Of a stretch of DNA of 64,000 bases, positions 1 through 64,000 are shown piece after piece (positions within the stretch are counted from its first letter, which is position 1; each line of letters begins with the position of its first letter). This DNA comes from Polynucleobacter sp. UK-Mo-2m-Kol15. Its GTDB lineage: Bacteria; Pseudomonadota; Gammaproteobacteria; Burkholderiales; Burkholderiaceae. The translations under genes and the position numbers were made by a program. Where the stretch lies: the NCBI RefSeq assembly GCF_018881505.1, contig NZ_JACVQC010000001.1, positions 434,001 to 498,000 of the forward strand, in the 5' to 3' direction. The notes below the pieces were generated by a model that saw only the letters and a list, made by a program, of their open reading frames with translations, ran no database searches and was not told the DNA's origin.

Positions 1-1147
1 ACTTCTGCAAAAGAGAAAAACTGTTTGTTGCAATCACAGAGGAGCTACCGTCAACACGTGTTGCTAATGTCGGCAGTAAAGAATTTCTAGAGAGGTGCTC
101 GCCAACAATGATGATCAGGATGAAAAAAAGACTGAGAAGAATTAATTTAAGACTTTTTTTTTGAGCCGGTGCCGCAGTGCCTATCGTTTTACCAATCAAA
201 CTTGCTTTGCCGCCCTTTTCGGGGAGGGTGCCGTGCAAGCAGACCCAGCCTTCACTTTCTCTCCAGACGGAAAGGGTTAGCCATTGGCTATAGGTTGCAA
301 TTACTTCCTCGACTTGGCGAGCAAGCACACCTGATAGAACAATTTTTCCACCTGGGCGTATTTTGTTTACCAAGGCTGGCGCCAAAACTTGTAGTGGATT
401 GGCCAAAATATTGGCCATCACGATGTCGTATTTGGATTCTGCTGCGAGTTCTGGCGCATTTTCATTGGGCAGAACAAAACAAATGGTCGTGTTATTGATT
501 TCTGCATTGCTACGTGCTGCTACCATGGCTTGTGGATCAATATCGGTACCAACGACCGGATTACATCCTAGTTTTGCAGCTGCAATCGCCAAAATCCCAG
601 ATCCACAACCGTAATCGAGCAAACTTTGATTCGCGAGAGGTGTATTTTTTTCAAGCCAAAGTAGGCAAAGGTGTGTGGTGGGATGACTGCCAGTACCAAA
701 TGCTAGGCCTGGATCTACCGCCAAGCAAATCGCATTGGGGTCTGAAGGTGCCTCATGCCAGGAGGGAACCACCCAAATACGCTCACCAATCTGAATCGGA
801 GCAAATTGACTTTGGGTTAGGCGAACCCAATCCTGTTCTTCAACAATCTTTTCTTGTGGAGCTGGGAGATTAAATCCTGCTTCCTTCAGAGATGCAAGAA
901 GCTCAGGGATGAAATTCACCGCATCTGAATCATCCATTTCTGGATTAAATAAAGCGGTTACAGAAGAGCGATCCCAAGCTTGAACTTCGGGCGAGAGCCC
1001 CGGTTCGCCATACAGTGGGTTTTCATCGTAACCACCTGCGGCGGCATCCTCAACGGTAACGGAGAGTGCACCTAATTCAAGCAATACATCGCCTAAAGGC
1101 TCAGCGATTTCTGCTGGTACCGTGAAAATGAGTTCACGATAGGACAT
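1..1147 (-). CDS. prmA: Ribosomal protein L11 methyltransferase PrmA, partial, with C-terminal membrane extension
   Basis: SAM-dependent methyltransferase that methylates ribosomal protein L11 in the cytoplasm. The ATG at 1147 lies 27 bases after accC. The N-terminal half resembles the PrmA substrate-recognition domain. The SAM-binding motif LDYGCGSGILAIAA is near residues 176-190, and the family motif MANILANPL is near 243-250. The family normally ends near HGTLP (about residue 303), but here the frame stays open for about 75 more codons to the window edge. That extension carries a strongly hydrophobic stretch (about residues 332-350) that looks like a membrane helix. A run of nine A on the coding strand (plus 154-162) lies just before it, and both other frames stop soon after that run. 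Identity as PrmA is firm; the true 3' end is unknown. It could be a fusion with a downstream membrane protein gene or a frame error. Confidence 0.9.
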   Translation of the reverse strand, partial: MSYRELIFTVPAEIAEPLGDVLLELGALSVTVEDAAAGGYDENPLYGEPGLSPEVQAWDRSSVTALFNPEMDDSDAVNFIPELLASLKEAGFNLPAPQEKIVEEQDWVRLTQSQFAPIQIGERIWVVPSWHEAPSDPNAICLAVDPGLAFGTGSHPTTHLCLLWLEKNTPLANQSLLDYGCGSGILAIAAAKLGCNPVVGTDIDPQAMVAARSNAEINNTTICFVLPNENAPELAAESKYDIVMANILANPLQVLAPALVNKIRPGGKIVLSGVLARQVEEVIATYSQWLTLSVWRESEGWVCLHGTLPEKGGKASLIGKTIGTAAPAQKKSLKLILLSLFFILIIIVGEHLSRNSLLPTLATRVDGSSSVIATNSFSLLQK

Positions 1148-1174
1148 GCTTACTCCAAATTAGCATCAATGAAC

Positions 1175-2545
1175 CTAAGACTTCGGGTTGCCGCGGCTAG
1201 CGGCTTGTTCTTCGAGGCGGTGCTCTAGGTAGTGAATGCTAGTTCCACCTTCCATGAAGTTCGGATCGAGCATGAGTTCACGATGGAGCGGCACATTAGT
1301 TGTAATGCCATCAATCACTATCTCGGAGAGTGCAATTTGCATGCGGCGTATCGCTTGTTCGCGAGTATTGCCATAAGAAATGAGTTTGCCAATCATTGAG
1401 TCGTAATTGGATGGCACTACATAACCGCTGTATGCATGAGAGTCAACGCGTATGCCGGGGCCGCCCGGCATGTGGAATGAGCCAATTTTGCCTGGGCTAG
1501 GGGTGAACTTAAACGGATCTTCCGCATTAAGACGGCATTCGATGGCGTGACCACGGAAAACGATATCTTTTTGGCGATAGCTCAGTTTTAAGCCAGCTGC
1601 AATCCGAATTTGCTCTTGAACAATATCGACACCAGTAATCATTTCGGTAACTGGGTGCTCTACTTGAACTCGGGTATTCATCTCGATGAAGAAGAATTCG
1701 CCGCCTTCATAAAGAAACTCGAAAGTACCAGCGCCACGATAACCAATTTTTCTGCAGGCTTCTGCGCAACGCTCACCAATCTTGGCGATCAAACGACGAT
1801 CAATGCCAGGCGCTGGAGCTTCTTCAATGACTTTTTGGTGCCGACGTTGCATCGAGCAATCGCGCTCACCCAGCCAAATGGCGCTGCCATGGGTATCGGC
1901 CAAAATCTGTATCTCTACGTGTCGAGGTTTCTCTAGAAACTTCTCCATATAGACTTCTGGATTACCAAAAGCGCGACCAGCTTCCTCTTTAGTCATGTTG
2001 ACTGCATTAAGAAGGGCTGCTTCGGTATGTACTACGCGCATGCCACGACCACCACCACCACCGGCTGCTTTGATGATGACCGGATACCCCACCTTTTTTG
2101 CGGTAGCAATAATTTCTTTTGGGTTGTCTGGTAATGCGCCTTCAGAGCCAGGGACGCAAGGAACTCCCGCTTTAATCATGGCGCGTTTAGCTGAAACCTT
2201 GTCGCCCATTAGACGAATAGAAGCTGCAGTAGGTCCAATAAATGCAAAACCAGATTTTTCTACGCGCTCGGCAAAGTCTGCATTCTCAGAGAGAAAGCCA
2301 TAGCCTGGATGAATCGCTTCAGCATCGGTCACTTCCGCCGCTGAAATGATGGCTGGCATATTGAGATAGCTCAGTGGTGATGGGGCAGGCCCAATGCAGA
2401 CTGCTTCGTCTGCAAGCTTCACATATTTAGCCTCTTTATCTGCGGTCGAGTAGACCACCACAGTTTTTATTCCCAACTCGCGACATGCGCGCTGGATACG
2501 GAGAGCAATTTCTCCGCGATTGGCAATCAGAATCTTATCGAACAT
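1175..2545 (-). CDS. accC: Acetyl-CoA carboxylase, biotin carboxylase subunit
   Basis: ATP-dependent carboxylation of the biotin on BCCP, the first half-reaction of acetyl-CoA carboxylase in fatty-acid synthesis. The 456-residue length is normal for bacterial AccC. The N-terminus ([17 protein letters not shown]) is the family hallmark. The glycine-rich ATP-grasp loop [13 protein letters not shown] is near residue 160, and the active-site motif [15 protein letters not shown] is near 290. It lies 52 bases after accB in the aroQ-accB-accC-prmA transcription unit, the standard pairing for supplying both partners. No defects were seen. Confidence 0.98.
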
Positions 2546-2597
2546 GTCGGCTCTGAGTTAAGTAACGGTGGATTGGGATAGATCTAAGAGGGTGGAA

Positions 2598-3059
2598 TTA
2601 AGCGATGATGAATAGCGGCTGGTCAAATTCAACACCTTGGCCGTTTTGGCACAGAATTTGCTTAATGACACCAGCTTGCTCCGATTCAATCTCGTTGAGG
2701 AGCTTCATCGCTTCAATAATGCAGAGTGTTTGACCAACCGTGACCGTATCGCCAACCTTCACGAAATCCGGGGACTCTGGATTTGGAGCTCGATAAAAGG
2801 TGCCGACCATTGGCGAGCGAGCAATAAAGCCAGTTTCGGCAGGTGCTTCTTCGGCAACTGGAGCGGCAGTTGGTGCAGCAGCAGGAGCGACTTGTATTGC
2901 TTGAGCTGGCGCTGGATTGGTGTAAACCACTTGACCGGCAGGTACTGAAGATCCAGCATTCACAATTCGAACGCGATCTTCACCTTCATTGACCTCTAAT
3001 TCAGAAATTCCTGATTCAGAAACAAGGTCAATCAGGGTTTTTAGTTTTCTCAAGTCCAT
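2598..3059 (-). CDS. accB: Biotin carboxyl carrier protein of acetyl-CoA carboxylase
   Basis: Carries the covalently bound biotin between biotin carboxylase and carboxyltransferase. At 153 residues the length is normal. The N-terminal part (1-35) is the conserved BCCP head. Residues 45-75 form an Ala/Pro-rich flexible linker. The C-terminal biotinyl domain (about 77-153) contains [12 protein letters not shown], with Lys119 as the predicted biotin attachment site. The residues after the lysine are LLN rather than the MMN of E. coli, a conservative change seen in the family. It sits 36 bases downstream of aroQ and 52 upstream of accC, so it is probably co-transcribed with both. Confidence 0.97.
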
Positions 3060-3095
3060 GGAAAGGCTTCCTCTCTTGTAATTCTTAATTAATTT

Positions 3096-3545
3096 TTATT
3101 TTTGTAAACGTGCAATTGCTGCTTGCAGTGCTAATTCATAACCAATCGCACCTAATCCACAGATCACTCCAGTAGCAATATCCGACAGGTAGGAGTGTTT
3201 GCGGAACTCTTCACGTTGGTGAATGTTAGACAGGTGTATTTCAGTAAACGGTATGGCAACTCCAGCCAAGGCATCTCTCAAGGCAACGCTTGTATGGGTA
3301 AAGGCACCCGGATTAATAATGATGAAATCAACCCCGTCTTGCTTAGCTTTTTGAACTCGATCAATCAGCTCGCCTTCATGATTGCTTTGGAAAGTGGATA
3401 AATCGACTGAGTGAGACTTGGCGATCACACCAAGCTTTGTATGAATATCTTCTAGGGTAGTTTTGCCATAAACCTCTGGCTCACGGGTGCCCAACAGATT
3501 GAGGTTGGGACCTTGGATAACGAGAATTGAAGTATTTTTCGACAT
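3096..3545 (-). CDS. aroQ: Type II 3-dehydroquinate dehydratase
   Basis: Dehydrates 3-dehydroquinate to 3-dehydroshikimate in the shikimate pathway. The 149-residue product has the family N-terminus [16 protein letters not shown], with the lid Arg/Tyr region. It also has [11 protein letters not shown] (about 53-63), NPGAFTHTS near 80-88 and [14 protein letters not shown] (about 103-116) with the catalytic His region. It is the first gene of the minus-strand unit leading into accB-accC-prmA, an arrangement common in beta- and gammaproteobacteria. The promoter should lie in the AT-rich interval 3546-3791. Confidence 0.97.
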
Positions 3546-3791
3546 AGATCGATATTTTTAGAGGCAGTTAGGTTTAATTACGTTAAAAGAGCTTTTCTCT
3601 AAAACTGCTTACTTTGTGAAGAGCAGTCTTCACTAGGTACCGGGAAGTATACCCCCAGAACCCGATGGAAAGCCTGGAAAATAGGCGTTAAATTCGCCAT
3701 TTTTTTGATTTAAAAGGGGGTATTGCAAAATTCTGGCTAAAAATAAGCATTTCTTGTCAGAATAAAAATCTTTAATAGTACTTAAAATAGC
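3546..3791. promoter_or_regulatory. Intergenic leader/promoter region of the aroQ-acc operon
   Basis: About 246 bases between aroQ and the thioredoxin gene; both genes are on minus. I see no ORF or tRNA. A short inverted repeat, GTGAAGA / TCTTCAC (3616-3622 and 3627-3633, 4-base loop), lies in what would be the aroQ leader. The part at 3690-3790 is AT-rich, as expected for a promoter. No confident -35/-10 pair could be assigned. Confidence 0.35.
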
Positions 3792-4319
3792 CTATAAAGC
3801 TAATTTAATAGCTTTTCTGAGTTCTTCTTCGTTTATCTTGCCTAATTTGCTGCTAGTCGACTTCCCCTTGGCATCAATAATGATGGTGTAGGGGAGTGCG
3901 CCTTGAGAGTTGCCCATCTGCTTAGAAATACTACTACCCTCAAGCCCACCAATCACAATGGGGTAGGAAACTGGGGTATTTGCAAGGAATTCACGAATAT
4001 TAGAGGGTGAATCGATGCCGATGCCGACAAATAATACATTTTGACTCTTGAACTCTGTCTGTAATTGATCCAAAGTAGGCATTTCTTCAACGCAGGGAGG
4101 GCACCAGGAGGCCCAAAAGTTCACAACCAAGACTTTCCCCTGCCATTCTTTGGTATCGACCGATTTTCCATCGGGTGTTTGCCATGGATTGGCAAAAAAG
4201 GCTTTGATTGCGGGATCGTCAGCTAGCTCTGTTTTGAAGATCCATTGCGAAGTCAGCACTCCCGCAGCAAGGGCTACGAGGTTAAATCCAATGATGCTAA
4301 TCCACTGTCTTCGGTTCAT
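3792..4319 (-). CDS. TlpA-family membrane-anchored thioredoxin
   Basis: Periplasmic thiol-disulfide oxidoreductase of the TlpA/ResA/DsbE class, 175 residues. Residues 7-27 form an uncleaved or signal-type hydrophobic segment (ISIIGFNLVALAAGVLTSQWI). The thioredoxin fold follows, with the redox motif WASWCPPC near residues 70-77 and the cis-proline region ALPYTII near 142-148. A good Shine-Dalgarno sequence (AAGGAG, about 5 bases upstream) supports this start. Likely roles are cytochrome c maturation or periplasmic thiol reduction, but nothing nearby fixes the substrate. Its start lies only 26 bases from the divergent mpl start. Confidence 0.88.
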   Translation of the reverse strand: MNRRQWISIIGFNLVALAAGVLTSQWIFKTELADDPAIKAFFANPWQTPDGKSVDTKEWQGKVLVVNFWASWCPPCVEEMPTLDQLQTEFKSQNVLFVGIGIDSPSNIREFLANTPVSYPIVIGGLEGSSISKQMGNSQGALPYTIIIDAKGKSTSSKLGKINEEELRKAIKLAL

Positions 4320-4345
4320 TGCTACTCCTTAGCTAAAATTCCCCA

Positions 4346-5752
4346 ATGCATATTCATATCTTGGGCATTTGCGGTACTTTCATGGGCGGCATTGCCGCAA
4401 TCGCTCGGCAAGCCGGACATCGTGTAACTGGCTGTGATGCCAACGTGTATCCACCAATGAGCACTCAGCTTGAAGCGCAGGGCATAGAGCTCATCGAGGG
4501 ATTTTCGCCTGATCAATTATTACAGTTTGAGACGATGCCAGATTTATTTGTCATCGGCAATGTTGTCTCGCGTGGTAATCCATTGATGGAGGCCATTCTT
4601 AATCAAGGACTCCCCTATACCTCTGGCCCCCAATGGCTAGGTGAACAAGTACTTTTTGGAAGACATGTATTGGCTGTTGCCGGTACGCACGGTAAAACAA
4701 GCACTTCTGCCATGTTGGCTTGGATTTTAGAGTTCAACGATTACAAGCCGGGTTATTTAATTGGTGGAGTGCCATTAAATTTCACGGTATCAGCCCACTT
4801 AGGCGAGAGTAAATATTTTGTGATTGAGGCGGATGAATACGACACTGCGTTTTTTGATAAACGCAGTAAGTTTGTTCACTATCGTCCACGCACTGCTTTG
4901 TTAAATAATCTCGAGTTTGATCACGCTGATATTTTTACTGATCTTGCTGCAATCGAAACGCAGTTTCATCATTTAGTTCGTACGGTGCCTGGCAAAGGTT
5001 TGTTAGTCGTAAATGGTGAGGAGCCTGCTTTAGAAAGAGTCATCGCAAGAGGTGCTTGGGCACCTGTTGAAAAGTTTGGGCAAGATAAAAGCAATGCCTG
5101 GTCATTGATTTCTCAGGCAGCAGATGGCTTTACTGTTTTGCAAGATGGTAAAGAGGTCGCTACAGTGACTTGGGCACCAGACTCAGGTGTCATGGGTCGT
5201 CATAATCAACTCAATGCATTAGCCGCGATTGCTTCGGCAAATCACATTGGTATTTCACCAACTAATGCCGCACGTGCTTTAGCTGAGTTCAAAAATGTGA
5301 AACGGCGTTTAGAAACCATTGGCGTTGAAAATGAGGTGACGGTTTATGATGACTTTGCCCACCACCCCACTGCGATTATTACTACACTTGACGGCTTGCG
5401 TCGCAGGGTAGGGCGGTCGCGAATTCTGGCGGTGCTAGAGCCTCGTTCCAATACGATGAAACTCGGCGTTATGAAGGCCCAACTACCAACTAGCCTCGAA
5501 GCAGCCGACAAGATTTTTGCTTATGGCGCTAGTGCTGGCAAAGATTCTTTGGGTTGGGATTTAAACGAAGTCTTGGCACCCTTAAATACTAAGGAAAAAG
5601 AGCGTGCCTGGGCTTTTGATGACTTAAGTGCTTTAGTCAATGCGGTGGCAAAAGAGGCTAAACCTGGAGATCATATTTTGGTGATGAGTAATGGCGGATT
5701 TGGTGGAGTACACCAAAAAATATTGACTGCAATAAAAGAGAAGGCAAAGTAA
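4346..5752 (+). CDS. mpl: UDP-N-acetylmuramate:L-alanyl-gamma-D-glutamyl-meso-diaminopimelate ligase
   Basis: Murein-recycling ligase that joins salvaged tripeptide to UDP-MurNAc. The 468-residue length is typical. The N-terminus [20 protein letters not shown] is the Mpl nucleotide-binding signature. The ATP P-loop [12 protein letters not shown] is near residue 112, [16 protein letters not shown] near 160, and [10 protein letters not shown] near 335, which is diagnostic of Mpl rather than MurC. Its TAA stop overlaps the following ATG by one base (TAATG), suggesting translational coupling to the fabG-like gene. Confidence 0.96.
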
Positions 5753-6486
5753 TGACTATGAGACTAAAAGATAAAGTAGCTATTATTACTGGTGCTGCAA
5801 AAGGCATCGGTTTTGCAACTGCAAAACGTTTTGCGCAAGAAGGTGCGAAGGTCATGATTACCGATGTGAATCCCGAGGCCGTGAAAGCTGCTACAGACCT
5901 CATTCCAGGCTCAGAGGCCTATCTCATGAATGTGACTGATCGTGCGAGTGTTGAAGCAGCTGTTGATCAAATCATGCAACGCCATGGGCGCATTGACATC
6001 TTGATAAATAACGCCGGCATTACTCAAGATGCCCGCCTAGTTAAAATGACAGAGGCACAATTTGATACGGTTATTGATGTCAACTTAAAGGGCGTTTTTA
6101 ATTGCACTCAACTTGTAGTGCCACATATGCTAGAAGCCGGTAAGGGCGCTGTTGTCAATGCCTCAAGTGTTGTTGGAATTTATGGAAACTTTGGCCAAAC
6201 AAATTATTCGGCCACAAAATTTGGCGTGATTGGTTTCACTAAAACCTGGGCGCGTGAATTGGGTCCAAAAGGTATTCGGGTGAATGCAGTATGCCCAGGC
6301 TTTATTGCCACTGAGATGGTTAAAGCCATGCCAGAAAATATATTGAAGGATATTGAAAGGCGGAGTTGGTTGGGTCGCTTAGGTACTCCCGATGAAATGG
6401 CGAATGTCTACTTATTCTTAGCAAGCGATGAAGCGAGCTATGTGAATGGCGTTGCTCTTGAGGCTAGCGGCGGGATCTCTCTCTAA
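5752..6486 (+). CDS. fabG: FabG-like 3-oxoacyl-ACP reductase (short-chain dehydrogenase)
   Basis: NADPH-dependent short-chain dehydrogenase/reductase of 244 residues. The Rossmann motif TGAAKGIG is at residues 13-20, and NNAG at 86-89. The catalytic set is Ser139, Tyr152 and Lys156 (SVVGIYGN...YSATK). The match is to FabG (beta-ketoacyl-ACP reductase), but the gene lies outside any fatty-acid synthesis cluster, in an operon with mpl and an RNase, so it may be a paralogue acting on other 3-oxoacyl substrates. An ATG two codons downstream (5758) is an alternative start. Confidence 0.85.
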
Positions 6487-6488
6487 CA

Positions 6489-8477
6489 ATGCACCTTTTA
6501 TATGAAGAGGGTGGCGACATTAAGGTCGCTACGGTCCAGTCTACCTCGGGCGCTGGAGAAGCCGAGTCATGGCAGGCGACTAGCCTATCAGGTAAGAAGA
6601 TTAAGTTAAAGGCAAAAGAAGTCTGGCTTCGTTTTGAAAAACCAGAACCGCATGCATTGATGGATGAAGCAAATAATTTATCTAAAGAGATTGATTTGCA
6701 ATTCTTATGGGATTGCGCGCCTGATGAAGAATTTAGTTTGCTGGATGTTGCCAAAGAGTACTTTGGCGCACAAGCAAGTATCCCGCAACAGACTGCATTA
6801 GCGATTGCCTTGCAGGGGGCGCCAGTATTTTTCCGCCGCAAGGGACGGGGGCGTTTCCAACGTGCGCCACTAGAACAGTTACAGGCTGGTTTGGCAGCGC
6901 TGGAACGCAAGCAAAAGGAATTAGAGCAGCAAGCTAGATGGCAGGAAGAGTTGGTGGCTGGCATATTTCCAGAAGTGCTCAAGTCTCAAGCAAATCAACT
7001 CTTGTTTTCTCCCGATAAAAACACCTTGGCCTATAAAGCATTGATCGCAGCTTGTACCCAGTCTGGAGAGTCACCTGCGCAATTGATGATTCGCTGTGGC
7101 GCAATTGATTCACCTTTGCAGTATCACCAAGGCATGTTCTTAAAATCCTACTTTCCTCACGGTGCTGCACATGATCAGAGTTTGGTGGTTGAGCAATCTG
7201 CATTAGATGCCGCCATTTTGGAGTTACCTTTAGCTGAAGTCAGTGCATTTTCGATTGATGATTCAGGTACCACTGAAATTGATGATGCTTTATCAGTCAC
7301 TGCGCTTGAGGGAGGTGGGCACCGTATTGGTATCCATATCGCAGCGCCTGGTCTGGTGATCGCTAAGGATGACGCCTTAGATAAGGTCGCGCGCACTCGC
7401 ATGTCCACCGTGTATTTCCCTGGTGACAAAATTACCATGTTGCCTGATACGGTGATTGCGCAGTTCTCCTTGGATGAAGGTGCTGCTCGCCCAGCTCTAT
7501 CGATTTATGTGGATATTGATTCAACTGGAGTTGTGGATAAAGAGTCGCTCCAGTTGCGCACCGAAATGGTTCCGATGGTAGCAAATCTTCGCTTAGAAAA
7601 TGTAGAGCATTTAGTAACGGAAGAAAGTTTGGCCGATGCATCTGCTGACTATGCTTATCGTCAAGAGCTCAGTGTTTTATGGGCTGCAGCGAAGTTATTG
7701 CATGCAGGTCGTCAAGAACAGCGCATAGCTAATGGATTGCGTGCTGAGCAATTAGGGGTCTTAGATCCGAATGCCTTGGCGAGAGATTTTCATTTTCAAA
7801 TCAAAGCAGTTGATGGCGAACAGCGAGTTGAGATTTCACCTCGCCAACGAGGCTCAATTCTCGATACCATCGTTGCTGAGTGGATGATTTATTGCAATAG
7901 TGCTTCAGGCCGTTTGTTGGCTGACCATGGTTTGCCCGGGCTATTTCGTACGCAAAAAGGTTGGGGCCCATTGCGCACACGTATGCAGACAACGCCAGGA
8001 CCTCACGAGGGCTTAGGCTTAGATTATTACGCTTGGTGTACTTCGCCTTTGCGTCGCTATTCCGATTTAGTCAATCAATGGCAGTTGATTGCCATAGCAA
8101 AGCATGGCATCACCGCAAAAATGGTGGCACCATTTCCACCACGAGATGCTGCATTGATGGGGGTCGCTGCTGACTTTGAAGCTTGCTATTCAGCTTATGG
8201 CGAATACCAAGATCGTCTTGAAAAGTATTGGTGCTTGAGATGGATCAATCAAGATGCAACCCCCAAACAAGTCTTTGTGAGACATCTCAAGGAAGGCATG
8301 TCCAGAGTAGAGCCTGTCCCATTGCATTTGCCGATACCTGAATTAGCTTCCCATCCGCGTATGACTCGAGCTGAAGTGAATATTGCTGAAGTGGACCTCT
8401 TGCAACTCACCGCGGCAGTTCGAGTTGTTCATATAGAAACTCCAGAAGCTCCTGAGAGTGATGCCAGTCCCTCCTAA
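6489..8477 (+). CDS. RNB-domain exoribonuclease (RNase II/R family)
   Basis: A 662-residue protein with a central RNB catalytic domain (about 245-560), expected to degrade RNA 3' to 5'. The metal-binding aspartate motif appears as FSIDDSGTTEIDDALSV near residue 250. The conserved TSPLRRYSDLVNQWQL motif is near 515-530. It lacks the clear cold-shock and S1 domains of E. coli RNase R; the N-terminal about 240 residues are divergent and partly helical (Gln/Glu-rich, about 130-160). It begins 2 bases after the fabG-like gene and overlaps the TonB-like gene start. The family is firm; the substrate is unknown. Confidence 0.88.
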   Translation: MHLLYEEGGDIKVATVQSTSGAGEAESWQATSLSGKKIKLKAKEVWLRFEKPEPHALMDEANNLSKEIDLQFLWDCAPDEEFSLLDVAKEYFGAQASIPQQTALAIALQGAPVFFRRKGRGRFQRAPLEQLQAGLAALERKQKELEQQARWQEELVAGIFPEVLKSQANQLLFSPDKNTLAYKALIAACTQSGESPAQLMIRCGAIDSPLQYHQGMFLKSYFPHGAAHDQSLVVEQSALDAAILELPLAEVSAFSIDDSGTTEIDDALSVTALEGGGHRIGIHIAAPGLVIAKDDALDKVARTRMSTVYFPGDKITMLPDTVIAQFSLDEGAARPALSIYVDIDSTGVVDKESLQLRTEMVPMVANLRLENVEHLVTEESLADASADYAYRQELSVLWAAAKLLHAGRQEQRIANGLRAEQLGVLDPNALARDFHFQIKAVDGEQRVEISPRQRGSILDTIVAEWMIYCNSASGRLLADHGLPGLFRTQKGWGPLRTRMQTTPGPHEGLGLDYYAWCTSPLRRYSDLVNQWQLIAIAKHGITAKMVAPFPPRDAALMGVAADFEACYSAYGEYQDRLEKYWCLRWINQDATPKQVFVRHLKEGMSRVEPVPLHLPIPELASHPRMTRAEVNIAEVDLLQLTAAVRVVHIETPEAPESDASPS

Positions 8478-9321
8478 GTTGACTCAGTTGGCCCAGCGCC
8501 TGGATAGTGCTTGGCGCTGCCATCCATTTAGCTATGCGCTGTGCCTCTCTATTCTGGCTCACCTCATTTTCTTATCGTTTCGCTGGGGGATTGGAGAAAT
8601 TCAGAATCGCCGCTTAAATACGCCTCTCAGTGTTGTCTTGGTCAACGCCAGTAATTCGGTGGCACCTAAGCAGGCGAATAAATTGGCGCAGGCAGATTTA
8701 AATGGAGGTGGCAATACCTCTAATCAAGACGCTAGCGCACTCCATCGGGCAAGACTTGGTTCAGATGCCCGACTGGAGATATTAGAGAAGCAGCAAAAGC
8801 AAATGCTCGCAAAGCTTGAGGAAGATCGAGCGCTATCAGGTGGTCGTAAAAGCGGGGATGAGAAAAATACAATATCTCAACTGAATTCTCTGGAGGCTGA
8901 GTTAGCGAAACGTTTGCAGATAAACGGACGCGAGCCTCGCCGTAAGGTCTTGACTGGAGCGAGCACGAAGGCCGTCGTATTTGCGCAGTATTACGATGCC
9001 ATGCGTCAAAAGATAGAGGCCTATGGAAGCACATTTTTCCCGCGCGCCAATGGTAGGCCTTTGTATGGCAGTTTGGTCATTGTGGTGAGCGTAGATGCTC
9101 AAGGACGTATTGCTAATAATGCTCAAGGTAAGGATGGTTTGAGTGTTGGACGCAGCTCTGGTAATCCTGAATTAGATCGACAGGCTCTCGCCATTGTCCG
9201 TGCCTCCGCCCCCTTTGGGGCCTTTCCAGCAGAGATGCGAAATCAGATTGATATCTTGGATTGGGTTTCCACTTTTGATTTCACACGAGAAGGATCTGAC
9301 CGATTGGATTTACGTCCTTAA
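8461..9321 (+). CDS. TonB-family energy transducer-like protein
   Basis: Inner-membrane anchored periplasmic protein with a TonB-type C-terminus. A hydrophobic segment (about residues 22-42, YALCLSILAHLIFLSF) anchors it. A long linker with a probable coiled coil (about 95-150) follows. The C-terminal about 90 residues show a TonB-like fold pattern (GSLVIVVSVDAQGRI ... ALAIVRASAPFGAFP). No exbB/exbD or TonB-dependent receptor is nearby. GTG at 8458 is an alternative start one codon upstream; both overlap the RNase 3' end. It could energise uptake or have diverged to another envelope role. Confidence 0.8.
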   Translation: MPVPPKLTQLAQRLDSAWRCHPFSYALCLSILAHLIFLSFRWGIGEIQNRRLNTPLSVVLVNASNSVAPKQANKLAQADLNGGGNTSNQDASALHRARLGSDARLEILEKQQKQMLAKLEEDRALSGGRKSGDEKNTISQLNSLEAELAKRLQINGREPRRKVLTGASTKAVVFAQYYDAMRQKIEAYGSTFFPRANGRPLYGSLVIVVSVDAQGRIANNAQGKDGLSVGRSSGNPELDRQALAIVRASAPFGAFPAEMRNQIDILDWVSTFDFTREGSDRLDLRP

Positions 9322-9363
9322 TTCAGACAAGTATTACGAAATTTCGCTTATCCTGTAGACACT

Positions 9364-10272
9364 ATGAACCAAGTCACACCTCCTGATTTACATACCGATC
9401 CTACTCAATTTTCTGGTGTAGATGTCTATGTGGTTGCCGGCAATCCAATCTCACATAGTAAATCGCCTACTATTCATAAGCGATTTGCTGCGCAATCTGA
9501 TCAGAAAATGTACTACGGACGTCTTCAGCCTGCACTTGGTGAATTCAAGATCGCTGCGCAAGCTTTCTTTGCTGCTGGTGGAAAAGGTATGAACATCACT
9601 GTGCCATTTAAGTTGGATGCTCAAGCTCTTGCAGATGTATTGACCCCCCGTGCAAAAATTGCTGGCGCGGTAAATACTTTACGCATTGAGGATGGAAAAA
9701 TCTTTGGTGACAACACAGACGGCGCTGGCTTAGTCAGGGATCTACTAGCACAGGGTATTCAGATTCAAGGCTCCCGAATTTTATTGCTGGGAGCGGGTGG
9801 CGCTTCTCGTGGAGTGCTTGGGCCTTTGCTAGAGCAATCGCCTAAAGAAATAATCATCGCCAATCGATCTAATGCTAAGGCCGATGAATTAGTTCAATTA
9901 TTTAGTGACTTGGCTGTTTCACTTGATGTTGCACTACAGGCACTTACTTTGGGCGACCTGGAAGATGTCGTCAAGACTACATCCCCTTTTGACCTCATTA
10001 TTAACGCTACTGCTGCCGGCCTATCAGATGTATCACCGATTAGCGATGTGGCAGCAAGTAATATCTTTATTCCAAAATCTTTCGCTTATGACATGGTCTA
10101 TGGCAAAGCTACTCCATTCATGCAACAAGCCTTACATCGCGGCGCACGGGTAAGTGATGGCTTAGGTATGTTGGTAGAGCAAGCTGCAGATGCATTTCTT
10201 ATTTGGCGTGGCAGTGAGCTTGCCGATACGATTGATTCTCGCGCGGTATTGGCAGAACTTCGTAATTTCTAG
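9364..10272 (+). CDS. aroE: Shikimate dehydrogenase
   Basis: NADPH-dependent reduction of 3-dehydroshikimate to shikimate. The 302-residue protein has the substrate motif GNPISHSKSPTIHKRFA near residues 27-43, the catalytic Lys in NITVPFKLDA near 78, DNTDGAGL near 118, and the nucleotide-binding GAGGASRG near 142-149. Final motifs include GLGMLVEQAADAF near the C-terminus. It begins 42 bases after the TonB-like gene and is followed closely by mtgA, an order common in Burkholderiales. Confidence 0.97.
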   Translation: MNQVTPPDLHTDPTQFSGVDVYVVAGNPISHSKSPTIHKRFAAQSDQKMYYGRLQPALGEFKIAAQAFFAAGGKGMNITVPFKLDAQALADVLTPRAKIAGAVNTLRIEDGKIFGDNTDGAGLVRDLLAQGIQIQGSRILLLGAGGASRGVLGPLLEQSPKEIIIANRSNAKADELVQLFSDLAVSLDVALQALTLGDLEDVVKTTSPFDLIINATAAGLSDVSPISDVAASNIFIPKSFAYDMVYGKATPFMQQALHRGARVSDGLGMLVEQAADAFLIWRGSELADTIDSRAVLAELRNF

Positions 10273-10289
10273 TCTCTAGCTTAGCTTTG

Positions 10290-11033
10290 ATGCGCTGGCT
10301 TTATTACCTTCTGAAATGTTTGCTAGGCGGTTTTGTTGCTATGCAAATTTACTTTGTTATTCAGATAGGATTGTGGGTAGCGCTTGATCCAAGCAGCACT
10401 GCATTTCAGCGGGCTGAACGTTGGAGATTGTGTGGCTTAAATTGGTCATGTCCAGTGCAATCATCCTGGGTTCCGTATGACAAAATCTCGGTCAATCTCA
10501 AGCGTGCTGTTTTGGTAAGTGAAGATGACATCTTTTTTCAGCATATGGGTGTCCGGGTTCAAGATATGAAGAAAGCTTGGACTAAAAACGCCCAAATCAT
10601 GCAACAGGGTAGCGCTAAATCCAAAACTGCTTTGCGTGGCGGCTCTACGATTACGCAGCAGTTAGCAAAAAACCTTTTTCTTTCTTCTGAGCAAAATTAT
10701 TTTCGAAAAGCTCAGGAGCTCATCATTACTGGCCTACTTGAGATGATGTTATCCAAGCAGCGTCTTTATGAGATTTATCTAAATTCAGTAGAGTGGGGAG
10801 AAGGCATCTTTGGTATTGGTGCTGCCTCTCAGCATTACTATGGAGTTAAGCCGGCATTGCTGAATCGAGAGCAGGCTGCTTCACTAGCCTCAGCATTGCC
10901 AGCGCCGAAGTGCTTCGATAAAGTGAAGTATTGCCGTAAGGCTAATATTCATTTCCCTACGCGACAAGATTTTATTTTGGGAAATATGGATAGAGTGGCT
11001 TTGGCACCCGACCCAAAACCCAAAATCCGTTAG
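10290..11033 (+). CDS. mtgA: Monofunctional biosynthetic peptidoglycan transglycosylase
   Basis: GT51 glycosyltransferase polymerising lipid II into glycan strands at the inner membrane. A single N-terminal membrane segment lies at about residues 5-28. The catalytic glutamate region ([15 protein letters not shown]) is near 70-85. The family motif [16 protein letters not shown] follows near 116, with [19 protein letters not shown] near 163. There is no transpeptidase domain, so it is MtgA rather than a class A PBP. TTG at 10287 directly before the ATG is an alternative start. Its 3' end overlaps convergent pyrF by 4 bases. Confidence 0.95.
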
Positions 11034-11881
11034 TTTTGTTTATCTGCCGCAGCTCTTAATGCATCTCTAGTGGCGATCGCTACTTTTCTAGCTGCCTCAG
11101 CAAAATCATTACCAGAGCTGGCGTATAGGATTGCTCTAGAGGAGTTAATCACCATTCCTCTGCCGGGCTCATTTGGAATGCTCCCTGCTTTTACGGTTGT
11201 ATCAATATCGCCACCTTGAGCGCCAATGCCTGGGATAAGCAATGGCATCTCGCCCACAATTGCTCTTACCTTAGTAATTTCCTCTGGGAAGGTTGCCCCG
11301 ACTACTAGACTGATCTGTCCAGAGGAATTCCACTGTTCTGCTGCCAGCCTGGCGAGATGCAGGTAAAGTGGCTCGCCATTGGGCGATACATTCAAAAACT
11401 GAAGATCAGAGCCTCCTGGATTAGAGGTGCGGCATAAAACAATCACACCTTTGCCAGGATGCTTTAAGAAGGGTTCGATAGTGTCAAAGCCCATATAGGG
11501 GTTCACAGTCACTGCATCTGCACCATAACGCTCAAAAGCCTCTAGGGCGTAGTGGTCAGCCGTACTGCCGATATCCCCACGCTTCGAGTCTAAGATGACG
11601 GGAACATGAGGGTATTTATCTTTAAGGTAACTAGTGAGCTTTTCTAGCTGAGCTTCTGCTCGTTGGGAGGCAAAGTAGGCGAACTGGGGTTTAAAGGCGC
11701 AGGCCGTATCCGCAGTTGCATCAGCGATCTCACGGCAGAACTCAAAAATTCCCTCAGGTTTGCCCTGAAATACGGCGGGCAAGCGCTTCGGATCTGGATC
11801 AAAACCCACACACAACATGCTGCCTTGGGAAGCCCATGCAGACTGGAGTTGCTGGGTAAAGGTGTTTGGGCTGGGGTTCAT
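11030..11881 (-). CDS. pyrF: Orotidine 5'-phosphate decarboxylase (type 2)
   Basis: Converts OMP to UMP in pyrimidine synthesis. The active-site signature [15 protein letters not shown] lies about 85 residues from the start, which marks the longer type 2 subfamily. [14 protein letters not shown] near residue 23 and [13 protein letters not shown] near 120 also fit. I chose [11 protein letters not shown] at 11881; the frame stays open to 11935, with a second candidate start (MAHDSF) at 11920, and none has a convincing ribosome-binding site. It is divergent from corA. Product about 283 residues. Confidence 0.93.
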
Positions 11882-11955
11882 TGGGATTAAGCTTATTTTA
11901 GTGAAACTGTCATGAGCCATAGGATAAACTAGCAACCATTCTTTAGGAGTTCACC

Positions 11956-12927
11956 ATGATCAACTTGTTCGTCCTGCAAAATGGCCGCCTCTCTCAAGAG
12001 CAAGTGGAAGATCGCAATGAATTGTTGCAATACTCTAACCCTATCTGGATCGACGTAGTTGACCCTGAAGAGGAAGAGCTTATCTGGATTAAAGAGGCCT
12101 TTGGCGTACTTTTGCCCGAATTGGATGATTTGGGCGACTTAGAGGCTTCTGCCCGTTATTTCGAGGCTGATGACGGCCATCTGCATATTCGTACTGATTT
12201 CTTGTTGGATGAAGAAGAAACCTCTCGTAACGTGCGAGTCGCTTTCGTGATGACTAAGCAAGTTTTATTCTCGATTCATGATGAGGATTTACCGGTGTTC
12301 CGCTTGGTACGTTTGCGTGCCCGTTTGCGCCCTGGCTCAGTGAGTAACGCCAAAGACGTTTTACTCGACTTGTATTCCACCGACGCTGAATATTCTGCAG
12401 ATGCTTTGGAAGAGGTTTATGAAAATCTCGAGCTAGCAGGTAAGCGCGTCTTGCAAGATGAAATTACCGATAACGATGCAGAAGAAGTGCTCGAAACAAT
12501 TGCTAAGGAAGAAGATACGAACGGACGTATTCGTCGTAATGTGATGGATACCCGCCGTGCATTGTCTTTCCTAATGCGTAGCAAATTATTGTCTGATGAG
12601 CAGCAAGAAGAAGCTCGTCAGATTTTGCGAGATATTGATTCACTAGAAAACCATACCGCTTTCTTGTTCGATAAGATCAACTTCTTGATGGATGCGACAG
12701 TTGGTTTTATTAACTTGAACCAAAGTAAGATCATCAAGATCTTCTCGGTGGTATCGGTTGCCTTAATGCCGCCAACTTTGTTGGCGAGCGTATGGGGCAT
12801 GAACTTCCGCTACATGCCGGAGTTAGAGCAAACTTGGGGTTATCCAGTTGCCATCATCTCCATGGTGATTTCTGCAATGATTCCATTGGGCTACTTCCGC
12901 CACAAAGGTTGGTTAAGCTCCCGCTAA
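11956..12927 (+). CDS. corA: Magnesium/cobalt transporter CorA
   Basis: Pentameric divalent-cation channel of the inner membrane, 323 residues. It has a long acidic and helical cytoplasmic domain (1-255), then two transmembrane helices at the C-terminus (about 262-285 and 297-315). The first ends in the selectivity motif GMN (WGMNFRYMPEL). An AGGAG ribosome-binding site lies just upstream (TTTAGGAGTTCACC). It is a single-gene unit between divergent pyrF and convergent pncC. No M-box or other riboswitch leader fits in the short upstream gap. Confidence 0.96.
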   Translation: MINLFVLQNGRLSQEQVEDRNELLQYSNPIWIDVVDPEEEELIWIKEAFGVLLPELDDLGDLEASARYFEADDGHLHIRTDFLLDEEETSRNVRVAFVMTKQVLFSIHDEDLPVFRLVRLRARLRPGSVSNAKDVLLDLYSTDAEYSADALEEVYENLELAGKRVLQDEITDNDAEEVLETIAKEEDTNGRIRRNVMDTRRALSFLMRSKLLSDEQQEEARQILRDIDSLENHTAFLFDKINFLMDATVGFINLNQSKIIKIFSVVSVALMPPTLLASVWGMNFRYMPELEQTWGYPVAIISMVISAMIPLGYFRHKGWLSSR

Positions 12928-12931
12928 TTCA

Positions 12932-13456
12932 CTAGGTGTTTTTGGGTTTAAGCAATTCCAAAAATTGAGAGAGCGCAAAATCACGCGCTTGATTCCGCAC
13001 TATTTGACGGTTACCGTTGAAGTGTTTTGTTAGCGTGACAATATTAACAATATCATCTCCAACACTCTCTTTAACTGCCCAACCGAAGCAGACAGTTCCA
13101 ACCGGTTTTTCTGGTGAACCACCTGTTGGACCAGCAATACCAGTTATAGAAATAGCGACATTGACATTGGCATTGCGTAGCGCCCCCTCAGCCATTGCTT
13201 TGGCAACTTGCTCGCTTACTGCGCCAAAAGATTCGATTGTTTCTGCTGGAACGTTTAAGCATTCCGATTTTGCCGCATTGCTATAGGTAATATAGCCTCG
13301 CTCTAGCCAATTACTTGAGCCTGCCAAGTCCGTCAGGGTTGCACAGACAAGGCCACCAGTGCAGGATTCAGCCAAGGCAATTTTCCAGCCTCGGTTCATC
13401 AGAGTCTGTGCAACAGCCCTCGCGATTTCATGTTGAGGATCAGTATTATTTTTCAT
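12932..13456 (-). CDS. pncC: Nicotinamide-nucleotide amidohydrolase (CinA C-terminal domain)
   Basis: Deamidates NMN to nicotinate mononucleotide in NAD salvage. The 174-residue stand-alone CinA-C domain has ALAESCTGGLVCATLTDLAG (about 28-47), with the catalytic serine, and ISITGIAGPTGGSPEKPVGTV (about 110-130). The N-terminal MoaB-like domain found in full CinA is absent, as in many proteobacteria. Its start overlaps the pgpA stop by 4 bases, so it is the last gene of the thiL-pgpA-pncC unit. Confidence 0.94.
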   Translation of the reverse strand: MKNNTDPQHEIARAVAQTLMNRGWKIALAESCTGGLVCATLTDLAGSSNWLERGYITYSNAAKSECLNVPAETIESFGAVSEQVAKAMAEGALRNANVNVAISITGIAGPTGGSPEKPVGTVCFGWAVKESVGDDIVNIVTLTKHFNGNRQIVRNQARDFALSQFLELLKPKNT

Positions 13457-14034
13457 GAGAAATATCTCAGTCCAATTTGTACAAGTGCGATTGTGAGAAG
13501 CGTAAAAAATGCGGCAGCCAAATCATCGGCAATGATTCCGAAACCACGCCAGAATATTAAGCCCTTACTTGATGGAGAGGCATCCTCACCACCTTCTAAA
13601 TGTTTAAAGTGCCTATCAATCATTCCTATAGGCCCCGGTTTTATGGCATCAAAAAATCGGAATAGCGCAAATGCCAAAATCTGTACCCATAAGTTGCTTG
13701 GCATGATAAAAACCAGCACGAGCCAGAAGGCGATCACCTCATCCCACACAATTCCGCCAAAATCTTTTTTCCCTAACTCTTCGCTGACTTGTCCACAGAT
13801 CCAGCAACCCATTGGGATTCCTACGCCAATGATCCATAGCCATGCTTCGGTGGGTAGAAAATAATCGCCTAATAAGAATGCAGCCCAAGCCCATAATGTT
13901 CCTGCGGTACCGGGAGCAAATGGCACTAAACCACTGCCTAAGCCGAAGGCCAGGGCGCGGGTCGGTTTTTTAAAAACCCAACTAAAGTTAGGAAGGTTCG
14001 CTTCCTTAGATGGGTTATTGGATTTAGTGTTCAT
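13453..14034 (-). CDS. pgpA: Phosphatidylglycerophosphatase A
   Basis: Inner-membrane phosphatase converting phosphatidylglycerophosphate to phosphatidylglycerol. The 193-residue protein has the family motif GSGLVPFAPGTAGTLWAW near residues 33-50, the metal/active-site region GGIVWDEVIAFW near 93-104, and several hydrophobic segments. The 4-base overlaps at both ends (thiL stop, pncC start) indicate translational coupling. The thiL-pgpA pairing is standard in proteobacteria. Confidence 0.95.
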   Translation of the reverse strand: MNTKSNNPSKEANLPNFSWVFKKPTRALAFGLGSGLVPFAPGTAGTLWAWAAFLLGDYFLPTEAWLWIIGVGIPMGCWICGQVSEELGKKDFGGIVWDEVIAFWLVLVFIMPSNLWVQILAFALFRFFDAIKPGPIGMIDRHFKHLEGGEDASPSSKGLIFWRGFGIIADDLAAAFFTLLTIALVQIGLRYFS

Positions 14035-15053
14035 GCAAAGTGATCAAAAGATTTCAGCAGCTGATGTGCCTCATCTGTATTTAAAGTCTTTCCTGCACTA
14101 TTAATAATGAGGATTTCAGGGGCAAGGTATTGCATGGGTTTGATGCTACCAATTTTCGTGAGCGGAAGATTCAAACTTGCACTAATTTTGGCAATCACAT
14201 CTCGCTTACTAGTTGATGCTGTAAAGCAAAGTTCATAATCATCCCCGCCACTCGCTGCATATTGACTTTGAATTGCTTGCGATTGCTTGGCTAGGGTGGC
14301 TGATTTAGGAATCCGATCTAAAAAGATTTCAGCATCTTTTCCTGATTGTTTAAGGATATGCCTCAAGTCGCCTAACAGACCATCGGAGATGTCCAAGGCG
14401 GAGTTGGCAACACCCCTTAAGGCAATGCCTAAATTTACTCTAGGCGTGGGTTGGTGCATACGAACTTGAATATGCTCGAGCTCATCATTTGATAAGGTAA
14501 TTTCATGACGCAGCGCAGCAAGAGTAAGTCTCGCATCACCAACCGTTCCTGAAACCCAAATATCATCTCCTGCCAATGCCCCTGATCTACGAATGGCTTT
14601 TTCTTTCGGGATATCTCCCAAAGCGGTGATACAAATATTGAGAGGGCCGGCAGTGGTATCGCCGCCAATTAGAGGGCAGCCATATTCATGTGCGATTGCA
14701 AATAAGCCCTTACTAAAAGCTGCTAACCATTGTGGATTTGACTCTGGTAGCGCTAGTGCCAGGGTAAAACCTATCGGTTTGGCGCCCATGGCTGCTAGGT
14801 CAGAGAGGTTTACGGCTAGCGCTTTCCAGCCCAGCCACTCTGGGTTGGCATCAGCAAAAAAGTGCCGCCCGCAGACCAACATGTCGCTCGTAACGGCAAT
14901 TTCTTCAGTGCGGCCAGATTCTAGTAAGGCGCAGTCATCGCCTATCCCCAAATTCACTGCGCCTGGATTGTTGGCAAGCATGAGTTCTGACTGCGTTTTG
15001 AAGAAACGTTGGATCAGGTCAAATTCGCCAAGTGGGGTAGTTTGAGATTGCAT
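14031..15053 (-). CDS. thiL: Thiamine-monophosphate kinase
   Basis: Phosphorylates thiamine monophosphate to the active cofactor TPP. The 340-residue PurM/SelD-like ATPase has GEFDLIQRFF at the N-terminus, GIGDDCALL near residue 37, SDMLVCGRHF near 55, and GGDTTAGPLNICITALG near 129. ALDISDGLLGDLRHIL near 215 and ASGGDDYELCF near 265 complete the pattern. First gene of the thiL-pgpA-pncC operon. No TPP riboswitch was seen in the short interval towards maeB. Confidence 0.96.
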   Translation of the reverse strand: MQSQTTPLGEFDLIQRFFKTQSELMLANNPGAVNLGIGDDCALLESGRTEEIAVTSDMLVCGRHFFADANPEWLGWKALAVNLSDLAAMGAKPIGFTLALALPESNPQWLAAFSKGLFAIAHEYGCPLIGGDTTAGPLNICITALGDIPKEKAIRRSGALAGDDIWVSGTVGDARLTLAALRHEITLSNDELEHIQVRMHQPTPRVNLGIALRGVANSALDISDGLLGDLRHILKQSGKDAEIFLDRIPKSATLAKQSQAIQSQYAASGGDDYELCFTASTSKRDVIAKISASLNLPLTKIGSIKPMQYLAPEILIINSAGKTLNTDEAHQLLKSFDHFA

Positions 15054-15124
15054 ACCCCATTTTATGGCTCTTAGGATCTTTCATGCGGAAGGAATAGAAT
15101 TAGAAGCTTGAATACGTCTGATTG

Positions 15125-17464
15125 ATGAGTGAACCGATGAGCAAACCAAGCAATAGCAGCAAAGAGCAACAAATAGCGGACTTAAGAGCGGCTGCCCTTC
15201 ACTATCACGAATTTCCTGTGCCAGGAAAAATTGAAATTGCTCCAACAAAGCAGTTGACTAATCAGCGAGACTTGGCGCTTGCCTACACCCCTGGTGTTGC
15301 AGCGGCTTGTGAAGAAATCGTAAAAGATCCTGCAAATGCATTCCGTTATACAGCGCGAGGTAATTTAGTCGGTGTGATTACTAACGGTACCGCAGTATTA
15401 GGTTTGGGAAATATTGGACCATTGGCAAGTAAGCCAGTGATGGAGGGTAAAGCAGTTCTCTTTAAGAAATTTGCTGGCATCGATGTTTTCGATATTGAAG
15501 TCAATGAAAACGACCCAGAAAAATTAGTGGAAATTATTGCTGCGCTGGAGCCAACCTTTGGCGGTATCAATTTAGAGGATATTAAAGCGCCAGATTGTTT
15601 TGTTGTTGAGCGTAAGCTACAAGCGCGCATGAAAATTCCTGTCTTTCATGATGATCAACATGGAACAGCGATTGTGGTTGCCGCTGCGATTCTTAATGGC
15701 TTGAAAGTAGTTGGCAAAGATGTTGCGAATGTGAAGCTAGTTACTTCAGGCGCTGGTGCAGCTGCTCTAGCTTGCTTAGACCTGTTAGTCGACCTCGGCA
15801 TTCCTCGTAAAAATATTTGGGTTACCGACCTGGCTGGTGTTGCTTACAAAGGCCGCAAGGAACTGATGGATCCTGAGAAGGAGCCATTCTGCCAGGAGAC
15901 AGAATTACGTACGCTCGATCAAGCAATTGAAGGCGCAGATATTTTCTTAGGTCTTTCTGCTGGTGGTGTATTGAAGCAAAGCATGGTGATGAAGATGGCG
16001 CCTAAGCCATTGGTTTATGCCTTAGCAAATCCAACACCTGAGATTCTTCCTGAGGATGTCAAAGAAGTACGACCGGATGCTGTGATGGCTACAGGTCGGA
16101 CTGATTATCCAAACCAAGTCAACAACGTACTGTGTTTCCCATTCATCTTTCGTGGGGCTTTAGACGTCGGCGCCACAACTATTACCCGTGGCATGGAAGT
16201 CGCAGCAGTTAGAGCTGTAGCGGAGTTAGCGCAAGCCGAGCAGAGCGAAGTAGTCACCTCTGTTTATGGTATTGAGAACCTTTCTTTTGGCCCAGATTAT
16301 TTAATTCCGAAACCATTTGATCCACGCTTGATTACCGTAGTCGCACCTGCGGTTGCTAAGGCGGCGATGGATGATGGTGTTGCACTGCGTCCGATTAAAG
16401 ACTTTGATGCTTACCGCAATCAATTACAACAGTTTGTGTACCACTCTGGCACTTTGATGAAGCCACTATTTAGCATTGCTAAACGTGTGCCTGCAGCTCA
16501 AAAACGCATTGTATTTGCTGAGGGTGAAGATGAGCGCGTATTACGTGCAGTACAAATTATTATTGATGAGCATCTAGCTTCACCCATTTTAATTGGTAGG
16601 CCGGCGGTAATTGAGCATCGTATTGGCAAATTTGGCTTGCGTATTAAAGCTGGTGAAGACTTTGAGATCGTGAATCCAGAGAGTGATTCACGCTTTCGAG
16701 ACTTCTGGCAAACCTATTTAGCGCTGACTGAGCGTAAGGGTGTTACTGCCTCTTTTGCCAAGTTAGAAATGCGTCGCCGCAATACCTTGATTGGATCGGT
16801 CATGATTAGCAAAGGCATGGCTGATGGCATGATCTGTGGAACGGTCGGCAACTCTGCAACACATTTGAAATATATTGATGAGGTGATTGGTCACGAGCCT
16901 GGTGCCAATGTCTACGGGGCAATGTCTGGTTTGATTTTGCCGGGTCGCCAAGTATTTTTAGTGGATACTCATGTCAACATCGATCCAACTGCAGAACAGT
17001 TAGCTGAGTTGACATTGATGGCAGCGAGCGAGATGCGTAAATTAGGTTTAGAGCCTAAGGTTGCACTTCTGTCCCATTCCAACTTTGGTTCAAGCAGCGC
17101 TCCATCTGCAGTCAAAATGCGTGAAGTATTGGCTTTGATTCAAAAAGCTGATCCTGAATTAGAGGTGGATGGTGAGATGCATGGTGATAGCGCTTTGGAT
17201 GCAAGCATTCGTGCTGGCGCAGTGACTTCGTCCCCATTGAAAGGCGATGCCAATTTATTGGTTCTGCCAAATATTGACGCCGCTAATATCTCTTATAACT
17301 TGTTAAAGACTGCTGCTGGAAATGGAATCGCAATCGGACCTTTGCTCTTAGGTGTTGCTAAGCCTATTCATATTCTGACGCCGGCAGCTACCGTGCGTCG
17401 TATTGTTAATGTGACTACTTTGGCGGTAGTTGAGGCAGCAAGTAATGCCAGGGGCGTGGCTTAA
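15125..17464 (+). CDS. maeB: NADP-dependent malic enzyme with phosphotransacetylase-like C-terminal domain
   Basis: Oxidative decarboxylation of malate to pyruvate. The product is about 779 residues, the MaeB fusion length. Residues about 20-430 are the malic enzyme part ([57 protein letters not shown]). Residues about 450-775 resemble phosphotransacetylase ([33 protein letters not shown]), a domain thought to be regulatory in this family. TTG at 15122 and ATG at 15137 are alternative starts. It is divergent from thiL and followed by paired AT-rich hairpins. Confidence 0.95.
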
Positions 17465-17481
17465 GAGGTAAATTAGACTTT

Positions 17482-17542
17482 TTTATGTTAGTTCGTAATT
17501 ACTAACATAAATAATTATTATATAAATCAATGGTTTATATAA
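17482..17542. repeat. Two adjacent AT-rich inverted repeats between maeB and the barstar-like gene
   Basis: The first inverted repeat is TTTATGTTAGT / ACTAACATAAA (17482-17492 and 17501-17511), a perfect 11-base stem with an 8-base loop. The second is TTATATAAA / TTTATATAA (17518-17526 and 17534-17542), a perfect 9-base stem with a 7-base loop. Neither has a GC-rich stem with a U tract, so they are not classical terminators. They could be weak terminators, operators for the downstream gene, or mRNA-stabilising hairpins after maeB. Confidence 0.6.
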
Positions 17543-17599
17543 AATGTGCTGTAATTGGGCTTGATTTGATGGCGTGTTAAGGGTAACCTAGCACCCATC

Positions 17600-18220
17600 A
17601 TGAATAATCGCTCTGAAAACGGCACTACAGTAGGCTTTGAAGAACACAGTCGAGCTGAAAGTTGGGATAGCAACGATCGACTTGAAACTGAGTCATCTGC
17701 TGCCAATATCTATGCCGAGGGTGGTTTATCTCGTTTACAAACCTATGCAGCAAATCAAGTTTCGGGGAAAAAAGTGACAGCTTCTTGGCGCGCCGCTTTG
17801 GCCGTTCGTGATGCCGGACCGCCGGCAATGTTGCGCAGTGTGCGCCCTAATATTGTTCAATCTATTCGTGCTTTCCGCACTCCTGACCTCCAGGAAGCTG
17901 CTACTGAGCTTGGCCAGCATTTCATTTACGCTAATTGTGCAAATGCAATGACCAAAGGCGAAGTTTTGGAGGCGATTGCAATTGCCTATACATTTACTAA
18001 GCAGCAGGCAAAGAATTTTGATCCTTTGCTGGATGCTTTGACAACAACAGTAGATAAGTCTGGCCCTCAGCCAGGTTTTGTAGTGGTGCTTGAAGGTTTG
18101 CCTTGCACACAGAAGTTTGACAAGGAAGCTCGTGAGACGCTGCTTGATGTATTCCGAGATGCAGTAGATTTCTGGTCTGAGCGTCGCACCCCGTACCGCG
18201 TCTTCTATTCTTTTGCCTAA
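17600..18220 (+). CDS. Barstar-family protein (orphan ribonuclease-inhibitor-like)
   Basis: A 206-residue protein whose C-terminal about 100 residues look like the barstar fold. The helix region after HFIYANC is followed by FDPLLDALTTTV, then a strand FVVVLEGL and the family ending LLDVFRDAVDFWSERRTPYRVFY. The N-terminal about 90 residues are hydrophilic and not recognised. Barstar inhibits barnase-type RNases, but no barnase-like gene is adjacent. Orphan barstar-like proteins occur widely in beta- and gammaproteobacteria with unclear roles. The family call rests on pattern recognition of the C-terminus. Confidence 0.72.
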   Translation: MNNRSENGTTVGFEEHSRAESWDSNDRLETESSAANIYAEGGLSRLQTYAANQVSGKKVTASWRAALAVRDAGPPAMLRSVRPNIVQSIRAFRTPDLQEAATELGQHFIYANCANAMTKGEVLEAIAIAYTFTKQQAKNFDPLLDALTTTVDKSGPQPGFVVVLEGLPCTQKFDKEARETLLDVFRDAVDFWSERRTPYRVFYSFA

Positions 18221-18253
18221 TTAGCAGTAACTGGTAAAGACTTAAAGCAGTAT

Positions 18254-18279
18254 AAATCGCCTCTATTTGAGGCGATTTT
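18254..18279. terminator. Two-way intrinsic terminator between barstar-like gene and rsmE
   Basis: AAATCGCCTC / GAGGCGATTT (18254-18263 and 18269-18278) is a 10-base stem with a 5-base loop. It is flanked by A on the left and T on the right, so it could work on both strands. It overlaps the last codons and the stop of convergent rsmE (stop at 18263-18265), leaving almost no separate spacer. Confidence 0.75.
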
Positions 18280-19024
18280 GCATTTCTGGGCCCCAAATGC
18301 TGTGAACAGCGGTGATTGCCACAATTCCAGCTGTCTCGGTACGCAATACACGATCACCCAAAGAAACAAGTTGATAGCCAGTTGCTTGAGCCTGCGCCTC
18401 TTCTTCTGGGGAGTGACCACCTTCAGGTCCAATCATCAAGACGACATCTTGAGGCGGGGTATTAATAAGTACTGAATACAAGCTTTTATCGGTATCTGGG
18501 CTTAAAAGTAATTTAAGTGTGGCTTTTTGTGGCTTCTGTAGATAACTTTCAAAACTTTGTATGGGCTCAACTGTCGCTAAGACGGTACGATCACATTGCT
18601 CACATGCGGCCTGAACAATCCCTTCCCAATGCAAAAGGCGTTTTTGAGCCCGCTCAGCATCGCTGGAGCGCGTCAATTTAATGACTGAGCGTTCACATTG
18701 CAGTGGGGCAATAACCTGAGCACCAGTCTCTATGGCCTTTTCAATCACCCAATCCATCTTATCTCCCCCAGCAAGTCCTTGGGCCAGGGTGATGGCATAG
18801 GGGCTCTCACGATGGGTATCTTGGCGAATGTCACTTAGCAAGGCTTCCCCAGATTTATTGCTCAGGGAAAGCAGTTTTGCTTGGGCAACTTGGCCCTTAC
18901 CATCAAAGATGGGGAAAAATTCGCCAACCTGAATGCGACGGACGCGCAAATGATGGGCGAGCTCTGGGGTGAGGGCATTTGGCTTTTGGTTTTCCCATGG
19001 CCCGGGAAGATAAAATTGAGGCAT
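18263..19024 (-). CDS. rsmE: 16S rRNA (uracil(1498)-N(3))-methyltransferase
   Basis: SPOUT-class methyltransferase acting on U1498 of 16S rRNA. The 253-residue protein has the N-terminal PUA-like RNA-binding part (HHLRVRRIQVGEFFPIFDG). The C-terminal knot domain carries AQGLAGGDKMDWVIEKAIETG near 88-108, LMIGPEGGHSPEEE near 195-208 and LGDRVLRTETAGIVA near 220-234, the cofactor-binding signature. It is divergent from tkt and convergent with the barstar-like gene. Confidence 0.95.
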   Translation of the reverse strand: MPQFYLPGPWENQKPNALTPELAHHLRVRRIQVGEFFPIFDGKGQVAQAKLLSLSNKSGEALLSDIRQDTHRESPYAITLAQGLAGGDKMDWVIEKAIETGAQVIAPLQCERSVIKLTRSSDAERAQKRLLHWEGIVQAACEQCDRTVLATVEPIQSFESYLQKPQKATLKLLLSPDTDKSLYSVLINTPPQDVVLMIGPEGGHSPEEEAQAQATGYQLVSLGDRVLRTETAGIVAITAVHSIWGPEMQNRLK

Positions 19025-19067
19025 TACTGAAATATAGCTAATTAATTTCCTAGAGACCTAATTTACG

Positions 19068-21071
19068 ATGTCAAACCTTCAAATTCGTATGGCAAACGCC
19101 ATTCGTGCTTTATCCATGGATGCAGTTCAACAAGCCAATTCTGGACACCCTGGAATGCCTATGGGCATGGCTGATATTGCTGTCGGTCTTTGGAATGAGC
19201 ATTTGCAACATAACCCAACTGATCCGCATTGGATGAATCGAGATCGTTTTGTTTTATCGAATGGCCATGGATCGATGTTGTTGTATTCACTTTTGCATCT
19301 CACGGGATATGACCTACCAATAAGTGAGTTAAAAAATTTCCGTCAATTACATAGTAAAACTCCTGGACATCCTGAGTATGGAATTACTCCTGGAGTAGAA
19401 ACAACTACCGGCCCTCTCGGTCAGGGTATTTCAAACGCGGTTGGAATGGCGCTTGCAGAAAAATTATTAGCAGAAGAATTTAATCGTCCTGGACATGACA
19501 TTGTTGATCACTACACCTATGTATTTTTAGGTGATGGCTGTTTGATGGAAGGTATTAGCCATGAAGTCTGTTCATTGGCCGGCACGCTGAAGTTAAATAA
19601 GTTAATTGCACTTTGGGATGACAACGGTATCTCAATTGATGGCAAAGTAGTTGCTTGGTTTAATGAAGATACGCCCAAGCGTTTTGAGGCGTATGGTTGG
19701 AATGTGATTCGTGATGTCGATGGTCATGATGCGGAGGCGATATCAAACGCCATTACTAAAGCCAAGAAAAGTGATAAGCCGACATTGATTTGCTGTGAGA
19801 CTGCGATTGGTAAAGGCTCACCAAACATGGCTGGTAGCGATAAGGTGCATGGCTCCCCATTGGGTGCGACTGAAATAGCTGAAACACGGGTAGCAATGAA
19901 CTGGCCATATGCACCGTTTGAAATTCCGAAAGATATCTACGAAGCATGGGACTTCAAGAAGCGCGGCCAAGCTGCTGAGCATGAATGGAATAAAAAATTT
20001 CAAGCTTATCGAAATAAATATCCAGAGTTGGCTTCAGAATTACAACGTCGTATGCAAGGTGACTTGTCTAAGGATTTTTCATCCACCTTAGAATCCTATC
20101 TCAAGGTCTGCCAAACAAAAGCTGAAATCATTGCTACTCGTAAGGCTAGTCAAAATGCGATTGAGGCATTAGCGCCTGCTTTGCCGGAGTTTATGGGGGG
20201 CTCTGCAGACTTAACCGGTTCCAACTTGACCAATTGGTCGACATGTCAAGCTGTACGTTCGAATCAATGGGGTAATCATATTAATTATGGTGTTCGTGAA
20301 TTTGGTATGAGCGCCATCATGAATGGCATTGCTTTGCATGGCGGATATATTCCATTTGGCGGTACGTTCTTAACCTTTTCTGATTACAGTCGCAACGCAT
20401 TGCGTATGGCCGCATTGATGAAGCTGCGCACCATCTTTGTGTTTACGCATGACTCTATTGGTTTGGGTGAGGATGGCCCCACACATCAATCCGTTGAACA
20501 TATTGCCAGCTTACGCTTGATACCTAATTTGATGGTTTGGCGTCCATGCGATACCACTGAAAGTGCAGTGGCTTGGGGCTCTGCGATTCAGCGTAAGAAC
20601 GGCCCTAGCGCCCTCATCTTTAGTCGTCAAAATTGCCCATTTGTTCCACGTAATGGTCAGCAAATTAAAGATATTGCTCGAGGGGGATATGTGTTGCGTG
20701 ACCCCAAGCAATCCAAAATTGATGCAGTCATTATTGCTACTGGCTCCGAGATTGCTTTGGCATTGCAAACAGCAGAGCGTTTAGAGGCTGAAGGTTTTGG
20801 TATTCGTGTGGTATCGATGCCTTCGACTACAGTGTTCGACCAGCAGGATTCCACTTACAAAGCAAAAGTACTGCCTGCGGATATTCCGCGTATTGCTGTT
20901 GAGGCAGGTGTGACTGATTTTTGGTGGAAGTATGGTTGCGCAGCCGTTCATGGTGTTGATACCTTTGGTGAATCAGCTCCTGCACCAGCTCTTTATGAGT
21001 ATTTCGGTTTGACTGTTAATCAAATTTCTAAAACAGTTAGTCAATGTATTGCAAAGAAACAGAAAAGATAA
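19068..21071 (+). CDS. tkt: Transketolase
   Basis: TPP-dependent transfer of two-carbon units in the pentose phosphate pathway. The 667-residue length is normal. The N-terminus has [30 protein letters not shown] is near 64. The TPP-binding [12 protein letters not shown]...WDDNGIS region is near 153-190. The pyrimidine domain has [17 protein letters not shown] near 410 and [14 protein letters not shown] near 435. It is followed 47 bases later by gap, so both probably form one central-carbon operon ending at the terminator near 22198. Confidence 0.98.
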
Positions 21072-21118
21072 GAAGCCGAATCTTTCTTTAAGAATTTAAT
21101 ATTAGCAAGGGGAATGGA

Positions 21119-22147
21119 ATGACAATTCGTGTCGCAATTAACGGTTATGGTCGTATTGGCCGCATGGTCTTACGCGCCTTGTATGAAGATCAAGTCAACG
21201 GCAAGCCTAGGCGGGATATCAAAATTGTTGCAATTAACGCAATGGGTGATATTGATATCAATGCACACCTGACGCAATATGATTCTGCACATGGTCGTTT
21301 TCCTGCTGAAGTCAAAGTAGATGGTGACTGTATGGTGGTGAACGGCGATCGTATCAAGATGTTTTCTACCCGCAATCCTTTGGAAACTCCTTGGGGTGAA
21401 TTGGGTGTCGATTTAGTGCTTGAGTGCTCAGGTAAATTCACTTCAAAAGAAAAAGCTATGGTGCATATTTCTCAGGGTGCGAAGAAAGTCCTAATTTCCG
21501 CTCCGGGTGAAAAAGATGTGGATGCCACAATCGTTTACGGTGTGAACCAGCAAGTACTCAAGGCAAGTGACATAGTAGTTTCGAATGCAAGTTGCACAAC
21601 AAACTGTTTAGCTCCATTAGTTAAACCCTTGCTAGATAAGATTGGTATCGATTCTGGTTTGATGACGACGATCCATGCCTTTACAAATGATCAGGTTTTG
21701 ACTGACGTTTATCACAAGGATATGCGTCGAGCACGCTCTGCTGTGACCAGCATGATCCCTACCAAGACAGGCGCTGCAAAAGCGGTTGGTTTAGTGTTGC
21801 CAGCTTTAGCGGGACGCTTTGACGGTTTTGCAATGCGTGTGCCAGTAATTAACGTTTCTGTCGTAGATTTAACTTTTGCCGCCAGCCGTGCTACTAGTGT
21901 GGATGAGGTAAATTCCATTCTCAAAACAGCAAGCGAGGGTGAGTTGAAGGGTATTCTGGGTTTCAATACTTTGCCCTTAGTTTCCATCGACTTCAATCAC
22001 GACCCGCGTCCAAGTATTTACGATGCTTCTCAGACTCGAGTGTCGGCTGATGGTAAGTTGGTCAAAGTTTTGGCTTGGTATGACAATGAGTGGGGTTATT
22101 CAGTCCAGATGCTCAATGCTGCTGAAGCCTTGATGGCTGTAAGGTAA
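21119..22147 (+). CDS. gap: Glyceraldehyde-3-phosphate dehydrogenase, type I
   Basis: NAD-dependent oxidative phosphorylation of glyceraldehyde 3-phosphate in glycolysis/gluconeogenesis. The 342-residue protein has [14 protein letters not shown] (NAD-binding, 7-20), the catalytic [13 protein letters not shown] motif near 157-169, and [20 protein letters not shown] near 210. [13 protein letters not shown] lies near the C-terminus. A GGGG-containing ribosome-binding site lies close upstream. It is followed by a strong two-way terminator shared with fur. Confidence 0.98.
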
Positions 22148-22197
22148 TGAATTATCGGGTTTGAGTGCTAAGTCCCTTAAATTCTTGTTTTACATGT

Positions 22198-22225
22198 AAA
22201 AAAGACCTCAATTGAGGTCTTTTTT
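22198..22225. terminator. Two-way rho-independent terminator between gap and fur
   Basis: AAAAAAGACCTC / GAGGTCTTTTTT is a perfect 12-base stem around an AATT centre, with A and T runs as the outer parts. The stem and U tract can act in either direction, serving gap (plus) and fur (minus). This is the clearest terminator in the window. Confidence 0.92.
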
Positions 22226-22251
22226 CATTAACTGTGCCTATCTTTCTGAAA

Positions 22252-22710
22252 TTAGGGCTTTGGTTTATTGCGGCAATTCTTCTTTTGACAGTGGCCATAC
22301 ATGGCTAAAGAATGCTCTTGAAGCTTAAAACCTAGGTTTTTGGCAATATCGCGCTGCCTTTTCTCAATCGCTTCATCAACAAACTCTTCAACATGGCCGC
22401 AATCTAGGCATACCAGGTGATCATGGTGTTGGCCCTCATTGAGTTCATAAATGGCTCTACCATCACCCTTGCTAGATTCAAAATGGCTACGGAGCAATAA
22501 ACCCGCTTGTTCAAACTGGGTTAAAACCCTATAAACCGTGGCCAAGCCGATCTCCTTATCATCCTTTGCTAGGGCCATAAAGACATCTTCGGCACTAAAG
22601 TGGGTGCCACCATTTTGATGAAAAAAGTCCAAGATTTTCATGCGCGGTCCGGTCGCCTTGAGGCCAATGTCGCGTAAATCTGCTGGTGTCGGATTTTGGT
22701 TCATATTCAT
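22252..22710 (-). CDS. fur: Ferric uptake regulator
   Basis: Iron-responsive transcriptional repressor. From ATG 22710 the product is about 152 residues. The winged-helix N-terminal domain includes RMKILDFF, HFSAEDVF and GLATVYRVLTQFEQAGL (DNA-recognition helix). The C-terminal dimer domain has HHDHLVCLDCGHVEEF and a final cysteine pair region, GHCQKKNC. The frame stays open to 22755, but residues before MNMNQNP do not match the family, so 22710 (or 22704) is preferred. It is divergent from bamE, the usual betaproteobacterial neighbour. Confidence 0.95.
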   Translation of the reverse strand: MNMNQNPTPADLRDIGLKATGPRMKILDFFHQNGGTHFSAEDVFMALAKDDKEIGLATVYRVLTQFEQAGLLLRSHFESSKGDGRAIYELNEGQHHDHLVCLDCGHVEEFVDEAIEKRQRDIAKNLGFKLQEHSLAMYGHCQKKNCRNKPKP

Positions 22711-22753
22711 GGGTTTGGGAGCTAAAATCAATGTCTTAATGATACGGCCTGCC

Positions 22754-23353
22754 ATGCAAAATTGCCTTCAACTGTTTACCCGTCTATTGAACCCTATTTT
22801 TGAGGTTCTTCGCCCTCTTTGTTCGGGTCTAATCATTGCTATTGTCGGCGTCTTCATGATTACAGCCGGCTGCACCAGTGCTGTAGATGATACTCAGCGC
22901 GCTTGGATGAATAAAGTCTTTCAGCCTTATGTCCCAGATGTTGTTCAGGGAAACTTTATTTCTAGCGAGCAATATACCAAATTACAACTTGGCCAAAGTC
23001 GCGAACAAGTTCGCCAAATTTTAGGCACACCATTGCTTGCGAGTTATTTCCATGCCAATCGCTGGGACTATGTTTTTGAGTTTAAGCGCGCTGGCCAGCA
23101 AATGAGTAAGGAACGTCGCGTAACCGTATTTTTTGATGGCGATAAATTGGTTAAATTTCAAGGTGATGCCCTGCCTACTGAGGTTGAACTAGTTGCTGAG
23201 ATCGATGGCTATGCAAAATCAAAGCGCTCGTTTTGGGATGTGATGACCGGATCTAATAAGCCTCCAGTAACGCCACCTTTACAGCAACCCGAGTTACTAG
23301 TCCCTAGTCCAACTAATAATTTACCTGCTGCTACGCCTGTCAGCATCAAATAA
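22754..23353 (+). CDS. bamE: Outer-membrane protein assembly factor BamE (SmpA/OmlA lipoprotein)
   Basis: Lipoprotein of the BAM complex, which inserts beta-barrel proteins in the outer membrane. From ATG 22754 the product is 199 residues. A hydrophobic signal segment (about 24-39) ends in the lipobox-like ITAGC, with Cys40 as lipidation site. The SmpA/OmlA fold follows, with GNFISSEQYTKLQLGQSREQVRQILGTP and WDYVFEFKR. Residues about 165-199 are Pro-rich and poorly conserved. The frame is open upstream to 22640, but that part runs antisense to fur. Confidence 0.92.
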   Translation: MQNCLQLFTRLLNPIFEVLRPLCSGLIIAIVGVFMITAGCTSAVDDTQRAWMNKVFQPYVPDVVQGNFISSEQYTKLQLGQSREQVRQILGTPLLASYFHANRWDYVFEFKRAGQQMSKERRVTVFFDGDKLVKFQGDALPTEVELVAEIDGYAKSKRSFWDVMTGSNKPPVTPPLQQPELLVPSPTNNLPAATPVSIK

Positions 23354-23430
23354 ATAGCGTATTTGAGGTGAGGTTCTGGTTGCTGTCCCAAAAAGTTAAA
23401 TGAATTTCTAAATTGTTTTTATAAGAAGTG

Positions 23431-24243
23431 ATGAATCAAATGATGAAAATTGCGATTGCTGGCGCTACAGGCCGCATGGGAAAAATGTTGATTGAGGCTG
23501 TACTTAATTGCTCAGATACTGAGCTAGTGGGCGCGCTCGAACATAACTCTTGTCCTTTACTTGGGGAGGATGCTGGCGCCTTCCTAGGTAAAAAAACAGG
23601 TGTGGCCATTACATCGGATATTGAGAAGGCTTTGAGCAGTGCTGAGTTTTTAATCGATTTCACTCGCCCAGAAGGTACTATGGCTCATTTGGCCGTGGCG
23701 CAAAAGACCGGTAGCAAAATGATTATCGGTACCACTGGTTTGAGCCCAGAGCAAATTGATAGCCTGAAGAAAGCTTCCATAAGTTTAGCCATCGTATTTG
23801 CACCAAATATGAGCGTGGGTGTTAACGCAACATTTAAATTGCTAGAGATTGCTGCAAAGATGTTGAATGAGGGTTACGACATCGAAATTATCGAAGCTCA
23901 CCATCGTCACAAAGTGGATGCCCCATCCGGTACTGCACTCAGAATGGGTGAAGTAATAGCGGATGCCCTTGGTGAAAAATTAGATGATGTTGCGGTATAT
24001 GCCCGAGAGGGTCATACCGGCGAGCGCAAAGCGGGATCCATCGGTTTCGCCACTATTCGCGGTGGAGATATTGTTGGCGACCACACCGTTTTATTCGCGG
24101 GTGAAGGTGAGCGTATTGAGATTAGCCATAAATCTTCTAGCCGTCAGTCATACGCACAAGGTTCTTTGCGTGCCGCACGCTTTTTGCAAGGTCAGAATTC
24201 CGGTTTGTATGACATGCAAGATGTTCTTGGCCTACGCAGGTAA
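23431..24243 (+). CDS. dapB: 4-hydroxy-tetrahydrodipicolinate reductase
   Basis: Reduction step of lysine/diaminopimelate biosynthesis. The product is about 270 residues. The Rossmann start [14 protein letters not shown] is near residue 7, DFTRPEGT near 76, and GTTGLSPEQ near 98. The catalytic His/Lys region [20 protein letters not shown] is near 150-170. Several starts are possible (GTG 23428, ATG 23431, 23440, 23443); the last gives MKIAIAG as in many homologues. It precedes leuS by 51 bases. Confidence 0.95.
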
Positions 24244-24294
24244 TCGAAGTAAATCAGTTTAGTAAATCAGAATAGAAGAAAAGAGTTGTATTGA

Positions 24295-26967
<2,673 letters not shown>

Positions 26968-27003
26968 ATCATCAGCGAATTATTTTGAATAGAAATTAAA
27001 TAC

Positions 27004-27531
27004 ATGAGCGTAAATCACCTTCGACGTACCATGCTGGGCATTCTAGCCATGGCCCCTGTCAGTGGTTTGATAGCCTGTGGCTATCGTTTACGCGGGATGG
27101 TTGATTTACCATATAAAGTCATTGCGATTACTGGCAGCCCATCGCCGCCTTTACGTGCTGATATACAAATGGCTATTCTTACTGGCACTGATGCGAAGGT
27201 GGCCATCAATCCCAAGGATGCGGATCTCATATTGGAAATCACTAGCGATATCAATGGTCGTGAAATTTTGGCCTATAACTCGAGCGGTCAAGTATCCGCC
27301 TACCGTTTAAATATCCGTGTTGGATTTAGAGCTTATGACAATGCTGGAGCAGATGTGCTGCCTGAAGCTGAGATCTACATGACGCGTGATATGGACTTCT
27401 CGGTATCCACCGTTTTGGCTACCGATGTTCAAGTGCAACAATTTTTGACTTTAATGCGTAAAGATCTTGCCATACAGATCTTGCGTCGTGTTTCCGCTTC
27501 TACACGTGCCCCACAGGTCCGAGGCTTTTAA
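27004..27531 (+). CDS. lptE: LPS-assembly lipoprotein LptE
   Basis: Outer-membrane lipoprotein that plugs LptD and helps deliver LPS to the cell surface. The 175-residue protein has a signal peptide ending in the lipobox LIAC with Cys25 as lipidation site, followed by GYRLRG, the usual first motif of LptE. The rest shows the strand/helix pattern of the family (RADIQMAILTGTDAKV, RLNIRVGFRAYD). Overall similarity is low, as is normal for LptE, but its position between leuS and holA is the conserved one. Confidence 0.92.
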   Translation: MSVNHLRRTMLGILAMAPVSGLIACGYRLRGMVDLPYKVIAITGSPSPPLRADIQMAILTGTDAKVAINPKDADLILEITSDINGREILAYNSSGQVSAYRLNIRVGFRAYDNAGADVLPEAEIYMTRDMDFSVSTVLATDVQVQQFLTLMRKDLAIQILRRVSASTRAPQVRGF

Positions 27532-27550
27532 AGAATGATGGTCAAATTGC

Positions 27551-28612
27551 ATGGTTAAGAGCGATGCCCTGCAGATTCATTTGAAGTCGCTTAGTTCAGC
27601 GTCTTCATTAAAGCCCCTTTATTTATTTAGTGGTGATGAACCTCTCTTAATGATGGAGGCAATGGATCAGCTGCGTGCTACTGCTAAAAAATTCGGTTAC
27701 ACCGATCGAGAAGTTTTATTGCAAGAGCGCGGTTTTGATTGGAGCTCGCTCTTAAGTGCCGGTCAAACCATGTCCTTATTTGGAGATAAGCGCTGGGTAG
27801 AGTTGCGCATACCAACAGGCAAGCCTGGGCGTGATGGTGCTGACGCGCTGAAGCAGTTCTCTACTCAAATCGAATCTCAGGTAGTCGGCTCAGAAGGGCC
27901 AGATACGATTTTTTGCATTATCTTGCCCAAGTTAGATGGCAAGACCAAAGCCTCTGCTTGGTTCAGCGCTCTTGACGAGGCAGGTATGGCAATTCAGTTG
28001 GATTCCTTGGATCGCACTCAATTGCCACAATGGATTGCCGGGCGCCTAAAAAAGCAGGGTCAAGAGGTACAGCCAGGCCCTGATGGACAAAGAGCATTAG
28101 CCTTTATTGCTGAGCAGGTAGAGGGAAATCTGATCGCTGCTCACCAAGAGATCCAGAAGTTGGGCCTATTACATCCTGCTGGTGTTTTGACGGAAGAGCA
28201 AATTCGGTCTGCCATCCTGAAAGTGGCGCGCTATAACGTCTTTGAATTGACTGAGGCAATGCTGGCTGGCGATCTAGCTCGTCTGAATCGGATGTTGGAT
28301 GGCCTCAAAGGCGAGGGTGAGCCTTTGGTCTTGATTCTGTGGAGCGTAACTGAAGAGCTTCGGATACTATCGAAACTAAAGGCAGCAAGTGATGCGGGTG
28401 AGTCTGTGCAAAACTTAATGCGTGCCAATCGTATCTGGGGGAATAAGGAGCGCTTATATCCTATGGCTCTAAAACGGGTGCAGCCTTTAAAGTTGCGTAG
28501 AGCTATGCAAGTAGCTGCAGGTTTGGATCGTCAAGCCAAGGGACTGCATGCAGCGGAGTTGCCGGCAGATCCTTGGGATGGTTTGCGTTTAGTAGGCAAT
28601 CTATTGCGTTAA
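27551..28612 (+). CDS. holA: DNA polymerase III subunit delta
   Basis: Clamp-loader subunit that opens the beta sliding clamp. The 353-residue length is typical. The N-terminal motif PLYLFSGDEPLLMMEAMDQLR (about 22-42) is the family hallmark. The central part has LPQWIAGRLKKQGQ and AFIAEQVEGNLIAAHQEIQKL (AAA+-like lid), and the C-terminal collar domain ends the protein. ATG at 27551 lies 20 bases after the lptE stop, so the two are likely co-transcribed. Confidence 0.96.
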   Translation: MVKSDALQIHLKSLSSASSLKPLYLFSGDEPLLMMEAMDQLRATAKKFGYTDREVLLQERGFDWSSLLSAGQTMSLFGDKRWVELRIPTGKPGRDGADALKQFSTQIESQVVGSEGPDTIFCIILPKLDGKTKASAWFSALDEAGMAIQLDSLDRTQLPQWIAGRLKKQGQEVQPGPDGQRALAFIAEQVEGNLIAAHQEIQKLGLLHPAGVLTEEQIRSAILKVARYNVFELTEAMLAGDLARLNRMLDGLKGEGEPLVLILWSVTEELRILSKLKAASDAGESVQNLMRANRIWGNKERLYPMALKRVQPLKLRRAMQVAAGLDRQAKGLHAAELPADPWDGLRLVGNLLR

Positions 28613-28673
28613 AAGTTTTTTGGATATTTGAAGTAGATATTAGTTAACAATTTTCATTAGACATAGTCAAGAT

Positions 28674-29960
28674 ATGAGTAATTCAACGAATACCATTCAG
28701 CAGATGATGCAAGATATTGGCCAACGTGCTCGTCAGGCCTCGCGTGCAATGGCGAGAGCATCTGGTGAGCAGAAAAATCAAGCGCTATTACATATTGCGA
28801 AGTTAGTTCGTGAGCGTTCTGATGAAATTCAGCGGGTCAATGCATTCGATGTTGCTCGCGCCAAAACCAATGGTCAAGATGCTGCATTTATTGATCGCCT
28901 GACGATGACCCCAAAGACGATTGAGTCAATGGCGTTGGGCTTAGAACAAATCGTTTCCCTAGAGGATCCGATTGGAAAGATGACAGCACTACAAAAACAA
29001 GCTTCTGGTATTGAGCTTGGTCAGATGCGAGTCCCGTTAGGTGTGATTGGTATTATTTATGAGTCTCGTCCTAATGTGACGATTGATGCTGCGGCACTAT
29101 GCCTCAAATCTGGTAATGCCGTTATTTTGCGTGGTGGATCAGAAGCAATTGATTCAAATTCTTTATTGGCGCAATGGATTCAGGAGGGGCTTGACGCAGC
29201 GAATTTGCCTAAGGATGCAGTTCAGGTTGTAACTACTACCGACCGTACTGCTGTTGGTGAAATGATCACTATGACTGAATATATCGATGTGATTGTGCCT
29301 CGTGGTGGTAAAAGTTTGATTGCCCGCTTGATGGCAGAGGCACGCGTACCGATGATTAAGCATTTGGATGGCATTTGTCATACCTATATTGATGCGGATG
29401 CTGATATAGCAATGGCAATTAAGGTATGTGATAACGCTAAAACCCAACGCTATGCACCTTGTAATGCGATGGAAACCCTCTTGGTCAACAAAGACATTGC
29501 CCCGCAAATATTGCCAGCTCTCTGCAAAATATACCAAGATAAGGGTGTTGAATTACGTGTCGATCCCATCACCCGGAAGACTTTAGAGGCTGTTGGATTT
29601 CAGGGTCTGGTGATGGCGACCGAGGAGGATTGGAAAACAGAATATTTGGCACCGATTTTGTCAATTAAGACTGTTACAGATATCGACGAAGCAATGGGTC
29701 ATATCGAGCAGTACGGTAGCAAGCATACCGATGCCATCATTACCAACAATCAAGCGCAGGCAAATCGTTTTTTGCGAGAAGTCGATAGCGCGAGTGTGAT
29801 GGTCAATGCTAGCACCCGTTTTGCTGATGGCTTTGAATATGGCCTCGGCGCTGAGATTGGTATCTCCAATGACAAATTACATGCTCGTGGCCCTGTCGGT
29901 TTAGATGGGCTTACTTCTCTTAAATATATCGTCATGGGCCATGGCGAGATACGTACTTAA
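28674..29960 (+). CDS. proA: Gamma-glutamyl phosphate reductase
   Basis: Second step of proline biosynthesis, NADPH-dependent reduction to glutamate semialdehyde. The 428-residue aldehyde-dehydrogenase-like protein has [30 protein letters not shown] near 120-150, split here as recognisable blocks. VPRGGKSLI lies near 208, and the catalytic-cysteine region [17 protein letters not shown] near 255-272. A C-terminal [16 protein letters not shown] is present. proB is not in the window. Confidence 0.97.
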
Positions 29961-30005
29961 TCTATTTAACTCAATCAAATAAGCACAAAACGGAAATAAT
30001 TCATT

Positions 30006-30431
30006 ATGGGTAATGCATATTTATGGACTAAGACACTTCATATTGTCTTAATTGCCTCTTGGTTCGCGGGCTTATTCTATCTTCCCCGAATTTTTGTGAA
30101 CTTGGCTGATGAAAAAAATCCTGAAGCATATGCCCGTCTGCTGGGTATGGCCAATCGCTTATTTAGATTTATGACAATATTGGCGATACCCGCCGTATTG
30201 CTGGGCTTGGCCCTGTGGCTACATTTTAAGATTGGCGCCGGTGAGGGCTGGATGCATGCCAAAGTGTTCTTTGTCCTTTTGGTAATTGGTTATCACCATG
30301 CTTGTTGGGGTCTGCTGAAGAAATTTCGTAAATCTGTCAATACTCATTCAGGGGTTTGGTACCGCTGGTTTAATGAGGCACCCGTCCTTCTTCTATTCAT
30401 CGTAACTACTTTAGTGGTGATCAAGCCCTAA
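30006..30431 (+). CDS. HemJ/CopD-family membrane protein (probable protoporphyrinogen IX oxidase)
   Basis: A 141-residue protein with four predicted membrane helices (about 8-27, 55-77, 83-102, 118-138). The N-terminal motif KTLHIVLIASWFAGLFYLPRIFV includes the conserved histidine of the HemJ (UPF0093) family. HemJ oxidises protoporphyrinogen IX in heme synthesis. Annotation often says 'CopD family', but length and motif favour HemJ. The heme gene hemL lies about 1.8 kb downstream, consistent with but not proof of that role. Confidence 0.8.
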   Translation: MGNAYLWTKTLHIVLIASWFAGLFYLPRIFVNLADEKNPEAYARLLGMANRLFRFMTILAIPAVLLGLALWLHFKIGAGEGWMHAKVFFVLLVIGYHHACWGLLKKFRKSVNTHSGVWYRWFNEAPVLLLFIVTTLVVIKP

Positions 30432-30482
30432 TGCTTTTCCTCATTTAATGTTTTTATTTCATCTTTTTAGATTGCTAGCCTC

Positions 30483-31949
30483 ATGAGATTTTTTGTTGTT
30501 TGTCCAGGCGGACTAGAAGTGCCTCTTGCAAAAGAGCTAGCAAGTATTGCGCAGCGCCCAGACTGTAAGGCATTGGGTGCTTGGGTGCTTGATCCCACAC
30601 CTACCAGTCCTACAGGTGGAATAGGCTTAGCAGCCCCGCTTTCTGCTGCAATGGCTTTGAACCTACATTCACGAATTGCAAGTCGAGTTTTACTCCAGAT
30701 GGCTGAATCACCATACCGCCAAGAAGAGGACCTCTATAAATTAGCCAGTGGCTTAGCGTGGGAAGAGTGGTTTTCATCTAAACAGACCTTGCGGGTTGAT
30801 GTAACTGCACATCGCTCACCATTGAAGAGTTTGAATTTTGCGACTCTCAAGATTAAGGATGCAATTGTTGATCGCTTGCGTGATGTCACTGGCGATCGTC
30901 CTAGTATTGATACTGCTTTTCCGGACGTGCGTGTCCAAGCTCATCTGACTGCGACACATGTTACGATTTATTTAGATACCTCAGGCGAAGCATTGTTTAA
31001 ACGTGGTTGGCGAGATGAAAAAGGTGACGCACCTTTAAAAGAAAATCTTGCGGCAGGTATCTTGTCAATTACCGGGTGGCGTCCTTCGCAAACCTTATTT
31101 GATCCCATGTGCGGCAGTGGAACCTTTTTGATTGAGGCTGCACAAATAGCTTTGGCTATTCCGCCAGGAGCGATCCGAGCGGGAATGTATGGAGATGATG
31201 CAAAGCCTAATCGCTTGGCCTATCGTCCATTAGTAACTTCTGCTCATGGATTTGGGTTTCAAAGACTGAAACCTTTTAATGAGACTGCAGAGCAAAAGCG
31301 CTGGACTTCCCTAAAAGAGGCTGCACAGACTGAGATGATGGAGAAGCGAAAACAATTCCCAGACTCAGAATCTTTGGGCATTAGTGGCGGCGATATTAAT
31401 GAGCGCTTGGTAGCAATGTTTAAAGGCAATTGGCAGCGTGCTCAATTGCCGGACTTACCAGTAACTCGTCAAATTGATGCTTTGGCTAGTAAGCCGCCAG
31501 TAAATACCAAGGATGGTGTGATGCTATTAAACCCACCCTATGGCGAGCGCCTAGTAATCAAGGGTGGACGAGGCCAGGATCGTTCTGCAGGCGGGGACAC
31601 GGAGCAGGGCTCATATGAGCAAAATGAGGAGCCAGAAGATCGCTTTGCTTTTAATCTAGAGACTGGGCGTCAGAGCGCTAAGCGTTCTAGCCGTGAATCT
31701 CTTAAAAAGCTACAAGCCCAAGAACAACAGGATCCGAAATTTGTGGAGTTCCTAAGACAGTTCGGCCAGCACCTCAAGGATGCTTTTGGGGGTTGGAACG
31801 TTTTTGTACTAACGGCAGATATGGCATTGCCAGGTCAGTTACGCATTAAGGAGTCTAAGCGGACCCCTTTATTTAATGGTCCGTTGGAATGTAGACTGTT
31901 TAAATTTGAGATGCATGAAAAGCGCGCTGTGCCAGCAGATTTAAAATAA
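30483..31949 (+). CDS. THUMP-domain class I SAM-dependent RNA methyltransferase (RlmL-type)
   Basis: Probable 23S rRNA guanine-N2 methyltransferase, resembling the N-terminal half of E. coli RlmL. The 488-residue protein has an N-terminal ferredoxin-like/THUMP region (1-165; FFVVCPGGLEVPLAKEL) and a methyltransferase domain. In the latter, the SAM motif DPMCGSGTFLIEAAQ is near 207-221 and the catalytic LLNPPYGERL is near 348-357. A hydrophilic insertion of about 60 residues (about 360-420, Gly/Glu/Ser-rich) follows NPPY before the last motif, LTADMALPGQL. There is no C-terminal RlmK-like domain. Confidence 0.88.
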   Translation: MRFFVVCPGGLEVPLAKELASIAQRPDCKALGAWVLDPTPTSPTGGIGLAAPLSAAMALNLHSRIASRVLLQMAESPYRQEEDLYKLASGLAWEEWFSSKQTLRVDVTAHRSPLKSLNFATLKIKDAIVDRLRDVTGDRPSIDTAFPDVRVQAHLTATHVTIYLDTSGEALFKRGWRDEKGDAPLKENLAAGILSITGWRPSQTLFDPMCGSGTFLIEAAQIALAIPPGAIRAGMYGDDAKPNRLAYRPLVTSAHGFGFQRLKPFNETAEQKRWTSLKEAAQTEMMEKRKQFPDSESLGISGGDINERLVAMFKGNWQRAQLPDLPVTRQIDALASKPPVNTKDGVMLLNPPYGERLVIKGGRGQDRSAGGDTEQGSYEQNEEPEDRFAFNLETGRQSAKRSSRESLKKLQAQEQQDPKFVEFLRQFGQHLKDAFGGWNVFVLTADMALPGQLRIKESKRTPLFNGPLECRLFKFEMHEKRAVPADLK

Positions 31950-31973
31950 AGAATATATATAAGAAAGTCAGCA

Positions 31974-32144
31974 ATGGAATTTAAAACCTATATGTGTTTA
32001 ATTTGCGGTTGGGTCTATGACGAAGCTGCTGGTTTGCCTGAAGAGGGTATTGCAGCTGGCACACTTTGGAAAGATGTGCCCATGAATTGGACTTGTCCTG
32101 AGTGCGGTGCGCGTAAGGAAGACTTTGAAATGATGGCGATCTAG
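31974..32144 (+). CDS. Rubredoxin
   Basis: A 56-residue iron-sulfur electron carrier. Two iron-binding cysteine pairs are visible: CLICGWVYDE (CxxC, residues 8-11) and CPECGARKEDF (CxxC, residues 41-44). The start ATG at 31974 is preceded by AAGAAAG at 31961-31967. The gene lies between the RlmL-type methyltransferase and hemL. Rubredoxin upstream of heme or respiratory genes is common in Burkholderiaceae; its electron partner is not evident here. Confidence 0.95.
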   Translation: MEFKTYMCLICGWVYDEAAGLPEEGIAAGTLWKDVPMNWTCPECGARKEDFEMMAI

Positions 32145-32196
32145 TCGTTCAGAAAACTATTTACTAAAAATACTTTAGCAAAGGCAGGGCACCATT

Positions 32197-33489
32197 TTGG
32201 GACAAAATGACATCTTATTTGAGCGGGCGCAAAAGACTATTCCTGGGGGCGTAAACTCGCCTGTACGTGCTTTTAGGCAAGTAGGGGGCACACCCCGTTT
32301 CGTAGCTAAGGCTAAGGGCCCTTATTTCTGGGATGCTGAAGGCAAACGTTATATCGATTTAATTATGTCTTGGGGGCCGATGATTGCGGGCCATGCAAAC
32401 CCCGAGGTAGTTGAAGCGGTAAAACGGGCTGCTGAAACAAGCTTTAGTTATGGAGCGCCTACTGAAGGCGAGATTGAATTAGCTGAACGAATTTGCCAAT
32501 TGGTTCCCAGTATTGAGCAAGTACGCATGGTGTCCAGTGGTACCGAGGCTACGATGAGTGCACTTCGCCTTGCTCGTGGCTATACCGGTCGCGACCTGAT
32601 TATTAAATTTGAAGGTTGCTATCACGGGCATGCTGATAGCCTCTTAGTTAAAGCAGGCTCCGGACTATTAACCTTTGCAGACTCAACTCAAAATGCACCT
32701 TCTTCTGGGGGCGTACCACATGATTTAGTAAAACACACCCTAGTGTTGCCATATAACGATGTGGCAGCTCTGAAGGAAGTGTTTGAGAAGCAGGGTGATC
32801 AGGTTGCCGCGGTGATTATTGAGCCGTTTGCTGGAAATATGAATCTGATTAAGCCATCAAAAGCATTTCTGACAACGCTGCGTCAGTTTACTAGCCAGTA
32901 TGGTAGCGTATTAATCTACGATGAAGTCATGACAGGCTTTAGGGTTGCACTGGGTGGCGCGCAATCCTTGCAAGGCATCACTCCAGATCTGACCTGCCTT
33001 GGAAAAGTCATGGGCGGCGGTATGCCGATGGCTGCCTTTGGCGGTAAAAAAGAAATCATGTCTAAGTTGGCCCCGCTGGGCAATGTCTATCAAGCCGGTA
33101 CTTTATCTGGTAACCCAGTAGCAGTGGCTGCAGGATTAAAAACATTGGAGATTATTGCTCGCGAGGGTTTCTATGAGTGTTTAACTGGGCAGACCGAAAA
33201 ACTGATGGCAGGATTAAAACTTGCTGCAGACGAAGTTGGCATCCCCTTTACGGTTGATAGTGTTGGCGGTATGTTTGGTTTTTACTTTGCTAATGAAGTG
33301 CCAAACTCTTTCGAGGCCGTGACTAAAACCGATATTGAGGCATTTAAGAAATTCTTTCACTTGATGTTAGATCAGGGGGTGTATCTAGCACCCTCGGCTT
33401 ACGAGGCTGGATTTACTTCAATTACTCATGACAATGCTGTTTTAGAGGAGATTATTTCTGCAGCAAAAACCTCATTCAAGCAGTTATAG
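32197..33489 (+). CDS. hemL: Glutamate-1-semialdehyde 2,1-aminomutase
   Basis: PLP-dependent enzyme forming 5-aminolevulinate for heme synthesis. The 430-residue length is normal. The N-terminus has [39 protein letters not shown] is near 120-139, YDEVMTGFR near 244-252, and the PLP-lysine region [17 protein letters not shown] near 267-283. The start is TTG (32197), preceded by a GGCAGG ribosome-binding site, and homologues begin at the same distance from ERAQ. It is convergent with apaH with no obvious terminator. Confidence 0.97.
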
Positions 33490-33514
33490 ATTCAAGTTGT
33501 CGAGAGAAAAGTAA

Positions 33515-34354
33515 TTACATTCTGAGTGGATGGTCATACCCATCCACTTGAATGATTTCAAGTGCCTTGCTGGGCTTGCCGGATTCTGGAATTTCCATGG
33601 CAGTCAGCTTGCCACCCCAAACACAGCCAGTATCAAGGCCAATCACATTCTTATGTCGCATGAGCCCAAGGGTTGACCAGTGCCCAAAGTAAATCAAGGT
33701 ATCTTGAGTTTTTCTTTTGGGAGTCTTAAACCAAGGGATGTAGCCCTTTGGGCCCTCTTCAAAACCTTCTTTGCTATCAAACTCCATTGTTCCTGCTGGT
33801 GTGCAGAAGCGGATACGGGTTAGTGCATTGGTAATCACACGTAAGCGTTCATATCCCTTTAGGGAGTTGCTCCATTTTTTTGGAGTATTGCCATACATAT
33901 TCGCTAAAAAATCTTTATAGCTTTTTTTGCGTAGCGCCTTTTCTACTTCTTGCGCACATTCAATTGCTTGTTGCAGATCCCATTGCGGTAGAACGCCTGC
34001 ATGAACAGTGAGCACCCTTCCATTGCTGAGGGCCATTGGTCGATGGCGTAACCAGTCGATGAGTTCTTCCTTATCGGGCGCATTTAGGATGGGTTGAACA
34101 GTATCCAAGCCTTTGGTTTTACGTATCCCAGCATCTACTGCAAGAAGATGTAGGTCGTGATTACCAAGAATGCACTCAATACGCTTTTCTTCTTGTAATC
34201 GTTTCAGGTAGCGCAGCGTACCCAAGGAGTCAGGACCTCGATTAACAAGATCGCCTAAGAAAATCATCTTCGACTTCGCTGGAATTTTTTTGACGAGCGT
34301 TTTTAAGGAAGGTGCACATCCCTGAATATCGCCAATGGCGTAGATCTTGCTCAT
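33515..34354 (-). CDS. apaH: Bis(5'-nucleosyl)-tetraphosphatase, symmetrical
   Basis: Hydrolyses Ap4A symmetrically to two ADP; also implicated in removing nucleotide caps from RNA in E. coli. The 279-residue calcineurin-like phosphoesterase has AIGDIQGCAPSLKTLV (metal site), IFLGDLVNRGPDSL near 32-45, and ILGNHDLHLLAV near 60-71. HAGVLPQWDL near 117 and YFGHWSTLG near 222 complete the metal ligands. It lies 49 bases downstream of the photolyase gene on the same strand. Confidence 0.95.
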   Translation of the reverse strand: MSKIYAIGDIQGCAPSLKTLVKKIPAKSKMIFLGDLVNRGPDSLGTLRYLKRLQEEKRIECILGNHDLHLLAVDAGIRKTKGLDTVQPILNAPDKEELIDWLRHRPMALSNGRVLTVHAGVLPQWDLQQAIECAQEVEKALRKKSYKDFLANMYGNTPKKWSNSLKGYERLRVITNALTRIRFCTPAGTMEFDSKEGFEEGPKGYIPWFKTPKRKTQDTLIYFGHWSTLGLMRHKNVIGLDTGCVWGGKLTAMEIPESGKPSKALEIIQVDGYDHPLRM

Positions 34355-34403
34355 GCTCTATTTTAAATCCGAAAGTATCAGAGTCTTCAATAAATTAATC
34401 AGC

Positions 34404-35885
34404 CTAAGACTCTGGAGTAACTTTTTTTACTACGCTATAGCGAACTAAGGTCTTCTTGCGAGCTTCGTCATGGTTAACGACCGGCATAGGGTAGTCTCGC
34501 CCCAGAAGGAGGCCTGCCGCCTCTAGTTCAATATGACCAGCCTCCCAAGGTGCATGAATGGATTTTTTGGAAAGTTTGTCTAGCTGGGGTAGATACCGTT
34601 TAATGAACTTGCCCTCAGGATCAAACTTCTGGGATTGGGTGATGGGGTTAAAGATCCTAAAATACGGTTGTGCATCGCATCCCGAAGAGGAAGCCCATTG
34701 CCAGCCACCATTATTAGAAGACAGCTCAAAGTCATTGAGATGTTTTGCAAAATAACTTTCACCCCAGCGCCAATCAATCCCGAGATCTTTAGTAAGAAAG
34801 CTGGCAACCACCATACGAAGGCGGTTATGCATATATCCACTTTGGTTGAGTTGGCACATGGCAGCATCAACTAGTGGGTAGCCAGTCTTGCCGTCACACC
34901 ATGCTTTAAATAGCTTTTTGGCAGTCAAGCCACTTTCCCATTCAATATTGTCATAATCGGGCTTGAAGGCCTCGCCTTTAGCTAGTCGTGGATGATTGGC
35001 CAAAATCATGAAATAAAAATCACGCCAGATGAGTTCGCTTAACCAAATCGTGGCACCCATACTCCCAGCAAGCATGCGACGATGTGCTTCACGTACTAAA
35101 CCTCGAATCGAAAGCATTCCAAAGCGAAGGTGCGTAGATAAATAGCTCACACCTTTGATGGCTGGAAAATCTCTACCGATTTGATACTGATCGATTCTGT
35201 GTAGAAAGTCTTCCAGGAAACTCTGGCCACCTTCTGATCCTGGAGGAAGATAGGTTTCAATGCCAGTTGGGCAAAAACCCATCGACTCTAACGGGGGGAA
35301 GGGTGCCTTTAAGGTCTTAGGAATGGCTGCTAGCTGACCCTGGGTGAGGGAGCATTCATAAGCAGCAATATCTTTTTCTTGTAAAGTCTTGAGCCAATTA
35401 TTTTTATAAGGCGTAAAAATTGAGAACACGGTATTGGAATTGGTGAGAATTTCTTTCTTCTCAAAAATGACTTGATCTTTAAAAGTCTCAAATTGAATAC
35501 CTAACTTTTCCAATGAGCTATCAACTTGAGTATCACGCGCAATTGCTGACGGTTCATAATCGTGATTGGCGTATACGGTATTAACATCCAAGGTCTCCGC
35601 TATCTTCGGAATGCAAATACTAGGCCTACCGAATTGCACAATGAGTCCACCACCTTGGTTGCGTAACTGCTCGTCGATTTGCTTAAGGCCTTGCCATATG
35701 AAGTCTACACGGCGATCATGCTTAAGGCCGTTTGCATTTAGATCTTCAGTTTTTAGGGGATCCAAAATATCGGTATCGAAAATAAATACCAACCAAACCT
35801 GCTTATTATTTTTAAGGGCGTGATGAAGCGCGGCATTGTCATAAAGCCGTAAGTCACGACGGAGCCAAACCAGCGCTTTTTGCAT
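34404..35885 (-). CDS. phr: Deoxyribodipyrimidine photolyase
   Basis: Light-driven repair of cyclobutane pyrimidine dimers, with FAD and an antenna cofactor. From ATG 35885 the product is 493 residues. The photolyase N-terminal domain starts KALVWLRRDLRLYDNAAL. The FAD-binding domain has RFGMLSIRGLVREA, LSELIWRDFYFMIL and TGYPLVDAAMCQLNQSGYMHNRLRM. The cofactor-pocket motif ASSSGCDAQPYFRIFNP is near the end. The frame is open 10 codons further upstream, but the family start is MQKALVW. Confidence 0.95.
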   Translation of the reverse strand: MQKALVWLRRDLRLYDNAALHHALKNNKQVWLVFIFDTDILDPLKTEDLNANGLKHDRRVDFIWQGLKQIDEQLRNQGGGLIVQFGRPSICIPKIAETLDVNTVYANHDYEPSAIARDTQVDSSLEKLGIQFETFKDQVIFEKKEILTNSNTVFSIFTPYKNNWLKTLQEKDIAAYECSLTQGQLAAIPKTLKAPFPPLESMGFCPTGIETYLPPGSEGGQSFLEDFLHRIDQYQIGRDFPAIKGVSYLSTHLRFGMLSIRGLVREAHRRMLAGSMGATIWLSELIWRDFYFMILANHPRLAKGEAFKPDYDNIEWESGLTAKKLFKAWCDGKTGYPLVDAAMCQLNQSGYMHNRLRMVVASFLTKDLGIDWRWGESYFAKHLNDFELSSNNGGWQWASSSGCDAQPYFRIFNPITQSQKFDPEGKFIKRYLPQLDKLSKKSIHAPWEAGHIELEAAGLLLGRDYPMPVVNHDEARKKTLVRYSVVKKVTPES

Positions 35886-35963
35886 AGCCCCTATATTAGG
35901 GCTAATTGGGCTCACTTGCTTGGCATCCTAGTAATATCCTACTAATTAATAGATTGCTAATGT

Positions 35964-36764
35964 ATGGACACTATATTTTTTGTTTTTTCTAAGCTTGCGC
36001 AGTTTTGTATTGAGCCCTTAAATTGGGTGATTGTCTTTGTATGTCTGAGTCTGTTATTTATGAGTCTCAGAAAACCCCAGCTATGTAAGCGATTCCTGCT
36101 GCTAGCTTTGACCGATTTATTAATAGTCGGATGGTTGCCAACTTCGGAGATCTTCTTAAGGGCTCTTGAAGATTCGGTTCCTAAAGTGAGTCTTGCACAG
36201 ATGTCGGAAAGGGACTTTGGCGGCATTATTATTTTGGGGGGTGCGATTGAGGGCGGGGTAATTGCTATAGATCGTGGCGAAGTGTCGATTTATTCTTCTG
36301 CTGAGCGGGTTACTAAAGCGTTTGAACTCATTCGCAAATACCCAGATCTTCCTTTTATATTTAGCGGTTTCTCTGGGCGCCTCTCCCCCAAAGGGATATC
36401 TGAGGCTGATGCATTTAAGCAGTTGATTAAAGAGCAAGGTTTGCCAGAGAAAAACGCCCACTATGAGAAGCAGTCACGCAATACTTATGAGAACGTTTTA
36501 TTGATGAAGCCAATGATCTTGGAATTGGGGGCTAATGAAGCTCTGAAACCGTGGCTACTAATTACTTCAGCATCGCATATGTATAGATCGTTGAAGATTT
36601 TCCAGAAACAAGGTATTGCAGTGATCCCAGCCCCTGTCGACTATCAAACTAGTCACAGTTTGAGTTGGGGTAAATTTGATCTGGAGGATGGCATGCAAAA
36701 TTGGAATAAATTGATGCATGAAGGTATTGGTCTTCTGGCCTACTGGATTACCAGAAAGATCTAG
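35964..36764 (+). CDS. DUF218/YdcF-family membrane protein (ElyC/SanA-like)
   Basis: A 266-residue protein with two or three N-terminal hydrophobic segments (about 15-33 and 44-58). A DUF218 domain follows, starting GGIIILGGAIEGG (about 82-94). Further motifs are YPDLPFIFSGFSGRLS, RNTYENVLLMKPMI and LLITSASHMYRSLKIFQKQGI. E. coli members (ElyC, SanA, YdcF) are linked to envelope integrity. It is divergent from the photolyase gene and precedes the yqgE-ruvX-pyrR-pyrB run. The biochemical activity of this branch is not established. Confidence 0.85.
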   Translation: MDTIFFVFSKLAQFCIEPLNWVIVFVCLSLLFMSLRKPQLCKRFLLLALTDLLIVGWLPTSEIFLRALEDSVPKVSLAQMSERDFGGIIILGGAIEGGVIAIDRGEVSIYSSAERVTKAFELIRKYPDLPFIFSGFSGRLSPKGISEADAFKQLIKEQGLPEKNAHYEKQSRNTYENVLLMKPMILELGANEALKPWLLITSASHMYRSLKIFQKQGIAVIPAPVDYQTSHSLSWGKFDLEDGMQNWNKLMHEGIGLLAYWITRKI

Positions 36765-36795
36765 CTAGGGCAGAAATTCGGTAAAATAGACGTAC

Positions 36796-37461
36796 ATGAA
36801 ATCGGCTAAAAAAGCCCCTGTGGGTCAAGATGCAGCACCCACCCAGAATTCACAGTCTTCTGCGACTGGGTCCTCAATTTCATATTCTGCCGATCATCTG
36901 GCCAACCAGTTCTTAATTGCTATGCCCGGCTTGGCTGACCCTAATTTTGCTGGCTCAGTCATCTATCTGTTTGAGCATACTGAGCGTGGTGCTATGGGCT
37001 TGGTAATTAATAGACCCACCGAGCTGGATATGGGGGCTTTATTTGAAAAGATTGAGGTCAAATTAGAGGCTGCGCCCATCTCTAGTCAACCAGTCTATTT
37101 TGGCGGTCCAGTCCAAATAGAGCGAGGGTTTGTTTTGCATAAACCCACAGCCGAAGTGCTGTATAGCTCCTCCCTTGCCGTTCCCGGTGGTTTAACTATG
37201 ACTACCTCCAAAGATATCTTGGAGGCAGTTGCTGTGGGAGCTGGCCCCAATCAATTTCTGATGACCTTGGGTTATGCGGGTTGGAGTGCCGGACAGTTAG
37301 AAGAGGAAATTACCCTCAATGATTGGATGAATGTTCCCCTATCTCAAGAGCAGATGATTGATATTATCTTTAACACTCCCTATAGCCAGCGATATGAGCG
37401 GACTATGAATCATTTGGGATTTGATCCTTCTCATTTATCAGGTGAGGCAGGCCATGCCTGA
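36796..37461 (+). CDS. YqgE/AlgH family protein
   Basis: A 221-residue protein of the conserved YqgE/AlgH family. After a low-complexity N-terminal extension (1-32) comes the signature NQFLIAMPGLADPNFAGSVIYLFEHTERGAMGLVINRPT. FGGPVQIERGFVLH is near 108, and LGYAGWSAGQLEEEI near 163. No enzymatic role is established for the family; it is nearly always next to ruvX/yqgF, as here, where the next gene starts 8 bases before this one stops. Confidence 0.93.
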   Translation: MKSAKKAPVGQDAAPTQNSQSSATGSSISYSADHLANQFLIAMPGLADPNFAGSVIYLFEHTERGAMGLVINRPTELDMGALFEKIEVKLEAAPISSQPVYFGGPVQIERGFVLHKPTAEVLYSSSLAVPGGLTMTTSKDILEAVAVGAGPNQFLMTLGYAGWSAGQLEEEITLNDWMNVPLSQEQMIDIIFNTPYSQRYERTMNHLGFDPSHLSGEAGHA

Positions 37462-37879
37462 GGACATCAAGCCAGACACACAATTAACGGTTATGGCCTT
37501 TGACTATGGCACTCGGCGTATTGGTGTGGCTGTCGGTAATACGCTTACCCGCATGGGACAGCCAATTAAGACCATTGCAGAAGCTTCTGGTGATGCTGTT
37601 TTCAAGGTAATTGAAGGTCTTTTGAAGGAGTGGCAGCCAAACCGCTTAGTAGTGGGCTTACCTTGTCATCCAGATGGTACTGAGCATGCAATGACTGCTA
37701 AAGCCCGTCGCTTTGGCAACCAGCTGCATGGACGCTTTCAGTTGCCGGTAGAGTGGGTGGATGAGCGATATACCTCAGCAGTTTTGGAGGCCAATCCAGA
37801 CATGCGAGACAATTTGGATGCCAGGTCTGCGGTCTTGATTTTGGAGCAGTATTTTCTTGAGAAGAATTGGATTATTTGA
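37454..37879 (+). CDS. ruvX: Holliday-junction resolvase-like RuvX (YqgF)
   Basis: RNase H-fold nuclease implicated in pre-16S rRNA 5'-end maturation. From ATG 37454 the product is 141 residues. AFDYGTRRIGVAVGN (about 17-31) provides the first catalytic aspartate. RLVVGLPCHPDGTE lies near 67, and VEWVDERYTSAVLEA near 101 has the DE catalytic pair. The frame is open back to 37421, but those codons overlap yqgE and are not conserved. It overlaps yqgE by 8 bases and ends just before pyrR. Confidence 0.95.
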   Translation: MPEDIKPDTQLTVMAFDYGTRRIGVAVGNTLTRMGQPIKTIAEASGDAVFKVIEGLLKEWQPNRLVVGLPCHPDGTEHAMTAKARRFGNQLHGRFQLPVEWVDERYTSAVLEANPDMRDNLDARSAVLILEQYFLEKNWII

Positions 37880-37880
37880 G

Positions 37881-38387
37881 ATGAATGCAGAGCAGTCCTA
37901 TCTGAAATTATTAGAGACTTTAAGTCAGCGCAAAAAGGCAGGTGATTCATTTGAGTTAGCTGGTCTTGCAATGGGTGGCGCCTGGATTACAGAGCGTTTA
38001 GCTGCAGATTTACAGCTAGTTCACTTTGGTGTAATTAATGTAGCTTTTCATCGCGACGACTATGCTGAGAAGGGTATGACGGCCCTTCGTACCGCTAGCA
38101 CGATGCCTACTAGCCTACCTTTTGAGGTGAATGGTGCAAATATCATTTTGATTGATGATGTTTTGCTGACCGGTCGTACAGTGCGCGCAGCACTCAATGA
38201 GTTATTCGATTTTGGTAGACCGGCACAAGTGGAATTAATGGTTTTAGCAAATCGTGATAATCGTGAATTACCAATCTCAGCAGATTTTGTAGGGGAGCAA
38301 CTGAGCATCCCCGATAATCAAATTTTGGTTTTAGAAAAAGATGGTGCTGGTAAGTTCAGCTTCCAGATAGAGGAGCGTGCGGAATGA
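37881..38387 (+). CDS. pyrR: Bifunctional pyr operon regulator/uracil phosphoribosyltransferase-like PyrR
   Basis: Phosphoribosyltransferase-fold protein of 168 residues from ATG 37881. The PRPP-binding motif [20 protein letters not shown] (about 92-111) is complete. [16 protein letters not shown] (about 44-59) matches PyrR substrate recognition. In Gram-positives PyrR attenuates pyr mRNA; in betaproteobacteria this role is less sure, and no anti-terminator structure was seen here. It overlaps the pyrB start by 4 bases, consistent with a pyrR-pyrB operon. Confidence 0.92.
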
Positions 38388-39379
38388 GTGGAGTAAACAA
38401 TTCAGTGAATTCCTCAGAAAATGCCCGAGTCAATCAATTTAATGCTGCTGGGGAGTTAACCCATCTACTGACTTTGGATGGCTTACCAAAAGAGCAAATC
38501 ATTCATATCCTCGATACCGCACAACAGTTTGTCAGCATTACGGATCCTGCGCGAGAAGTAAAAAAAGTTCCACTACTTCGAGGTAAGAGTGTATTTAATC
38601 TGTTTTTTGAAAACTCCACGCGTACACGCACTACTTTTGAAATCGCTGCAAAGCGTTTATCTGCTGATGTCATTAACTTAGATATTTCTACCTCTTCAAC
38701 AGCGAAAGGTGAAAGTCTATTAGATACGATTGATAATTTAGTAGCAATGCAGGCGGATATATTTGTTGTGCGGCATGGTGTTTCCAGAGCGCCTATTGAA
38801 ATTGCTCAACATGTTCCCGCCCACGTTCATGTGGTGAATGCGGGGGATGGTAGTCATCAGCATCCAACCCAAGGTCTGTTGGATATGTATACGATACGCC
38901 ATTTCAAGAAAGACTTCAGTAGTCTCAAGGTTGCCATCATCGGTGATATTGTGCACAGCCGAGTTGCTAAATCAAATATTTGCGCACTAAGAACATTGGG
39001 CTGTACTGATATTCATGTAATTGGTCCCGAGAGCCTCTTGCCAAATGACCTGGATATGCTCGGGGTAAAGGTATTCCATAGTATTGAAGAGGGCCTAAAG
39101 GGTGTTGATGTTGTAATGACTTTGCGTATTCAAAAAGAGCGCATGGAGGTAGGTCAAGTTCCTGAGGGCGATGCGTTTTTTAAGCAGTATGGCCTCACTC
39201 CCACACGTTTAGCCTTGGCTAAGCCCGATGCAATCGTGATGCATCCAGGCCCTATGAATCGCGGCGTAGAAATTGATTCCGCTGTAGCAGATGGCCCTCA
39301 GTCAGTCATTCTCAATCAAGTGACCTTTGGTATTGCGGTGCGCATGGCTGTGATGTCCATTGTTGCTGGTAATAACTAG
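38384..39379 (+). CDS. pyrB: Aspartate carbamoyltransferase catalytic subunit
   Basis: Second step of pyrimidine synthesis, forming N-carbamoyl-aspartate. The 331-residue length is normal. The carbamoyl-phosphate motif [13 protein letters not shown] is near residues 74-86. [22 protein letters not shown] is near 150 (seen as adjacent blocks), and [13 protein letters not shown] is near 284. The 4-base overlap with pyrR suggests coupling. In relatives a pyrC-like dihydroorotase often follows; here a glycosyltransferase starts 17 bases after the stop. Confidence 0.97.
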
Positions 39380-39396
39380 TTAGACTGGGTATATTC

Positions 39397-40764
39397 TTGA
39401 GTACTCAAAGCGCGATTCCACTAGTTACTGTGAATGATAAAAAGCGTTGGCTTATTTTGACCCATGCCTTCAATATGGATGGACGTGCTGCGAGTCTGAC
39501 TATTACCGACAAGATTCCTTATCTACTAGAGGCTGGTGTCGAGCCAATTGTATTTAGCGCGATTACCGGAATTCAAGATCAACGTTTTCCGCACTATCAG
39601 TTTATTGCTTGGGGCCCATCGGGATTCCGTTTTGATTTTAGGCACTGGGTAGCGAATAAGTATGGTCGAGGTTTAATTTATAAATTCTCCACAAGAACAG
39701 TTTCATTATTACTTTCCCCGTTGATTGCAATTGAGAAGTTATTACTTGGTTACTCAAGTCAGTGGTCTTGGGCATTACCCGCTTTCTTTCATGGGTGGCG
39801 TTTAATACGTGCCGGGAAAGTGGATGTCGTCTTCTCGGTAGGAAGCGCATGGTCTGCGCATTTGGCTGGAGTGTGGCTAAAAAAGGTAACTGGCATTGAG
39901 TTGATATCCGAAGTGCATGATCCTTTGGTGATTCGTAAGAGCCCCAAAGATCAGGGCTTTGATAGACCTAAAAATCGTGATGCGCGTTTTCGGCACTATT
40001 TAGAAAATCAACTAACTCGGTTCTCTGACAAGGTATGGTGGTTTACCGATGGCGCCTTGCATTATGCAAAGGTGCGTAATTCAAATCTAAATACTCTTAA
40101 TAATGCACATGGGTTTGTGGTGACTCCGGGAGCCAAGCCGCCTGGAAGTCTAGATGCCAATCAGTCACACCAATATACAGAGCAACTTAATTTATGTCAT
40201 TTTGGTTCTTTGGCAAACGATCGTTCACTAGCCACCATTCTCAAGGCCTTGGTGCCATTGTTAAAAAAATACCCAGAAGCACGTGAACAGATTCGTGTTC
40301 ATGCTTATGGCGCTCCTCTAGATTCACTTTCACTAGATGCAATCAAGCAATTGGGTTTTGAGGATGTTTTACTGGCACATGGTCGTTTAGAGCGAGATCC
40401 CCTTACCGGAAAATCTGGTCGAGAACGGGTGTCTGAAAAAATGCAAGCTGCTGATATTTTGATCTTATTGCATGGCAATGACGAATGGTGTGCTGAATAT
40501 ATCCCCTCTAAGTTTTACGATTACCTATGGACTGGTCGCCCGATTTGGGGGATTACCCACCGCAATCCGCAGCTAGACCAGATGCTGCTTGATCGTGGCG
40601 CTTATCTCAGCCCTCAACTTGATCCTGAGGCAATTGAGCTAAGCCTAGAAAGAATTTGGCTGGATTGGAAGGCTCAGAAATTAATAGAGCCTGCATGGAA
40701 TCCGATTGGAGTCGATCAGGCAGTCAATACGATACTCACTGAAGTGCAGAAACGTCATGCTTAA
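39397..40764 (+). CDS. Putative glycosyltransferase
   Basis: A 455-residue protein that looks like a GT-B fold glycosyltransferase (GT4-like). The N-terminal domain has a mixed alpha/beta pattern with RWLILTHAFNMDGRAASLT and LISEVHDPLVIRKS. The C-terminal half has LNLCHFGSLANDRSLATILKAL, VLLAHGRLERDP and ADILILLHGNDEWCAEYIPSKFYDYLWTGRPI, the typical donor-sugar region. The start is TTG at 39397. It probably builds surface polysaccharide or LPS, given the GT25 gene and rhamnose operon downstream. The sugar specificity cannot be read from sequence. Confidence 0.72.
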   Translation: MSTQSAIPLVTVNDKKRWLILTHAFNMDGRAASLTITDKIPYLLEAGVEPIVFSAITGIQDQRFPHYQFIAWGPSGFRFDFRHWVANKYGRGLIYKFSTRTVSLLLSPLIAIEKLLLGYSSQWSWALPAFFHGWRLIRAGKVDVVFSVGSAWSAHLAGVWLKKVTGIELISEVHDPLVIRKSPKDQGFDRPKNRDARFRHYLENQLTRFSDKVWWFTDGALHYAKVRNSNLNTLNNAHGFVVTPGAKPPGSLDANQSHQYTEQLNLCHFGSLANDRSLATILKALVPLLKKYPEAREQIRVHAYGAPLDSLSLDAIKQLGFEDVLLAHGRLERDPLTGKSGRERVSEKMQAADILILLHGNDEWCAEYIPSKFYDYLWTGRPIWGITHRNPQLDQMLLDRGAYLSPQLDPEAIELSLERIWLDWKAQKLIEPAWNPIGVDQAVNTILTEVQKRHA

Positions 40765-40787
40765 TTGAGCTGCAAAGAGGAAACCAT

Positions 40788-41690
40788 TTGAACCAAATTG
40801 CCCTTTACTGTAAATCTTACCGAAAAGATTTTTTACGGCTCAAAAAATTAGTAGAGTCAATTCATCGGCATAATGTTGATGGAATACCGTTTTATATCTC
40901 TACTCCAGATGAGCAGAAGCCAGAAATGCTTGCCATATTGGATGGTATTGATGGATATGAATGGGTATCAGACGAATCAATTATTGCCTCAAATCCTCGC
41001 GTGCCTGCTGGGATTGAAAAGAATCGATCTGGTGGACTATCGCAACAAACAATTAAGTCGGAATTCTGGCGCTTAGGCTTGACTGAAAATTATGTTTGCT
41101 TAGATTCAGACTGTATTTTTATCAAAGATTTTCATGTGTCAGACTTTATGGCGGGTGATGGAAATCCATATACGGTCATGTATCAAAATAAAGACTATTA
41201 CCAGCTTGCGATTAATCGGGGTCAGGCCAAAGTGCTTAATGAACTCAGCCTTGAAGCAGATACCGTTAAAGCTATTTTTGGGCGGTCTGGGCCAAACTAC
41301 TATTGCCCATGCCCACCCTTTATTTGGTCTAGCAAGGTATGGAGATCTTTGGATGATGAGTTTTTAAAATCCAAAGGGATGACTTTATGGGATATCAATA
41401 CAGCTCAACATCCAGAAACACTGCTCTATCTTGAGGCTTTACTGAACTTTAAGGCAATCCCCTTGCACCCTATTGAGCAGTTGTTCCGGATTTATTACTA
41501 CGATTGGCACTATTTCTTATTACGACGAAATGGTGAAACAATCAAAAAGTTAGCGGCAAATTATTTGGGGGTAATTTATCAATCTAGCTGGGATTTAAGT
41601 ATGGATCACGGCGGCTCAACTAAATCGTTTTTATCTCGTGCATTGAAAAAGATAAAGCGTTTAGGACGTTTTATACAGAGCTATTTTTAA
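40788..41690 (+). CDS. DUF6492-like putative glycosyltransferase
   Basis: A 300-residue protein not confidently assigned to a CAZy family. The N-terminal LYCKSYRKDFLRLKKLVESI and the later YVCLDSDCIFIKDF (about 104-117, a DxD-type motif) look like a GT-A nucleotide-sugar enzyme of the DUF6492 kind. The TTG start at 40788 is preceded by GAGG at good spacing. It lies between a GT-B enzyme and a GT25 enzyme, so a surface-glycan role is likely. The last about 35 residues are basic (KKIKRLGRFIQ). Confidence 0.62.
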   Translation: MNQIALYCKSYRKDFLRLKKLVESIHRHNVDGIPFYISTPDEQKPEMLAILDGIDGYEWVSDESIIASNPRVPAGIEKNRSGGLSQQTIKSEFWRLGLTENYVCLDSDCIFIKDFHVSDFMAGDGNPYTVMYQNKDYYQLAINRGQAKVLNELSLEADTVKAIFGRSGPNYYCPCPPFIWSSKVWRSLDDEFLKSKGMTLWDINTAQHPETLLYLEALLNFKAIPLHPIEQLFRIYYYDWHYFLLRRNGETIKKLAANYLGVIYQSSWDLSMDHGGSTKSFLSRALKKIKRLGRFIQSYF

Positions 41691-41717
41691 TCAATTTGTT
41701 GCTTATAATTTTTTCAT

Positions 41718-42452
41718 ATGAATTCTCCCCGACCGCTCATTCAGATTCTAGTGATTTCACTTGCCCGTTCGCTTGATCGTCGAGTCAAAGTTCAACAAGA
41801 GATGAAAAAAATATCCATACCTTGGGAGTTTTTAGATGCTATTGATGGATCGAGTCTTAAGCAGCCGCCAGTTGAATATAAGGCAAAAAAAGTTAAAAGA
41901 CTGCAAGGATATTTTTTAACTCCGAATGAAATTGGTTGCTATCTTTCTCATAAAGAAGCATGGAAGCGTTGTGTAAAAGAAAATATTCCAACCTTAGTTT
42001 TAGAGGATGATTTTATTCTAAGTCCTGATTTCGAGAGCGCTCTTGCCGCGCTGCTGAACTTTCCATCTGCATGGTCATTTGTAAGACTTCAGGGCTTATA
42101 TGAAGTGCCATTTCGGCCAATAGAGACTCTGAATAACATCCAATTGGTTAGAAACATTGGCGATGCTGTAGGAGCAACCGCTTATTTACTAAAACCTGAG
42201 GTGGCTCAGACCTTGATAGAGGCTTCATCAGATATTTATGAGCCAGTCGACCACTTCTTAGAGCATTATCAAAAACATGGTTTAGATTTCTTGGCTGTAA
42301 GACCCTACCCAGTAGACATCACGCGCGTTCAATCGACTATTGATGACAGGCCTGAGCGCACCCCAGTAAAAGGTTATACCAAGTTAGTAAGATCAATTTC
42401 TCGGACATTGGATAGGTGCTTTAGCACTAGCCCATGGTTTCCTAAGCATTAA
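41718..42452 (+). CDS. Glycosyltransferase family 25 (LPS biosynthesis)
   Basis: A 244-residue GT25 enzyme, the family of LPS beta-1,4-galactosyltransferases. The N-terminal ILVISLARSLDRRVKVQQEM is the classic GT25 start. WEFLDAIDG is near 36, and PNEIGCYLSHKEAWKRCV with TLVLEDDFILS is near 73-104 (EDD metal site). VGATAYLLKPEVAQTLI is near 154. It ends on the convergent GT10 gene with a 4-base overlap at 42449-42452. It probably adds a hexose to LPS core or O-chain. Confidence 0.9.
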   Translation: MNSPRPLIQILVISLARSLDRRVKVQQEMKKISIPWEFLDAIDGSSLKQPPVEYKAKKVKRLQGYFLTPNEIGCYLSHKEAWKRCVKENIPTLVLEDDFILSPDFESALAALLNFPSAWSFVRLQGLYEVPFRPIETLNNIQLVRNIGDAVGATAYLLKPEVAQTLIEASSDIYEPVDHFLEHYQKHGLDFLAVRPYPVDITRVQSTIDDRPERTPVKGYTKLVRSISRTLDRCFSTSPWFPKH

Positions 42453-43405
42453 CTCAAGGCTGTCTTAATGAGATTTTGAAGGAAATGTTTTAGAGGTTCC
42501 AGGGTGGGACGTTTGGTAAGTAGCGCCTCACTGGAGAACCTGGAGAGAGCATCTTTTGAATGTAAAAGATTGCCTAGCTCTGAAAACCCATTGGCCGACA
42601 TGGGGGCTAGGTTGATAAAAGCGTTTGGGTTGAAATCTACTCGTACATTGTCATCAGCCCAAGTGATGGGTAGACAGCCAGCCATAAATGCCTCTGGAAT
42701 TTTTTCAGTGTAATAGCCTGGAAACATGCCATTTTCTGGACAAAGATTGAATGCAAAATTCTGCAGCTCATCGTATTTGATGATTCCACTTTCTAGATGA
42801 TTCTTAATATTGGGGTTGAATGACATCCCAAACTCCTTGACTTCAATTTGCTCTTTGACGGCCTTGAGAAGAGTTCCTCTGGGCTCACGTAGGTGGGATG
42901 CAAAGATTGCCCCTATCTGAGGGCGTTTTAGGAAGTCATCTCCCAAAGGCTGCATGAGTCGATCAAGGTCTAAAAGTCGACCATACCGGGGATTTTGATT
43001 ACCTATGACCCCTTCTCCAGACCAGTCAACCATCTCCATCCAGTAGGGGGCTCGAAAGTGCTTGGAATCTGAAATCCCAAGATCAAATGTGATTGAATAG
43101 TCAGCTTCAACATGATCGGGGCGTACATTTTCGCCTGTTTGAAATAGGCTTAGGGGGCGAAGGCTTCTTTGACCGAGCTGTGATTCTAGTGTTTGCTGAA
43201 AATTACTGACAAGTGGCCTGAGGGGCTTTGGGCACCAACCCAATTTCTTTTTACTGAAATTTTCAAATGGGCCAAGAATTAAAAGATCGCACTGGTTTGG
43301 TTTTACCCATTCGATTTGATGGCCCAAGCTTCTCCAAATAGCAGGTATCAGACTGGATTGATAGTCCCCTGGGGCGCCTATTGTAGAAACTTTGATTACG
43401 GTCAT
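42449..43405 (-). CDS. Glycosyltransferase family 10 (alpha-1,3-fucosyltransferase-like)
   Basis: A 318-residue protein with the GT10 C-terminal signature: FNLCPENGMFPGYYTEKI followed by PEAFMAGCLPITWAD (about 216-250). The N-terminal part is divergent, as is common in bacterial members. GT10 enzymes usually transfer L-fucose from GDP-fucose to LPS-type glycans, but no gmd/fcl genes for GDP-fucose lie in the window. The gene is on the minus strand inside a plus-strand polysaccharide cluster, suggesting separate acquisition. Confidence 0.85.
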   Translation of the reverse strand: MTVIKVSTIGAPGDYQSSLIPAIWRSLGHQIEWVKPNQCDLLILGPFENFSKKKLGWCPKPLRPLVSNFQQTLESQLGQRSLRPLSLFQTGENVRPDHVEADYSITFDLGISDSKHFRAPYWMEMVDWSGEGVIGNQNPRYGRLLDLDRLMQPLGDDFLKRPQIGAIFASHLREPRGTLLKAVKEQIEVKEFGMSFNPNIKNHLESGIIKYDELQNFAFNLCPENGMFPGYYTEKIPEAFMAGCLPITWADDNVRVDFNPNAFINLAPMSANGFSELGNLLHSKDALSRFSSEALLTKRPTLEPLKHFLQNLIKTALS

Positions 43406-43776
43406 AACCCTACCCTATGGAAGCTGACATTAGATACCCATTGTAATAACTAGCTTTGATATATTTCACAAATGTAGGCGATCCTCTTAGTTAGCTAACA
43501 CTGTCTAGAGAATGGCATTGCATTAGCGGCATTTGAGGGGTGAGCTAATGCATATAGCATTGAAATTGCTGTTATCTGCAATCTTTCAACGGAATATGAG
43601 GTTATCTTGGCTATTCAAGAATGACCTCATTCACACCTAATCCAATACTTATCGACCAAATATTGATGGTTTAAGTTTGTCAGCAATTATTTTTTGAAGT
43701 GAATTATCACGCATTTCCAGAAGTGGTTACTGGCGGATTTCTTTATAATTGACCTTTAATTTATATTGGATTAGCT
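43406..43776. promoter_or_regulatory. AT-rich non-coding interval ahead of the rhamnose operon
   Basis: This is a 371-base gap between the divergent GT10 gene and rfbB, one of the largest non-coding gaps in the window. I see no ORF of note, tRNA or JUMPstart/ops element. A perfect palindrome, GTTAGCTAAC, lies at 43490-43499. TATAAT at 43744-43749 is a possible -10 for rfbB, but no good -35 is at the right distance. It presumably contains the promoters of both divergent units. Confidence 0.4.
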
Positions 43777-44835
43777 GTGATACTAGTAACTGGGGGTGCT
43801 GGCTTTATTGGTGGTAATTTCGTGCTCGACTGGCTAAAAGTACCAGGTAATGAGGGCGTTATTAATCTGGATAAACTGACCTATGCGGGTAACTTAGCCA
43901 CTCTTGTATCTTTGAAAGAAGATTCTCGTCATCTTTTTGTTCATGGAGATATTGGTGATCAAGCGTTGGTCGCACGCTTGCTGAAAGAACATCAGCCCCG
44001 TGCCATTGTGAATTTTGCTGCTGAAAGTCATGTTGACCGATCCATTCATGGTCCCGCTGAGTTCGTCACAACTAATATCGTTGGTACATTTAATTTACTG
44101 GAGTGTGCCCGCGAGTACTGGAATGGTTTGGATGAAGCTGCGAAGAAAGCGTTTCGCTTCCATCATGTTTCAACTGATGAAGTCTATGGATCACTTTCTG
44201 CTACTGACCCTGCATTTACAGAAACCAATTCCTATGAGCCTAATAGCCCATACTCCGCCTCTAAAGCTGCCTCCGACCATTTAGTGCGTGCCTGGTTCCA
44301 TACCTATGGCTTCCCGGTCGTCACCACCAATTGTTCTAATAACTATGGCCCGTATCACTTTCCAGAAAAGCTGATTCCATTAGTGATTCTCAATGCACTC
44401 AATAGCAAGCCATTGCCAATTTATGGTGATGGTCAGCAGATTCGGGATTGGCTGTATGTTGGCGATCATTGTTCTGCAATTAGGGAGGTATTGGCGGGTG
44501 GTCGCTTGGGTGAAACTTATAACATCGGTGGTTGGAATGAAAAAGCCAATATCGATGTTGTGAAAACTATCTGCGCTATTTTGGATGAGTTAAAACCCCG
44601 TGCTGATGGCAAGTCCTATGTAGAGCAAATTACTTACGTTACAGATCGCCCCGGTCATGATCGTCGTTATGCAATTGATGCGAGCAAGGTTGAGCGTGAA
44701 CTGGGTTGGCGACCTGCTGAGACTTTTGATACTGGTATCCGCAAGACGGTGCAGTGGTATTTGGATAACCCGGTTTGGATTGAAGGTGTAGTGAGCGGCT
44801 CTTACCGTGACTGGCTTTCAAAGCAGTACAACTGA
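43777..44835 (+). CDS. rfbB: dTDP-glucose 4,6-dehydratase
   Basis: Second step of dTDP-L-rhamnose synthesis, forming dTDP-4-keto-6-deoxyglucose. The 352-residue extended SDR has [13 protein letters not shown] at the N-terminus. [14 protein letters not shown] is near 80-93. The catalytic STDEVYGSL is near 131, and [15 protein letters not shown] near 161, with the YxxxK pair. [15 protein letters not shown] is near 188. The GTG start at 43777 matches the family start. First gene of rfbB-D-A-C. Confidence 0.97.
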
Positions 44836-44865
44836 TTTGCTAGTTAGCGATTTAAGTAAGCCAAC

Positions 44866-45849
44866 ATGAATATCCTCGTCTTTGGTAAAGATGGTCAACT
44901 GGGTAAAGCTTTTCAGGCTTTGCTAGCTTCGCAATTGGCTGCTTTGGATGAGAAGCCTACCATTCTTTGTGTGGGTCGGCATGAGTGCGATCTTTCTAAT
45001 AGTGCTGCATTAGACTCTCTCTTAAATCAGTTCTCACCCGATTTAATCATCAATGCTTCTGCCTATACTGCAGTTGATAAGGCTGAGACAGAAGTAGATC
45101 TGGCTTTTGCAATTAATGCTAAGGCTCCCGAGATCATGGCGCAATACGCCGCAAATCATAGCGCCACTTTTTTACATTACTCAACAGACTATGTCTTTGA
45201 TGGTGAGAAATATGGTTTTTATTTAGAGGATGATCTACGTAAGCCTTTGGGTGTCTATGGCAAGAGTAAAGCTGCAGGAGAAGAGGCAATCGCCAAGGCT
45301 TTTTTGAGCGGCAAGCGTACTGGTCAATATGCCATCTTTAGAACAAGTTGGGTTTATGGTGATGGTGGCAATTTCATTCGCACCATTCTACGTTTGGCTA
45401 AAGACCGTGAAGAGCTCAAAATCATCAATGATCAATATGGCGTACCTACGAGTGCGCAGTGGCTGGCACAAGTCAGTCTAGATTTGGCGATGGATGACAA
45501 TTTAAAGCCTAGACAATTTCTATCTGGTATCTATCACGCTGTTCCTGCTGGAGAAACAACTTGGCATGGCCTGGCGTGTTTAGCCGTGAAGGCAGCTCTA
45601 GATGCTGGCGTTACCATTAAGGCAAGGCCAGAGGCTATCAAGCCAATATTAGCCGTTGAATATCCGTTACCTGCCCCCAGACCTATGAATTCAAGGATGT
45701 CTACCGATAGGCTGCGTTTTGCTTTGACTCAGAGAGGCCCAAACAATTCTAACTCTTATAATGATGTGGATGGAATTCTCGAGTTTCCAGCTTGGGAAAG
45801 CATGGTGCGGGAATATGTATCTAGGCTGGCTCACGATCAATTGATTTAA
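44866..45849 (+). CDS. rfbD: dTDP-4-dehydrorhamnose reductase
   Basis: Last step of dTDP-L-rhamnose synthesis. The 327-residue SDR begins [42 protein letters not shown] is near 65-86 (visible as contiguous blocks). [12 protein letters not shown] is near 105, and [12 protein letters not shown] near 130 with Tyr/Lys. [21 protein letters not shown] is near 158. It lies 30 bases after rfbB. The order B-D-A-C differs from the E. coli B-D-A-C-like clusters only in spacing; all four enzymes are present. Confidence 0.96.
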
Positions 45850-45865
45850 ATATATTTGGACTGCA

Positions 45866-46795
45866 ATGGCGACTAATCGTAAAGGCATCATTTTGGCGGG
45901 AGGCTCTGGCACTCGTTTATATCCAGTCACTCAAGCCGTTTCTAAACAGCTCATGCCTGTCTATGACAAGCCGATGGTCTATTACCCATTAACGACTTTA
46001 ATGCTCGCCGGTATTCGCGACATTTTATTAATCTCCACACCGCATGACACGCCGCGCTTTGCTGACTTGCTCGGAGATGGTTCTCAATGGGGTTTAAATA
46101 TTGAGTATTGTGTTCAGCCTTCACCAGATGGATTGGCGCAAGCTTTTACTCTAGGCAAAAACTTTGTTGGTAACAATCCGAGTGCGCTAGTGCTGGGCGA
46201 TAATATTTTTTATGGTCACGAGTTAGTTGATCAGCTCGATAGTGCTAATGCTCGCAGTGATGGTGCAACGGTATTTGCTTATCACGTCAATGATCCTGAG
46301 CGCTATGGCGTAGTGGAGTTTGATAAAGACTACAAAGCGCTCTCCATTGAAGAGAAGCCACTCAAGCCGAGAAGTAGTTATGCTGTAACAGGCCTATATT
46401 TCTATGACAATCAAGTATGCGATATTGCCTCGTCGATTAAGCCAAGCGCTCGTGGTGAGCTTGAGATTACTGATGTGAATCGTGTTTACCTTGAAAAGAA
46501 TGAATTGAGCGTCGAGATCATGGGCCGCGGTTTTGCTTGGCTAGATACCGGGACTCATGATTCTTTACTAGACGCAGCAGGTTTTATTGCTACCCTCCAA
46601 AAGCGCCAGGGATTGATGGTAGCTTGTCCTGAAGAGATTGCTTATCGTCAAGGTTGGATTAGTGCGGAGACCGTTCAGAAGGTGGCTTTCCAGTTAAGTA
46701 AGAATAGTTATGGCCAATACTTAAGCAAGATTTTGAATGAACTCAATACCTCAGCTCAGCCAGTCTCTCTTTCTCATAAGAAGGTTGTTGGATGA
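45866..46795 (+). CDS. rfbA: Glucose-1-phosphate thymidylyltransferase
   Basis: First committed step of dTDP-sugar synthesis. The 309-residue nucleotidyltransferase has [31 protein letters not shown], seen as successive blocks (GGSGTRLYP, then [11 protein letters not shown]) near 7-37. [10 protein letters not shown] is near 110, [19 protein letters not shown] near 165, and [14 protein letters not shown] near 226. Its stop overlaps the rfbC start by 4 bases (ATGA), indicating coupling. Confidence 0.97.
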
Positions 46796-47358
46796 ATAGC
46801 TCCTCAAAGTTGCAAGTAACACCAACAGCAATTCATGATGTGCTTGTGGTGGAGCCAAAAGTCTTTGGTGATGAGAGAGGCTGGTTCACCGAATCTTTTA
46901 ATGCCCAGGACTTTGCACTTGCTACTGGCTTAGAGGTTGAATTTGTTCAAGACAACCATTCTTTTTCTCGGCAATGGACTTTGCGGGGCTTGCATTATCA
47001 GTTAGAGCAAACCCAAGGAAAGTTAGTACGAGTAGTTGCGGGCAGTGTATTTGATGTGGCCGTAGATATTCGCAAGGATTCGCCTACCTATGGAAAGTGG
47101 GTAGGTGTTGAGTTGAGCGCCCAAAATCACAAGCAGCTATGGGTTCCTGAAGGATTAGCACATGGTTTCTTGGTGCTATCGGAAACTGCTGAGTTCCTCT
47201 ATAAAACTACAGATTACTATCACCCTCAAAGTGAAGCATGTTTAGCTTGGAATGACCCAACTATTGGTATCGATTGGCCATTACCCTCAGGGATTGCGCC
47301 CAATATGAATGCTAAAGATGCGGGTGGTTTATCTTGGGATGCTGCACCTAAGTTTTAA
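46792..47358 (+). CDS. rfbC: dTDP-4-dehydrorhamnose 3,5-epimerase
   Basis: Epimerises dTDP-4-keto-6-deoxyglucose at C3 and C5, the third step towards dTDP-L-rhamnose. The 188-residue cupin has [19 protein letters not shown] near 19-37, [18 protein letters not shown] near 52-69 with the catalytic His region, and [26 protein letters not shown] near 75-100 (as adjacent blocks). [14 protein letters not shown] is near 117. It completes the pathway in the operon and precedes waaC by 41 bases. Confidence 0.96.
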
Positions 47359-47399
47359 CTAGATCTAGCTTGGTTTTCAAAAGATAAGATAATGCTCAC

Positions 47400-48455
47400 A
47401 TGAGCAATATCCTCAACCATTCCTCCTCGGTTGTCAGTCCCAAAATCCTATTGGTGAAACTCTCATCGCTTGGCGATGTGTTGCATAACTTACCAATCGT
47501 GTGGGACTTACGTGCACGCTTACCAAATGCTCAAGTGGATTGGGTGGTTGAAGAGGCTTATGTACATTTGCTAGAGCCCTTATTGTCACGAGAAGGTTTT
47601 CAGGGTATTGATCGGATCATTCCTTTTGCCTTACGCCGCTGGAAAAGAAATCTCTTGAGTTTGGTCACTTGGAAAGAATTTTTTGCATTCAGAAAAATGC
47701 TTCGATCTACTACTTATGATGTCTTGATAGAAACTCAGGGTTTAATCAAATCCGCCATGGTTTGCTCTATGGCAAAGAAAAGTTCAAATGTTGTTATTGC
47801 TGGACTTGCTAATGCTACCGAATTTTCTGGTTACGAGCCCTTAGTACGATCTTTCTATAATCAATCAGTACAGGTGCCTACGCAGTGTCATGCAGTAGAT
47901 CGATCACGCTGGGTCATGTCCTCTGCATTGGATTGGTCTTTGATTGACAGATCCAAGCCGCTTCATTTTTATCCGCCAGACTTTATTCGGCGCATTCCAA
48001 AGAGTTCTCTTGAGGGTCTCAATACCCCTTATGTTTTATGCTTTCATTCAACTGCTAGAGAAGCGAAGCGCTGGGCTAATGAGAATTGGATCAATTTGGG
48101 TAAAGACCTTGCTACTCGTGGCTATCAAGTGATTTTCCCTTGGGGTAACCCTGCCGAAAAGACTGTCAGCATGGCTCTTGCAGGACAGATTCCGGGAGCA
48201 TTTGTTCCCCCAGCATTTTCGATTGAAGAGGCTTTCTCAGTAATTTCTGGGGCAGCTTTAACGGTAGGCGTAGATACAGGGCTGACACATTTGGCAGCAG
48301 TGCTTGATAGACCGACTGTAGAGCTATATTGCGACTCGCCAAGATGGAAAACCGAAGGCTATTGGTCTCAGAAGATTGCTAATGTGGGTGATATACAAAA
48401 TCCACCAAGTGCTCAAGAAGTTCTTGAAGCATCTCTCAAGCTTTTACAAAATTAA
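47400..48455 (+). CDS. waaC: Lipopolysaccharide heptosyltransferase I
   Basis: GT9 enzyme adding the first heptose to Kdo in the LPS inner core, at the inner membrane's cytoplasmic face. The 351-residue protein has KILLVKLSSLGDVLHNLP near 15-32, VDWVVEEAYVHLLEP near 50, and YDVLIETQGLIKSAMV near 106. WINLGKDLATRGYQVIFPWGN is near 227 (as contiguous blocks), and VGVDTGLTHLAAVLDRPTVELY near 290. It closes the surface-glycan block and is convergent with tolC. Confidence 0.93.
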   Translation: MSNILNHSSSVVSPKILLVKLSSLGDVLHNLPIVWDLRARLPNAQVDWVVEEAYVHLLEPLLSREGFQGIDRIIPFALRRWKRNLLSLVTWKEFFAFRKMLRSTTYDVLIETQGLIKSAMVCSMAKKSSNVVIAGLANATEFSGYEPLVRSFYNQSVQVPTQCHAVDRSRWVMSSALDWSLIDRSKPLHFYPPDFIRRIPKSSLEGLNTPYVLCFHSTAREAKRWANENWINLGKDLATRGYQVIFPWGNPAEKTVSMALAGQIPGAFVPPAFSIEEAFSVISGAALTVGVDTGLTHLAAVLDRPTVELYCDSPRWKTEGYWSQKIANVGDIQNPPSAQEVLEASLKLLQN

Positions 48456-48465
48456 TTCTTTATTT

Positions 48466-50079
48466 TTAGCGAAGCAGGGTGTTGATTGAAATCAGATCTT
48501 CATCTGTTAGTGCTGCTACATGCGCTTTTAACTTAATTGCATTCAGAATAGTGTTGTAACGAGCCTGCTGTAATTGTGAGCGAGTAGTAATCACGGTATC
48601 GAGAGCAATTAAGACATCAAGATTAATTAAAGTTCCCACCTGAAATCCAAGCTTGCTTGACTCTAGTGCTGAGGTGGATGAGCGCTCTGCTGCCTCGTAA
48701 GCTTTAACGCTAGCTAGTCCACCGTAGAAGCCGGTAAAGGCAGCGCGGGTGTTTTGCGCAGCGGTACGGCGGGCATTGTCATAGTTAGATTTAGCCACAT
48801 CTAATAAAGCAGCATTTTGACGAATCACAGAACTTGCATATCCCCCTGAGACTAAAGGTATATTCATTTGTAATGCAATGGTGTTGTTGTAAATATTAGT
48901 TTGTGATGGGGTAAGACTATTAGCCGTCCCGTTCGAGGTGTTGTAGCCTGCCGTGCCGACAAAATTGAGTGAGGGGTAGTTCAATGCTTGTGATGCCCGA
49001 TAAGTGCTTTCTGCCAAATTGACTGACAGTTGACCTGCTAAAACATTAAAGTTGGCTGTCTCTGCCTGATGAATCCAGTCATCCAAGGTTTGACCTTTAG
49101 GGAGTTGTGGATTTACGCTGTCAGTAATTGGAATGACATTGCCATCTTTAAACTTAGAGCGGGGATCCTTAAGTACGCCATCGATCTTAGCCTCTTTAAT
49201 TAGCGGCTTTAAGCTACCTACAGGGCGACCCGTTAATTGTTCTAGGACACCCCGTTTTACGATGAGGTCGGCTTGAGCGGCAATTTCTTGAGAATTGGCA
49301 AGATCGAATGCAGCTTGAGCGGTATTGACATCAACAATGGTTGCTAAGCCAGCATCAAACTTAGCTTGAGCAACTTCTAGTTGTTGTTTGATTAATGCTT
49401 TTTTATTGCGATACAGTTCAACATTATCTTGGCTAGTAAGCGTATCAAAGTAAGCTTGTGAAACCCGAATGATGAGATCTTGCTGCGCTAAGAAAAAGCG
49501 CATGTCCGCAATTTTGGTATTTAAATCACCTTGTTTAAATGCCTCAAATGCTGCCATATTAAAAACAGGTTGAGTAAGCGTAACCGTATAGTTTTTTTGG
49601 TCATACACCCGAGAGCCAGTGTAGGAGCTTGCTGGCTGATTGCCTGCTGTATGTTGGAAGTAACGTGTGCCACCTGGAACAGCGGTTGCCTGCGGTAGTA
49701 ACAGTGATAAACCTTGCCAAAATAGTTCTTTGCTAGCCTGGTAGTTAAAGCGTGCAGCATTTAATACTGGGTCGCTAAAGGCGGCTTCTTGATAAAGACG
49801 AATGAGATCGGACGCTTGCCCGACATTGGCCCCGTTGTTGGTATTGAGATAAGAGGGGGCAATAGTCGTGGATATTGCCTGTTTTTGGGCAATGACCATC
49901 TGTGGAGGCATATCCAGCCCGATAAGAGACTGAGCGCTCACTGGTGTTGGGAGTGAGGGTTTTGCGCCAACGGCACTTTGCGCAAAGGCGCTGGGTGCGA
50001 TTGCTGAAAAACCAAGGGCCTGACTCAGGGTTAAGCCAAAAATGGCGATCTGAGAGAGGCGAAAGCGTGTTGGGGTCAT
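48466..50079 (-). CDS. tolC: TolC-family outer-membrane efflux/secretion protein
   Basis: Outer-membrane channel for multidrug efflux or type I secretion. The 537-residue protein has a signal peptide (about 1-33, ending AIAPSAFAQ). A Pro/Ala/Gln-rich stretch of about 50 residues follows, then the two-fold repeated TolC coiled-coil/barrel structure starting LIRLYQEAAFSDPVLNAARFNYQASKE. Motifs include FNMAAFEAFKQGD and AQAKFDAGLATIVDVNTAQAAFDLA, with the second-repeat mate KLGFQVGTLINLDVLIALDTV. No membrane-fusion or ABC genes adjoin it, so its partner is elsewhere. Confidence 0.92.
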   Translation of the reverse strand: MTPTRFRLSQIAIFGLTLSQALGFSAIAPSAFAQSAVGAKPSLPTPVSAQSLIGLDMPPQMVIAQKQAISTTIAPSYLNTNNGANVGQASDLIRLYQEAAFSDPVLNAARFNYQASKELFWQGLSLLLPQATAVPGGTRYFQHTAGNQPASSYTGSRVYDQKNYTVTLTQPVFNMAAFEAFKQGDLNTKIADMRFFLAQQDLIIRVSQAYFDTLTSQDNVELYRNKKALIKQQLEVAQAKFDAGLATIVDVNTAQAAFDLANSQEIAAQADLIVKRGVLEQLTGRPVGSLKPLIKEAKIDGVLKDPRSKFKDGNVIPITDSVNPQLPKGQTLDDWIHQAETANFNVLAGQLSVNLAESTYRASQALNYPSLNFVGTAGYNTSNGTANSLTPSQTNIYNNTIALQMNIPLVSGGYASSVIRQNAALLDVAKSNYDNARRTAAQNTRAAFTGFYGGLASVKAYEAAERSSTSALESSKLGFQVGTLINLDVLIALDTVITTRSQLQQARYNTILNAIKLKAHVAALTDEDLISINTLLR

Positions 50080-50199
50080 CTCATTCGGATACAGTTCAAT
50101 GTGGGATGAAGTTTAAGGCTTATTTGTACAAAGTGCTCGATTTAGGCTTTATTGTGCCAAATATCGCAGATTCCCTGATCTATCTATAAAATTGTGCCC

Positions 50200-51051
50200 A
50201 TGGATCTAATTTTGCTAGGCAAGGCGGTAATACTGGGGGTAGTCGAGGGCTTAACCGAGTTTTTGCCAATTTCTAGTACGGGGCATCTCATTTTGGTCGG
50301 GGATTTGCTGGATTTTAATGACGAGCGTGGCAAAGCTTTTGAGGTCATCATTCAGTTTGGCGCAATTTTGGCGGTTTGTTGGGAATTTCGGGAAAAGCTT
50401 TGGAAGGTTGCCTCTACCGTTCGAACCAGTGCAATCTCGCGACGTTTCATTCTGAATCTATTGATTGCGTCCATTCCCGCTATGGGCCTAGCTTTCATCT
50501 TTGGAAAATATATTAAGGCTGTACTCTTTGCGCCTATTCCCGTTGCCAGCGCTTTTATCGTGGGTGCCTTGATTATTTTTTGGGCTGAAAGTCGGCAATC
50601 CAAATTAGCTCACTCTGGGAGTAAATCGTATATTCAGTCGGTAGATGACCTTACGTCTATAGATGCCTTAAAGGTTGGCTTAGCACAGTGCGCTGCTCTG
50701 ATTCCAGGGACATCGCGTTCGGGTGCAACCATTATTGGCGGTATGTTATTTGGCTTACCCCGCACAGTCGCTACCGAGTTTTCTTTCTTCTTGGCGATAC
50801 CTGTCATCGGTGGTGCAACAGCATACGAGATCCTCAAGCTTTGGAAAAGCCCCGTATCTTTATCAGGCGACTTTACTTGGGCGATTGTGATTGGGTTTAT
50901 CTCTGCCTTTATCTCTGCCTTTATTTGCGTTCGCTGGCTAATTCAGTATGTTGCTGGCCATAACTTCATTCCATTTGCCTGGTATCGCATCGTCTTTGGC
51001 CTCCTGGTCTTGGTGAGTGCCTATAGCGGCTTAGTAGCATGGTCTCACTAA
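50200..51051 (+). CDS. uppP: Undecaprenyl-diphosphatase
   Basis: Recycles undecaprenyl diphosphate to the monophosphate lipid carrier for peptidoglycan and surface glycans. From ATG 50200 the product is 283 residues with about eight membrane helices. The two conserved motifs are [15 protein letters not shown] near 17-31 and [17 protein letters not shown] near 168-184. GTG at 50194 is an alternative start. A 12-base in-frame tandem duplication near 50895-50918 produces FISAFISAF in a late helix. Confidence 0.95.
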
Positions 51052-51077
51052 GCCCCCTTCTAAAAATTTGACTGAGA

Positions 51078-51542
51078 ATGAGTATGGACGTATCCATTGA
51101 TGCAATAACAAACAATATTCAATTAGCGCTAGCCCCGGTATTTTTATTAACTGCAGTCGCTACTTTGATTAATGCAATCTCCGCCCGTCTAGCAAGATCA
51201 GTGGATCGTATGCGTGCTATTCAGCATCGTATTCAGGAGGGCGGTATTCAGAATCAAGGCGTGCTAATGTATATGATGAAAGAGGCGAATGAGGCAAAGA
51301 TCAGGGGCCGTCTTTGTACTGCCGCTATTTTCTTTGACGTACTCAGCGGCGTATTTATCTCCTTAACAGTGCTGGAATTATTTTTCTTTCAGGCTGGTGC
51401 AGTTCGATCCTTACAGGCTACCTATGTCATTTGGACTTTTGTATTGGGCTTGATATCGTTTATGACTTCACTCTCTATCGTGCTAACTGAGGTGGTATAC
51501 GCTTACCGTTCAGCGGGCTGGAATACACCTTTTCTAAAGTAA
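51078..51542 (+). CDS. DUF2721-family membrane protein
   Basis: A 154-residue protein of unknown function. The N-terminal part has a membrane helix with the family pattern [31 protein letters not shown] (about 16-46). Two further helices lie at about 79-103 and 115-138. Role not known; the family is common in proteobacteria. It sits 27 bases after uppP and 5 bases before the UXS-like gene, suggesting co-transcription with envelope genes. ATG at 51084 is an alternative start. Confidence 0.82.
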
Positions 51543-51546
51543 AAAT

Positions 51547-52500
51547 ATGCAAAACTATAACCGTCGTAAAAAAATCCTCATTACCGGTGGCGCTGGTTTC
51601 CTGGGGTCACATCTGACTGAAAAACTTCTTAAAGAGGATAATGAGGTCTTAGTGGTTGATAACTTTTTTACTGGTACTAAGCAAAACTTAGCCCATCTTT
51701 TGGGTAATCCCCATTTAGAAGTCATGCGTCATGATGTGACTTTTCCGCTGTATGTGGAAACGAATCAGATATATAACTTAGCATGCCCCGCTTCACCCGT
51801 GCATTATCAATACGATCCAGTTCAAACAACTAAGACGAGCGTACATGGCGCCATCAATATGCTCGGACTTGCTAAAAGAACCAGAGCTCGTATTTTGCAA
51901 GCATCTACCAGCGAGGTATATGGTGATCCGGAAGTGCACCCTCAACCAGAGGAATATTGGGGCAGAGTCAACCCGATTGGTATTCGTTCCTGCTATGACG
52001 AAGGCAAGCGTTGTGCGGAAACACTTTTTTTTGATTATCACCGTCAGCATCATTTAGATATTAAAGTTGTCCGTATCTTTAATACCTACGGACCTCGCAT
52101 GCATCCGAATGACGGGCGAGTAGTCAGCAACTTCATTGTCCAGGCATTGCAAGGTAAAGACATCACCATTTATGGCGATGGGCAGCAGACCCGAAGCTTT
52201 TGCTATGTGGATGACTTAATTGATGTCATGGTGAAGATGATGAACTCAGAGCAAGGTTTTACTGGTCCTGTGAATATTGGTAACCCAGGTGAGTTCACCA
52301 TGCTCGAGTTGGCCGAAACTGTTCTGAGGCTTTCGGGCAGTCAATCAAAGATCATTTATGAAGCCTTACCTTCAGATGATCCTAAGCAACGTCAACCCAA
52401 TATTGAGCTAGCAAAAGCTAAGCTTGGCTGGGAGCCAAAGGTAAATCTTGAGGATGGCCTAAAAGAGACTATTGCTTATTTTAGAGAATTGGTTTCTTAG
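51547..52500 (+). CDS. UDP-glucuronate decarboxylase (UDP-xylose synthase)
   Basis: Extended SDR, 317 residues, predicted to convert UDP-glucuronate to UDP-xylose. [21 protein letters not shown] is at the N-terminus (about 9-29, as contiguous blocks). [19 protein letters not shown] is near 77, and [17 protein letters not shown] near 117-133. The catalytic [17 protein letters not shown] is near 147, with the Tyr/Lys pair. [21 protein letters not shown] is near 176 (as blocks); this YGPRM/NDGRV pattern is typical of UXS. It lies just upstream of trmB, away from the rhamnose cluster. Confidence 0.88.
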
Positions 52501-52504
52501 GTTA

Positions 52505-53314
52505 ATGCAAGATAAATCTGAAAAGCATTTTCATCGTATTCGCTCTTTTGTTTTAAGGGCTGGTAGAACAACCGCTGGGCAGCAGCGTGCTATCGATGAT
52601 TTGGGTCCTCAGTTTTTACTGCCATTTCAAGAAACTGTTTTAGATTTGCAGCAAGCATTCAATGGCTCATCACACCCCAAGATATTAGAAATTGGTTTTG
52701 GTATGGGAGAGACTACGGCCAAAATCGCTGCATTTCGTTCCGCAGATGATTTCTTGGCGATTGAAGTCCATCCGCCCGGCGTGGGTGCCTTACTGAAGCT
52801 GATTGGCGAGAATAACCTCACCAATTTACGATTAATTCGTCATGATGCAGTTGAGGTATTGGAGAAGATGATTGCCCCCAATTCCTTGGATGGTATTCAT
52901 ATTTATTTTGCGGATCCTTGGCATAAGAAGCGTCATCATAAGCGTCGCTTGATTCAGGCGCAGTTCGTAAATTTATTAGCTTCTCGTTTAAAGTCTGGGG
53001 CTTATTTGCACCTTGCAACAGATTGGCACAACTATGCAGAGCAAATGCTCTTGGTACTCAATGCAGAGTCGGCACTAAGCAACACCTCTACTGAGCATAT
53101 TGAGCTTACTACTTTTGCAATTGAAGATGCATCAAGCCCACAAGAGTTAAAAGATGCAAATGAGTCAAAAGAATTTAGGCCAACATTGGAGCAGTTAAGT
53201 ACCCAGCATCCAGCATATGTAGAGAGACCAGCTTACAGGCCAATCACTAAATTTGAGAACCGGGGACTGAAGCTGGGTCACGGGGTATGGGATTTAGTCT
53301 ATAAGAAGAAATAG
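52505..53314 (+). CDS. trmB: tRNA (guanine-N(7)-)-methyltransferase
   Basis: Makes m7G46 in tRNA variable loops. From ATG 52505 the product is 269 residues. [18 protein letters not shown] is near 13-30, [17 protein letters not shown] (SAM site) near 63-79, [19 protein letters not shown] near 135-153 (family signature), and [14 protein letters not shown] near 179. The frame is open upstream to 52472 within the UXS gene, but the family start is [15 protein letters not shown]. It is followed by a strong terminator. Confidence 0.95.
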
Positions 53315-53318
53315 GATA

Positions 53319-53349
53319 TAAATAAAGCCGCTTTAAGCGGCTTTATTTA
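53319..53349. terminator. Two-way intrinsic terminator between trmB and nusB
   Basis: A perfect inverted repeat centred at 53334: outer TAAATAAA / TTTATTTA, GC core GCCGC / GCGGC around TTTAA. The 15-base arms with A and T rich outsides can terminate trmB (plus) and nusB (minus) transcripts. Confidence 0.9.
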
Positions 53350-53389
53350 CGAGTTGAGCTATTTATAGACTTGCTAGTGGTTTTGGCTT

Positions 53390-53890
53390 TTAGCCGGCCT
53401 GCACCTCAGTACTTCGCAATTGTTGAGCTAGGAGGTCCAATACGCCATTGACATATTTATGCCCATCGGTGCCACCAAAGGTTTTGGCTAATTCGACGGC
53501 CTCATTGATAGCCACCTTGTACGGAACAGCTAAATCAATGGCAAGTTCGTAGGTGCCAATCAGAAGAGCGGCATGCTCTACTGGAGAGAGTTCATTAATG
53601 GGGCGATCTAGGGCTGGAGTGATAATGCCCTCTAATTCATCGGTGCGCTCTAATACGCCTGTAAAAATACCTTGGAATAAATCATGCTGGCAACGACGAA
53701 ACCCGGGGTCTTCAGCAAGCTGTTTAGCAATTGCTGCAGCGTTAGGAAGACTGCCAGCACGACGCATCACTAGGCTTTGGTAGACCCCCTGTAAAGCATA
53801 TTCACGTGCGCGACGACGTGGCGTGAGTGAGCGCTTTGGTGGGCTCGGCGGATTTTGCGCTGCCTGAGCACTGGGAGTATTTTTATTCAT
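53390..53890 (-). CDS. nusB: Transcription antitermination factor NusB
   Basis: RNA-binding partner of NusE (S10) in rRNA antitermination. The 166-residue helical protein has RRRAREYALQGVYQSLV (about 25-41), the family start, after a Pro/Lys-rich extension of about 20 residues. SPVEHAALLIGTYEL lies near 100-114, and AINEAVELAKTFGGTDGHKYVNGVLD near 124-149 (as contiguous blocks). It begins 8 bases after ribH, the usual ribH-nusB pairing. Confidence 0.96.
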   Translation of the reverse strand: MNKNTPSAQAAQNPPSPPKRSLTPRRRAREYALQGVYQSLVMRRAGSLPNAAAIAKQLAEDPGFRRCQHDLFQGIFTGVLERTDELEGIITPALDRPINELSPVEHAALLIGTYELAIDLAVPYKVAINEAVELAKTFGGTDGHKYVNGVLDLLAQQLRSTEVQAG

Positions 53891-53898
53891 TTGGTGAA

Positions 53899-54414
53899 TT
53901 ACTCTTCTGAAGACTTGATTTCAAAATCAATATCGGGAGTAAGCGCTAAAGCGAGATTGGCCATTTCAACAACTGCTCTTGCACAATCGGCACCTTTGAC
54001 CTGAGCTCGCACTTGGGCTTGCTCATCCGTTTCGCAGGTGAGGACACCGTTGGCGATAGGTAAACCAGATTCGAGGCAGATGCGGTTGATCCCAGCAGCT
54101 GATTCATTAGAGACCAATTCAAAGTGATATGTTTCACCACGAATAATGGCGCCCAGTGCAACCAGACCATCAAATTCACCCGTTTCAGCAAGTTTTTGCA
54201 GTGCGAATGGAATCTCTAATGCGCCGGGTACGGTAACTAATTTAATGTCTGCTTGAGATACGCCAAGTTTGATTAATTCCTCAATGCAGGCGGTAGTCAG
54301 GGCAACGCAATGCTCTTCATTAAAGCGCGCCTGCACAATACCTACGCGCAGATCTTGTCCGTTGAGATCGGTTGCGAGAACGCCTACTGCAGATTCTTCA
54401 TTGCTTGTATTCAT
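53899..54414 (-). CDS. ribH: 6,7-dimethyl-8-ribityllumazine synthase
   Basis: Condenses the pyrimidine intermediate with dihydroxybutanone phosphate in riboflavin synthesis. The 171-residue protein has [11 protein letters not shown] near 22-32, [14 protein letters not shown] near 63-76, GALIRGET-type motif [14 protein letters not shown] near 88-101 with the catalytic His, and [12 protein letters not shown] near 121. It lies 18 bases after ribBX and 8 before nusB, forming a ribBX-ribH-nusB unit on minus. Confidence 0.97.
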
Positions 54415-54432
54415 GATATTTTTTGAGCTTAC

Positions 54433-55572
54433 TTATTGCTTGGATTCGAATGGGGTATAGCCAGTTACTTCAAGCTTATATCCCGAAAGGCTTGGAACTG
54501 GACTCGGGTTGGCAAGCAAACGCATTTTGCCAACACCGATATCTTTTAGAATTTGTGCGCCAATACCGTAGCTTCGGAAATCAGTTTTGCGTGCTAATGG
54601 TTTTTCTGCTGTCTTAGTAGGCGTGCCATTCAATTTATGAAACTGTGCCAACCAATCCGCATCATTTGGGGCAGCAATCCCAGATGCATTCAGAAGTACT
54701 GCTACTCCAGAAGGCGCAGCGGCTAGCTTTTGCAAAGCTTGCGCTAAGGGCCAAGAATGCGTGCTGACATCAGCGTCTAAGAAATCTAATACTGTCACGG
54801 GCTCATGAACGCGCACGAGAGTTTCTTCTGCCTCTAAAGGCTTGCCGTGAACCAGCGCTAAGTGCATGCAGGAGCTAGGGGTATCGCGGTAGATGATCCC
54901 GTGGAACTGACCCCATGGCGTATTGAATTTACGTTCGCCCTCCCGAACCACAATGCTTTCATGTTGGCTGCGGTATTGAATGAGGTCGGCGATGCTACCA
55001 ATTTTTAATTGATGTTCTTTTGCAAACTCTAGTAAATCAGGCAATCGTGCCATGCTGCCATCATCTTTCATGATTTCGCAAATCACGGCAGTGGGTGAGC
55101 AACCAGCCATAGCTGCTAAATCACATCCAGCCTCTGTATGGCCAGAGCGGATCAAGACGCCACCAGGCTGAGCCATCAATGGAAAGATGTGACCCGGCTG
55201 AACTAGATCATTTGGTTTTGCATTTGCGGCAACTGCCGTCTTGATAGTGTGTGCACGATCTGCTGCTGAGATCCCGGTAGTAACGCCACTTGCTGCCTCG
55301 ATAGAGACGGTGAAATTAGTACCCATCGAGGTACCGTTATCCCTGACCATTAGAGGTAGATTAATTTGTTGGCAGCGTTCACGAGTCAAGGTAAGGCAAA
55401 TTAAGCCGCGACCATGCTTGGCCATGAAATTGACAGCCTCAGCAGTGACATGGTCGGCAGCTAGGACCAAGTCACCTTCATTCTCACGATCTTCTTCATC
55501 GACCAGGATGACCATGTTGCCAGCTTTTAGCTCAGCAACGATTTCTTCTGTGGAGGCCAGGGTATTTTGCAT
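54433..55572 (-). CDS. ribB: RibB with degenerate RibA-like domain (RibBX type)
   Basis: The N-terminal domain (about 1-200) is a full 3,4-dihydroxy-2-butanone 4-phosphate synthase: VDEEDRENEGDLVLAAD (acid/metal site) near 24-40, FMAKHGRGLICL, and RSGHTEAGCDLAAMAG near 146. The C-terminal about 170 residues align with GTP cyclohydrolase II by position (the VRVHEP turn), but the zinc-binding Cys set (CxxG...CxC) is absent; the region reads RVHEPVTVLDFLDADVSTHSW. This fits the RibBX variants described in proteobacteria, where the RibX part lacks cyclohydrolase activity. A separate ribA would then be needed elsewhere. No FMN riboswitch was seen upstream. Confidence 0.9.
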   Translation of the reverse strand: MQNTLASTEEIVAELKAGNMVILVDEEDRENEGDLVLAADHVTAEAVNFMAKHGRGLICLTLTRERCQQINLPLMVRDNGTSMGTNFTVSIEAASGVTTGISAADRAHTIKTAVAANAKPNDLVQPGHIFPLMAQPGGVLIRSGHTEAGCDLAAMAGCSPTAVICEIMKDDGSMARLPDLLEFAKEHQLKIGSIADLIQYRSQHESIVVREGERKFNTPWGQFHGIIYRDTPSSCMHLALVHGKPLEAEETLVRVHEPVTVLDFLDADVSTHSWPLAQALQKLAAAPSGVAVLLNASGIAAPNDADWLAQFHKLNGTPTKTAEKPLARKTDFRSYGIGAQILKDIGVGKMRLLANPSPVPSLSGYKLEVTGYTPFESKQ

Positions 55573-55715
55573 AGCCTTCTATTTTAAGCTGAGGAGGGGA
55601 TTTTAGGCTTTGGTCTCAGATCTTGCCGAAAATATTGGTGCAATATCCAGCTTTTCTGACGAGGAGCATCTACGAAGGGCCTATTTTTAGGTCACTAATC
55701 TCGAGAAAATGAGCT

Positions 55716-56054
55716 GTGCCTTCCTCAACTCAACAATCCCTCAGCGAATTTAATTTCAGTAAGCAAGCGAATGGATTCATTTTATTGGAGGTTTTGGTGG
55801 CGATGGGTCTGATCGCAAGCGGTTGGATGGTCTTGAGCAATACCTACCAGGGAATGATTTTGCGCTTAGGTCAAGTAGCGGAGAGAGGGGTAGCGTTAAG
55901 AAAGGTCATGGATCAGCATGAGCTAGCGATATTGACTGCTACGCAGTTAAGTCATTCAAACCAAATATCTCGAAAGTTAGCAGATGAACCTACTGGAATG
56001 TCTCGTCGGACTCGCCCTGTCCCTGATGTTAGTCGCACCACTCATAAAAAATAG
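55716..56054 (+). CDS. PilV-like minor pilin/pseudopilin
   Basis: A 112-residue protein with a type III prepilin signal: leader of about 20 residues ending in Gly, then FILLEVLVAMGLIASGWMVLS with Glu at +5, cut by prepilin peptidase. The start is GTG at 55716. The rest is short for PilV and its C-terminus (SRRTRPVPDVSRTTHKK) looks unlike a pilin. The last 71 bases overlap the next gene in another frame. It probably primes type IV pilus or type II-like assembly with the following three genes. Confidence 0.78.
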   Translation: MPSSTQQSLSEFNFSKQANGFILLEVLVAMGLIASGWMVLSNTYQGMILRLGQVAERGVALRKVMDQHELAILTATQLSHSNQISRKLADEPTGMSRRTRPVPDVSRTTHKK

Positions 56055-56610
56055 TGGTGAATTGATCAGTAAGCAAATTCAGCAGGAGAAATCTCAATCG
56101 CTTTCTGTTGAAGCAGATCGTGCACTAGAATTAATGGGACGTGCTATTCGTATGGCGGGCTATCGAAATGCCCAATCTTTTAATAAGTCTGCAAAAAAAG
56201 ATTACTCTGCAAATGAATATATTCAGATTGAGAGACACCGTGGATATCAAGGATCAGATTCACTTCTAGTGAAACATGAAATTTCTCGAGGAGTGGACTT
56301 TGATTGCATTGGTAATGCTTTGTCAAAGGAGCGAACTAAAAATAATTTAGCCCATCAAGGATTTTTAGTTGAACGACAAGCATCGGCATCAAAAGGTATG
56401 AAGGTCAATGGCGGTTCGTTAATCTGTCAATCACTTGATCGGCAAGGGCGCATTCAAAACACTACCTTGATGAATGGCGTTAATCATCTCTCCTTTGAGG
56501 CTCTCCCAGCAAGTATTGGCAAGGCTTTCAGGATTAAGCTGGTGATGACTGATGGCGGATTCATTCATCGAGAGTTTGAGCGCACCTTTGTCACTCGTAA
56601 TCTATTGTGA
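55984..56610 (+). CDS. PilW-like minor pilin lacking a leader peptide
   Basis: A 208-residue protein that starts directly at what would be the mature pilin N-terminus: MNLLECLVGLALSLMLVAPLI, with Glu5 of the mature form present. There is no leader or Gly(-1); an in-frame TAG lies two codons upstream (55978-55980). PilW-like features include RALELMGRAIRMAGYRNAQ near 46-64, which fits the family (R-x-AIRxAGY). It overlaps the PilV-like gene by 71 bases. It may be non-processed, degenerate, or affected by a sequence or frame change. Confidence 0.75.
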   Translation: MNLLECLVGLALSLMLVAPLIKNSGELISKQIQQEKSQSLSVEADRALELMGRAIRMAGYRNAQSFNKSAKKDYSANEYIQIERHRGYQGSDSLLVKHEISRGVDFDCIGNALSKERTKNNLAHQGFLVERQASASKGMKVNGGSLICQSLDRQGRIQNTTLMNGVNHLSFEALPASIGKAFRIKLVMTDGGFIHREFERTFVTRNLL

Positions 56611-56936
56611 TTATTGCTTGGGTCTTATCCCTACTGACACTACTCTCCATGCTAGCCGTTCAATTGGAGCGCTTAGTTGCGCTTGAGCTATTAAGCGTCA
56701 ATACTATCGCGCAATCTCACCAAGGATTTATGACGGCTGAAAAAGAAATTCTTGCGTGCGAGAAACATCTTTCAAATACTGCAGTCTTATCAAATTCTAC
56801 TTGCCATATACAGTCTGCTGGAAAAAATCTTTGGCTAATATCGAGCACTTCAAAACCTAGCTTAGAGATTTTGGTGTTCATGGATGAAAAAATACAGAGC
56901 CCTTATCGAATTAATTGGCGGCAGAAATTTGAATAA
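56607..56936 (+). CDS. Short PilX-like pilus-associated protein
   Basis: A 109-residue protein with an N-terminal hydrophobic helix (IIAWVLSLLTLLSMLAVQL, 2-20) and a soluble remainder. The GTG start overlaps the PilW-like stop (GTGA), so translation is probably coupled. The context suggests the PilX slot of the fimT-pilV-pilW-pilX cluster. No prepilin leader or Glu+5 can be seen, and the protein is short. Assignment rests mainly on position; alone it would be a hypothetical protein. Confidence 0.55.
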   Translation: MIIAWVLSLLTLLSMLAVQLERLVALELLSVNTIAQSHQGFMTAEKEILACEKHLSNTAVLSNSTCHIQSAGKNLWLISSTSKPSLEILVFMDEKIQSPYRINWRQKFE

Positions 56937-57477
56937 GCAAGATGAAGGCTATAGCTTATTGGAGTTAATGGCTGTGGTGCTTATCATCGCCATGATTGCA
57001 ATATCTACATTACCTCTATTGCATGAGCAAATGGCCGCACGAGAAATTGACATTATTGCTAGACGCTTTATTGCGCATGCTCAGTTTGCTAGGGCTCAAG
57101 CATTTAGTCTGGGTATACCTGTGCGTATTACTCCATTGCATGGGGGTCTGTGGGAAGAGGGTTGGGTAGTTCAAAGCGTTTGTAATGATGCTCAAGCAAA
57201 CTTTCACTGCATTGAGCGACAGTGGATTTCTCAGGGTGATCTTGGCAGGGTGTACTTCAGGGGTGGGGGTAAACAGTTCATTGACCCCCATACATCTCAG
57301 AGGGGGATTTTGTTTAATGCGGCTGGGGCTGCAAAAACAACATATGGTGGTTTTGTGGCTAATCGCCTGATTTTGGGTCACGACCGAGATTCTCGGCTTG
57401 AGAGGCAGCTGATATTGGGCAGCGGGGGTCGCTGGAGAATTTGTGACCCTAGTAAGGACCCAAAAGCCTGTAAGTAG
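56884..57477 (+). CDS. GspH/FimT-family pseudopilin
   Basis: A 197-residue pseudopilin. The prepilin motif is EGYSLLELMAVVLIIAMIAIS, cleavage after Gly with Glu at +5. The GspH/FimT body follows (AREIDIIARRFIAHAQFARAQAFSLGIPVRI, near 50-80 as contiguous blocks), with the typical end GSGGRWRICDP. ATG 56884 gives a 22-residue leader and overlaps the previous gene by 53 bases; TTG 56929 would give a 7-residue leader (NKQDEG) and an 8-base overlap. Both are plausible. It starts type IV pilus-like filaments together with the PilV/W/X-like proteins. Confidence 0.85.
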   Translation: MKKYRALIELIGGRNLNKQDEGYSLLELMAVVLIIAMIAISTLPLLHEQMAAREIDIIARRFIAHAQFARAQAFSLGIPVRITPLHGGLWEEGWVVQSVCNDAQANFHCIERQWISQGDLGRVYFRGGGKQFIDPHTSQRGILFNAAGAAKTTYGGFVANRLILGHDRDSRLERQLILGSGGRWRICDPSKDPKACK

Positions 57478-57524
57478 TCTGCGTAAATTTGCTGCATCTG
57501 GCCACAATCGGTTTTAATAGACCC

Positions 57525-58640
57525 ATGTACACCGCAGCTGACCATCAATTTATGGGCCAGGCAATCGCCGAGGCTCAAAATTCCCTTTACTTATCCAACC
57601 CCAATCCACGGGTGGGATGTGTCATTGTTAAAAATGGAGCACTTATTGGGCGCGGATGCACTCAACGGGTGGGCGGTCCTCATGCTGAGGTGCAGGCCTT
57701 GGCGGATGCGAGGGCTCATGGTTTTGATCCTACTGGATCAACGGTATATGTCACCTTAGAGCCCTGTAATCACACTGGTAGAACGCCGCCTTGTGTCGAT
57801 GCCTTAATTGCGGCTAAGCCAGCCACGGTGATTGTGGCGATGTCAGATCCCAATCCCTTGGTGGGTGGTAAGGGGCTTGAGCGATTAAAGGCCGCAGGGA
57901 TTGAGGTGCAGTGTGGCTTATTGGAGTCTGAAGCTCAAGCACTCAATCGAGGATTTATTTCAAGGATGACTCGAGGCTTGCCCTGGGTTCGCATCAAGAT
58001 CGCTGCTAGCTTAGATGGCAAGACAGCTTTGCCCAATGGCCAGAGTCAATGGATCACTGGTCCTTTAGCTAGGGCAGATGGTCATCACTGGCGCGCTCAA
58101 GCCTGCGCGATATTGAGTGGGGTGGGTACCGTTAAAGAGGATGATCCCAGTCTGAATGTCCGAGATGTCAAGACTGACAGGCAGCCCTGGAGAATTGTTG
58201 TGGATTCCAAGCTAGAGACGCCGCTTAAGGCTAAGGTATTGAGTAATCCCCAGGCATCCGGCGTGATTTTAGTTTGCGCTTCATTAGATTCTCGTGAGAG
58301 CCAAGACAAGGCAAAAGCATTTGAAGCTCTTGGTGTTGAAGTCATTGCAATGGCCAATGCAAATAGCAAAGTAGATTTACCAAAACTCTTTGCCTATTTA
58401 GCGCAAGAGCGGCATATGAATGAAATCCATGTTGAGGCGGGATTTAAATTGAATGGGTCCTTGCTGAGAGAGGATTGCGTAGATGAGTTATTACTCTATT
58501 ACGCACCTTTCTTTGTGGGTGAGGGCATTGGTATGGCCAACATCTCGCCATTGACAGCTTTGGATCTACGTCAAGATTGGCAAATCATCGATCAAGCTCT
58601 GTTTGGTTCAGATCTGCGGTTGCGTCTGAGTAAGAAATAA
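57525..58640 (+). CDS. ribD: Bifunctional diaminohydroxyphosphoribosylaminopyrimidine deaminase / 5-amino-6-(5-phosphoribosylamino)uracil reductase
   Basis: Second and third steps of riboflavin synthesis. From ATG 57525 the product is 371 residues. The deaminase domain has NPNPRVGCVIVKNG near 24-37, the zinc-binding HAEVQAL near 52, and LEPCNHTGRTPPCVDALI near 80-97. The reductase domain starts near 150 (RIKIAASLDGKTALPNGQSQWIT, as contiguous blocks), with HVEAGFKLNGSLL near 302. The frame is open to 57489, but MYTAADHQFM is the family start. ribE follows 54 bases later. Confidence 0.96.
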   Translation: MYTAADHQFMGQAIAEAQNSLYLSNPNPRVGCVIVKNGALIGRGCTQRVGGPHAEVQALADARAHGFDPTGSTVYVTLEPCNHTGRTPPCVDALIAAKPATVIVAMSDPNPLVGGKGLERLKAAGIEVQCGLLESEAQALNRGFISRMTRGLPWVRIKIAASLDGKTALPNGQSQWITGPLARADGHHWRAQACAILSGVGTVKEDDPSLNVRDVKTDRQPWRIVVDSKLETPLKAKVLSNPQASGVILVCASLDSRESQDKAKAFEALGVEVIAMANANSKVDLPKLFAYLAQERHMNEIHVEAGFKLNGSLLREDCVDELLLYYAPFFVGEGIGMANISPLTALDLRQDWQIIDQALFGSDLRLRLSKK

Positions 58641-58694
58641 CGCAGTAGAAGTAACAATTCATCAAATTACAAAATACCTTTTAAAGATCTCACT

Positions 58695-59312
58695 ATGTTT
58701 ACTGGAATCATTACTGCAGTTGGTCAAATCAAAAGCGCCCAAGCTAAGGGTGATGGCATGTACTTAGTAGTCGAAGTACCTTCTGGCTATCTGGATGATG
58801 TTGTGTTGGGTGACAGTATTGCTATTCAGGGGGCCTGTATGACCGCCACTGAATTGACTAGCAATACTTTTGCTTTAGACATTTCCCGTGAGTCCTTAAA
58901 CAAGACGATGGGTTTGGACAAAGTTGGCCCGGTGAATTTAGAAAAAGCTTTGCGATTAAATGATCGCTTAGGTGGGCACTTAGTGAGTGGGCACGTTGAT
59001 GGGGTTGGCAAGGTGTCGTACTTTGCAGCCGTGGCACAAGATGCTTATGGCTCCTGGCTATTACAGATCGAGGCTCCAAAAAACTTAGCACAATTTTTGG
59101 CCTACAAAGGATCCATTGTGGTTAATGGCGTTTCATTAACGGTAAACAAAACGCAAGATACTAAAGATGCTTGCCTAGTAGACATCAACATCATTCCCCA
59201 TACGCTGGAGAACACAACCCTAGGAACGCTAAAGCAGGGTGATGCGGTTAATCTGGAAGTGGATTTAATTGCACGTTATGTAGCGCGGATGATGGAAGTT
59301 CATCCACAGTAA
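58695..59312 (+). CDS. ribE: Riboflavin synthase, alpha subunit
   Basis: Dismutation of two lumazine molecules to riboflavin. The 205-residue protein has MFTGIITAVGQIKSA at the start and two lumazine-binding repeats. The first has DISRESLNKT near 60-69 and LGGHLVSGHVDGVG near 93-106. The second has GSIVVNGVSLTVNK near 138-151 and PHTLENTTLG near 168-177. Stop at 59310-59312 is immediately followed by the stop codon of the relE-like fragment on minus. Confidence 0.96.
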   Translation: MFTGIITAVGQIKSAQAKGDGMYLVVEVPSGYLDDVVLGDSIAIQGACMTATELTSNTFALDISRESLNKTMGLDKVGPVNLEKALRLNDRLGGHLVSGHVDGVGKVSYFAAVAQDAYGSWLLQIEAPKNLAQFLAYKGSIVVNGVSLTVNKTQDTKDACLVDINIIPHTLENTTLGTLKQGDAVNLEVDLIARYVARMMEVHPQ

Positions 59313-59462
59313 CTATTTTCTTTTACTAGCTTCTTTATAAACAGCCGATTGATTTCGCTTGCCAATTGCAATAATGAGAACGACAAGTCTGTAGTCTATA
59401 ACTTCATCAACCAGTCTATAGTCTATTGTCGCCAGTTTTAGCATGAATGGTTTGTGTGATTG
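59313..59462 (-). pseudogene. C-terminal fragment of a RelE-type toxin gene
   Basis: A 49-codon minus-strand reading frame (stop at 59313-59315; an in-frame TGA marks its upstream limit). It encodes KLATIDYRLVDEVIDYRLVV, followed by LIIAIGKRNQSAVYKEASKRK. This aligns well by eye with the end of E. coli RelE (IKLRSSGYRLVYQVIDEKVV, then VFVISVGKRERSEVYSEAVKR). Only about the last half of a RelE protein is present; the N-terminal half and any RelB antitoxin are missing. ATG at 59444 could start a 43-residue peptide, but I interpret it as decayed. Its 3' end touches the ribE stop. Confidence 0.75.
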
Positions 59463-59463
59463 T

Positions 59464-59499
59464 CATAATAAAATGCCCATAATTTAGTGCGTTATTATG
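59464..59499. repeat. Inverted repeat next to the relE remnant
   Basis: CATAATAA / TTATTATG (59464-59471 and 59492-59499) is a perfect 8-base inverted repeat with a 20-base spacer in AT-rich DNA. It lies just upstream (minus sense) of the relE fragment, downstream of queC. It could be a leftover toxin-antitoxin operator, a weak terminator, or chance. The remaining stretch to 59554 shows nothing else. Confidence 0.4.
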
Positions 59500-59554
59500 T
59501 GTTTTTTATAAAAATTCAAACCTTTTTCTGGGCATGGGTTAACTCGGCTTTGGA

Positions 59555-60295
59555 TTAACTTCTGCGGTAGCGCGTAGGATCACTCAAATTGGCTTGCTTA
59601 AAGCCTGCTTGCCTCAAGCGGCAAGATTCACATTCTCCACAAGCCTCACCTAAATCATTTGCTTGATAGCAAGAAACGGTTTGTGAGTAATCAACGCCGA
59701 GAGTGGTGCCAAGTTGGATGATCTCTGCTTTGCTCAGGTTGATGATGGGGGCATGAACCCGAAAGCGATTTTCATTATTGAGTGCTTCTACACCAGCCTT
59801 GGTAGCTAAGTTAGCCATTACTTCAAATGAGGCAACATATTCAGGGCGACAGTCAGGGTAGCCTGAGTAGTCAACAGCATTGGCGCCATAAAAAATATCC
59901 AGTCCACCCAATGATTCAGCCCAGCCTAATGCAAGCGAGAGCAGGATAGTATTACGAGCCGGCACATACGTGACGGGGATCTCTTGATCTTTACCTGGAG
60001 TAATTGGGATATCAATGGAGGAGTCGGTCAAAGCTGAACCACCAAAACGCGTGAGATCTAGATTGACTACCTCATGCCGAATGACACCCATCTTCTTGGC
60101 GATGTGTTTTGCAGCCGCCAGTTCGGATGAGTGACGTTGACCATAGCCAACAGATAGAACATAAGGCGCATAACCAAGATCTTTTGCTAGAGCGAGAATC
60201 GTACTGGAGTCTAGTCCGCCTGAAAACAAAATGACAGCAGGTGCATTTGGTTCACGGGGCGCGATATTCTGAAATGCCGCTGATAGCTTAGACAT
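59555..60295 (-). CDS. queC: 7-cyano-7-deazaguanine synthase
   Basis: ATP-dependent conversion of 7-carboxy-7-deazaguanine to preQ0 on the queuosine tRNA-modification pathway. The 246-residue protein has the PP-loop [17 protein letters not shown] near 21-37, [20 protein letters not shown] near 50-69, and the zinc site [20 protein letters not shown] near 208-227 (four Cys). It follows the pal-cpoB pair on minus, the usual Tol-Pal/queC arrangement. Confidence 0.97.
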
Positions 60296-60321
60296 GACGT
60301 AAATAGACTTTGCTCGACCAC

Positions 60322-61053
60322 TTACTTTGTTGCAGTAAGTAGTTTTTGCGCATCTTTGGCTGCTTCAGTATCAGGATATTTGCTCACAATTTCGCTAAAG
60401 GTCTTCTTGGCAGCTGCTTTATTACCAGTCTCTAACTGCGCGTTACCTAAGGTCAACATGGCTGATGGAATGCGCGGATGACTTGGATAGCGTTTAATTA
60501 AGCTTTGTAGCTGGGCAATCGCGCCAGAATAGTCTTTGGTGGCATATTTGCTATTACCACTCCAAAAGAGTGCTAATGGCGTATAGGGGCTATCGGAATA
60601 CTTCTTAATAAAAGCAGAGAAGTCGCTATCCGCCTTTTTTAGATTGCCAGCTTGGAAGGTCTTTAATGCATCATCGTAAGCTTGTTTCTCGCCAGGTTGG
60701 ACAGTGCCGCTCACGCCCTCAATAGTGGCTGTACGAGGTTCAAGGTTACCTATGCGAGTATCGAGATCTTGGTAATAGGTTTTTTGGCTGGCGCCAATGT
60801 CGTCACCCTGCTTCTGAAGTACCTCTATCTTGCCCCTGAGCTCAGTATTTTCTACTTTCAGCCTATCGATCTGACTCTGTAATTCAAGCTGTGTAGTTGC
60901 TAGAGTTTTGCGTAAGTCTAAGATCGCCTTACGTGCATCATCATCGGCAAAGAGTGCCCACGCACTGTTAGGGGCACTCAAGAAAAGAGTGGCGATACTT
61001 AAACAAAACGCTCGTGAGAGCGTTTGTTTAAAAGAGTGTGGCAGGCTGCGCAT
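60322..61053 (-). CDS. cpoB: Cell division coordinator CpoB (YbgF)
   Basis: Periplasmic protein coordinating peptidoglycan synthesis and outer-membrane constriction through the Tol system. The 243-residue protein has a signal peptide (about 1-33, ending SAPNSAWA). A coiled coil follows at about 42-85 ([19 protein letters not shown]), the trimerisation segment. Then come three TPR-like units (about 123-240; [39 protein letters not shown]). Its start overlaps the pal stop at 61053, suggesting coupling. Confidence 0.95.
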
Positions 61054-61565
61054 CAGTTTGTAATATAGACGATGTCAGCACGACGATTTTCTGCCCAAGC
61101 TGCTTCGTTATCACCCTCAGCTTTTGGCTTTTCTTTACCAAAGCTGACTGCTTCCATTTGACCATCAGAAACGCCCATCAAGTTAAGGGATTGACGAACT
61201 GCATCCGAACGGCGTTGGCCCAACGCCAAGTTGTACTCTGCAGTACCACGCTCATCGGTATTGCCTTGAATGATGACTTTCTGCTTGGGATTCGCTTTTA
61301 AGAAGCTAGCATGTGCAGATAACTGTTTTTGATATTTAGTTTGAACAGTGTATTCATTGAGATCAAAATACACGCTGCGCTGGAAGAGGGGGCTGCTAGG
61401 ATCATTCCAAGGCTGTGAACTAAAGTTACTACCACCACCGGTACCGCTACCACTATTGGCGCTATTAACGTCATCCAGCTTAACGCTTGAGCAAGCCGCT
61501 AAAAATAATGTGGTGAGTCCAACGAGGGTGAGAGTTGCGGCACGGCGTGCGATAGAAGTTGTCAT
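61053..61565 (-). CDS. pal: Peptidoglycan-associated lipoprotein Pal
   Basis: Outer-membrane lipoprotein that binds peptidoglycan and TolB. From ATG 61565 the product is 170 residues. The signal peptide ends in lipobox LAAC with Cys25 as lipidation site. A Ser/Gly-rich linker lies at about 37-50. The OmpA-like domain has SVYFDLNEYTVQ near 66 and GNTDERGTAEYNLALGQRRS near 101-120, the diaminopimelate-binding signature. AAGGAT provides the ribosome-binding site. TTG 61571 is an alternative start. It is separated from tolB by the toxin-antitoxin pair. Confidence 0.96.
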   Translation of the reverse strand: MTTSIARRAATLTLVGLTTLFLAACSSVKLDDVNSANSGSGTGGGSNFSSQPWNDPSSPLFQRSVYFDLNEYTVQTKYQKQLSAHASFLKANPKQKVIIQGNTDERGTAEYNLALGQRRSDAVRQSLNLMGVSDGQMEAVSFGKEKPKAEGDNEAAWAENRRADIVYITN

Positions 61566-61616
61566 GATCAATCCTTTTTTCTACAAACAAGGTAAATAAA
61601 TAAGCTAATAGTTAAT

Positions 61617-61645
61617 ATTATGCCCCCAAGATTGCTAAATTTGAA
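61617..61645 (-). promoter_or_regulatory. Candidate promoter for pal-cpoB-queC
   Basis: On the minus strand, TTCAAA (61640-61645) and CATAAT (61617-61622) are separated by exactly 17 bases and read towards pal. The match to the sigma70 consensus is moderate. Since tolB no longer reads directly into pal, a local promoter is expected here. Confidence 0.35.
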
Positions 61646-61696
61646 TGGAAATTGCATTGAAATGCCGCATATATACACTTCGCTTATTTCCTTTTT

Positions 61697-61732
61697 TCCT
61701 CAATTGAGATAAAATAAATCCTCAAATGAGGA
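61697..61732. promoter_or_regulatory. Twin palindromic operator-like sites before the antitoxin gene
   Basis: CCTCAATTGAG (61698-61708, with the perfect palindrome CTCAATTGAG) and CCTCAAATGAGG (61720-61731) share TCCTCAA-TGAG. Their starts are 22 bases apart, about two DNA turns. TAAAAT at 61710-61715 between them is a possible -10. The second site overlaps the antitoxin ribosome-binding sequence (AGGAA). This is the expected layout for autoregulation by an Xre-type antitoxin. Confidence 0.6.
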
Positions 61733-61739
61733 ATTTAAT

Positions 61740-62225
61740 ATGCCCAGCATGATCCCAAAAAAGGCTGCGACAAAAGTGCTTCATAAACCCCAACTGGACT
61801 TATCTTTTTCCACCATTTACCGAGTTGAGCCCATAGATCGTATTAAGTTGATCCGAAACGGTGTGCCCGCCAGATATATCAATGTTATTTCTGATTCCAT
61901 GGGTATTACTAAAGAAACATTATTCAAGTTCTTGAATTTACCAAAGTCGACTATTGATAAAAAATCTGTCGCAAATCAAATGCTACCTATCGAGCAGGGT
62001 GAGCGATTGATTGGTATGGCTAAACTTGTGGGGCAAGTGGAGACTATTGTTTCCGAGTCGGGCAATCCAGATGGCTTTGACGCTGCTAAGTGGGTCGCTA
62101 GTTGGCTTGAAAAACCATCCCCAGCATTGGGTGGTGAGAAACCATCCGCGTATTTGGATACAGTCTCTGGTCAGGAGATGATTTCAGATCTCTTGGCAAA
62201 AATTCAAACTGGGGCATACGCATGA
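61740..62225 (+). CDS. Antitoxin of Xre/MbcA/ParS (DUF2384) family
   Basis: A 161-residue antitoxin expected to bind and neutralise the adjacent RES toxin and repress its own promoter. Residues about 40-100 form a helical Xre-like DNA-binding domain (GVPARYINVISDSMGITKETLFKFLNLP, as contiguous blocks). The C-terminal part (about 105-161) is the toxin-binding DUF2384-like region, with FDAAKWVASWLEKPSPALGGEKPSAYL (blocks), typical of ParS/MbcA antitoxins: 'W...P..ALGG..P..YL'. The stop overlaps the toxin start (ATGA). It lies antiparallel between pal and tolB. Confidence 0.93.
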   Translation: MPSMIPKKAATKVLHKPQLDLSFSTIYRVEPIDRIKLIRNGVPARYINVISDSMGITKETLFKFLNLPKSTIDKKSVANQMLPIEQGERLIGMAKLVGQVETIVSESGNPDGFDAAKWVASWLEKPSPALGGEKPSAYLDTVSGQEMISDLLAKIQTGAYA

Positions 62226-62710
62226 GTGTTCAAGCTGTTTGGAGAATTGCACTTGATACCCCCACGTTTAAAGCTGATGACCTTGGTGGGGAGGGCGCAA
62301 AAAAATCTGGCGGAAGGTGGAATAAGAAAGGGACTCCGGTTGTATACACCTCTGAGTCGATTGCCCTTGCTTGTCTGGAGACTTTGGTGCATCTTAATGC
62401 GCAAGGACTACCCCTAACTCGCTATCTGGTGCGGATTGATATTCCAACAAAAGTATGGGACCTGGCTAAAAGGTTTAATGCGAAAACAGCCGGCATTGCT
62501 TGGGATGCATTGCCAGCGGGAACCGCTAGCATTGAAAGAGGTCAGAGATGGCTGCAATCGAATGCAAGTGCTGTATTGTTAGTGCCTTCAGTTGTCATTC
62601 CGCAAGCAAGTAATGTATTGATCAATCCCCTGCATCCGGATGTCAAGTTGATTAAGGCTAAGAAAATTGAGAAATTTTCTTATGACCCACGCCTGGTGAG
62701 TTTGCCTTAA
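62222..62710 (+). CDS. RES-family NAD+ phosphorylase toxin
   Basis: A 162-residue RES-domain toxin; characterised members (MbcT, ParT and relatives) degrade or phosphorolyse NAD+ or modify targets with it. It has VWRIALDTP near 6-14 and GGRWNKKGTPVVYTSESIAL near 30-49 with Arg32, Tyr42 and Ser46, followed by CLETLVHL with Glu53. These match the R, Y, E, S positions of the family. A C-terminal VNPLHPD-type motif appears as INPLHPDVKLIK near 132. The ORF is intact and translationally coupled to the antitoxin, so the module is probably active. Convergent with tolB. Confidence 0.93.
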   Translation: MSVQAVWRIALDTPTFKADDLGGEGAKKSGGRWNKKGTPVVYTSESIALACLETLVHLNAQGLPLTRYLVRIDIPTKVWDLAKRFNAKTAGIAWDALPAGTASIERGQRWLQSNASAVLLVPSVVIPQASNVLINPLHPDVKLIKAKKIEKFSYDPRLVSLP

Positions 62711-62720
62711 GCGATTCGCT

Positions 62721-64000
62721 TTAGTCCATAAAAGGACCCCAGGATGGCTGACGTACATCAGACCCCGGAATAGTCAAGATTTGCTTGGAATTACCACTAA
62801 CGGACACTGCCGCCAAAACCCGTTTGCCGCCCACTTTAGTGGAGTAGAGAACATAACGACCATTCGCTGCAAATGAGGGAGATTCATCGCTAGATCCATC
62901 CGTTAGTGCCTGGGAATCTCCAGTGGCTAAATTAAGGATATGCAGACGAAAAGCCCCGCCAAGATTGGCGATATAGGCTAAATACTTTCCATCTGGCGAG
63001 ATGCGTGGAGAGGTCACGAAGCCTTGCTTGAAGGTAACGCGCTTTGCGCTCTCAGCCTGTTCGCCCTCAGCACTCATACGGTAAATCTGTGGATTGCCGC
63101 CACGATCGCTGGTGAAGTAAATGTAGCGACCATCCGCAGAATATTGCGGTTCGGTATCAATCGTACGACCACGAGTCAGGCGCTGTAAGTTACTACCATC
63201 GGCATTGATGCTGTAGATTTGAGTATTACCATCTTTGGAGAGGGAGATTGCTAATTTTTTGCCATCTGGAGACCAGGCTGGGGCGCTGTTATTACCCTTT
63301 TGATTGGAAAGGGGAATGCGACGACCTGTAGCTAGCTCATGAACATAAATCACTGGCTTGCGATCTTCAAAAGAAACGTAAGCCACTTTTTTGCCATCGG
63401 GTGACCATGATGGAGAAATAATAGGCTCACCACTATTCATGGCATTGCGAATATTTTGACCATCCGCATCGGAGATAACTAAGCGATAGCGTTTACCCTC
63501 CTTAATGACATAGGAGAGGCGCGTAGAGAAGATGCCCCGCTCGCCTAGCAATTTAAAGATGATGTCATCAGCAATTTTATGGGCTGCAGCGCGTAAATTA
63601 TCAGCGCTGGAATTGATATTCAAGCCGCCAAGACCTTCAGATTTACGAACATCAAAAAGTTTATAGCGAATCTCAAACTGACCTGCGCTAGTCTGCACTA
63701 CCGAACCCAGCACCAGAGCGTCCGCACCGCGGGCAGCCCAAGATGGGTAGTTTGGCGTTCCTTCATCACTTTCGCTGGCATTGCCATTTTCAGTATTTTT
63801 AAAGTAACCGCTACGAGCTAAGTCTTGACGAATAATGTCGGTAATGCTGATCGGCAATTTGTTTTCATCTTTAAATCGCATTACCGCGATTGGGTAAAGA
63901 GATTGGCCCACACCAGTAATTTCAATACTCATCTGCGCATGACTAGGAAGGCTGATTACGCCAAAGCCGAGAGCCAAAATCCACAAAAGGATCTTGATAA
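62721..64000 (-). CDS. tolB: Tol-Pal system protein TolB, partial (start outside window)
   Basis: Periplasmic beta-propeller protein that links Pal with the TolQRA motor. The frame is open to the right edge; the residues before SHAQMSIEITGVG (IKILLWILALGFGVISLP) are a signal peptide without an ATG in the window, so the true start lies beyond 64000. The N-terminal domain (about 20-165) is followed by five WD40-like propeller repeats with the TolB signatures SPSWSPDGKKVAYVS, SAPAWSPDGKKLAISLS, and TSPRISPDGKYLAYIA. The C-terminus is complete. The stop is 10 bases from the convergent RES toxin stop. Confidence 0.96.
   Translation of the reverse strand, partial: IKILLWILALGFGVISLPSHAQMSIEITGVGQSLYPIAVMRFKDENKLPISITDIIRQDLARSGYFKNTENGNASESDEGTPNYPSWAARGADALVLGSVVQTSAGQFEIRYKLFDVRKSEGLGGLNINSSADNLRAAAHKIADDIIFKLLGERGIFSTRLSYVIKEGKRYRLVISDADGQNIRNAMNSGEPIISPSWSPDGKKVAYVSFEDRKPVIYVHELATGRRIPLSNQKGNNSAPAWSPDGKKLAISLSKDGNTQIYSINADGSNLQRLTRGRTIDTEPQYSADGRYIYFTSDRGGNPQIYRMSAEGEQAESAKRVTFKQGFVTSPRISPDGKYLAYIANLGGAFRLHILNLATGDSQALTDGSSDESPSFAANGRYVLYSTKVGGKRVLAAVSVSGNSKQILTIPGSDVRQPSWGPFMD

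Follow-up and report, generated by a model that had tools for sequence, protein, structure and literature searches.

The window (by which is meant the whole 64,000-nucleotide stretch of Polynucleobacter DNA analyzed here) carries two tandem genes between pal and tolB. The upstream gene (61740–62225, + strand) encodes a 161-residue antitoxin of the Xre/MbcA/ParS type (PF20432, 1.3e-11; PF09722, 8.9e-10; NF049845, over cut-off), in which PF20432 and PF09722 both exceed their gathering scores, giving a helix-turn-helix and a C-terminal toxin-binding domain. The downstream gene (62222–62710, + strand) encodes a 162-residue, ParT-like RES-domain toxin (PF08808, 1.2e-28; NF049844, 6.1e-48) and overlaps the antitoxin gene by 4 nt (ATGA), placing an adjacent RES toxin in one operon with the antitoxin. 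As judged from these features, the gene pair is a RES-Xre (ParST/MbcTA-type) type II toxin-antitoxin module. The growth inhibition typical of such modules (through NAD loss or Prs ADP-ribosylation, neutralized by the antitoxin) is putative here, the toxin being a close sequence match to ParT. On one flank, pal (61053–61571, − strand) starts divergently about 170 bp from the antitoxin; tolB (62721–63986, − strand) forms the other. The operon stands antiparallel between pal and tolB, an arrangement common to 9/9 other close same-genus loci (L003–L011), and read-through from tolB would be antisense to the module. The two flanking genes directly adjoin, without the module, in 15/15 module-free genomes examined and also in two genomes (G145 and G021) that carry divergent antitoxin homologues elsewhere.

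In the antitoxin as modelled by AlphaFold2 (mean pLDDT 84), helices 58–65 and 69–77 stand at the expected place of the helix-turn-helix, 69–77 being the recognition helix; Ser70 within it is equivalent, by sequence alignment, to Arg67 of the Pseudomonas putida Xre antitoxin. Foldseek matched the model to 6d0h (ParS), 6gw6 and the DNA-bound 9r35 (both P. putida Xre), 8gug and the VPA0770-0769 complex, and more weakly to NatR (8qnl), an antitoxin of the same superfamily. The only DNA-bound Xre-RES structure among the structure-search matches was 9r35. The nearest solved sequence relatives were a ParS fragment for the antitoxin (2.6e-22) and 6d0h ParT for the toxin (4.6e-54), and the closest solved relatives of both window proteins are thus found in 6D0H and 6D0I, entries that we take to be Sphingobium ParST.

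Two palindromes precede the antitoxin ATG at 61740. Site 1, CCTCAATTGAGA (61698–61709, no strand), contains the perfect palindromic 10-mer CTCAATTGAG (61699–61708); site 2, CCTCAAATGAGG (61720–61731, no strand), contains the core CTCAAATGAG (61721–61730), in which the central AA is nonpairing. Their centers are 22 bp apart. A probable −10 hexamer, TAAAAT (61710–61715, + strand), lies between them and starts 6 nt 3′ of the site-1 center, so that site 1 ends just 5′ of it, and a Shine-Dalgarno-like GAGGAA (61728–61733, + strand) overlaps the 3′ half of site 2. An initial annotation had described twin palindromes at 22-base spacing with a possible −10 between them; direct reading of the sequence confirmed this description, with positions shifted by at most one to two bases, and the twin palindromes in front of the RES-Xre operon are real. 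A consensus promoter scan at this locus of the window returned no + strand promoter match.

Conservation and distribution of the paired sites

The antitoxin is present in 12/186 genomes of the genus, ten of which are close relatives (the window and L003–L011) with the module in one common chromosomal place. In 10/10 of these loci both sites stand at unchanged offsets from the start codon (cores at −41 to −32 and −19 to −10), and a check on loss of the pair upstream of close homologues thus found it kept throughout. The sequence CTCANNTGAG is exact in both sites of eight of the ten, L003 and L011 having one mismatch in one site each. Mean column identity across the ten loci was 0.97 and 0.95 in the site cores, as compared to 0.85 in the spacer and 0.70 over the 39 bp immediately 5′ of them; beyond these, in the direction of pal, identity climbed again to 0.87 and 0.91. 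Of two divergent homologues, one (L012, 51% identity) has the 22-bp pair with one mismatch in site 2, and the other (L013, 36% identity) has no 22-bp pair.

Dinucleotide shuffling of the 180 nt upstream never produced a pair of CTCANNTGAG sites at spacing 22 in 20,000 trials, and a lone copy arose in 2/5,000 shuffles of the same region. The 64-kb window holds five copies of CTCANNTGAG, which makes lone sites less special; the unpaired palindromes lie at 22207, 31610, and 47395. With at most one mismatch, CCTCAWWTGAG had 13 matches in the window against 5.4 expected, a number attained in 3/100 shuffles. The paired pattern TCAWWTGA-N14-TCAWWTGA occurs exactly at one place in the 2.18-Mb genome and at two more places with one mismatch; its reversed control pattern matched one genome place.

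The survey across Xre-ParS loci comprised 132 antitoxin loci, drawn from genus, family, class, and phylum searches together with two Asticcacaulis loci, and left from L002–L142 after removal of repeats (L040–L045, L071, L094) and of one locus at a contig edge (L036). These are the upper-ranked places, those further down being mostly weak or partial. A RES match lay downstream in 120/132 loci; a locus counts as lacking RES if phmmer found nothing matching the window toxin at 1e-3, and such loci may be decaying. A position weight matrix built from the ten Polynucleobacter loci and applied to the 122 others gave spacing 22 as best in 34/122, followed by 23 in 10, and in the shuffle control no spacing was best in more than 25 of 610. 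An earlier motif-free scan had found spacing 22 in 17/39 loci, nine of the 17 being close same-genus loci, and was for this reason superseded by the held-out tests. From the survey, 106 non-redundant loci were selected by common antitoxin 4-mers rather than by a tree, so that related loci remain. Four-fold cross-validation on this set yielded spacing 22 as best in 43 loci, 23 in 9, and 21 in 4, as compared to spacing 22 in 28/1060 shuffles and spacings 21 to 23 in 7/106 for the gene downstream.

When a scored twin was defined by a score of at least 14 and a spacing of 21 to 23, 45/106 real loci and 14/2120 shuffled sequences qualified (shuffles being scored with the all-loci model and real loci with the cross-validated models), and eight further real loci reached 14 at other spacings. 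The remaining 61/106 non-redundant loci had no twin above threshold; either the twin layout is common rather than universal, or the motif differs in those loci. All scored twins belonged to loci with a detected RES gene (45/95, against 0/11 without one; Fisher p 0.002), and the absence of twins in those 11 loci fits a need for the toxin. By a hand count of genus labels plus the named L046, the 45 twins span about 35 genera. Their half-site reads YCAW, with A at 0.94 and C at 0.96 at its two core positions. Three Xre-ParS genes lie within ~42 kb on a single contig of genome G1004 (L125, L126, L127), with RES undetected and no scored twin.

Eight plasmid loci were analyzed of 43 plasmid records with an antitoxin match. 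Spacing 22 was best in five, those of Paraburkholderia hospita, P. phytofirmans, Burkholderia ambifaria, Janthinobacterium lividum, and Rhodanobacter denitrificans. The plasmid loci of Sphingobium sp. RC1 and Acidiphilium cryptum gave spacing 21 with low scores (7.5 for RC1), and that of Sphingobium sp. V4 gave spacing 12 as best and 21 as second. The Sphingobium plasmid loci are therefore weaker in this respect than the window.

Promoter geometry and recognition of the half-site

In the 45 twins the best match to TATAAT falls at +6 from the site-1 center, which is where TAAAAT sits in the window. The mean match at this offset is 3.24/6, with 53% of twins having at least four matching positions, against 1.48 when averaged over all offsets. 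Because the −10 lies between the sites, site 2 covers the expected transcription start. The initial annotation had further suggested direct interference with translation start, as site 2 overlaps the ribosome-binding site. Relative to the site-2 12-mer, a Shine-Dalgarno-like tetramer was wholly outside in 20 of the 45 twins, partially overlapping in 14, inside in three, and absent in eight (start codons being assigned by a simple rule). With the tetramer wholly outside in 20/45 and overlapping in 17/45, overlap with the ribosome site is not the conserved feature, and this suggestion was not upheld as a conserved role.

In the P. putida Xre antitoxin, the dominant DNA interactions center on Arg67, and R67A abolishes repression (PMC12204516). 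Among 105 antitoxin columns, the column equivalent to Arg67 ranks first for covariation with half-site base 4 across the 45 twins (z 7.4, eta-squared 0.58). Second comes residue 94 (z 6.5), which is not part of the helix-turn-helix, an indication that shared ancestry contributes to the covariation; residue 73, the equivalent of Lys70, ranks sixth (z 3.5). Counted by half-sites, T at base 4 accompanied Ala in 65/76 and Pro in 8/8, and C accompanied Thr in 19/24, Arg in 9/12, and Gly in 4/4; Ser at the recognition position was mixed (35 T, 21 C). When Ala was tested by permutation versus all other residues, a grouping chosen after looking, the outcome was 5/20,000, and the column rank is the fairer measure because shared ancestry affects all columns. 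This covariation ties the sites to the antitoxin as reader, short of clean proof. A one-residue recognition code was considered and not upheld, since Arg accompanies C among the survey loci and the P. putida type pairs Arg or Lys with G.

Each of the two sites also tends to resemble the other in inverted form. Over half-site positions 4 to 8 of the 45 twins, an overall dyad accounts for 238/450 positions, as compared to 202 for a tandem arrangement and 200 for symmetry within each site, which lends weak support to one two-fold complex. Overall two-fold symmetry is only modestly favored across the family and is not clear within Polynucleobacter; the direct-repeat reading of the two sites was set aside, the overall dyad fitting slightly better by a small margin, and no case is rested on the dyad. 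The site centers of the 45 twins are asymmetric, with TT in 19 and AA in 7 at site 1 and AA in 17 and TT in 8 at site 2, as though the outer half-sites differed from the inner ones in how they are read; this asymmetry is absent from the Polynucleobacter loci.

Comparison with the Pseudomonas putida operator

RES-Xre modules are described as widespread, and the RES-Xre operator is treated in the study of the P. putida PXR system, which reports the following (PMC12204516). PXR is repressed at an imperfect inverted repeat, and a 4:2 Xre-RES complex binds the S4 repeat; the 2:2 form does not bind DNA. Isolated Xre is a monomer, and its repression is partial and not significant. AlphaFold 3 placed a second Xre dimer ~20 bp from S4, a position with which a crystal contact agrees, and in vitro a single S4 duplex was bound per 4:2 complex. 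Symmetric S4 variants bound more weakly in vitro with in vivo repression intact, which means that a near-perfect palindrome is not necessarily the best site.

The xre-res module of P. putida KT2440 (PDB 6GW6, 9R35) resembles that of the window in gene order, antitoxin fold (Foldseek TMq 0.60–0.65), and RES toxin. The two differ in half-site (CTCA in the window, mostly GGCA in the P. putida type), in spacing (22 versus 21 bp), and in the recognition helix (Ser70-Thr71 versus Arg67-Thr68). As sequence, the window has the dyad sites in the promoter and the second site ~20 bp away (here 22) of the P. putida Xre-RES operator. Arg67 is replaced by Ser70, and it is the position rather than the residue that covaries; for this reason the locus is grouped with RES-Xre in general, its operator sequence not being of the P. 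putida type. The second P. putida site itself was proposed from a modelled complex together with a crystal contact, and the passages on it do not call it a palindrome (PMC12204516).

A search for P. putida-type relatives in a Pseudomonas-like genus gave 49 places in 37/199 genomes, of which 30 loci were examined; a smaller genus had such relatives in 2/25 genomes. In a motif-free scan of 260 nt upstream, spacing 21 was best in 13/30 loci. Clear 21-bp twins with a −10-like hexamer between the dyads are present in 12/30 (L157–L164, L166–L169; e.g., CCGGCATATGCCGCATACTTGTCGGCAAACGCCGG 5′ of the start codon), the thirteenth spacing-21 locus (L175) appearing spurious. The half-site of the twelve is mostly GGCA (L163 and L164 vary), and all have [RK]-T in the recognition helix. 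Over the 84-residue query, eight of their antitoxins show 92–98% identity and four 70–73%. The twelve are mutually close relatives and represent a few independent cases at most. When 1300 nt upstream were searched at spacings 19 to 24, the twin ranked first or tied first in 9/12 and was not top in L162–L164. In the P. putida type the overall dyad accounts for 145/192 positions, against 126 for tandem and 121 for within-site symmetry, and in L163 and L164 14/16 positions match under the overall dyad, against 8/16 within the site. S4 of KT2440 would presumably correspond to site 2 of the P. putida-type twins.

The other 18 P. putida-type loci have no GGCA dyad within 1300 nt upstream at spacings 19 to 24. 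A general statement that twinless loci all have altered helices does not hold, as nine of the 18 carry Lys-Thr (L170, L176–L180, L184–L186). Long upstream open frames (396–552 nt before the match), again with no GGCA dyad, were observed in L170–L173, L176, L178–L180, and L184–L186; at the recognition position L171–L173 carry Lys-Met and the others Lys-Thr. These relatives are possibly domains within larger proteins.

Probable autorepression by an Xre-RES complex and alternative readings

Taken together, the two palindromes most probably constitute the autorepression operator of the RES-Xre operon, with the antitoxin and its toxin as reader. The initial proposal of a two-site autorepression operator that is read by the antitoxin and brackets the −10 is borne out by conservation in the genus, the held-out peak at 22 bp, the fixed −10-like hexamer, and the base-residue covariation. 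Its assignment of the antitoxin as repressor was retained insofar as the covariation points to the antitoxin as reader of the sites, and was revised as to the antitoxin acting alone, the repressor probably being the Xre-RES complex, because P. putida Xre is monomeric and weak and because scored twins accompany only loci with a RES gene. Each palindrome would be taken by one Xre dimer. Site 1 would be occupied just 5′ of the −10, in the spacer towards the −35, and site 2 over the expected transcription start, and filled sites would exclude RNA polymerase. A single 4:2 Xre-RES complex, in which a RES dimer joins two Xre dimers, may clamp both sites, and this is the most likely reason that the spacing of 21 to 23 bp is kept. 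On the analogy with P. putida, we moderately favor one 4:2 complex spanning both sites; both the binding itself and the 4:2 stoichiometry are inferred for Polynucleobacter. As carried over from the P. putida model (PMC12204516), a fall of antitoxin relative to toxin would yield 2:2 complexes unable to hold DNA, and the promoter would open.

In P. aeruginosa NatRT, too, binding to the module's own promoter is a property of the 4:2 complex, a smaller state being unable to bind (PMC11535050). The main text of that paper nowhere uses the terms "palindrom," "operator," or "inverted repeat," and no operator sequence was found in the passages on GndRX (PMC12457610), SlvAT (PMC7301842, where a Sphingobium COG5654 toxin is named), or NatRT (PMC11535050). 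Searches of open-licence PubMed Central listed no description of a twin RES-Xre operator, and neither the layout of two sites across the family nor its covariation with the recognition position was found in print in those searches. Another comparison is provided by HigA/GraA, an antitoxin family that is presumably different from that of the window antitoxin. Like the latter, HigA of P. aeruginosa is a helix-turn-helix antitoxin of a toxin-antitoxin system with two palindromes, which it binds as two cooperating dimers; unlike the arrangement proposed here, both palindromes lie within a 28-bp duplex, the dimers sit on opposite DNA faces, and there is no toxin bridge in that structure (PMC6987408).

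The same twin operator could instead be filled by separate Xre dimers, or by separate Xre-RES complexes, which would cooperate as neighbors in the manner of phage repressors or HigA dimers, with no bridge. The cooperating HigA dimers speak for this arrangement, as does the in vitro binding of one 4:2 complex to only one S4 duplex (PMC6987408 and PMC12204516). Viral contigs L150, L151, and L154 point the same way, as they have CTCAWWTGAG pairs at 22 bp (4080–4111, 4043–4074, and 355–386, respectively) 5′ of short ORFs that look by eye like Cro/CI-type helix-turn-helix proteins; spacing alone thus does not demand a 4:2 complex, and 22 bp as a signature exclusive to RES-Xre is ruled out. Weighing against unbridged dimers are the monomeric state and weak repression of P. 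putida Xre alone, the lack of scored twins in all 11 loci without detected RES, and the asymmetric, mutually inverted sites of L163 and L164, which fit one two-fold complex. We regard an unbridged arrangement as the main rival, and as the less likely of the two.

Two further readings dispense with the antitoxin as reader. A transcript started upstream might fold into a hairpin in which the ribosome-binding site is buried, so that less antitoxin is translated: 61696–61760 folds at −15.7 kcal/mol (z −3.76) with the Shine-Dalgarno paired, and this element overlaps site 2 in Polynucleobacter and at least partly in 17/45 twins. A transcript starting near 61724 loses this structure (−3.3 kcal/mol, z −0.26), and given the −10 between the sites such a transcript is the likelier case. 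The constant place of the −10-like hexamer and the Shine-Dalgarno lying wholly outside site 2 in 20/45 twins also count against it. A half-site core fixed as letters and an operator base that tracks the recognition helix are not what RNA pairing would lead one to expect, and this reading is very improbable. More improbable still is that another regulator, or the divergent pal, makes use of the palindromes, their position before the antitoxin being accidental. The start of pal ~170 bp away and the lone CTCANNTGAG sites elsewhere in the window would suit it; against it, the pair recurs 5′ of Xre-ParS genes in other genera and on plasmids with different annotated neighbors, covaries with the antitoxin recognition helix, and is unique in the genome in its exact form.

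Returning to the bridging complex, a more general statement is narrowly favored: twin dyads 21 to 23 bp apart with the −10 between them would be the general bivalent RES-Xre operator for one 4:2 complex, the toxin dimer would serve as spacing ruler, and the residue before the conserved recognition-helix Thr, with its neighbors, would select half-site letter 4 (T, C, or G). If so, the toxin would belong to the repressor as a structural component, and the missing second site would be the CGGCATATGCCG-type upstream dyad of the P. putida relatives. The comparative signal, composed of spacing, toxin-gene association, and covariation, points to the place of a second site in many species, and through it the idea of one complex on two sites becomes directly testable; the layout could also help predict operators, promoters, and start codons of RES-Xre modules from sequence.

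Queried by tblastn with the antitoxin, the phage collection returned no match. On the viral contigs with like pairs, a third copy of CTCAWWTGAG is present in L150 and L151. One identical CTCAWWTGAG pair is common to five of the nine viral contigs (L148, L149, L152, L153, and L156), with no ORF of at least 60 residues starting right behind it, and L155 is a tandem repeat.
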